A DNA stretch of 33,791 nucleotides from Candidatus Macondimonas diazotrophica (GTDB lineage Bacteria > Pseudomonadota > Gammaproteobacteria > UBA5335): positions 1 through 33,791 of the forward strand of contig NZ_SRIO01000021.1 in the NCBI RefSeq assembly GCF_004684205.1, given 5' to 3'. Shown here in pieces: positions 1 to 33,791 of this stretch (position 1 is the stretch's first letter; every line of letters begins with the position of its first letter). The notes beneath the pieces are model-generated. The model did not search any database, had not been told where the DNA came from, and worked only from the letters and a program-made list of their open reading frames with translations. The position numbers and the translations under genes are program-made.

Positions 1-17
1 AATCACGGCGCCGAGGT

Positions 18-41
18 GTTGGGGCCGGTTGCGGCCCCAAC
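18..41. terminator. GC-rich hairpin at the left edge
   Basis: A perfect 9-bp inverted repeat (GTTGGGGCC / GGCCCCAAC) with a 6-nt loop. There is no T-tract on either side, so it is a weak candidate for an intrinsic terminator. It may belong to a gene lying left of the window. The rest of 1-208 shows no gene. Confidence 0.35.
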
Positions 42-166
42 CCCTCACACACGTCACAGCTTCCGAAACCATCATCAAGTCAACAGCGCCAGCGCGGCGG
101 ATGGCTCACACCGCCCCAATTTTTCTGGCGACCTCTGACACCTTCCCCTGCGATTTCATCCGACTT

Positions 167-175
167 TGCTAGAAT
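167..175 (+). promoter_or_regulatory. extended -10 promoter element for aguB
   Basis: TGC followed by TAGAAT forms an extended -10 box (TGN plus five of six consensus bases) 33 nt before the aguB ATG. No good -35 hexamer is visible at 16-18 nt, which fits an extended -10 promoter. This is inferred from sequence only. Confidence 0.4.
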
Positions 176-208
176 CACGGCCTCATCACTTGCGCCGGAT
201 TAACGCTC

Positions 209-1096
209 ATGTCCCACTCCCTGACGGTTGCCCTGATCCAGCAGTGTTGCTCGGGCGACACCGCCGCCAATCTCGAGACACAGACCCGGGATATCCGACG
301 GGCAGCAACAGCCGGTGCACGCCTGATTCTGCTTCAGGAACTGCACAACACACTCTATTTCTGCCAAGTCGAAGACCCGGCCCTCTGCGATCTGGCCGAA
401 CCGATCCCCGGACCGACCACTGACCACCTCGGTGCCTTGGCACAGGAACTCGGTGTCGTCATCGTGGCCTCACTGTTCGAAAGGCGAGCTGCCGGCCTGT
501 ATCACAACACGGCCGTGGTGCTGGATACCGACGGACGCATTGCCGGGCGCTACCGCAAAATGCACATCCCGGACGATCCGGGCTTCTACGAAAAATTCTA
601 TTTCACGCCGGGCGACCTCGGGTTCTCCCCTATCGACACCGCCGTCGGCCGGCTCGGGGTGCTCGTGTGCTGGGATCAATGGTATCCCGAGGCCGCACGT
701 CTGATGGCGCTGGCGGGCGCCGAACTGCTGCTCTATCCAACGGCGATCGGATGGAATCCGGACGACCCGGCAGCGGAACAGGCCCGGCAACGGGAGGCCT
801 GGATCACCATCCAGCGCGCCCACGCGGTCGCCAATGGCATGCCCGTTCTGGCCTGCAACCGGACCGGGCACGAACCCGACCCCTCCGGCCAAACGGCGGG
901 CATCCGTTTCTGGGGCAGCAGTTTCATCGCCGGTCCGCAAGGGGAAATCCTCGCTCAAGCTGCAGAAGATGCGCCGCAGATTCTCACGGCGACGATCGAT
1001 CTGGCGCACGGGGAAGCCGTCCGCCGCATCTGGCCCTTTCTGCGCGATCGGCGCATCGACGACTACGGCGACCTCACCCGGCGCTTTCGCGACTGA
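209..1096 (+). CDS. aguB: N-carbamoylputrescine amidase (nitrilase superfamily)
   Basis: The 295-residue protein is a carbon-nitrogen hydrolase. The Glu-Lys-Cys triad is readable: E44 in LLQELHN, K117 in RKMHIPDDP and C154 in LVCWDQWYPE. The KMHIPDDPGFYEKFYFTPGD stretch and the WDQWYPEAAR block are typical of AguB, which hydrolyses N-carbamoylputrescine to putrescine, CO2 and ammonia in the agmatine route to polyamines; it acts in the cytoplasm. The length matches the family (about 290 aa). The usual partner, agmatine deiminase (aguA), is not downstream and could lie left of the window. The next gene is 103 nt away with its own -10 box, so this is probably the end of a separate unit. Confidence 0.93.
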   Translation: MSHSLTVALIQQCCSGDTAANLETQTRDIRRAATAGARLILLQELHNTLYFCQVEDPALCDLAEPIPGPTTDHLGALAQELGVVIVASLFERRAAGLYHNTAVVLDTDGRIAGRYRKMHIPDDPGFYEKFYFTPGDLGFSPIDTAVGRLGVLVCWDQWYPEAARLMALAGAELLLYPTAIGWNPDDPAAEQARQREAWITIQRAHAVANGMPVLACNRTGHEPDPSGQTAGIRFWGSSFIAGPQGEILAQAAEDAPQILTATIDLAHGEAVRRIWPFLRDRRIDDYGDLTRRFRD

Positions 1097-1159
1097 GAAC
1101 CATAGGCGCCAGAGCAGCGCCCACAGTCATTCGACCAGCGGGCACCCCGTCTGCTCCCG

Positions 1160-1165
1160 TATAAT
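1160..1165 (+). promoter_or_regulatory. consensus -10 box before the DAHPS-like gene
   Basis: A perfect TATAAT lies 34 nt before the ATG at 1200, in the 103-nt gap after aguB. I find no convincing -35 hexamer at the right distance. The position suggests that the DAHPS-like gene and mfd have their own promoter. Confidence 0.45.
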
Positions 1166-1199
1166 GCACAGCCTGTCCCAATGACCCGGTCGTCCCGCC

Positions 1200-2315
1200 A
1201 TGATCCTCATCCTGAATACCGACACCACGCCCGAGAGCCCCTCATTCGCGGATCTCGCCCGTCACCTCGACGCATTGCCTCGCATTCGCTGGCGAGTACA
1301 TCAGGAAAAGGGCGCCCAGCAGTTACTGACGGAAATTTATCTGATCGGTGAAACAGCCGCCCTGGATACGGCTGATATGGCGGCACTTCCGGGTGTGGAC
1401 CGGGTGGTTCGCGTCTCGGAGCCCTACCGTATCCTCGGCCGGCATCAGGACGATCATCGCCCGAGCGAATTCGTCTATAACGGCGTGCACTTCGGACAGG
1501 ACTCATTGCAGGTGCTGGCCGGCCTGTGCGCCGTCGACACTCCCGAGCATGTCGGACAGATGATGCGCGCACTGCAACAGAACGGTCAGGTATGCACCCG
1601 CATGGGCGCCTACAAGCCCCGCACCAGTCCCTATGCCTTTCAAGGTCACGGCGCGGCGTGCCTGCCCTGGGTCTTCGAGCTTGCCGGGAAATACGGCATT
1701 CGGGTCATCGCCATGGAAATTACCCGCGAGGCCCACATCGACGAAATCCAAGAGGCCCTGCATCGCACCGGAAACCCGACCGGCGTCATGCTCCAGATCG
1801 GCACCCGCAACACGCAGAACTTCGAGTTGCTCAAAGCCGCCGGACGCCAGCGCGAGATGCCGGTGCTGCTCAAGCGCGGCTTCGGCATCACGCTCGACGA
1901 ATCGCTCAATGCCGCCGAGTATCTGGCCAGTGAAGGTAATCGCAATGTGATCTTCTGCCTGCGTGGGCTCAAATCCCACATGGGTGATCCGCACCGCAAC
2001 CTCCTCGATTTCGGGCATGTTCCCGTGGTCAAGCGCCTCACCCGGATGCCCGTGGGGATCGATCCCTCGCATTCGGTCGGCACGCGCCACAAGGGCCCGG
2101 ACCAGGTGCTCGATATTTTCCATGCCACCGCGCAAGGGATCATTGCCGGCGCCAACCTGGTGCTGATCGACTTCCACCCCGATCCAGCCAACGCGCTGGT
2201 CGACGGCGCTCAGGCGCTCACCCTCGATGAATTGCCGATCTTCCTCGAAGATGTGCGCATCGCACGGGACGCTTATCTGGAGCGTTGCACGCGGCTGCAG
2301 CGCGCTGTGGTCTGA
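1200..2315 (+). CDS. divergent 3-deoxy-7-phosphoheptulonate synthase (type I-beta DAHPS family)
   Basis: The protein has 371 residues: an N-terminal regulatory-like stretch (about 1-85) and a TIM-barrel DAHPS domain (about 90-345). Family blocks are clear: YKPRTSPYAFQG (138-149), LQIGTRNTQNFELLK (198-212), PVLLKRGF (221-228) and DPSHSVG (288-294). The family joins phosphoenolpyruvate and erythrose 4-phosphate in the first step of aromatic biosynthesis. Of the metal ligands known in the Thermotoga enzyme (Cys, His, Glu, Asp), C110, H291 and D335 are present, but the Glu is an Asp (D324 in IDFHP). Two other near-invariant blocks differ: AGPCSVE reads AGLCAVD and CERGIRT reads CLRGLKS. It may be an active variant or a relative with another substrate. 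No clear Shine-Dalgarno precedes the ATG. Its stop overlaps the mfd start. Confidence 0.8.
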   Translation: MILILNTDTTPESPSFADLARHLDALPRIRWRVHQEKGAQQLLTEIYLIGETAALDTADMAALPGVDRVVRVSEPYRILGRHQDDHRPSEFVYNGVHFGQDSLQVLAGLCAVDTPEHVGQMMRALQQNGQVCTRMGAYKPRTSPYAFQGHGAACLPWVFELAGKYGIRVIAMEITREAHIDEIQEALHRTGNPTGVMLQIGTRNTQNFELLKAAGRQREMPVLLKRGFGITLDESLNAAEYLASEGNRNVIFCLRGLKSHMGDPHRNLLDFGHVPVVKRLTRMPVGIDPSHSVGTRHKGPDQVLDIFHATAQGIIAGANLVLIDFHPDPANALVDGAQALTLDELPIFLEDVRIARDAYLERCTRLQRAVV

Positions 2316-5300
2316 TGATCTCGAACCACCCGTCCCTGGACCCGACCGAGCACCGAGTCGGCCCGTTTCCCGGAAGCGCCGGTGCGCTATGGATTGCCGA
2401 ATTGGCGCGTCGCCGGGCAGGGCTGCGACTGATCATTGCGTCCGACGCCCGCGCCGGGGAACGACTGGAAGCCGAACTCAACTTCTATTGCGCGCCCGAT
2501 GGTCCCCCAATCTTGCATTTTCCCGATTGGGAAACCTTGCCCTACGATATTTTTTCGCCGCACCAGGACATCCTGTCCCAGCGCATCGAGACCCTGTATC
2601 GCCTTCCATCCCTGGAAACCGCGCTGGTCGTAGTTCCAGCCAATACGCTGCTGCAACGTCTGCCGCCGATTTCCTTTGTCACCGGTCACAGCCTCATTTT
2701 GCATGCGGGCGAGCGTCTTGATCCGCATGCGCTGCGGACGCGTCTCGAAGCTGCCGGATACCGCAGCGTATCGCAGGTCATGGAGCACGGCGAGTTCGCC
2801 CTGCGCGGTTCGCTCATGGACCTTTTCCCGATGGGAAGCGCCGAGCCCTATCGAATCGATTTGCTCGATGATGAAATCGATAGCATTCGCCCGTTCGACC
2901 CACAGACGCAGCGGTCACGCGAGATCATCGATCAAGTCCGGATCCTGCCCGCGCGCGAGTTTCCATTCGATGAGGAAGCCATCCGCCAATTTCGCCGGCG
3001 TTACCGCGAGCACTTCGAAGGCAACCCTCAGAGCAGCTTGATCTATCGCGAAGTAAGCGACGGCCATTCGCCAGGCGGCATCGAGTATTACCTACCGCTT
3101 TTCTTCGACGCGACGGCAACGTTGCTCGACTATCTGCCCGAGCACAGCCAGGTGATCCTCGAACCCGGGGCCGAGGACGCATTGCTATCGGTCTGGGATC
3201 AGATCCAAAACCGCTATGAGCAACGGCGACATGACCTCGAACGGCCCTTGCTTCCGCCGGGTGATCTGTTCCTGACACCGACCGAACTGACCGATGCGTG
3301 GACGCGCTTCGATCGCATTGTGATGAGTGACGAAGAGACACCGACCGATTCGACCGATCCTGGAAATGGCGCCTTGCCTCCGCCGGTCTTGCGGCGCAAC
3401 CCCCATGCCAAACGTCCGCTGGATGAGCTGAACCGGTTTATCGAGACTTTCCCGGGCCGTATCCTGATCGCGGCCGAATCACCGGGGCAACGCGAGGCCT
3501 TGCTCGATGAGTTGCGCCCCTTCGGGCTGAAGCCGCAACGATGCGCCCATTGGACCGAGTTCCAAGGCGGCATGATGCCCCTGGCGATTACCGTGGCCCC
3601 GTTGGAACGGGGTCTGCTGAACAATGAGCTCGCTATCATCAGTGAAAGCCAGCTCTCTGGCGAACGCCCGCGGCCGCGGGCGCGCAAGGCAGTCTCTCGC
3701 GATCCGGCGGCCATCATTCGCGATCTGACCGATCTGCGTCCCGGGGCGCCGGTCGTCCACGAAGAACACGGGGTCGGCCGATACCTTGGGCTGCAGCTGA
3801 TCGAGACCGGGGGTACGGCCGCCGAATTCCTCGTACTGGAATACGCCGGTGAAGACAAGCTTTACGTTCCCGTGGCGAATCTTCATCTGGTCAGTCGCTA
3901 TACCGGGGCGGATCCGGAGCATGCCCCGCTGCACCGCCTCGGATCCGATCAGTGGGAAAAAGCGCGCCGCAAAGCGGCTGAACGTGCCCGTGATGTCGCG
4001 GCTGAACTCCTGGAGATCCAGGCACGGCGCGCTGCCCAGCGTCGCACGCCAGTCACCTTCGATGTCGCGGCCTATCATCAGTTCGCTGCGGCATTCCCCT
4101 TCGAGGAAACCGCTGATCAGTTGCAGACAATCGACGCGGTCATCCGGGACATCACCGGCCCCAACCCCATGGACCGGGTGGTATGCGGCGACGTGGGCTT
4201 CGGCAAGACCGAGGTGGCGATGCGCGCAGCGTTCATCGCTGTGCATGGCGGGCGGCAGGTGGCGATCCTGGTACCCACCACCCTGCTCGCCGAGCAGCAT
4301 TTTCGCAACTTCCGCGACCGTTTCGCGGACTGGCCGGTGCGCGTGGAAGGACTGTCCCGCCTGCGCAGCACTAAAGAACAGAAGCAGGCCCTGGCAGCAA
4401 TGGCCGAAGGGCAAGTCGACATCGTCATCGGCACCCACAAACTTCTGAGCAGCGAGGTGCACTTCAAGAATCTGGGACTGGTCATTGTCGACGAGGAACA
4501 CCGCTTCGGTGTTCGCCACAAGGAGCGACTCAAGCAGCTGCGCGCCGAGGTCGACCTGCTTACCCTCACGGCCACGCCGATTCCCCGCACGCTCAACATG
4601 AGCCTTGCGGGACTGCGCGATCTGTCCATCATTGCCACCCCGCCGGTGGAACGCATGGCCGTGCAGACGTTCTCCAACGAATGGAACGATGTTCTGATCC
4701 AGGAAGCATGCCTGCGCGAGATCAAACGGGGCGGCCAGGTCTTCTTCGTCCACAATGAAATCCAGGACATTCAGAAAATCGCCGAGCGCCTTGGCGCCCT
4801 AGTGCCGGGCGCGCGCGTGCTCGCGGCCCATGGTCAGATGCCGGAGCGTGAGCTGGAACAGGTGATGCTCGATTTCTATCACCGCCGCGCAAACATTCTG
4901 GTCTGTACCACCATTATTGAGAGCGGCATCGACATCCCCACCGCCAATACGATTCTCATCCACCGCGCCGATCGTTTCGGGCTCGCCCAGCTGCATCAGC
5001 TGCGCGGCCGGGTCGGCCGCTCCCATCACCGGGCCTATTGCTATCTGATCGTCCCGCCACGCAAGGCCATGACGGCCGATGCGATCAAACGTCTGGATGC
5101 ATTCGAGACGCTTGGCGCGCTGGGCAGTGGGTTCAGCTTGGCCACTCAGGATTTGGAGATTCGTGGCGCCGGGGAATTGCTCGGTGAGGGTCAAAGTGGC
5201 CACATTCATGAAGTCGGTTTCGGGCTCTACAGCGAATTATTGGAACGGGCCGTGCAGGCCATCAAGCGCGGGGATATCCCGTCGCTGGAATCCTCACAGG

Positions 5301-5770
5301 AATCGATTGCCACAGTCGACTTACGCCTGCCCACGCTCCTGCCCGAAAGCTATGTTCCCGACGTGGACTTGCGGCTGATTCTCTATAAGCGAATCGCGGG
5401 CGCCCAGGATCACAAGGCTCTGCGCGCGCTACAAGTGGAGCTGATCGACCGATTCGGCTTGCTGCCGACACCGAGCAAGAATCTCTTCATGCTGGCGGAA
5501 CTCAAGCTGCGCATCACCGCGCTGGGCATCCACAAACTCGAAGCCGGCCCCGAAAAAGGGCGCATGGTGTTCAGCGAACAAACCACCGTGGATCCGGCAC
5601 TCCTCCTGCCCTTGATCCAGAAAAGTCCCAATCGGTTCCGCCTCGACGGGGCCGATACCTTGCGTTTCACGTTGCCGATGACTGAACCCGAAGAACGCGT
5701 GAAACAGGTCGAAGCCTTGCTCGACTATTTCGAGTCTTCCCCGACGGCTGGCGAACGCCAAGTAATCTAA
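2315..5770 (+). CDS. mfd: transcription-repair coupling factor Mfd
   Basis: The 1151-residue protein is the usual Mfd length. Mfd binds RNA polymerase stalled at DNA lesions, pushes it off with its DNA translocase and recruits UvrA. Domains follow the family order: a UvrB-like N-terminal module, an RNAP-interacting region around 470-545 (VVHEEHGVGRYLG onward), and a RecG-like SF2 motor with Walker A GDVGFGKTEVA near 625, DEEHRFGVRHKERL near 726, TATPIPRTLNMS and RGRVGRSHHRAYCYL; the C-terminal TRCF domain ends the protein. A TTG in frame at 2285 would add 10 residues, but the ATG at 2315 overlaps the upstream stop as TGATG, which favours re-initiation and translational coupling. A strong terminator lies 70 nt downstream. 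Confidence 0.97.
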   Translation: MISNHPSLDPTEHRVGPFPGSAGALWIAELARRRAGLRLIIASDARAGERLEAELNFYCAPDGPPILHFPDWETLPYDIFSPHQDILSQRIETLYRLPSLETALVVVPANTLLQRLPPISFVTGHSLILHAGERLDPHALRTRLEAAGYRSVSQVMEHGEFALRGSLMDLFPMGSAEPYRIDLLDDEIDSIRPFDPQTQRSREIIDQVRILPAREFPFDEEAIRQFRRRYREHFEGNPQSSLIYREVSDGHSPGGIEYYLPLFFDATATLLDYLPEHSQVILEPGAEDALLSVWDQIQNRYEQRRHDLERPLLPPGDLFLTPTELTDAWTRFDRIVMSDEETPTDSTDPGNGALPPPVLRRNPHAKRPLDELNRFIETFPGRILIAAESPGQREALLDELRPFGLKPQRCAHWTEFQGGMMPLAITVAPLERGLLNNELAIISESQLSGERPRPRARKAVSRDPAAIIRDLTDLRPGAPVVHEEHGVGRYLGLQLIETGGTAAEFLVLEYAGEDKLYVPVANLHLVSRYTGADPEHAPLHRLGSDQWEKARRKAAERARDVAAELLEIQARRAAQRRTPVTFDVAAYHQFAAAFPFEETADQLQTIDAVIRDITGPNPMDRVVCGDVGFGKTEVAMRAAFIAVHGGRQVAILVPTTLLAEQHFRNFRDRFADWPVRVEGLSRLRSTKEQKQALAAMAEGQVDIVIGTHKLLSSEVHFKNLGLVIVDEEHRFGVRHKERLKQLRAEVDLLTLTATPIPRTLNMSLAGLRDLSIIATPPVERMAVQTFSNEWNDVLIQEACLREIKRGGQVFFVHNEIQDIQKIAERLGALVPGARVLAAHGQMPERELEQVMLDFYHRRANILVCTTIIESGIDIPTANTILIHRADRFGLAQLHQLRGRVGRSHHRAYCYLIVPPRKAMTADAIKRLDAFETLGALGSGFSLATQDLEIRGAGELLGEGQSGHIHEVGFGLYSELLERAVQAIKRGDIPSLESSQESIATVDLRLPTLLPESYVPDVDLRLILYKRIAGAQDHKALRALQVELIDRFGLLPTPSKNLFMLAELKLRITALGIHKLEAGPEKGRMVFSEQTTVDPALLLPLIQKSPNRFRLDGADTLRFTLPMTEPEERVKQVEALLDYFESSPTAGERQVI

Positions 5771-5840
5771 ACGGACTCACCACCCTCGGGCGCAGCCCAG
5801 TGCTGAGCACGATGGACGACCGAATCAGCCCCAAAACACA

Positions 5841-5877
5841 AAACCCCCCGGTGCCTACGAAAGCGCCGGGGGGCTTT
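5841..5877. terminator. bidirectional intrinsic terminator after mfd
   Basis: An 11-bp GC-rich stem (CCCCCCGGTGC / GCGCCGGGGGG, one G-T pair) encloses an 8-nt loop. It is followed by CTTTG on the + strand and flanked by A-rich bases upstream, which give a T-rich tail on the - strand. It sits between convergent genes, mfd (+) and the beta-barrel gene (-), and can serve both. Confidence 0.8.
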
Positions 5878-5892
5878 GTCTAGGCATGGCGA

Positions 5893-6735
5893 TCAGAAAT
5901 TGAATCCGACGCCCCCCTTGACGCTTATCATCTCGAAGCTATCCACCTTGACTTCTTCGCCTTGGCGATCACGCACCTCGGGGCTGTCGATATAACCGTA
6001 TCGACCCTCGACGAAGAGATAGGACGCTTGGGAAACCGTCAGCAAAACACCGACCTTACCGACGATTCCAATCTTCATCGAACCCTGTACCTTGAGCAGA
6101 TCGCCCGAATCCATCCAGGCGCGACCTTCACGGAAGTTCCCGATGAGCGGCCCAAGCCCGATATAAGGACTCACCAATGATTCCGGAGAAAATGTGTAAA
6201 TAGCGCTGACCGCCACAGGAAGGATGCCCGGCTGCAGGACATTCACTTCGCCGGCATTGTTGTCACCCCCAATCACATCCCCAGCGCCCACATCGTTGAT
6301 CTGAATTTCGGGAAAAATGATATCCAGATCGATCTCGGCACCAATACGGTCCGTGAACTTGTAGCCCAAGCTCCCGCCGAAGGCGATAACGTCGACATTC
6401 TCGGGTCTTTCCTCTCTGCTCTCGCCGGTATCGCCCGAAAGCTGAATATCGATAAACCGGCCGATGGACAGCGTACTGGTCTCTTGGGGACCGTCGACCC
6501 GCTCCACTTGGGCGTCTTCTGCCAAATTGAACTTGGGGCCGAACACGCCGCCGCCCAGCTGAACATAAAACTCGCCTGCCCTTGGACCAGCGGCATCCGC
6601 CGTTGAAACAGGCCCAAGACCCACTGCGAAGACCGCGGCAGCGATCATGCTCGACCAACCCCAACGGGAGCGGCTAACGGGGGCTCGGGGGTCAGAAATC
6701 TGAAAAACGTCCTTCATTATGCGTCGATCATCCAT
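5893..6735 (-). CDS. outer-membrane beta-barrel protein (OmpW-like), copy 1
   Basis: The protein has 280 residues. A signal peptide with a long polar n-region (about 28 aa, arginine-rich) leads into the hydrophobic run MIAAAVFAVGLG, with likely cleavage at ADA/AGP (48/49). The mature part alternates in a beta-strand pattern: GEFYVQLGGGVFGPKF at the start, VIAFGGSLGYKFTDRIGAEIDL in the middle, AIYTFSPESLVSPYIGLGPLIG later. It ends in Phe (GGVGFNF), the classic outer-membrane protein signature. I chose the ATG at 6735 because GGAG lies 9 nt upstream; ATGs at 6750 and 6717 are alternatives. It is a clear paralogue of the next gene: both mature proteins open with AGPxAGEFY. The role is unknown; OmpW-type proteins form small channels for hydrophobic compounds, and this assignment is by overall pattern only. 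Confidence 0.75.
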   Translation of the reverse strand: MDDRRIMKDVFQISDPRAPVSRSRWGWSSMIAAAVFAVGLGPVSTADAAGPRAGEFYVQLGGGVFGPKFNLAEDAQVERVDGPQETSTLSIGRFIDIQLSGDTGESREERPENVDVIAFGGSLGYKFTDRIGAEIDLDIIFPEIQINDVGAGDVIGGDNNAGEVNVLQPGILPVAVSAIYTFSPESLVSPYIGLGPLIGNFREGRAWMDSGDLLKVQGSMKIGIVGKVGVLLTVSQASYLFVEGRYGYIDSPEVRDRQGEEVKVDSFEMISVKGGVGFNF

Positions 6736-6805
6736 GTTGACAAACTCCATGCGCGCAATCGGGATTCACGGCGCACGAGTCGCGCCGTGGCCAGCGGCCC
6801 ATCAC

Positions 6806-7705
6806 TCAGCTACCCCCGGCTACGAACGGAAGGATGGATCCCGGAAAGGTCATCCCCAGACCGAAACGGATTTCCCGAATCTCCATGTCTTCGATCGGGA
6901 TAGTATTGCCATCATCGTCTTTGAGTTCAGGCTCGTCGATCAGGCCGTAGCGCAGGCCCACAGTGCCGTACCATCGCTCATTGACTCGAAAACGCGCACC
7001 GGCATCCAGCACGTAGCCGACTTCGAATCCACCTTCGGCGCTAATCGTATCGGATGCTTCATTAAACGCGATGCGATTGCTCAAATCCGCAAACAGCACA
7101 CCCGCACCGATGAACGGACTGACGATGTTGTCCGGGATGAAGGTATAGATAGCGGAGAGATTGATGGGGATAACCGCTGGCGCGGCAATTTTGATGGTGA
7201 TGCTCTCCGGGTCGTTACTGACGACCCGACTCACCAGTGCACCCTCCAGGAGAATTCGGGGCAGCGTGAGACCCAGACCACCTTCGATCCCGAAGTGATC
7301 GGTAATCTGATAGCCGACCCCGCCATTCAAGGCGATGACGCCGCGGTTCTCCGGATCATCCCCGTGTTGCGCACGATCATCGCCCGCTGAAATGGTGACC
7401 GGTAAACGAAACCCGATCGGCCCGATGCCGATTCTCGGGACCGCGATATTCTGCTCCTGGGTGGTAGGCCCGATGGACGACTGGTTAGAGTCTTTCAGAT
7501 TGAATTCAGGGGTGAACAAGCCACCGCCGAACCCTGCATAAAATTCCCCAGCCTTGGGACCCGCGGCTTCTACTGACAGAGACACTGACATTGCAAATGC
7601 CGCTGCCGCCAAGGACCACAGATACGTGCCGTTGCCCGCCCGGGTGACAGGGCTCTTGCCCTGCCCATAGCCCACCGTCTGACGCAATGACGGCTTCCTT
7701 GTCAT
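6806..7705 (-). CDS. outer-membrane beta-barrel protein (OmpW-like), copy 2
   Basis: The protein has 299 residues. The ATG at 7705 is preceded by a strong GGAGGAAAGAG Shine-Dalgarno; the frame stays open upstream to 8062, but that part is not protein-like. A 28-residue basic n-region precedes the hydrophobic core LWSLAAAAFAMSVSLSV, with cleavage likely at VEA/AGP (47/48). The mature start AGPKAGEFYAGFGGGLFTPEFNL mirrors copy 1, as do GGVGYQITDHFGIEGGLGL and SAIYTFIPDNIVSPFIGAG. Unlike copy 1, it does not end in an aromatic residue: after GLGMTF, 12 further residues (PGSILPFVAGGS) follow. It is transcribed first, with copy 1 70 nt downstream, so the two probably form one unit ending at the terminator after mfd. 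Confidence 0.75.
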   Translation of the reverse strand: MTRKPSLRQTVGYGQGKSPVTRAGNGTYLWSLAAAAFAMSVSLSVEAAGPKAGEFYAGFGGGLFTPEFNLKDSNQSSIGPTTQEQNIAVPRIGIGPIGFRLPVTISAGDDRAQHGDDPENRGVIALNGGVGYQITDHFGIEGGLGLTLPRILLEGALVSRVVSNDPESITIKIAAPAVIPINLSAIYTFIPDNIVSPFIGAGVLFADLSNRIAFNEASDTISAEGGFEVGYVLDAGARFRVNERWYGTVGLRYGLIDEPELKDDDGNTIPIEDMEIREIRFGLGMTFPGSILPFVAGGS

Positions 7706-8058
7706 TCTCTCTTTCCTCCATGATTCAGCTAGAGCCCCAGCTGGGCTCCGATCCACTGATTGATGAACACGATCCGGTTGGGCGCTCGACCCACGCATCA
7801 CACGTGCTTGTGGGCTAACTGCAACGGACCGGTCACGACCCGTCCGGAAGCCAAACCCATGGCCTAGCAAATCGCTTTCCTGCCTGCAGGACAATCTTTC
7901 CCGAAACCCTGATTCATGCCGGAGCGGGTATCCATGACACCGCCCGATACTCATTTTGTAGTGAACCTTAGTGCAGGCCGATATGATTTGCAAATAGACT
8001 GCATTTGGCGTCAGAGAAACCGAATACAGCCCTGTGCACACCGTTGGCGAGCCGCTCC
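7706..8058. other. intergenic region upstream of the beta-barrel pair
   Basis: This 353-nt stretch lies between rimI and the first beta-barrel gene and holds no convincing gene. Reading on the - strand, a 6-bp hairpin (GAGCCC / GGGCTC, 5-nt loop, 7732-7748) lies 27-43 nt before the ATG at 7705. Further upstream, TTGCAA and TAAGGT are spaced by 17 nt (around 7970-8000) and could be a weak promoter. The length suggests a regulated leader. Confidence 0.4.
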
Positions 8059-8529
8059 TCACCGATTCAGATGAAGCCGCATGACCAACGCATCCTCACG
8101 TCCGAGGCGTGCAGGATAATACCCTTTGCGCTCGCCAACCTTGACAAATCCATGGCGGCGATAGAGGGCGACAGCCTGACCATTGGATGGCCTGACCTCG
8201 AGCAGCACCTGTTCCACTCCACGCTGACGCGCCAGCGTCAGGATGCAGCCGAGCAGCCGTCCCCCGAGCCCCAGTCCCTGATAGCTGGGATCGACACAGA
8301 GATTGAGAATGTGCGCTTCGCCCGCAGCCATGGATGCAATGCAGTAGGCACGTAACGTCGCGAACTCCTCAAGTCCCCACGCCGTGTAACCGACGCGCAG
8401 ACAATCACTGAAGATGCCCGTTGTCCAGGGATACTCATAGGCGCGGCGCTCGATCTCCATGATTGCCGGAAGATCGCGGACGGTGAGTGGCCGCTCCAGC
8501 ACGCCGTCCCACCGTTGATTGGCGCTCAT
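8059..8529 (-). CDS. rimI: ribosomal-protein-alanine N-acetyltransferase RimI
   Basis: This 156-residue GNAT-fold enzyme transfers acetyl from acetyl-CoA to the N-terminal alanine of ribosomal protein S18. The acetyl-CoA pyrophosphate loop is QGLGLGG (84-90), followed by the RimI block EVRPSNGQAVALYRRHGF (111-128). E111 and Y123 match, in identity and spacing, the catalytic Glu103 and Tyr115 of Salmonella RimI. The start at 8529 overlaps the stop of the uracil-DNA glycosylase gene as ATGA, indicating translational coupling; an in-frame start at 8577 would lie inside that gene and adds no conserved sequence. UDG next to rimI is a familiar arrangement in Proteobacteria. It is the last gene of the ilv-leu-rimI run. 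Confidence 0.92.
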   Translation of the reverse strand: MSANQRWDGVLERPLTVRDLPAIMEIERRAYEYPWTTGIFSDCLRVGYTAWGLEEFATLRAYCIASMAAGEAHILNLCVDPSYQGLGLGGRLLGCILTLARQRGVEQVLLEVRPSNGQAVALYRRHGFVKVGERKGYYPARLGREDALVMRLHLNR

Positions 8530-9269
8530 GGCTGCTCCGCCTCCAGCAACCGCCGCACTGCCTTGAGATCGTCCCACGCCCTTGCCTTCTCACGCGGGCT
8601 CCGCAAAAGGTAAGCAGGGTGATAGGTGACCCACACGGGTACCCGTCCGCCGGCCTCACCGATCTGAATTGAATGACACTGGCCCCGCAAGCGACCGATC
8701 GGGGTCGCGACCTGCAACAGGTTCTGGGCGGCAATGCGACCCACGGCAAGGATCAACTGGGGGGCGATCAACGCGATCTGCCGTTCGAGATAAGGGCGGC
8801 ATGCCGCAGCCTGCGCCGGAGTCGGATCCGCGTTCCGGGGTGGGCGGCACTTCAGGATATTGCAGATATAGACCTGTTGGCGCTGCAACCCGATGGCGCG
8901 CAGCATCTCATCGAGCAATCGACCGGCAGGACCGACAAACGGCTCCCCAAGCCGGTCTTCTTCCGCGCCGGGAGCTTCTCCGACGATCAACAATCGAGCG
9001 CTGTGATCCCCGACGCCAAACACTGTTTGCGTCCGGGTCTGGCATAGCTCGCAGGCCCTGCACGCATCCACGCGCGCGCGCAGTGCCGTCCAGTCCAACT
9101 GGCCTATATCCGCCGTTGTCTCCGGTGTGGCAGGTCGCCCCTGAACGCTTGCGGAGGATGGTATGGACATGCCGACGTCCATCGTGGGGCTTTGTGGTTC
9201 GACCACCCGCGGTGTCCACTCGACGATTTCCAGGGAAGCCAGCGCTGCCCGACGTTCCGCAGCATCCAT
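8526..9269 (-). CDS. family 4 (Fe-S) uracil-DNA glycosylase
   Basis: The 247-residue enzyme removes uracil from DNA to begin base-excision repair. The family-4 motif GEAPGAEED (98-106) and the following GEPFVGPAGRLLDEM are present, and the uracil-binding HP of TYHPAYLLR is at 217-218. The four [4Fe-4S] cysteines fit the pattern: C73 and C76 (CELC), C141 (LKCRPP) and C157. The N-terminal 60 residues are poorly conserved and probably flexible, as in other proteobacterial members. I chose the ATG at 9269 because GGAGG lies 8 nt upstream; the TTG at 9284 overlaps that ribosome-binding site. The gene starts 20 nt after leuA and overlaps rimI by 4 nt. Confidence 0.93.
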   Translation of the reverse strand: MDAAERRAALASLEIVEWTPRVVEPQSPTMDVGMSIPSSASVQGRPATPETTADIGQLDWTALRARVDACRACELCQTRTQTVFGVGDHSARLLIVGEAPGAEEDRLGEPFVGPAGRLLDEMLRAIGLQRQQVYICNILKCRPPRNADPTPAQAAACRPYLERQIALIAPQLILAVGRIAAQNLLQVATPIGRLRGQCHSIQIGEAGGRVPVWVTYHPAYLLRSPREKARAWDDLKAVRRLLEAEQP

Positions 9270-9289
9270 CTGGTTGTCCTCCAAGCGCC

Positions 9290-10843
9290 TCAGATTCCCC
9301 CATGCTGGGGATGGGCCCGATCCATCGGCGCCTTGAGCTTGTTCAAGGCATTGAGATAGGCTTTGGCCGAGGCGACGATGATGTCCACATCCGCACCCTG
9401 TCCATTGACGATATGCGCACCATCCGCCAATCGCACCGTCACGTCCCCTTGGGCATCGGTTCCCGAGGTGATGGCATTGACCGAATAGAGCAAGAGTGTT
9501 GCGGTCGCATCGCAGCCCTTGATGATCGCCTTGAAAACCGCGTCGACCGGGCCGGCACCCGTGGCCACCACCCGGCGCTCTGCACCGTCGATGCGCAAGG
9601 TCACCTCAGCCGATGGCAACTCTCCGGTCTCGGAACAAACCTTGAGCGAAACCAACTGTAGGTGTTCGTTGGCGCTGCTCCATTCGACATCGGTCACCAA
9701 GGCCAGCAGATCATCGTCAAAGATCTCGTGCTTTCTATCCGCCAGAATCTTGAAACGCTGAAACGCCTCATTGACTTCCGACTCGCTCTCCAGAACCACA
9801 CCCAGTTCGCTCAGGCGAGTGCGAAAGGCATTTCGGCCGGAATGCTTGCCCAGAACGAGCCGATTGGTATCCCAGCCGACATCTTGGGCGCGCATGATTT
9901 CATAGGTTTCGCGGCTTTTGAGGACGCCGTCCTGATGGATACCGGATTCGTGTGCAAAGGCGTTGGCACCCACTATCGCCTTGTTGGGCTGCACAGGGAA
10001 ACCCGTGATTGTCGAGACCAGCCGGGAACAGGGCACGATCTGAGTCGTGTCGATTGCAAGCTCCAGGTCATAAAAGTCGCGCCGCGTCCGCAGCGCCATC
10101 ACGATTTCCTCCAGCGCTGCATTGCCAGCGCGCTCGCCCAGGCCATTCAGCGTGCACTCCACCTGTCGCGCGCCCTGGGTAACCGCCGCAAGGGAATTGG
10201 CAACCGCCAGCCCCAGGTCGTTATGGCAGTGAACGGAAAAAATCGCCTTGTCACTATTGGGAACCCGTTCGATCAGACGCCCGATGAGCGCGCCGAACTG
10301 CTCGGGAACGTTATAGCCGACGGTATCGGGAATGTTGATGGTGCGAGCGCCCGCCTTGATCACGGCCTCCACGATGCGACACAGGAAGTCAGGTTCCGAA
10401 CGCCCGGCATCTTCCGGAGAAAACTCCACATCATCCGTATACTGACGGGCATGACGCACGGCCCATACGGCCTGCTCCACTACCTCGTCGGGCTGCAAAC
10501 CGAGTTTGCGCTCCATATGGATCGGCGATGTCGCGATGAACGTATGGATACGACCACGGGCAGCGGGCCTCAACGCTTCGGCCGCCCGATCGATATCTTC
10601 ACCCTTGGCACGGGCCAGCGCGCAGACGATACTCTCGCGCACCGTCTCGGCAACCGCACGCACCGCAGCGAAGTCATCCGGACTGGCAATCGGAAAACCC
10701 GCCTCGATGACATCCACACGCAAGCGTTCCAACGCGCTCGCGATGCGCAACTTCTCCTCACGGGTCATCGACGCACCCGGACTTTGTTCACCATCCCGCA
10801 GCGTAGTGTCGAAAATCATCAGATGGGGAATCGAGGATCCCAT
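9290..10843 (-). CDS. leuA: 2-isopropylmalate synthase
   Basis: The 517-residue protein condenses acetyl-CoA with 2-oxoisovalerate in the first committed step of leucine synthesis. The catalytic barrel carries [16 protein letters not shown] near the N-terminus, with the metal-binding Asp, and the [17 protein letters not shown] block containing the HxH metal ligands. [14 protein letters not shown] and [12 protein letters not shown] follow. The C-terminal part after about residue 390 is the LeuA allosteric domain, which senses leucine. The length is standard for the long form. I prefer the ATG at 10843, 7 nt after GGAG; a GTG two codons earlier is too close to it. It lies 53 nt after pssA. Confidence 0.96.
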
Positions 10844-10896
10844 GTTCACTCTCCAAAGCCTGCTGGAACGCGCCGGCTAACGATGACCCGCCAGCA

Positions 10897-11688
10897 TCAA
10901 TCGAGAACGGCCCGCTTCCTGCGGCGGCGCCACGCGGCCTGAGCAACGCCGACGAGCATGTAGCCAAAAAAACCGAGAAACAAGATCAGCGGCGGATTGA
11001 ATGCGATCAGAACCAATCCGCCGACCATGATCAGTAGATAACGAAACGGCACCCGCTCAGCGAGCTTGATGTCCTTGAAGCTGTAATAGCGGATATTGCT
11101 GACCATGAGCGCACCGGCACTGGCCGTGACCAATGCCGCCGGGATGCTCATGGTGACTCCGCTGATTCCGCTATCGGCACAGACCCACACCAGGCCGGTC
11201 ACCGCCGCAGCCGCCGACGGGCTCGGCAGCCCGACGAAGTAGCGTCGGCTGATCTCAGTCGATTGGGTATTGAAGCGAGCCAACCGGAGCGCGGCACCGA
11301 CGGCATAGATGAATGCGGTGAGCCAGCCAACCTGCCCCCAGTGCCAGCCAAACTGGGACAGTTCGCGCAGCGCCCAGAGATAGACGATCAAACTGGGCGC
11401 CAACCCGAAACTCACCATGTCCGCCAGGCTGTCGTACTCGCGACCGAATTCGCTCTGTGTATGGGTCAGTCGTGCAACCCGCCCATCCAGACCGTCGAGC
11501 AAGCCCGCCAGGAAAACGGCCATCGCCGCCTGCAGAAACAGCCCATCGATCGCCGCAACAATGCCATAGAACCCGCCGAAAAGCGTTCCAGTCGTCAGCA
11601 GATTGGGCAGCAGATAGATTCCGCGGCGGCGTGGCCGTCGGGGTTGTTGCGGCGCAGACGGCAGGGCGGATTCATCCACGTCAGGCAT
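10897..11688 (-). CDS. pssA: CDP-diacylglycerol--serine O-phosphatidyltransferase
   Basis: The 263-residue integral membrane protein makes phosphatidylserine from CDP-diacylglycerol and serine, the precursor of phosphatidylethanolamine. The CDP-alcohol phosphatidyltransferase signature is complete: D68-G69, A72-R73, G82, D86 and D90 (DGRVAR...EFGREYDSLAD). An arginine-rich segment (PRRPRRRG, about 16-23) precedes the first of several hydrophobic spans. PNLLTTGTLFGGFYGI is the usual PssA N-terminal motif. The ATG at 11688 has AGGAG 8 nt upstream; the GTG six codons earlier contributes to that site and is less likely. pssA between ilvC and leuA is seen in many beta- and gammaproteobacteria. Confidence 0.95.
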   Translation of the reverse strand: MPDVDESALPSAPQQPRRPRRRGIYLLPNLLTTGTLFGGFYGIVAAIDGLFLQAAMAVFLAGLLDGLDGRVARLTHTQSEFGREYDSLADMVSFGLAPSLIVYLWALRELSQFGWHWGQVGWLTAFIYAVGAALRLARFNTQSTEISRRYFVGLPSPSAAAAVTGLVWVCADSGISGVTMSIPAALVTASAGALMVSNIRYYSFKDIKLAERVPFRYLLIMVGGLVLIAFNPPLILFLGFFGYMLVGVAQAAWRRRRKRAVLD

Positions 11689-11719
11689 CGAGACTGCTCC
11701 TGTCACCCGTCACGGCAGA

Positions 11720-11744
11720 TTCGGTCGCGTTATCTGCGACCGAA
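11720..11744. repeat. perfect 9-7-9 inverted repeat upstream of pssA
   Basis: TTCGGTCGC and GCGACCGAA flank a 7-nt spacer, 32-56 nt before the pssA ATG. There is no T-tract, so it is unlikely to be a terminator for ilvC. It could be an operator, or an RNA hairpin in a pssA leader (processing or stability). Confidence 0.5.
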
Positions 11745-11848
11745 ATCCTGAAAGTCGCTCGGCCCTGGGGCAGATGAAACCACGTCACAGTCGTCCCTGC
11801 TCAGGGAAGTCGTCGCACAATGCGGCTTGCATACCGCTCCGGGACTGC

Positions 11849-13416
<1,568 letters not shown>

Positions 13417-13418
13417 GC

Positions 13419-15122
13419 TTACACCAGAATCATTTCGTTCTGCCCGGCACCGGCCGGGATCATGGGATACACATTCTCGGTCTGATCGGTCACGAAATCG
13501 AGCAACACCAACCGATCCTTCATCGCCAGCGCTTCGTCCAGCGCCGCCCGCACATCGCCCGGCCGCTCGATACGCCGGCCAACGTGGCCGAATGCCTCGG
13601 CGAGACCCACGAAATCGGGCAGTGCTTCCATATAGGACATGGCGTAGCGTTTCTGGTAGAAGAACTCCTGCCACTGGCGCACCATGCCCATGTAGCGGTT
13701 GTTCAACAGCACGATCTTGATCGGCAGGCCGTATTGCAGCGCCGTGGACAGCTCCTGGATGCACATGATGAAGCTGGCCTCGCCAGTGACACAGGCCACC
13801 GTTTCCTTCGGAAAGGCCAACTGCGCCCCGATGGCCGCAGGCAGACCGAAGCCCATGGTGCCGAGACCGCCCGAGTTGATCCAGCGATTCGGCTTGTCGA
13901 ATTTGTAGTATTGGGCAGCCCACATCTGATGCTGGCCCACATCGGAGGTGACGTAGGCGTCGCCACCGGTCGCCGCATAGAGCTGCTCGATCACATACTG
14001 CGGCTTGATCAGCTCATCATTGGCCTTGTAAGCCAAACATTCCGTGGCGCGCCATTCCTCAATCTGCCGCCACCATTCTCCCAGGGCCTGAGCATCGGGA
14101 CCGCGTCCGGCAGCGCGCGTTTCCTCGAGCAGGGCCACCATCTGCCCCAAGACGTTCCGCACAGAACCGACGATCGGGATGTCCACCCGCACGGTTTTGG
14201 AAATCGACGCGGGATCGATGTCCACATGCACGATCTTGGCGTAGGGACAGAATTTTTCGATGTTGCCGGTTACCCGGTCATCGAAACGGGCACCGATGGC
14301 GATCAGCACGTCGCAATGGTGCATCGCCATATTGGCTTCGTAGGTGCCATGCATGCCCAGCATCCCCACGAACTGCCGATCGGTTGCAGGATACCCACCC
14401 AGCCCCATGAGGGTGTTGGTGACCGGATAACCCAGTTGCCGGCAGACTTGGGTGAACACCTCCGCCGCACCGTCGAGCACCACCCCGCCGCCGGAATAGA
14501 TCATGGGGCGTTTGGCGGACAGCATCAGCTCCAGCGCCTTGCGGATCTGGCCCGGATGACCCTTGTCGACCGGACGGTAGGAACGCATGTCCACCCGCTC
14601 GGGATAACTGAATTCACTGCGCGCGATGAGCACGTCCTTGGGGATGTCCACCACCACCGGACCCGGGCGGCCGCTGGTGGCAATGTAGAATGCCTTCTTG
14701 ATGGTCGCCGCGAGATCGGCGACATCTTTCACCAGAAAGTTGTGTTTCACGCAGGGACGGGTAATGCCCACCGAGTCGACTTCCTGGAAAGCATCCGAAC
14801 CGATCACCCCGGTCGGCACCTGGCCGGTCAAGATGACCATCGGGATGGAATCCATGTAGGCCGTCGCAATCCCGGTTACGGCATTGGTCACGCCTGGGCC
14901 GGAGGTGACCAGCACCACGCCAGGACGGCCGGTCGCGCGCGCGTAGCCATCCGCTGCATGGGTCGCGCCCTGTTCGTGGCGTACCAGAATATGCTTGACG
15001 ACATCCTGCAGATTGAGCGCATCGTAGAGCGGCAGAACCGCCCCACCGGGATAACCAAAAACATATTCCACCGCCTCGCGCTTGAGGCTTTCGACGACGA
15101 TTTCCGAACCGGACAATTCCAC
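13419..15122 (-). CDS. ilvB: acetolactate synthase large (catalytic) subunit
   Basis: The ThDP-dependent enzyme (567 aa) makes 2-acetolactate from pyruvate or 2-aceto-2-hydroxybutyrate with 2-oxobutyrate. [17 protein letters not shown] and [18 protein letters not shown] (with the catalytic Glu) open the PYR domain. The FAD/ThDP region and [17 protein letters not shown], typical of AHAS, follow. The ThDP motif reads GEA rather than GDG; similar GE variants occur in related bacterial AHAS as I recall them. I chose a GTG start at 15122: AGGAG lies 8 nt upstream and the family's conserved ELSG-EIVV begins right there. In-frame starts at 15167 (ATG) and 15227 (GTG) lack a good ribosome-binding site. 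It heads the operon. Confidence 0.94.
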
Positions 15123-15192
15123 GCTCGCTGCTCCTGACCCGAATGGGCCTTCCACCGCAACCGGCATACGTTCAATCGCTATGCCGCAAACG

Positions 15193-15214
15193 AAAAAAGA
15201 CGCCTGCTGGCGCC
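15193..15214 (-). terminator. terminator-like hairpin in the ilvB leader (possible attenuator)
   Basis: On the - strand, GGCGCC, a 4-nt loop and GGCGTC form a 6-bp stem (one G-T pair) followed at once by six T's. It lies about 70 nt upstream of the proposed ilvB GTG. The position in the leader of a branched-chain operon suggests attenuation, but I see no leader peptide rich in Ile, Val or Leu. A short ATG frame of 14 codons overlaps it. Confidence 0.4.
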
Positions 15215-15343
15215 ATGTGGCTAGCACCCCCTGCAGAAGGGTGAACTGCCAAAAATACTTGTCCCCCCCTTGGAAATCAAGTCAAATTGTGCGTTTGGCC
15301 CTCGCCCGGATCGGTCACCCGCTTCTTCAGGAGACTCTCGAAA

Positions 15344-17008
15344 ATGCGCGCATCAGCATTCCATCTCTCGACCACCCGTGAAATCCCGGCAGGTGCCGAA
15401 ACCGTGAGCCATCAACTGATGCTCCGCGCTGGCATGATCCGCCAGCTGGCCTCCGGTCTCTATACGTGGTTGCCACTGGGTCTGCGCGTGCTGCGGCGCG
15501 TCGAACAGATCGTGCGCGAGGAAATGGATCGCAGCGGTGCCCTGGAGCTGCTGATGCCCGTGGTCCAGCCTGCCGAGCTGTGGCAGGAATCCGCGCGCTG
15601 GGAGCAGTACGGCCCCGAGCTGTTGCGCTTTACCGATCGTCACCAGCGTCCGTTCTGCCTGGGACCGACCCACGAAGAAGTGATCACCGATCTATTCCGC
15701 CGGGAGATTCACAGCCACCGCCAGCTGCCGGTCAACTTCTATCAGATCCAGACCAAGTTCCGCGATGAAATCCGGCCGCGTTTCGGCATCATGCGCGCGC
15801 GTGAATTCCTGATGAAGGATGCCTATTCCTTCCATCTGGACAAAGACTGCCTGGATCGCACCTATCAGGTCATGTACGAGACCTATACCCGCATCTTCAC
15901 CCGCCTTGGCCTCAACTTCCGGGCCGTCCGTGCCGATTCAGGAAGCATCGGCGGCAGCTTTTCCCATGAATTCCACGTGCTGGCCGAGTCTGGGGAGGAC
16001 GCCATCGTGTTCTCGAACGGCAGCGACTATGCCGCGAACATCGAGTTGGCTGCGGCACTGCCGCCGAAAGATGCGCGTCCCGTGCCCGGACAGCCAATGA
16101 CCCAGATCGCTCTGGACGATGCCACGGAGAGCCGGGTCACCGTGAGCTGGATGATGGGAAATGACGGCACGCCGGTCGGTCTGGTCTTGCGCGAGGAACA
16201 TCGGTTGAATGCGATCAAGGCGGAAAAACTTCCCCAACTGGCCATCCCGCTGAAGCCCGTCGCGGCCGATGCGCTGGCGGCCCTCAAGGGTCATGCGCCC
16301 CACGCGGGCATGAACCTCATCGTCGATCATGCGGCAGCCGTCCTCGGCGATTTTACGTGGATCGACCCAGGTACCGGAAATGCATGGGCACACGTGAATT
16401 GGGGGCGCGATCTGCCCGAACCCACCTGTGCCGATCTGCGCGAGGTCACCGTGGGCGATCCCAGTCCCGAGGATGAGGGGACGCTCGAAATCGCACGCGG
16501 AATCGAAGTCGGTCACATTTTCCAGCTTGGCACCAAATACAGTGCTGCGCTCAATGCCCAGGTGCTGGACGACGCTGGCCAGAATCGAACCGTGATCATG
16601 GGTTGTTACGGCATCGGTGTCTCCCGCGTCGTGGCCGCAGCCATCGAGCAGAATCACGACGAGCGGGGGATCTGCTGGCCCCAGGCGCTAGCGCCGTTCG
16701 ACGTCGCCCTGGCGCCGATGCACTACGCCAAATCGGCGACCGTACGCGACGCGACCGATGCCCTGTATGCCGAACTGCAGGCCGCGGGCATCCGCGTGCT
16801 TCTGGATGATCGCAACCTTCGCCCCGGAGTGATGTTCGCCGACCTGGAACTGATCGGCATCCCGCATCGCATCGTCATCAGCGAACGCACGCTCGGGCAT
16901 CATCAGGTGGAGTACCAAGCGCGTCATGCTCCGGAATCCCAGCTCATCGGCCGAGAGGACATTCTTGCCCTGCTGCGCGATGCCCTCGAGCCACAGGATC
17001 GATCCTGA
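15344..17008 (+). CDS. proS: prolyl-tRNA synthetase (bacterial type)
   Basis: The 554-residue class II synthetase charges tRNA-Pro. Motif 1 region GLYTWLPLG is at 38-46; [21 protein letters not shown] is motif 2 and [13 protein letters not shown] is motif 3. Between motifs 2 and 3 sits the roughly 180-residue insertion with editing function, starting near [13 protein letters not shown] and containing the LRE-EHRLN region, so this is the bacterial long form. The C-terminal anticodon-binding domain (VALAPMHY..., [26 protein letters not shown]) is complete. The ATG at 15344 has AGGAG 10 nt upstream; upstream in-frame codons are not conserved. It is divergent from ilvB and its stop overlaps the next start as TGATG. 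Confidence 0.96.
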
Positions 17009-17592
17009 TGGCCCGGACACTGCGCGCGATCCGAACCCTAGTTCTTTCAGCCGCCCTGCTGACCGCAACCGCAACCGCGAATCCCGCGGCTGAAGCGCCG
17101 GACCCGGAACTGCGCGCGGTGCTCATGACCGCAGTCGAAATCAGCGAAAGCTTCGAGGATCGCTACGACGCGGAAGTCTGGTTAACGGACATGTCAGGTC
17201 GCCTGGAGCACCGAATCCCCGACCCCGTTCAGCGCGTCGCGCTGCTGCGCTACGTACATCGCGAGGCCACACGGGCGCAGCTGTCACCGGAACTGGTATT
17301 GGCGGTCATTGAGGTGGAAAGCAATTTCGACCCTTATGCGATTTCCAGTGCAGGCGCCCTCGGTCTGATGCAGGTGATGCCCTTCTGGCTGCACGAGATC
17401 GGCCGTCCAGCAGACAATCTGTTCCACATCCCGACGAATCTGCGCTTCGGCTGCACCATCCTCAAACACTATCTCGATAAGGAGCGGGGCAACCTGTCGC
17501 GCGCCCTGGCCCGTTATAACGGCAGCCTTGGGCGGGATTTCTATCCAAACCGGGTCATGAGTGCACTTGACCGGCGCTGGCTGGTCCCCTAA
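17008..17592 (+). CDS. SLT-type lytic transglycosylase
   Basis: The 194-residue exported protein has an N-terminal signal peptide (hydrophobic LVLSAALLTATATA, likely cleavage near 24). The SLT domain covers about 80-190: E104 in VIEVESNFDPYAISSAGALG is the expected catalytic glutamate, followed by LGLMQVMP and ALARYNGSLGRDFYPNRV. Such enzymes cleave the glycan strand of peptidoglycan in the periplasm to give 1,6-anhydro ends. It overlaps the proS stop by one base and is therefore translationally coupled. A small SLT gene directly after proS is a pattern I know from gammaproteobacteria. The specific subtype cannot be fixed from sequence alone. Confidence 0.9.
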   Translation: MARTLRAIRTLVLSAALLTATATANPAAEAPDPELRAVLMTAVEISESFEDRYDAEVWLTDMSGRLEHRIPDPVQRVALLRYVHREATRAQLSPELVLAVIEVESNFDPYAISSAGALGLMQVMPFWLHEIGRPADNLFHIPTNLRFGCTILKHYLDKERGNLSRALARYNGSLGRDFYPNRVMSALDRRWLVP

Positions 17593-17640
17593 TCAGCGGC
17601 GCCGGCAGGTATGCCGGGTCACCACCCATCGACCCGCGCC

Positions 17641-18795
17641 TCACGCTTTCCGATGCAAGAGGTCTGCGTAAACCTTCGCCAGTGCTTGACCCTGCTGCGC
17701 TGCATCGAACCCGCGCGCAAGATGGGCTCGACCCTGAAGGAGCCAGTCGTCCCACGACGATTGCGCAATCCAATCCTCGATCGCCATGGCGAGCGCATCA
17801 GGGTTTCCCTCCGGTGCCAAACGCGTGTGCCAGCTCTTTGGCAGAACGTGAGGAATGTCACAATGCAGGGTCGCCACCGCGGGCATGCCGCTGGCCACCA
17901 TTTCCAGCAATACAATCGGCGCGCCCCCTTCGGTATCGCCATCGGCGGCGGTCCGGCTCGGCGCCAGGAACAGATGGTGGGCATAGGCTTCCCGCCAAAG
18001 CACCTCGGGCGGTTGAAAGCCCAGCATGCGGGTATGCGGCGCCAGGCCGGTCTGCGTCAGCGCTTCGAGAATACGAGCTTTCTCGGCTTGGCTCGCGGCA
18101 TCGCCACCGGCATCCCCGATGAGCGTGAGCGCCACTGGATAGTGACGGCGAACTCGGGCCAGGGCCGCCAAGCCGTCTGGAAATCCCTTCTTTTCCCGAA
18201 AACTCGCCGCCATCAGAACCCGCAGGGGTTCCCCACCGGACAACCGGCGCGGCCGAAACGCAATGGCCGACATATCGACGCCAAGCGCATGAGTCCGGCA
18301 ACGCTCGGGGGAACACCCCAACTGCTGCAGGCAGGCAGCCATATGCGGGCCTTCGCATAACACCTGATCGACGCGCGCGAACAGCTCGCGATAGCGGGCG
18401 CGCCAGCGCTGGTCGCGCTGCGGCAACATATTGACGTCGAACCCATAGAAGCTCACGACATGCGTCGCGCCCAATCGCTGTGGCATGCGGCCCATGCCCC
18501 AACCGACGTGACCAAAGTGGCTGTGCACCACATCGGGATCGAACCGGCGCGCAATCGTTTCGACAAAGCCGAACTCGGTTCGCAACCCCAGGCGCTTCAG
18601 CATCTTGTCCCACAACCTGCGCGACCTGCCAGCCTGCTCGAATACCCACAAGTCTTCGACCGCGAACTGCGTCCGGTTTTCGGTCGTATCGGCAATGATT
18701 CGCTGGCGGATGCCACTCGGCAATGCACGAATCTGCCGATCAAGCCAAGTCTGGGTCTGTGGCAGCCAGACAGGAAGGCGATGCAGCACCCGCAT
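17641..18795 (-). CDS. glycosyltransferase family 4 protein
   Basis: The 384-residue protein has a GT-B fold. The N-terminal half has DVVHSHFGHVGWGMG and VVSFYGFDVN, typical of GT4 acceptor domains. The C-terminal half carries LRVLMAASFREKKGFPDGL, the nucleotide-sugar binding stretch, and GGAPIVLLEMVASGMPAVAT, which contains the conserved EX7E-like region. It probably transfers a hexose in the cytoplasm during assembly of an exopolysaccharide or O-antigen repeat. The ATG at 18795 lies one base after the flippase stop; an ATG at 18813 inside the flippase gene is the alternative. A short hairpin (17602-17617) separates it from the convergent transglycosylase gene. Donor and acceptor are unknown. 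Confidence 0.85.
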   Translation of the reverse strand: MRVLHRLPVWLPQTQTWLDRQIRALPSGIRQRIIADTTENRTQFAVEDLWVFEQAGRSRRLWDKMLKRLGLRTEFGFVETIARRFDPDVVHSHFGHVGWGMGRMPQRLGATHVVSFYGFDVNMLPQRDQRWRARYRELFARVDQVLCEGPHMAACLQQLGCSPERCRTHALGVDMSAIAFRPRRLSGGEPLRVLMAASFREKKGFPDGLAALARVRRHYPVALTLIGDAGGDAASQAEKARILEALTQTGLAPHTRMLGFQPPEVLWREAYAHHLFLAPSRTAADGDTEGGAPIVLLEMVASGMPAVATLHCDIPHVLPKSWHTRLAPEGNPDALAMAIEDWIAQSSWDDWLLQGRAHLARGFDAAQQGQALAKVYADLLHRKA

Positions 18796-18796
18796 A

Positions 18797-20263
18797 TCAG
18801 ATCTGCCTGTCATGATCACGCAGGCCCAGCCATCGTTTCGCCAAGGTCCATTCCTCCGGCAGGAATGCGTAGCCGGCGAGCAAGTAAGCCAATCCTCCGA
18901 GTACCATCGAAACACCCATTACCGCGAATGGACTCCACCCAACCGGAAGCGACAACAGGGCCATTATCGCTGCCATGATCGTGGCGGCAGACAGGGGTCG
19001 CCCAAGATTGACGAAGTATCCCACTGCACAGGGCCCCAGAACCGGTCGAATCAGCGCCGCGTAGGCCACTGCGAAAAACGCAGACTGAAGCGCCAGCAAG
19101 GCAGCAGCCACGCCCATGGCTGCGCCGAGGGAGGCCCCCAAGGCAATTGCCGGCAGCTGCAGGAGCGTGATGGCGAGATTCGCGGAAAACCCCCGGCCGG
19201 CGCGTCCCTGCGACAACAGCAAGGCACCCGCAGGATTCCCAATGGTACGGAACACAGCAACACCCGCCAGCAGTTGCACCAGCCCGACCGATGGCGTCCA
19301 TCGCTCGCCGAATACCGCTGGCACGAACACAGGCGCCAGTATCGCAAGGGCGATGAACAACGGAAAGTTTACGGCTCCCAAGAGACGCTGAGCCTGAAAG
19401 TAGCCATGTTGCAATCGGCGGCGATCTCCCTGGATCCGCGCGAACAACGGGAACGCCACTCGCATCACCACCGGGTTGAGGCGCGCCAGCGGCTGCAGGG
19501 TCATCTGCCAGGCCAGATGGTAGTACCCCAACGCTTCAACCCCAAGCAGCGCACCGACCAGCAGCTGATCGATCCGGGTATTGATCAAGGCCAGAGTCCG
19601 CTCGCCCATCTGAAATACCCCGAATCGGAGATCGCCATGCAGATCACGCCAGGAAAACCGGCTCAGCGGCGCGTGATCCTGCCATCCTCGAACGGCAATC
19701 GGTACGGTGCGGACCATTGCGTTGGCCAGCTGACCCCAGATCAGTGCGTAGACACCAGCCCCGGCCGCGGCCGTGGCAATGGCCACAGACACCCCTGCCA
19801 CGCTGCCTGCCATCTCGGCCATTGCGATGGGCTTGAAGTGCAGTTCTTTCTGCAGCAGGGTCTGAAATCCCTGTCCCAGGGGCAGGATCAGCAGCGAAGC
19901 GCCTGCCCAGGGCAGCAACGGCGCGAGCGCTGGATTGCCCAGAAGGTGGGCCAGAACAGGTGAAAATACGCACACTGCGGTAAACAAACCGCATCCCGAA
20001 ATCACATTGAGCCAGTAAAAGGCCGCGAACCGGCGCGGCGCCACCGATCCACGCGCAATCAACGCCTGAGACAGCCCCAGATCGGCATAGCTCTGTACAA
20101 ACGCCAGCACCACCATGACCAGAGCCATGAGCCCGAAATCCGCCGGATCCAGCAGGCGCGCCAGAACGGCCACCTGAATCAGTTGCAGCACATTGCCCAC
20201 CGCTGCGGCGAGTGCGGTCCAGCGTGTTCCCGACAGCGCCTGTCGACGCAGCCCCTCAGCCAT
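18797..20263 (-). CDS. polysaccharide flippase (MOP superfamily, WzxC-like)
   Basis: The 488-residue hydrophobic protein has 12 or more probable membrane spans. The N-terminus GTRWTALAAAVGNVLQLIQVAVLARLLDPADFGLMAL is characteristic of polysaccharide-export flippases, as is DQLLVGALLGVEALGYYHLAWQM in the middle. Such proteins move lipid-linked repeat units across the inner membrane. It is transcribed ahead of the GT4 gene with one base between them, so they form an operon. It starts 180 nt from the divergent small exported protein. No clear Shine-Dalgarno precedes the ATG. The substrate is not predictable. Confidence 0.9.
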   Translation of the reverse strand: MAEGLRRQALSGTRWTALAAAVGNVLQLIQVAVLARLLDPADFGLMALVMVVLAFVQSYADLGLSQALIARGSVAPRRFAAFYWLNVISGCGLFTAVCVFSPVLAHLLGNPALAPLLPWAGASLLILPLGQGFQTLLQKELHFKPIAMAEMAGSVAGVSVAIATAAAGAGVYALIWGQLANAMVRTVPIAVRGWQDHAPLSRFSWRDLHGDLRFGVFQMGERTLALINTRIDQLLVGALLGVEALGYYHLAWQMTLQPLARLNPVVMRVAFPLFARIQGDRRRLQHGYFQAQRLLGAVNFPLFIALAILAPVFVPAVFGERWTPSVGLVQLLAGVAVFRTIGNPAGALLLSQGRAGRGFSANLAITLLQLPAIALGASLGAAMGVAAALLALQSAFFAVAYAALIRPVLGPCAVGYFVNLGRPLSAATIMAAIMALLSLPVGWSPFAVMGVSMVLGGLAYLLAGYAFLPEEWTLAKRWLGLRDHDRQI

Positions 20264-20444
20264 ATCGGTCCGGCCAATGAGCCGGTGTCAAGTTGCTTGG
20301 ATGCGACAGGTGGCTCCCCAGTGCACCGGCTGCTAGGCTTACCTGAAGCAACAACGAGTCAAGTCGCCCAAGCCCGCATTTTCGGCCAGCGGGGCAGACG
20401 TCATGCTTTGTCCCGATCCGTCCATTCCACTTGGAGGCTCCATC

Positions 20445-20876
20445 ATGTCCCGATTGCGCGTACTCCTCGGCACCTTGCTGTTCCTCGCTGCGTCCCTGGC
20501 TCATGCCAGCGCCGAGGATTTTCTGGGTTACTGGAAAAACCAGGATGCCCGAGGGTTGGTCAAGTTTCTTCAAGTTAAGGTCGAACGTGGCAAACCCATG
20601 GTTCGTGCCTATGGTCGCTGTCAGAAGAACGATTGCTATTGGGGTGGTGTGGAAGCCATGGCGTTCGCCCCGCATGAACGCGCAGATCTCGAAAAGGAAG
20701 CCAATGCCGTGGGCGCGTACTTCGGTGATGCCAATGCCAAGGGTATCCTGATCCTGACCCCAGGCAGCCGACGAACCCTGAATGTCGAGCTTTTTGCCCA
20801 ATTCCCGAAAAGCGACCTGACCAACGTGCACAAGCGCTATACCTTCGTCCCGGCACCCGAACTTGAAGGGAAATGA
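20445..20876 (+). CDS. small exported protein of unknown function
   Basis: The 143-residue protein starts at an ATG with GGAGG 8 nt upstream. A signal peptide (RLRVLLGTLLFLAASLAHASA) is cleaved near 23, leaving about 120 residues. The mature part opens FLGYWKNQDARGLVKFLQV and contains AYGRCQKNDCYWGGVEA, two cysteines that could form a disulphide. The G-x-C-x4-D-C-x-W-G arrangement resembles small secreted domains of unknown function that I have seen in other bacteria; I cannot name the family. The pattern of short strands suggests a beta-barrel or lipocalin-like fold. It is the only + strand gene in the polysaccharide locus and runs toward the acyltransferase gene; its function is not predicted. 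Confidence 0.8.
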   Translation: MSRLRVLLGTLLFLAASLAHASAEDFLGYWKNQDARGLVKFLQVKVERGKPMVRAYGRCQKNDCYWGGVEAMAFAPHERADLEKEANAVGAYFGDANAKGILILTPGSRRTLNVELFAQFPKSDLTNVHKRYTFVPAPELEGK

Positions 20877-20928
20877 GCCAAACCAGGCGTGTCCATGGGC
20901 CAGCAGGGCACCGGACCCGGCGAGTCGG

Positions 20929-21606
20929 TCATTCATGCCGGACGGGCGAGCCTGTTTCGGACGCCGCATTCGCGGCGGTCCGACCCCCGGCATCCTGCTG
21001 CCATTCCTCATACCAGGGCAGCAGCTCGGGATGCTCACGCAACATGCGCTGGTCGAACCGGCGCATGTTGCGGATGACACGGGCTGGATTGCCGCCTGCC
21101 AGCACGTGCGGTGGAATATCGCTCTGCACGATGGAACCCGCCGCGATTGCCGCGCCATCGCCAATCGTCACCCCCGGCATGATCAAACTGCCCGCCCCGA
21201 TTCCCACGAAACGGCCGATCCGCACCGGCGCGGTTCGGAAGCCGACCCGTTGATTCTGCGGGACATCAAGATAATGGCGCCCATAGATGCGCATCGAGAG
21301 ATGGGAACTGTGGGTGAAAATTCCCACCCAGGCCCCGATATGGCTACCTTCACCGATTTCGAGCCCGCCGGTCCCGTCCAGAATGGTGTAATGCCAGACG
21401 AAACAGCGATCCTCGAGGATGACCTGTTCAGGACATTGGATTACCGCGGTATCACTCATGCGCACCCAAGCCCGCCACTGGCCCGTGGCATCAGCGTAAC
21501 CGCGCAGCATGCGCGGCGCCTTGCGGTCGCGCCGCCAAGCATTGACGCGGGCGCGCGCCGCCTGCCGCCAAGCCGAAGGCAACTGACGCAACAACCACGC
21601 TTTCAT
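20929..21606 (-). CDS. hexapeptide-repeat acyltransferase (WcaF/WbbJ-like)
   Basis: The 225-residue protein has a left-handed beta-helix domain at about 55-180: I-G-x hexapeptide turns (LEIGEGSHIGAWVGIF, APVRIGRFVGIGAGSLIMPGVTIGDGAAIAAGS) and the IPPHVLAGGNPARVIR end block typical of sugar O- or N-acetyltransferases. H94 and H97 in IFTHSSHLS could include the active-site His. The N-terminal 55 residues are basic. It overlaps the aminotransferase stop as ATGA, so it is coupled to that gene. This makes N-acylation of the amino sugar made by the aminotransferase a reasonable inference; O-acetylation of the polymer is the alternative. Confidence 0.85.
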   Translation of the reverse strand: MKAWLLRQLPSAWRQAARARVNAWRRDRKAPRMLRGYADATGQWRAWVRMSDTAVIQCPEQVILEDRCFVWHYTILDGTGGLEIGEGSHIGAWVGIFTHSSHLSMRIYGRHYLDVPQNQRVGFRTAPVRIGRFVGIGAGSLIMPGVTIGDGAAIAAGSIVQSDIPPHVLAGGNPARVIRNMRRFDQRMLREHPELLPWYEEWQQDAGGRTAANAASETGSPVRHE

Positions 21607-22754
21607 CGCGCGATATCCGAACGGACCGCTTGGATGACGTCGTCAACATCCGCATCGGTCAACGCCGGCGACAGCGGCAGACTGACTGTCTGCCGGCCGA
21701 TACGCATGGCCTCGGGCGTGTCCTCAGGCCGCCAACCCAGCCGATTCTGATAATAAGGGTGCTCGGGCAGGCTGAGGTAATGCACGCCTACGCCGACGCG
21801 CTGCGCCGTCATGTCGTCGAGAAAGTTGTCGCGCGTCCGGCCGCAGCGCGCCTCGTCGATGAGCAGGGTGTAGAGATGATGGGCATGCCGGGTCTGGGGA
21901 TCAGGCTCCGCCGGCCGGATCACCGGCAAATCGGCAAAAGCAGCTTGATAGCGCGCCCAGATGGCGCGGCGGCGCTGCCAGGATGCCTCTACCCGCGCCA
22001 GCTGATGCAGCCCGATCGCCGCCTGCAGATCCATCATGTTGTATTTGAACCCACATTCGACCACCTGATAGTGGCGATAGCCGCTGTCCGAAAAGCGCCG
22101 CCAGGCATCGTGGCTCATGCCATGCAGCGCGAGCGTCTTGAGGCGCGCCGCATCCTCGGTCCGCCGCGTGAGAATCATGCCGCCCTCGCCGGTGACTACG
22201 TTCTTGGTCACATAAAAGCTGAAACAGCCGAAATCGCCGATGGTCCCAACCGGGCGGCCGTCATAGCGGCTTTCGATGGCATGAGCGCAGTCCTCGATCA
22301 CTCGCAGGTCATGATGCTCCGCCAAGGCCATCAAGGCGCCCATATCGCAGGGACGGCCCGCAAAATGCACCGGCAGGACGGCGCGCGTGCGCGGGGTGAT
22401 GCGCGCCGCCACCGCGGCCGGATCGAGGTTGAAGGTCACGGGATCCACATCGGCGAGCACGGGTGTCGCACCGGCATGGAGGATCGCATTGACCGTCGCG
22501 CAGAAGGTTAGTGGCGTCGTGATGACCTCATCACCCGGCGCCAGACCCGCCGCGAGCAGACTCAGATGCAGGGCTGCAGTACAGGAGTTGACCGCCACTG
22601 CTTGCTCGACGCCCTTGTAGGCAGCGAAATCGCGCTCGAAGCGGGCCACCTTGGGCCCCGTTCCCAGCCAGCCGCTACGCAGGCTGTCCACCACCTCGTC
22701 AATTTCAGCCTCGCCGATGAGCGGCGCCCCGAAAGTCAGGAAACGTTCACGCAT
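21603..22754 (-). CDS. DegT/DnrJ/EryC1/StrS-family sugar aminotransferase
   Basis: The 383-residue PLP enzyme transfers an amino group to a keto-sugar nucleotide. SGWLGTGPKVARFE (27-40) is a family signature; VNSCTAALHLSLLAAG (55-70) binds the PLP phosphate; EDCAHAI (154-160) has the Asp that contacts the pyridine nitrogen; and K184 in SFYVTKNVVTGEGG is the Schiff-base lysine. The position on the sugar (C3 or C4) cannot be told. It starts 16 nt after the sugar-transferase gene and overlaps the acyltransferase gene by 4 nt, so the three probably form one transcript that builds and mounts an acylated amino sugar. Confidence 0.93.
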   Translation of the reverse strand: MRERFLTFGAPLIGEAEIDEVVDSLRSGWLGTGPKVARFERDFAAYKGVEQAVAVNSCTAALHLSLLAAGLAPGDEVITTPLTFCATVNAILHAGATPVLADVDPVTFNLDPAAVAARITPRTRAVLPVHFAGRPCDMGALMALAEHHDLRVIEDCAHAIESRYDGRPVGTIGDFGCFSFYVTKNVVTGEGGMILTRRTEDAARLKTLALHGMSHDAWRRFSDSGYRHYQVVECGFKYNMMDLQAAIGLHQLARVEASWQRRRAIWARYQAAFADLPVIRPAEPDPQTRHAHHLYTLLIDEARCGRTRDNFLDDMTAQRVGVGVHYLSLPEHPYYQNRLGWRPEDTPEAMRIGRQTVSLPLSPALTDADVDDVIQAVRSDIAR

Positions 22755-22770
22755 CCGAAGACCCCGTATC

Positions 22771-24174
22771 TCACCGTGCGCCCTTGCCGAACAACACCAC
22801 TTCCACGGTTAGCAGGCAGATCATCAGATCGAACAGCAGACTTTGGTGTTTCAGATAGTAGAGATCGTATTGCAGCTTCTCCCGCGCATCGGCCTCGGTA
22901 TCACCATAGCGGTAGTTGAGCTGGGCCCACCCGGTCAGGCCCGGCGCGATGCGGTGGCGCACATCATAGAACGGAATGTTGCGGGCCAACTCGGCAACGA
23001 ACTCCGGGCGTTCCGGCCGCGGCCCGACCAGACTCATTTCCCCGCGCAGGACATTGAACAGCTGCGGCAATTCGTCAATGCGATATTTGCGCAGGATACG
23101 CCCGACACGGGTAACACGCGGATCGTCGCGTTGCGCCCAGACGGGCACACCGCTCCGCTCGGCATCCACGCTCATGCTGCGAAATTTCCAGATCGAAAAG
23201 GCGTGCCCCCCCCTTCCCGTGCGGATCTGTCGATAGAACACGGGTGCATCCAACCCGTCTTCCACGCGAATCGCCAGCGCGGCCAACACCATGAACGGGG
23301 CCACCAGACCTAACAACAGCATCGCCGCCACTGTATCGAACACCCGCTTGCCGTAAGGATAGAGTGCGCTGCCGAATCCACCTGTGGTGTATACCAGCGC
23401 TGCCGGCTGGAGCAGATCCAGAAACACCTTGCCGGTCTCCCGCTCGGCAAAACCGATCGCGTCGGTTACCCGAATTCCCAAAGCACGGCATTCCAGCAAT
23501 GCCTGCAACGGGAGCAAACCGCGTCGTTCATCGGGTGCCACGACGATTTCATCCACCCGCAGCCGGCGCGCCAATTCATCCAGTCGATTCGTGGCAACGC
23601 GCACGATCGGCCCGGGCAGCGTTTCGGCCAGTTGATCGGCGGATAGCGGCATGAACCCAACCAGCCGCGATCCGCGCGGTTTCCCCAAGCGGGCGAACAG
23701 ATCCGCGGCCCGCTGTCCGGCGCCCAGCACCAATACCCGCGGCTTGATCAGTGCGGCTTCCCCCCAGCGCTGAAACAGGATCTGCGTGGTAAGCAGCGCG
23801 GGCGCGACGAACAGCAAGGTCAGCGCCATGATGCCGCGTCCCAGATACAGACCAGGCAACAGGTAGTACAACAGCGCCAGACCCGCCCAGGTCAGGCCGC
23901 AAGCCGCCACCACCCGAACCGCCATTTCCTCTGTCCGCATCAGCGCGAAACGCTGATACATGCCCAAGGCGTACATCGTCGTCACTAGCACCAGCGAGAA
24001 TGCGGCTACCTTGGGTGCCAGCGGGGCAATGCTCTCCACGCCGGGCCGGCCGACATGAATGAAACGCAAGGCGGTCGCCGCAAGAACGGCGAGCGCACTC
24101 AGCCCCATCTGCACCAGCGCCAGGGCCATGTAGCGATCGTGAAAAGCCTGTTTGATCGGGCGCAACGGCATCAT
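22771..24174 (-). CDS. polyprenyl-phosphate sugar-1-phosphate transferase (exopolysaccharide initiation)
   Basis: The 467-residue protein has an N-terminal half with about four membrane spans and a nucleotide-binding-like middle (PRVLVLGAGQRAADLF, about 146-160). The C-terminal bacterial sugar-transferase domain starts at KRVFDTVAAMLLLG (about 275), with WKFRSMSVDAE, RKYRIDELPQLFNVLRGEMSLVGPRPERPEF and PGLTGWAQLNYRYG. It attaches a sugar phosphate to undecaprenyl phosphate and so starts repeat-unit synthesis at the inner membrane. The protein looks like the EpsB_2/TIGR03013 type found with exosortase (PEP-CTERM) systems, but none of those partners lies in this window. A promoter candidate lies in the 84-nt gap upstream. 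Confidence 0.92.
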   Translation of the reverse strand: MMPLRPIKQAFHDRYMALALVQMGLSALAVLAATALRFIHVGRPGVESIAPLAPKVAAFSLVLVTTMYALGMYQRFALMRTEEMAVRVVAACGLTWAGLALLYYLLPGLYLGRGIMALTLLFVAPALLTTQILFQRWGEAALIKPRVLVLGAGQRAADLFARLGKPRGSRLVGFMPLSADQLAETLPGPIVRVATNRLDELARRLRVDEIVVAPDERRGLLPLQALLECRALGIRVTDAIGFAERETGKVFLDLLQPAALVYTTGGFGSALYPYGKRVFDTVAAMLLLGLVAPFMVLAALAIRVEDGLDAPVFYRQIRTGRGGHAFSIWKFRSMSVDAERSGVPVWAQRDDPRVTRVGRILRKYRIDELPQLFNVLRGEMSLVGPRPERPEFVAELARNIPFYDVRHRIAPGLTGWAQLNYRYGDTEADAREKLQYDLYYLKHQSLLFDLMICLLTVEVVLFGKGAR

Positions 24175-24227
24175 CCGACGGAAAGGGAAGGGCTCGCCGG
24201 AACGCTACGCCGGCACACGAGAGGGCG

Positions 24228-24256
24228 ATTCTAGGGAGCAGCGCCCCGTCCCTCAA
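24228..24256 (-). promoter_or_regulatory. sigma-70-type promoter for the sugar-transferase operon
   Basis: On the - strand, TTGAGG and TAGAAT are spaced by exactly 17 nt in the gap between the VWA gene stop and the sugar-transferase start. The -35 box has four and the -10 box five of six consensus bases. This marks the polysaccharide genes as a unit separate from the MoxR/VWA cassette. Confidence 0.6.
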
Positions 24257-24258
24257 GC

Positions 24259-25614
24259 TCAGACGGCCCGCGTCGTCAGACGCAGCATCTGATTGACAGC
24301 CTCTTCCAGCTGCTTGAGGGTGGCGCATTCGCGCACCACATGGCACAGCGGCTGGTAGGTTGCAATGATCGAGTCACCAGTGTTCCAGGTCACGAATGGC
24401 TCCGGATTGAGCCAGATCAGATGGCGACTGCGCTGACCGATGAGCTTGAGCAGATCGGCGCGCGGATCGCCCAGATTGTTGCGCGCATCACCGAGGAACA
24501 GAACGGTCGTGCGTGGCGTGAAGGCATCCAGATGTCGCTCCACCAGATGCGCGAGCGTGCGCCCGTAGTCAGTCGGACCGACGGGCGCTGCCGCCTGCGC
24601 GGCCTCCAGCGCGGTCGCCACCGGTTGTTCATCGAAGATGTCGGTGACTTCCACCACATCGGCGCAGAACGTGAAGCTGCGGATGCGATCCATCACCTCG
24701 CTCAGGGAATGCAGGAACAGCAGCAAAAAGCGCGTGTAATCGGAGACCGAGCGACTCACATCGCAGATCACCACCACACGCGGTCGATCGACGCGGATGC
24801 GCCGCCAATGGATGTTGAACAGCTCACCATCGAAGCCCATGTTGCGGCGCAGGGTGCGGCGGACATCGAGCTGGCCACGCCGGGCTCGGCGCGCTCGGCG
24901 TGCATGCTGGCGCGCCAGACGCCGCGCCAGACGCTGGGTCAGTTCGGTCATGCGGGCGATGTCGTCTTCTTCCAGCTTGTTGAGCCGCCGCTCCGACAAT
25001 GCCTGTTCGCGCAAGGCCTCGCCCGAAGCGCCGGTATACAGGGCCACCTGTTGCTGAACGAAGGTCTTCATCTGATCGATCAGGTAGGCCCGCCCCTCGC
25101 GCAGCCGGCGGGCACGATCCGAGCTGCCCTGCCCGCTGCGCTCGAGCTGCGCCAGTTCCTGATCGAGTCGATCGAGTCCCATACGGGCGGTGAGCCTCTG
25201 CATGACCACCCCACGCTGGGTGAACAGCGTCATCTCGCTCACCCCCACCTCGCGCACCGCCTCGCGCAGGCTCGACATCAGCCCGGCGCGATCGCCGCGC
25301 AAGAGCTGCTCGACCAGTGTCGATGCCTCGCTTTCGCTCTCGGGGGCGATTGCTCCCTCGTCGGTCGCCAGATAGTCCTGATGATCCGCATCGGCGAAGG
25401 CCTCCGCCGTGAAGTAACGATCGAAGGCCGCAAAGAATCGCGCCTTTTCGTCCACGGTCTTGGCCAGCGTCACGCCCAGACCTTCGCGCAGCACCTCGCG
25501 GTCACCGTAGCCCAGCACCCGCACCACCTCGTGCGCCTCCAGGGCCTCGGCGACGGATACCCGCACCTGTGCGCCACGTACCGCCTGGATGAAATCGGCC
25601 AGTACCCGATCCAT
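24259..25614 (-). CDS. CoxE-type von Willebrand factor A domain protein
   Basis: The 451-residue protein has a VWA domain at about 275-440. The MIDAS metal site DVSRSVS is at 285-291 (DxSxS), and the domain later has GPTDYGRTLAH (MIDAS Thr/Asp region) and LFLGDARNN. A strongly basic stretch (228-247, many Arg) precedes it. The N-terminal 200 residues are helical and acidic in places. CoxE-like proteins pair with MoxR-type ATPases to insert cofactors or remodel partner enzymes, as in CO dehydrogenase maturation. The gene starts 4 nt after the MoxR gene, so they form an operon; the target here is unknown but may be the upstream acyl-CoA-dehydrogenase-like protein. Confidence 0.9.
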   Translation of the reverse strand: MDRVLADFIQAVRGAQVRVSVAEALEAHEVVRVLGYGDREVLREGLGVTLAKTVDEKARFFAAFDRYFTAEAFADADHQDYLATDEGAIAPESESEASTLVEQLLRGDRAGLMSSLREAVREVGVSEMTLFTQRGVVMQRLTARMGLDRLDQELAQLERSGQGSSDRARRLREGRAYLIDQMKTFVQQQVALYTGASGEALREQALSERRLNKLEEDDIARMTELTQRLARRLARQHARRARRARRGQLDVRRTLRRNMGFDGELFNIHWRRIRVDRPRVVVICDVSRSVSDYTRFLLLFLHSLSEVMDRIRSFTFCADVVEVTDIFDEQPVATALEAAQAAAPVGPTDYGRTLAHLVERHLDAFTPRTTVLFLGDARNNLGDPRADLLKLIGQRSRHLIWLNPEPFVTWNTGDSIIATYQPLCHVVRECATLKQLEEAVNQMLRLTTRAV

Positions 25615-25618
25615 CAGC

Positions 25619-26560
25619 TCAGCCCGTCACGACGGTGCGGGACTCATGAAGCAGCGTTGTCATCTCCTGTTCGACACGGCGAATGTCCTCCTCGAACTTC
25701 AGGAACACGCTCAAGGTTTCGCGCACCAGGCTTTCCTCCAGCGCGTCGGCATGCATCAGCACCAGCACACGTGCCCAGTCCACCGTCTCGCTGACCGACG
25801 GATGTTTCTTGAGATCGACTTGGCGGATGCGCTGAATGAAGGCAACCAACTGATCGCGCAGCGCCTCGTCGATCCCCGGCACGCGCACGCCCACGATGCG
25901 CCGTTCCAGTGCTGCGTCGGGATAGGGAATGTACAGATGCAGACAGCGACGCTTGAGCGCATCGCTCATCTCGCGGGTGTTGTTGCTGGTGAGCAGCACG
26001 AACGGGCGATGCTGCGCGGCAATGGTCCCGATTTCGGGCACCGTGACCTGGAAATCCGACAGAATCTCGAGCAGCAGTGCCTCGAATTCCTGATCCGACT
26101 TGTCCACCTCGTCGACCAGCAGGACGCAGCCCTCGGGTTCCTGCAAAGCCTTCAGCAGCGGACGGGGTTCGAGAAAGTGCTCGGAGAAGAACACATCCTC
26201 ATGCGCATGCAGGCGGGCGGTCGCCGCCTCCAGCGTCACGGCGTCGCCCATCACCTCGTGCAGTTTCTCTTTCAGCAACTGGATATAGAGCAACTGCTTG
26301 CCGTATTTCCATTCATAGATCGCCTTGGATTCGTCGAGCCCTTCATAGCACTGCAGACGCACCAGCGGCTGCTCCAGATAGCGCGCCACGGTCTTGGCCA
26401 GCTCGGTCTTGCCGACTCCCGCGGGGCCTTCGACCAGGATGGGACGGCCCAGATGATGCGCCACGAACAGACAGGTCGCGATGCGACGACTGCAGATATA
26501 GTCCATCGCGGCAAAATCCTCGACGATGGCGTCGACGCTGGCGAAACGTTCCAAACTCAC
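25619..26560 (-). CDS. MoxR-family AAA+ ATPase
   Basis: The 313-residue ATPase has Walker A GPAGVGKT at 45-52, Walker B CVLLVDEVDKS at 145-155, sensor 1 in LLTSNNTREMSDALKRRC and the arginine of that last motif. YEGLDESKAIYEWKYGKQLL is typical of the CoxD/MoxR branch. Such ATPases act as chaperones with VWA-domain proteins in the cytoplasm. The start is a GTG at 26560, with GGGAG 9 nt upstream overlapping the end of the upstream gene. It sits tightly between the acyl-CoA-dehydrogenase-like gene and the VWA gene. Confidence 0.92.
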   Translation of the reverse strand: MSLERFASVDAIVEDFAAMDYICSRRIATCLFVAHHLGRPILVEGPAGVGKTELAKTVARYLEQPLVRLQCYEGLDESKAIYEWKYGKQLLYIQLLKEKLHEVMGDAVTLEAATARLHAHEDVFFSEHFLEPRPLLKALQEPEGCVLLVDEVDKSDQEFEALLLEILSDFQVTVPEIGTIAAQHRPFVLLTSNNTREMSDALKRRCLHLYIPYPDAALERRIVGVRVPGIDEALRDQLVAFIQRIRQVDLKKHPSVSETVDWARVLVLMHADALEESLVRETLSVFLKFEEDIRRVEQEMTTLLHESRTVVTG

Positions 26561-26564
26561 GCGT

Positions 26565-27656
26565 TCACACTCCCTGTGTCATGGTCTGATCGAGCAGTTG
26601 ACGGCCCAATCGGTCGTGGCCACGGGATTCACCCCGCAGCAGAAAAAAACTGACGTGTTGCAGCGCACTGACGTCGCCGGGCGCCAGACCGGCCTGTCGC
26701 GCCAGAGAGACCAGACCCGCCTGCGCGATCTTGAGCTGCCCCAAAGCTCCGGTGAGCATGGCCTCATGCCGCCCATCCGAAGCCGGACACGCAGCAAGAT
26801 GACTCAGCGTCGCCGCCAGCGCCGCGACCGGTGCCATGGCCTGCCCCAGTTCCCCGGCCACCACCTTGCCGCTCGCGGCAATGGCATCGCCCAGCCGGCC
26901 GGCCAATCCCAGGGCATACGCCAGGAGGAAGGCTTGCTCACCCAAGCGAAACGGTTTGGCCCATTCCGTCAACGCGCTGCCTTCCGCCCCCAGCAGGGCC
27001 GAGGCCGGCAGCATCACTTCGGAAAAGTGCACACGGGCATGACTGGCCGGCCACAGTGAAACCGGGGCGGTCACGTTTTCCACGGTCACACCCGCAGCCG
27101 CGCGCGGCACCGCGAAGAGGGAAAATTGTTGCCGGCCAGCGTGGCGCGCCGTGACCGCCAGGACCAGAAAGACGGCAGCTTCCGCGCCATGGGTCACCGG
27201 TGACTTGACCCCGGACAATCGCCACGTATCGCCGATTCGGCCGGCATGAGTGGACAGATACTTGGGGTTGGCCCCGACCCCGGGTTCTGACGTGGCGACC
27301 GCCACCAGTTGCCGGCCCTGAATCAGCGCATCGCGCACCGCGGTCCGTTCCGGGTCGCCATCGGCGACCGCGAAATAATGGCCGGCCACCCACGCTTCGA
27401 ACAACACGGCAAGCGCCGGTCCGGCCGGCCAATTCGCACGCCCGAGCCGCTCCGCCAGCGCCGAAAGTGAAAGCGCATCGCCGCCGTCGGCGTCTGTCGA
27501 AACCGGCGAACTGATCCTGATCAAGCCGTTGGCCGCGACGGCCTGCCACCATGTCCACGGAAAGCCTTCAGCGGGCGCCGGGAGTTCGGGCAATTGCGTG
27601 GTAACGGCATCGGCCAGATCCGACCTCAGCCAGCAGGAGGAAAACAAACCCGTCAT
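26565..27656 (-). CDS. acyl-CoA-dehydrogenase-like protein, divergent
   Basis: The 363-residue protein (ATG at 27656) resembles the acyl-CoA dehydrogenase fold. The middle FAD-contact block reads SEPGVGANPKYLSTHAGRIGDTWRLSGVKSPVTHGAEA, matching the family's T-E-P-G-S-D...G-K-S/T pattern. The C-terminal helical domain is weakly conserved: I do not see the catalytic Glu block or the usual C-terminal arginine motif, so dehydrogenase activity is doubtful. The first 90 residues (small, Cys and Trp-containing) also differ from typical family members. An in-frame TTG at 27737 would add 27 residues. It is the first gene of a cassette with MoxR and VWA genes and is divergent from the IlvD-like gene across a 163-nt gap. 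Confidence 0.7.
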   Translation of the reverse strand: MTGLFSSCWLRSDLADAVTTQLPELPAPAEGFPWTWWQAVAANGLIRISSPVSTDADGGDALSLSALAERLGRANWPAGPALAVLFEAWVAGHYFAVADGDPERTAVRDALIQGRQLVAVATSEPGVGANPKYLSTHAGRIGDTWRLSGVKSPVTHGAEAAVFLVLAVTARHAGRQQFSLFAVPRAAAGVTVENVTAPVSLWPASHARVHFSEVMLPASALLGAEGSALTEWAKPFRLGEQAFLLAYALGLAGRLGDAIAASGKVVAGELGQAMAPVAALAATLSHLAACPASDGRHEAMLTGALGQLKIAQAGLVSLARQAGLAPGDVSALQHVSFFLLRGESRGHDRLGRQLLDQTMTQGV

Positions 27657-27819
27657 CGAGGACCCATCAAATCCAGCGCAACTCAACTGAGCGAACCCAT
27701 TCAGAGCAGCCAGCGTAGCAAACCCGTCACCGTTCAACCATCAGCCTTCGCCTCGCTGGATTCGTCTGCCCTTCCGGAATCACGGCCGTCCCATCCGGTC
27801 TGGTACAGGAGAACGCCCC

Positions 27820-29490
27820 ATGGCCCGCAATGCACGCAGTCATCACCTGACCCAAGGACCACAGCGCACCCCGAACCGGGCCTTGTTCCGCGCAACCGGC
27901 TTTACGGATACTGACTTCGACAAGCCCGTGGTGGGCATTGCCAACGGCTTCAACACAACGGCCCCATGCAACATGGGCCTGAACACACTCGCCGCGCGCG
28001 CAGACTGGGCGCTTCGCGAGGCCGGGGCCATGCCGCAACGCTTCGGAACCATCGCCGTTTCCGGCGGCGTTTCCATGGGGACCCCGGGGGCGCGCTACGC
28101 GCTGGTGTCACGCGAGGTCGTTGCCGATTCCATCGAAACAGTCTGCGATGGCCAGCTCATGGATGGGCTGCTGGCCATCGGCGCCGGTGACAACGACATC
28201 CCAGGCGCCCTGATGGCGATCGCCCGCCTCAACATCCCTGCGGTCTTCGTCCATGGCGGGACCATGAAGCCGGGCCACCTTCATGGTCGTGACCTGAGTA
28301 TCGTCAGTGCCATCGAAGCCGTCGGCGCCTACGGTGCCCAAAGGATCGATTTGCACACATTGCTGGACATCGAACGCCATGCCTGCCCCGGCGCCGGTGG
28401 CGGGATGTCCGCCGCCAACACCATGGCGGCCGCAGCCGAAGCGCTCGGGATGAGTCTGGCGCGCTCCTCGACCGGGGCGGCCGAAGACGCTGAAACGGCG
28501 GACAACGCGGGCGCCTCCGCCCGGGCCTTGATGCGGGCGATCGATCTGAACCTCCGGCCGCGCGATCTGCTCACCCGTGAGGCTTTCGAGAATGCCATCG
28601 CGCTGGTCATGGCGATCGGCGGCTCGACCGATGCGGTCCTGCACCTGCTTGCCATTGCCCATGCTGCCGAGGTGCCGCTGAGCATCGATGATTTCGAGGC
28701 GATTCGGCGCAAGGTGCCGGTTTTGTGTGACCTCAAGCCGGCAGGTCGATACATGACGACCGATTTTCATCGTGCGGGCGGGGTTCCGCAGGTCCTGCGT
28801 TTGCTGCTCGATCATGGTTTGCTGCATGGGGACTCACGCACCATTTCCGGCCGGACCCTGGCCGAAACACTCGCGATCATCCCCGGCGAACCCGACCCAC
28901 AACAAGCTGTCATTCGCCCTTGGCGCGATCCCGTTCACTCCGAAGGTTCGGTGGCCGTTTTTCGGGGGAATCTCGCGCCCGGGGGCGCTGTCGCCTGGAT
29001 TGCGGGTATCACATCGCGCAGCCTCACCGGACCGGCGCGGATCTTCGATTCGGAGCAAGCAGCCCTGGCTGCGATTCTCGACCACCGAATCCATGCGGGC
29101 GATGTCATCGTCATTCGTGGTCAGGGCCCGCAAGGCGGTCCGGGGATGTGTGCACTCATGATCGTCACATCGATCCTCGTCGCGACCGGTTTGGGCCATC
29201 AGGTGGGCTTGATCACCGATGGACGCGTCTCGAGCGATCCCCATAGCCTGGTTGTGGGCCACATCACCCCGGAAGCGGCCGTCGGTGGCCCCATTGCGCT
29301 GCTCCAGGAGAGCGACTCCATCACCATCGATATCGACCATCAGCGCCTTGACGTTCAACTAAGTGAAGCCGATCTGGCCAGCCGACAGGCCCAGTGGCAT
29401 CAACCCGCGGAAACTGCGAAGCCAGGCGCCGTGCTGACCAAATACGCCAAACTGGTCTCCAGCGCCAGTGAAGGCGCGGTGACCCGTTGA
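27820..29490 (+). CDS. IlvD/Edd-family protein, probable pseudoenzyme
   Basis: The 556-residue frame is intact and the whole fold is recognisable from [19 protein letters not shown] to [13 protein letters not shown], the length of dihydroxy-acid dehydratase. Dihydroxy-acid dehydratases need an Fe-S cluster held by three Cys, Mg ligands and a modified Lys. Only C50 (TTAPCN) remains. The usual GGCDKNMPG reads GAGDNDIPG (122-129: Cys to Gly, Lys to Asn); the third Cys is deleted (CPGAGGGM, 189-196); SDG reads SGG (81-83); the E of EGP-GGPGMxE is Q435 and A445. S471 is kept but its GRFSGG context is GRVSSD. AGGAGA precedes the ATG. The gene cannot be called ilvD with confidence; a non-catalytic role is inferred. 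Confidence 0.85.
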
Positions 29491-29777
29491 AGATGTGCCT
29501 GTCGCCGCGCAAGACCGCAACCTCAACCATTCATCCGCCCCATTGAGCGCCGCTTGACACCGGCCCGATGATTGCAGGCACTGGCATCCGAGCGATCCGG
29601 CCACCTGAATCATCTCGCCCGCTCACACGCAATCCGCCCGCAGATCAGACACGCGTCAAATACTGGAAAATCAGTTGGTTCCTTGCTATTCCCTAGAGAC
29701 AGGGCATCGCCTCACCGGAGGCTGAGCGCCGATCCCTGCCAATCCGAATCCAACAACGACTGTGCGGAGGAGACCTC

Positions 29778-31244
29778 ATGAGCACCCCCCAACCCACCGC
29801 GATCCGGCCGCCACCACTGACGGAGGTCCAAACGCGGGCCAATCCTTATCAACCGATTCTCGACAGACAGCGTCGCGCCCTACGCGAGCAGGGTTTTCCG
29901 GATGTCACACGGCGGGTCGCCGCACTGGAAGCCCTGGCGCGCAGCATCGGTGCCCACGCCGATGAATTGGTGCGAGCCGTGCAGGCCGACTTCGGCCACC
30001 GCTCACCGCATGAGACCATTGCCAGCGAAGTGTTGGGCGCGCTGGCCGAAATTCGCCTCACGAAAGGCAAGATCAAGGGCTGGGCCAAGCCCAAGCGCCC
30101 GCCGCTGCTGTCGGGCCTTCCCGGCGGGCGGATCTACTATCAACCCAAGGGCGTCGTCGGCATCATGGGCGCCTGGAACTACCCCGTCATGTTGGTGCTT
30201 TCCCCGCTGATCGGCGCACTCGCCGCCGGCAACCATGTCATGATCAAGCCGCCGGACATGACCCCGCGCACGGCCGAGGTGCTCAAGCGCATGCTGGGGG
30301 AAATCTTCGATGCGTCCTACGTAACGGTAGTCACCGGAGATGTGCAGGCCGCCATCGATTTCTCCGCCCTGCCCTTCGATCATCTGATGTACACCGGCAA
30401 CACCGAAATCGGCCGACGCGTAATGATGGCCGCGGCGCGCAATCTGACGCCGGTCACGCTTGAACTCGGCGGCAAGTCACCGACCGTCATTACCGATGAC
30501 TACCCCCTGGACAAGGCAGCCAACCGCATCCTGCTCGGCAAGGGGGTCAATGCGGGGCAGACTTGTATCGCGCCCGACTATGTGCTGATTTCCCGTCATC
30601 GCCAGCAGGCCTTCCTCGAGGCCTGGACCCGGGCGGTCAGCCAGCGCTATCCCACTTTGGCCGACAACCCGGACGTCACTTGGATCATCAACGATCGCCA
30701 CTACAACCGCCTGCAGGCCATGATCGAAGACGCGCGCGCCAAGGGCGCCCAAGTGCACGAAATCAACCCGGCCGGCGAAGCCATCCCCGAAAGCAAACGC
30801 GTCATCGCGCCGACCGTCATCACCGGCGTCACCGACGACATGCGCGTCATGCAGGAAGAAATCTTCGGACCGATATTGCCCATCCGTGCGGTGGACAGCC
30901 TGAACGAAGCCCTCGATTACATTATGGACCGTCCGCGCCCGCTGGCGCTGTATTACTTCGATGAGGATCGAGGACGAGCCGAACGGGTCATGGCCGAAAC
31001 CATCTCGGGCGGGGCCTGCGTCAACGACACCGTTGTGCATCTGGCCAACTTCAACATGCCCTTCGGCGGCACAGGGGACAGCGGCGCAGGGGCCTACCAT
31101 GGATTCTGGGGATTCACGGAGTTCTCCCACAAAAAATCGGTGCAATTCCAGAGCAAGCGCTTTTCCCCCGCCCAGTTCATCCGCGGCCCCTACCCCGTCA
31201 AGGCTTATGGGTATCTCCAGCGCGCAGTGCGCTTTTTGAGCTGA
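29778..31244 (+). CDS. aldehyde dehydrogenase, coniferyl/fatty-aldehyde type (CalB-like)
   Basis: The 488-residue protein is a class 3-like NAD(P)-dependent aldehyde dehydrogenase. Key residues: GIMGAWNYPVML (cofactor-binding motif), E229 in TLELGGKSP (general base) and C263 in NAGQTCIAPDYVL (catalytic nucleophile), followed by EEIFGPILPIRAV and FNMPFGGTGDSGAGAYHGFWGF. The C-terminus with a hydrophobic or amphipathic end fits a membrane-associated family member. Known relatives act on coniferaldehyde or long-chain aldehydes. The ATG has GGAGG 7 nt upstream. It lies 287 nt after the IlvD-like gene; the gap holds a short 5-bp hairpin (29709-29722) and no gene. It is convergent with the AlkB gene, so oxidation of aldehydes from that enzyme is a reasonable guess. 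Confidence 0.93.
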   Translation: MSTPQPTAIRPPPLTEVQTRANPYQPILDRQRRALREQGFPDVTRRVAALEALARSIGAHADELVRAVQADFGHRSPHETIASEVLGALAEIRLTKGKIKGWAKPKRPPLLSGLPGGRIYYQPKGVVGIMGAWNYPVMLVLSPLIGALAAGNHVMIKPPDMTPRTAEVLKRMLGEIFDASYVTVVTGDVQAAIDFSALPFDHLMYTGNTEIGRRVMMAAARNLTPVTLELGGKSPTVITDDYPLDKAANRILLGKGVNAGQTCIAPDYVLISRHRQQAFLEAWTRAVSQRYPTLADNPDVTWIINDRHYNRLQAMIEDARAKGAQVHEINPAGEAIPESKRVIAPTVITGVTDDMRVMQEEIFGPILPIRAVDSLNEALDYIMDRPRPLALYYFDEDRGRAERVMAETISGGACVNDTVVHLANFNMPFGGTGDSGAGAYHGFWGFTEFSHKKSVQFQSKRFSPAQFIRGPYPVKAYGYLQRAVRFLS

Positions 31245-31271
31245 GTTTCCACAAAGTTTCTCGGTGCACAC

Positions 31272-31315
31272 CAAAAAAGATCGGCACACCTGGAATCCAG
31301 GTGTGCCGCTTCTTA
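31272..31315. terminator. bidirectional intrinsic terminator
   Basis: A perfect 12-bp stem (CGGCACACCTGG / CCAGGTGTGCCG) encloses only an AAT loop at 31282-31308. On the - strand it is followed by TCTTTTTTGG, a good T-tract for ending alkB transcription; on the + strand the tail is CTTCTT. It separates the convergent aldehyde dehydrogenase and AlkB genes. Confidence 0.9.
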
Positions 31316-31352
31316 TCGACCCGGCATCTGAGGCCGGGCGGTCAGTAGCCGC

Positions 31353-32612
31353 TTAGGCCGGCAGCAGGCTGCAATCCGGCGGTGGCTGGCTGCCTCGCAG
31401 CAGTTCTTCGCGACTGTAGCCATAGGTCTCGTTTTCCAGATACGACACCCCACTCTTCACATTCTGCTCTGCGGCCAGACGACGCTCAGCCTCCGAAGCC
31501 ATGTTGCGATCCCATTCGAGTAGCAGCGGGCTGATCTTCTTGAACCACAGCGGTGGAATCAGGGCATAGAAGAAGGTCGTCGTGTAACCGGCCGGCGCGT
31601 GTGGTGCTTCGTGCACCAGCGGCTTCAGGTTCCAAAACTCCACGCTGGCATCTGCATGGTGATGGGCGTGACGGTTGATGGCACACAGAAACCAGTTGGA
31701 CATCCGATTGTTGCAGTTCCAGGCGTGACGCACATGCATGGGTTCCGTGGGCACGCGGACCAGACCGTGATGCTCCATGTAATTGGCCAGTTCCAGAGCG
31801 TTGCGGGCAATGAAACCGATGGCCAGGTAGCCCAGCAGACCGACGAACCCGGCGGCAGCCATGAAGAACACCGCGACGGCCGCCTCCATCAACCAACCCC
31901 GAATCGCGCGATTCTTGTAGCTGAGGTGGTTCTCACCCATCCGGTTCAGGCGTTCCTTCTCCAGATCCCAAGTCATCTTGTACTGGCCCAGGGTCGAGCG
32001 CACCAGGAAGTGGTAGTAGTTTTCGCCGCGGATGCTGGTGGCCGGATCGGCCGGCGTGCACACGAGATTATGATGGCCATAGGGATGGCGGATCGAGAAC
32101 AGCGTGAACATGCCGAAGGCCTCACCCAACCGACCCATGAACACCGCCACCGGGTTCTCGGTCCGATGGGTCAGTTCATGGCCGACGATGATCGACGCGT
32201 TGGTCGCTGCGATCGCCGCCAGACCCAGGGCGCCCAGCATTTCCCAGATCGTGTTCTGGGCATTGGCGGCCAACAGGTCATAGCCGGTCAGCGACTGCAC
32301 GAATCCGCCAAAGCCGAAGGGGTCGTTGCCCGTGGCATAGTAACCGAGCAGCCAGGCAAACATCATCACCGTCAGGGCACAGACGACCTGAGAGGTGTAT
32401 TGCAGCGGATAGAAGATCCACGCCTGCTTATAGGTGTAGGTCCCCTCGTCCTTGCCAAAGAACAGGTCGCCCAGAAAGATGAACGCCGCCATGAACACGG
32501 CAAATGCCGTGATGACGGGCCCACCCACGAAGAATAGGATCAGGGCCACCAGGGACATCGCCGGAAAAAGAAAGAACCGGCCGTATTTCCAAGTTGCTTT
32601 GAGCGCATTCAT
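31353..32612 (-). CDS. alkB: AlkB-type non-haem diiron membrane monooxygenase
   Basis: The 419-residue protein has about six membrane spans and the histidine boxes of the AlkB/XylM family: HELTH (145-149), HPYGHH (176-181) and HAHHH (315-319), plus the EHHG motif at 280-283 (usually EHYG). Members hydroxylate the terminal carbon of alkanes or the methyl group of aromatics, with electrons from rubredoxin; they sit in the cytoplasmic membrane. No rubredoxin or reductase is in the window. The box HPYGHH differs from the EHxRGHH of classical AlkB, so the substrate is uncertain. The ATG is about 11 nt from GGAG. It is convergent with an aldehyde dehydrogenase gene; the upstream region has an operator-like dyad. 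Confidence 0.85.
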   Translation of the reverse strand: MNALKATWKYGRFFLFPAMSLVALILFFVGGPVITAFAVFMAAFIFLGDLFFGKDEGTYTYKQAWIFYPLQYTSQVVCALTVMMFAWLLGYYATGNDPFGFGGFVQSLTGYDLLAANAQNTIWEMLGALGLAAIAATNASIIVGHELTHRTENPVAVFMGRLGEAFGMFTLFSIRHPYGHHNLVCTPADPATSIRGENYYHFLVRSTLGQYKMTWDLEKERLNRMGENHLSYKNRAIRGWLMEAAVAVFFMAAAGFVGLLGYLAIGFIARNALELANYMEHHGLVRVPTEPMHVRHAWNCNNRMSNWFLCAINRHAHHHADASVEFWNLKPLVHEAPHAPAGYTTTFFYALIPPLWFKKISPLLLEWDRNMASEAERRLAAEQNVKSGVSYLENETYGYSREELLRGSQPPPDCSLLPA

Positions 32613-32618
32613 AAATCT

Positions 32619-32634
32619 TATCGCTCCTCCGATA
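32619..32634 (-). other. small hairpin holding the alkB Shine-Dalgarno
   Basis: On the - strand, TATCG and CGATA form a 5-bp stem whose 6-nt loop is GAGGAG, the only Shine-Dalgarno candidate for alkB. The stem is short, so it may be weak, but the loop could modulate ribosome access. Confidence 0.35.
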
Positions 32635-32673
32635 GCGTTAAACTGTTGGTTCAGGGTATCCCCCGTGTTCGGT

Positions 32674-32698
32674 TCAAGATATTAGATCGATAACTTGA
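32674..32698. promoter_or_regulatory. operator-like 9-7-9 dyad upstream of alkB
   Basis: Two half-sites, TCAAGATAT and ATAACTTGA, lie seven bases apart; on the same orientation they read TCAAGATAT and TCAAGTTAT (8 of 9 identical). The - strand sequence TAATAT, a five-of-six match to a -10 box, lies at 32679-32684 within the left half-site, so a protein bound here could control alkB and perhaps the divergent hydrolase gene. Confidence 0.5.
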
Positions 32699-32847
32699 GC
32701 AATCGTTCAATCACTGAAGAGAATGTAAGCCTTTCTCCAAACCGACCGTTAAATTGTACCCAGTCACGCGAACGAATGATATGCGTCAAGATGTCGCACC
32801 AACCCGACGCAGCCCCACCCGACCCGCATCAACGACAGAGGCAACCG

Positions 32848-33381
32848 ATGACCGAAAAGCTGGTGGTATTCGCCCATGGCCGGGACAGCGGCCCCTGGGG
32901 GACCAAGATCACGGCCCTGGCGCAAATTGCCCGATCTGCTGGCTGGTCGGTCATGAGCCCGGATTACACGGGGAGCACGGATCCTGCCGTGCGCGTTGCC
33001 CAGCTACTTGAGCTGGCACCACGTCCATCCGGCCCGCTGGTCCTTGCCGGCAGCAGCATGGGCGGATACGTCAGCGCTGCTGCGTGCAGCGCACTTCAGG
33101 CGCGTGGCCTGTTTCTCATGGCACCGGCCCTGTACTTCGCCGGATATACGCTGCCCGAGCCGGTCCACCCGCCGCGCTGCACGGTGGTGCACGGCTGGCG
33201 TGATACGGTGATCCCCGTGGAAGTCGGCATCCGCTTCGCGCGCGAGCATCGCGCTGAATTGGTGGTGGTCGATGACACCCACACGCTGGCGGCATCCCTG
33301 GATGTGCTGCGCCCGCTATTCCATCGCTTTCTGGACACCATCGCGCGCCCGGCACAGGACCTCGATCACGCCGGCCCTTGA
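32848..33381 (+). CDS. small alpha/beta hydrolase
   Basis: The 177-residue protein has a compact alpha/beta-hydrolase fold. The nucleophile elbow is G-S-S-M-G (68-72, S70). D119 in GWRDTVIP and H145 in DDTHTL complete a Ser-Asp-His triad, and VFAHGRDSGPWG carries the oxyanion-hole HG. The size and motifs fit YqiA-like small serine esterases; the substrate is unknown. The ATG at 32848 has AGAGG 6 nt upstream, and earlier in-frame starts (32695, 32791) add only unconserved sequence. It is divergent from alkB with about 235 nt between starts. The region contains the operator-like dyad, so shared regulation is possible. Confidence 0.85.
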   Translation: MTEKLVVFAHGRDSGPWGTKITALAQIARSAGWSVMSPDYTGSTDPAVRVAQLLELAPRPSGPLVLAGSSMGGYVSAAACSALQARGLFLMAPALYFAGYTLPEPVHPPRCTVVHGWRDTVIPVEVGIRFAREHRAELVVVDDTHTLAASLDVLRPLFHRFLDTIARPAQDLDHAGP

Positions 33382-33432
33382 CCCTGTCGACATACCCGGG
33401 TAGCAAAGCTGCGCGCGCTTCGTCATGCTTGC

Positions 33433-33469
33433 GACACCATGTGCGGGGATTTCGTCCCCTGTGGGTGTC
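33433..33469. other. structured hairpin upstream of the egtB-like gene
   Basis: An outer stem GACACC / GGTGTC encloses an inner stem GGGGA / TCCCC with a 5-nt loop. There is no T-tract, so it does not look like a simple terminator. It lies in the 197-nt gap between the hydrolase and the egtB-like gene. Confidence 0.35.
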
Positions 33470-33578
33470 ATTCCATGCCGCCGTGCGGATCCCGAGGGAA
33501 CCATCGGCGTCATGAATCGCTCCCATGATGATCTGAGGTCAGCTGCGGAGAACCGCGTCGAATGAACAGGACTCGCCC

Positions 33579-33791
33579 ATGACGCATGGCAACCTGGAGC
33601 ATCGGTATGGCGAGATCCGCCGAAGAACCGAGACCTTGACCACACCGCTCACCGCCGAAGACATGGTGATCCAGTCCATGCCCGACACCAGCCCGCCCAA
33701 GTGGCATCTGGCGCACACGGCGTGGTTCTTCGAAACCTTCATCCTGCAGCCGCGCCTGCCGGGTTACCAACCGTTCCATCCGCGCTACGGC
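33579..33791 (+). CDS. egtB: EgtB-like ergothioneine biosynthesis protein (5' part only)
   Basis: The frame is open from the ATG at 33579 to the window edge (71 codons). The translated start includes SPPKWHLAHTAWFFETFIL, the signature of the N-terminal DinB-like domain of EgtB, including its first iron-ligand histidine region. EgtB joins the trimethyl-histidine hercynine to gamma-glutamyl-cysteine or cysteine by iron-dependent sulfoxide formation. The rest (formylglycine-generating-enzyme-like domain) would lie to the right. AGGA lies about 8 nt upstream. The partial length leaves the exact subtype open, and related selenoneine-type enzymes share this N-terminus. Confidence 0.75.
   Translation, partial: MTHGNLEHRYGEIRRRTETLTTPLTAEDMVIQSMPDTSPPKWHLAHTAWFFETFILQPRLPGYQPFHPRYG

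Follow-up and report, generated by a model that had tools for sequence, protein, structure and literature searches.

The three genes packed on the minus strand at positions 24259-27656 of the stretch analyzed here (the window; 33,791 nucleotides of contig NZ_SRIO01000021.1 from Candidatus Macondimonas diazotrophica) probably specify a single machine, unrecognized so far, that unites a divergent protein of the acyl-CoA dehydrogenase (ACAD) fold with a MoxR-family AAA+ ATPase and a VWA protein. As a working explanation, we tentatively favor a CoxD/CoxE-like remodeling pair joined by a dedicated ACAD-fold third component that would serve as an adaptor or ligand sensor. The case is built on the conserved association of the three genes across lineages, the distinctive rebuilding of the ACAD-like active site, and parallels with other MoxR-VWA systems, which we consider in turn below.

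The cassette is led by the ACAD-like gene (26565-27656; 363 aa from an ATG, with a TTG at 27737 as a possible alternative start), followed by the CoxD-like MoxR ATPase gene (25619-26560; 313 aa, GTG start) and the CoxE-like VWA gene (24259-25614; 451 aa). The ORF coordinates leave gaps of 4 nt at both junctions (26561-26564 and 25615-25618), in agreement with the tight packing described in an earlier note on this DNA. A 163-nt spacer (27657-27819), presumed to be the promoter region, separates the cassette from a divergently oriented IlvD-like gene (27820-29490, plus strand), a neighbor outside the system, while an EpsB-type glycosylphosphotransferase gene lies downstream (22771-24174, minus strand). 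The Pfam matches of the three proteins are, respectively, Acyl-CoA_dh_M only, AAA_5 and VWA_CoxE.

Judged by its sequence features, the MoxR-VWA pair is CoxD/CoxE-like. The ATPase has intact Walker A (GPAGVGKT) and Walker B (LLVDEVD) motifs, and the VWA protein, whose domain ends 13 residues short of the C-terminus, has the complete DxSxS-T-D MIDAS signature (DVSRS, GPTD, and GDA); all three motifs are also intact in the trio-bearing homologs where the motif scan found them. The MoxR protein shares 48% identity with a MoxR encoded by a plasmid in Afipia carboxidovorans OM5, which we take to be CoxD. The cassette thus shares with the CoxD/CoxE system for CO dehydrogenase maturation in Oligotropha/Afipia carboxidovorans the adjacency of the MoxR and VWA genes, the VWA_CoxE domain and this degree of MoxR identity. 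In contrast to that system, it has neither coxMSL nor coxF, carries the ACAD-like gene in the upstream place, and encodes a MoxR of a separate orthologous group that is set apart from other MoxR proteins by a wide score gap. None of the window genes that were scanned matched coxMSL, and the only MoCoBD-type ORF of the genome is on another contig. The best NCBIfam matches of the two proteins are MadB and MadC; however, their scores (326 of 475 and 160 of 600 bits) are far under the curated cut-offs, which led us to reject that identity, and we found no paper using these names in the NCBIfam sense. Likewise, RuBisCO was discarded as a client, its large subunit not being found in this genome, and a defense system was discarded upon PADLOC returning weak AAA matches only. 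The genome also has a second MoxR gene paired with a VWA_CoxE-matching gene (G000:C2:151671-153361), with counterparts of that MoxR in the relatives. In a Steroidobacter MAG, a truncated PQQ-dehydrogenase-like protein and a truncated MoxR share one open frame (L107:77-2644), reflecting either a rearrangement or an assembly chimera.

The ACAD-like family is tied to this one MoxR orthologous group by a linkage that is conserved and apparently obligate. The gene order ACAD-like, MoxR, VWA and then EpsB recurs in five of five relatives from the genus and family of the window's organism. Within the genus, identity amounts to 92-95% for MoxR and 87-92% for the VWA protein, with the ACAD-like relatives being just 51-60% identical to the window copy. 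The downstream EpsB gene is present in all six genomes of the family and in none of the other lineages examined; in each of the six, the cassette heads an exopolysaccharide cluster. Farther afield, a contig scan by MoxR alignment recovered the MoxR-VWA pair, among the matches listed, from Pseudomonadota, Thermodesulfobacteriota, Myxococcota, Chloroflexota and Actinomycetota. An ACAD-like gene with the family motif adjoins the pair in Polaromonas (L078), Rhodopseudomonas (L090) and at least three deltaproteobacterial MAGs (L079, L103, and L105), lying 3' of the VWA gene in the last two. The trio is also present in three further Gammaproteobacteria (G021, G164, and G274), the class to which the window's organism belongs.

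This association was quantified in 369 genomes drawn across the class, each of which had its five top candidates scored with a profile of the ACAD-like family. Full-length members were recovered at 290 bits or more in six genomes, against at most 180 bits for ordinary ACADs; the MoxR profile similarly separated 11 genomes (at least 484 bits) from other MoxR proteins (at most 339 bits). All six ACAD-like holders fall within these 11, with 0-80 nt between the ACAD-like and MoxR genes, and no family member was found without MoxR among the best five candidates per genome. The six are partly related to each other (three from one family and two from one genus), with lineages beyond them supplying the independent cases of linkage. 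In a phylum-wide draw, the family was seen in the window's genome and G021 only. Mapped on the MoxR tree, its presence requires five changes as opposed to 12.9 with shuffled labels, i.e., it is clustered. The conserved linkage to MoxR and VWA, for which the earlier note had called for a gene-neighborhood survey, is therefore borne out by the close relatives, by every member in the class draw and by further lineages. Conversely, the MoxR-VWA pair is frequently devoid of an ACAD-like gene, both at the loci listed and across the 369 genomes. This suggests that the pair is independent of the ACAD-like protein and can act on other things as well.

Comparisons of the ACAD-like protein indicate that it is something other than an ordinary FAD-dependent acyl-CoA dehydrogenase. 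The family forms a separate branch with a support of 100 relative to 34 ordinary ACADs, in a tree that drew long-branch warnings and whose outgroup was chosen by the family's own profile. The predicted structure (AF2; pLDDT 76, pTM 0.77) matches experimental ACAD structures along almost the entire chain (3oib: Z 30.1, rmsd 3.3, 332 residues aligned), such that the ACAD fold, with its helical N-terminal, beta middle and helical C-terminal parts, is predicted to be kept. The family is diagnosed by the motif SEP..G(A/G)(H/N)P, where ordinary ACADs display GSDV; column by column, the GSDV segment has become G(A/G)(H/N/T/S)P, with the Pro in 14 of 14 sequences. The R-x-x-F loop that contacts FAD is deleted (F absent from all 14), the Gly positions of the C-terminal GG motif are replaced, and both the Arg following the base Glu and a Trp are gone. 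At the same time, new invariant residues have appeared, with a Thr turned into His206 and an Asp into Arg237, while the SEP motif, G149, K151, a Thr/Ser at position 155 and Glu240 are retained. The earlier view of the protein as degenerate in its dehydrogenase capacity accords with these losses; its corollary of no obvious catalytic glutamate needs to be divided. It holds for the C-terminal MCAD-type Glu (YEGT), which is absent from the window protein, but not for the LCAD/IVD position on helix G, a base position described previously (PMC11153573), where E240 is invariant in 14 of 14 and is the alignment counterpart of the Glu in the isovaleryl-CoA dehydrogenase E-R pair. Taken with the new His206 and Arg237 and the lost contacts, the persistence of E240 implies a site that was remodeled rather than simply lost. 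The substitution patterns point to a gene under purifying selection that is evolving faster than its partner: dN/dS of the ACAD-like gene is 0.22-0.38 among members of the genus and 0.11 for the G164-G274 pair, versus about 0.06 and 0.014 for MoxR. Candidate plasmid relatives were set aside, since they matched ordinary ACADs and only in part, with coverage below 80% in every case.

A mechanism for such a machine may be outlined by analogy with the NorQ/NorD pair (PMC9976466). The ACAD-like protein would sense a ligand, be it an acyl-CoA, an acyl chain or a flavin, and provide the ATPase with its target or trigger. A finger of the VWA protein would sit in the MoxR pore and its MIDAS would dock on an acidic surface presented by either the ACAD-like protein or the target, the latter then being remodeled via the pore at the expense of ATP hydrolysis. 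That an ACAD fold can take on an adaptor or sensor role is illustrated by ACAD9, which loses FAD and turns into a complex I assembly factor (PMC10716376). As a counterweight to the adaptor reading, the SEP motif, T155 and E240 are kept; the sequence suggests that some flavin or acyl-ligand chemistry may survive in the ACAD-like protein. In a more specific form, which we put forward with still greater reserve, the cassette would be an undescribed MoxR-VWA ternary machine, whose ACAD-fold protein with its rebuilt site (His206, Arg237, and Glu240) doubles as an acyl-CoA/flavin sensor and a target adaptor, in principle an AAA+-driven counterpart of ACAD9. The ACAD9 parallel has its bounds, as that protein is mitochondrial, binds ECSIT, works without an AAA+ ATPase and is still an enzyme if flavinylated.

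Other known systems resemble the cassette in part. NorQ/NorD and other MoxR-VWA chaperone pairs similarly combine a MoxR ring with a MIDAS-containing VWA protein, by a mechanism presumed to be shared (PMC9976466); however, their known clients are mostly metalloenzymes, whereas the protein linked to the present pair has an ACAD fold and no known metal site. The MoxR-vWA ternary conflict systems with VMAP and iSTAND components (PMC7159879) also add a dedicated third protein to MoxR and VWA, but here that protein is of the ACAD fold instead of VMAP-C or iSTAND, and the VWA protein lacks an effector domain at its C-terminus. The word 'acyl' does not occur in the text of that survey (PMC7159879), nor did we find a MoxR-VWA-ACAD system in the open-access literature, where absence is no proof.

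The wider neighborhoods offer some clues to potential targets. No recurrent gene besides MoxR, VWA and ACAD was found around this MoxR orthologous group. Among the immediate neighbors of 35 MoxR-VWA loci, acyl-CoA families are some of the commonest, namely ordinary ACADs (three), AMP-binding proteins of the acyl-CoA ligase type (two), enoyl-CoA hydratases (two) and TesB thioesterases (two), with other families leading 3-5 kb away. As a loose tally on crude gene calls, this enrichment of acyl-CoA enzymes is suggestive only; still, their placement beside several homologous loci makes acyl-CoA metabolism the first place to seek the target. TesB, OmpA, MoaA, TauE and other single neighbors of pairs devoid of the ACAD-like gene yielded no conserved alternative partner. 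In Polaromonas, an ordinary ACAD gene is immediately 5' of the ACAD-like gene (L078:3636-5977), hinting at either a heteromeric pair or a duplication. Ordinary ACADs also adjoin MoxR-VWA at two loci without the ACAD-like family (L094:3745-4350 and L141:4384-5811).

The earlier note had the ACAD-like protein as the client or a sensor of a chaperone system, an idea that the above observations support, the interaction itself being putative. Of its two arms, the main rival of the adaptor or sensor reading is the client model, which we hold to be possible if on the unlikely side: the ACAD-like protein would be a divergent, dedicated flavoenzyme that uses an LCAD/IVD-type catalytic Glu, into which MoxR-VWA loads a cofactor or which it remodels to the active state. 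In the Cbb, Nor and Mxa operons, moxR comes after the genes for its clients. The cox cluster is likewise ordered coxMSLDE (PMC4240915), and the ACAD-like gene is usually at the equivalent place directly 5' of moxR, whereby a client role is natural as well. The invariant E240 matching the IVD catalytic Glu, the retained SEP motif and flavin-side Thr, and the failure to find the family without MoxR among the best five candidates per genome fit the client model too. It is harder to reconcile with the disappearance of the R-x-x-F loop, of the GG motif, of a Trp and of the Arg that follows the Glu, the many MoxR-VWA pairs lacking an ACAD-like gene, and an evolutionary rate much above that of the partners; moreover, we know of no ordinary ACAD that requires a MoxR-VWA-type chaperone. 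An improbable variant would have the ACAD-like protein as the degenerate subunit of an alpha2beta2 dehydrogenase, comparable to ChsE4-ChsE5, with the MoxR-VWA adjacency reflecting maturation of the complex. Subunits lacking the catalytic Glu have precedents (PMC8399759, PMC11153573) and the Polaromonas locus provides a potential partner, but no ordinary ACAD directly adjoins the ACAD-like gene at the other loci examined. Further, in ChsE complexes the FAD ADP-ribose is contacted by the beta subunit (PMC11153573), and it is these contacts that are lost here while the Glu at the catalytic position is kept.

Two remaining explanations would dissociate the ACAD-like gene from the pair or attach it to another gene. 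Ordinary operon packing, i.e., a decaying ACAD placed by chance beside an unrelated CoxDE-like pair, draws on the gene's rapid evolution and on the exopolysaccharide cluster sharing this stretch in the window's family, by which unrelated genes do come to neighbor the cassette. It is disfavored, and in our estimate highly improbable, given the reappearance of the association, and of one common motif, across many lineages, the adjacency in six of six, the signal of purifying selection (dN/dS 0.1-0.4), and the restriction of recurrent neighbors of this MoxR group to MoxR, VWA and ACAD. The other, by which the ACAD-like and IlvD-like genes are two degenerate enzymes in a joint module under one regulatory region, we regard as hardly credible. 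The window does present the divergent IlvD pseudoenzyme pointed out in the earlier note, its start at 27820 on the plus strand being 163 nt from that of the ACAD-like gene: the Cys and Lys of GCDK and the Cys of GACGG, hence two Cys ligands and the Lys, are lost, though it nonetheless scores above the ilvD NCBIfam cut-off. The functional pairing proposed there does not survive comparison with the relatives. The syntenic IlvD is intact in two sister species (G001 and G002), an aldehyde dehydrogenase gene takes the site in a third relative that lacks the short-form IlvD (G003), and in two more (G004 and G005) IlvD is located elsewhere in the genome; the trio also occurs in other lineages without IlvD, and the window's own genome encodes a further IlvD, of the long form, whose CDK motif is intact. 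A conserved ACAD-like/IlvD arrangement is already refuted, and the sharing of a presumed promoter region is incidental: sister species have the syntenic IlvD either in intact form or not at all. Relative to the G008 protein, 35% of residues are changed in the window IlvD-like protein and 21% in the G001 copy; we read the window protein as a lineage-specific pseudoenzyme that underwent decay or reassignment after replacement, with no connection to the cassette. The same window also holds leuA, ilvC, ilvN and ilvB-like genes of branched-chain amino acid synthesis (9293-15227, minus strand).

Returning to the adaptor or sensor reading, its significance lies in the fact that MoxR-VWA pairs are mostly without a known target: an ACAD-fold family beside one MoxR orthologous group gives such a pair a concrete partner. 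This suggests that the reach of MoxR-VWA chaperones may extend from metalloenzymes to acyl-CoA or flavin proteins, and the cassette would then exemplify, in a prokaryote, the conversion of a dehydrogenase fold into part of a chaperone.
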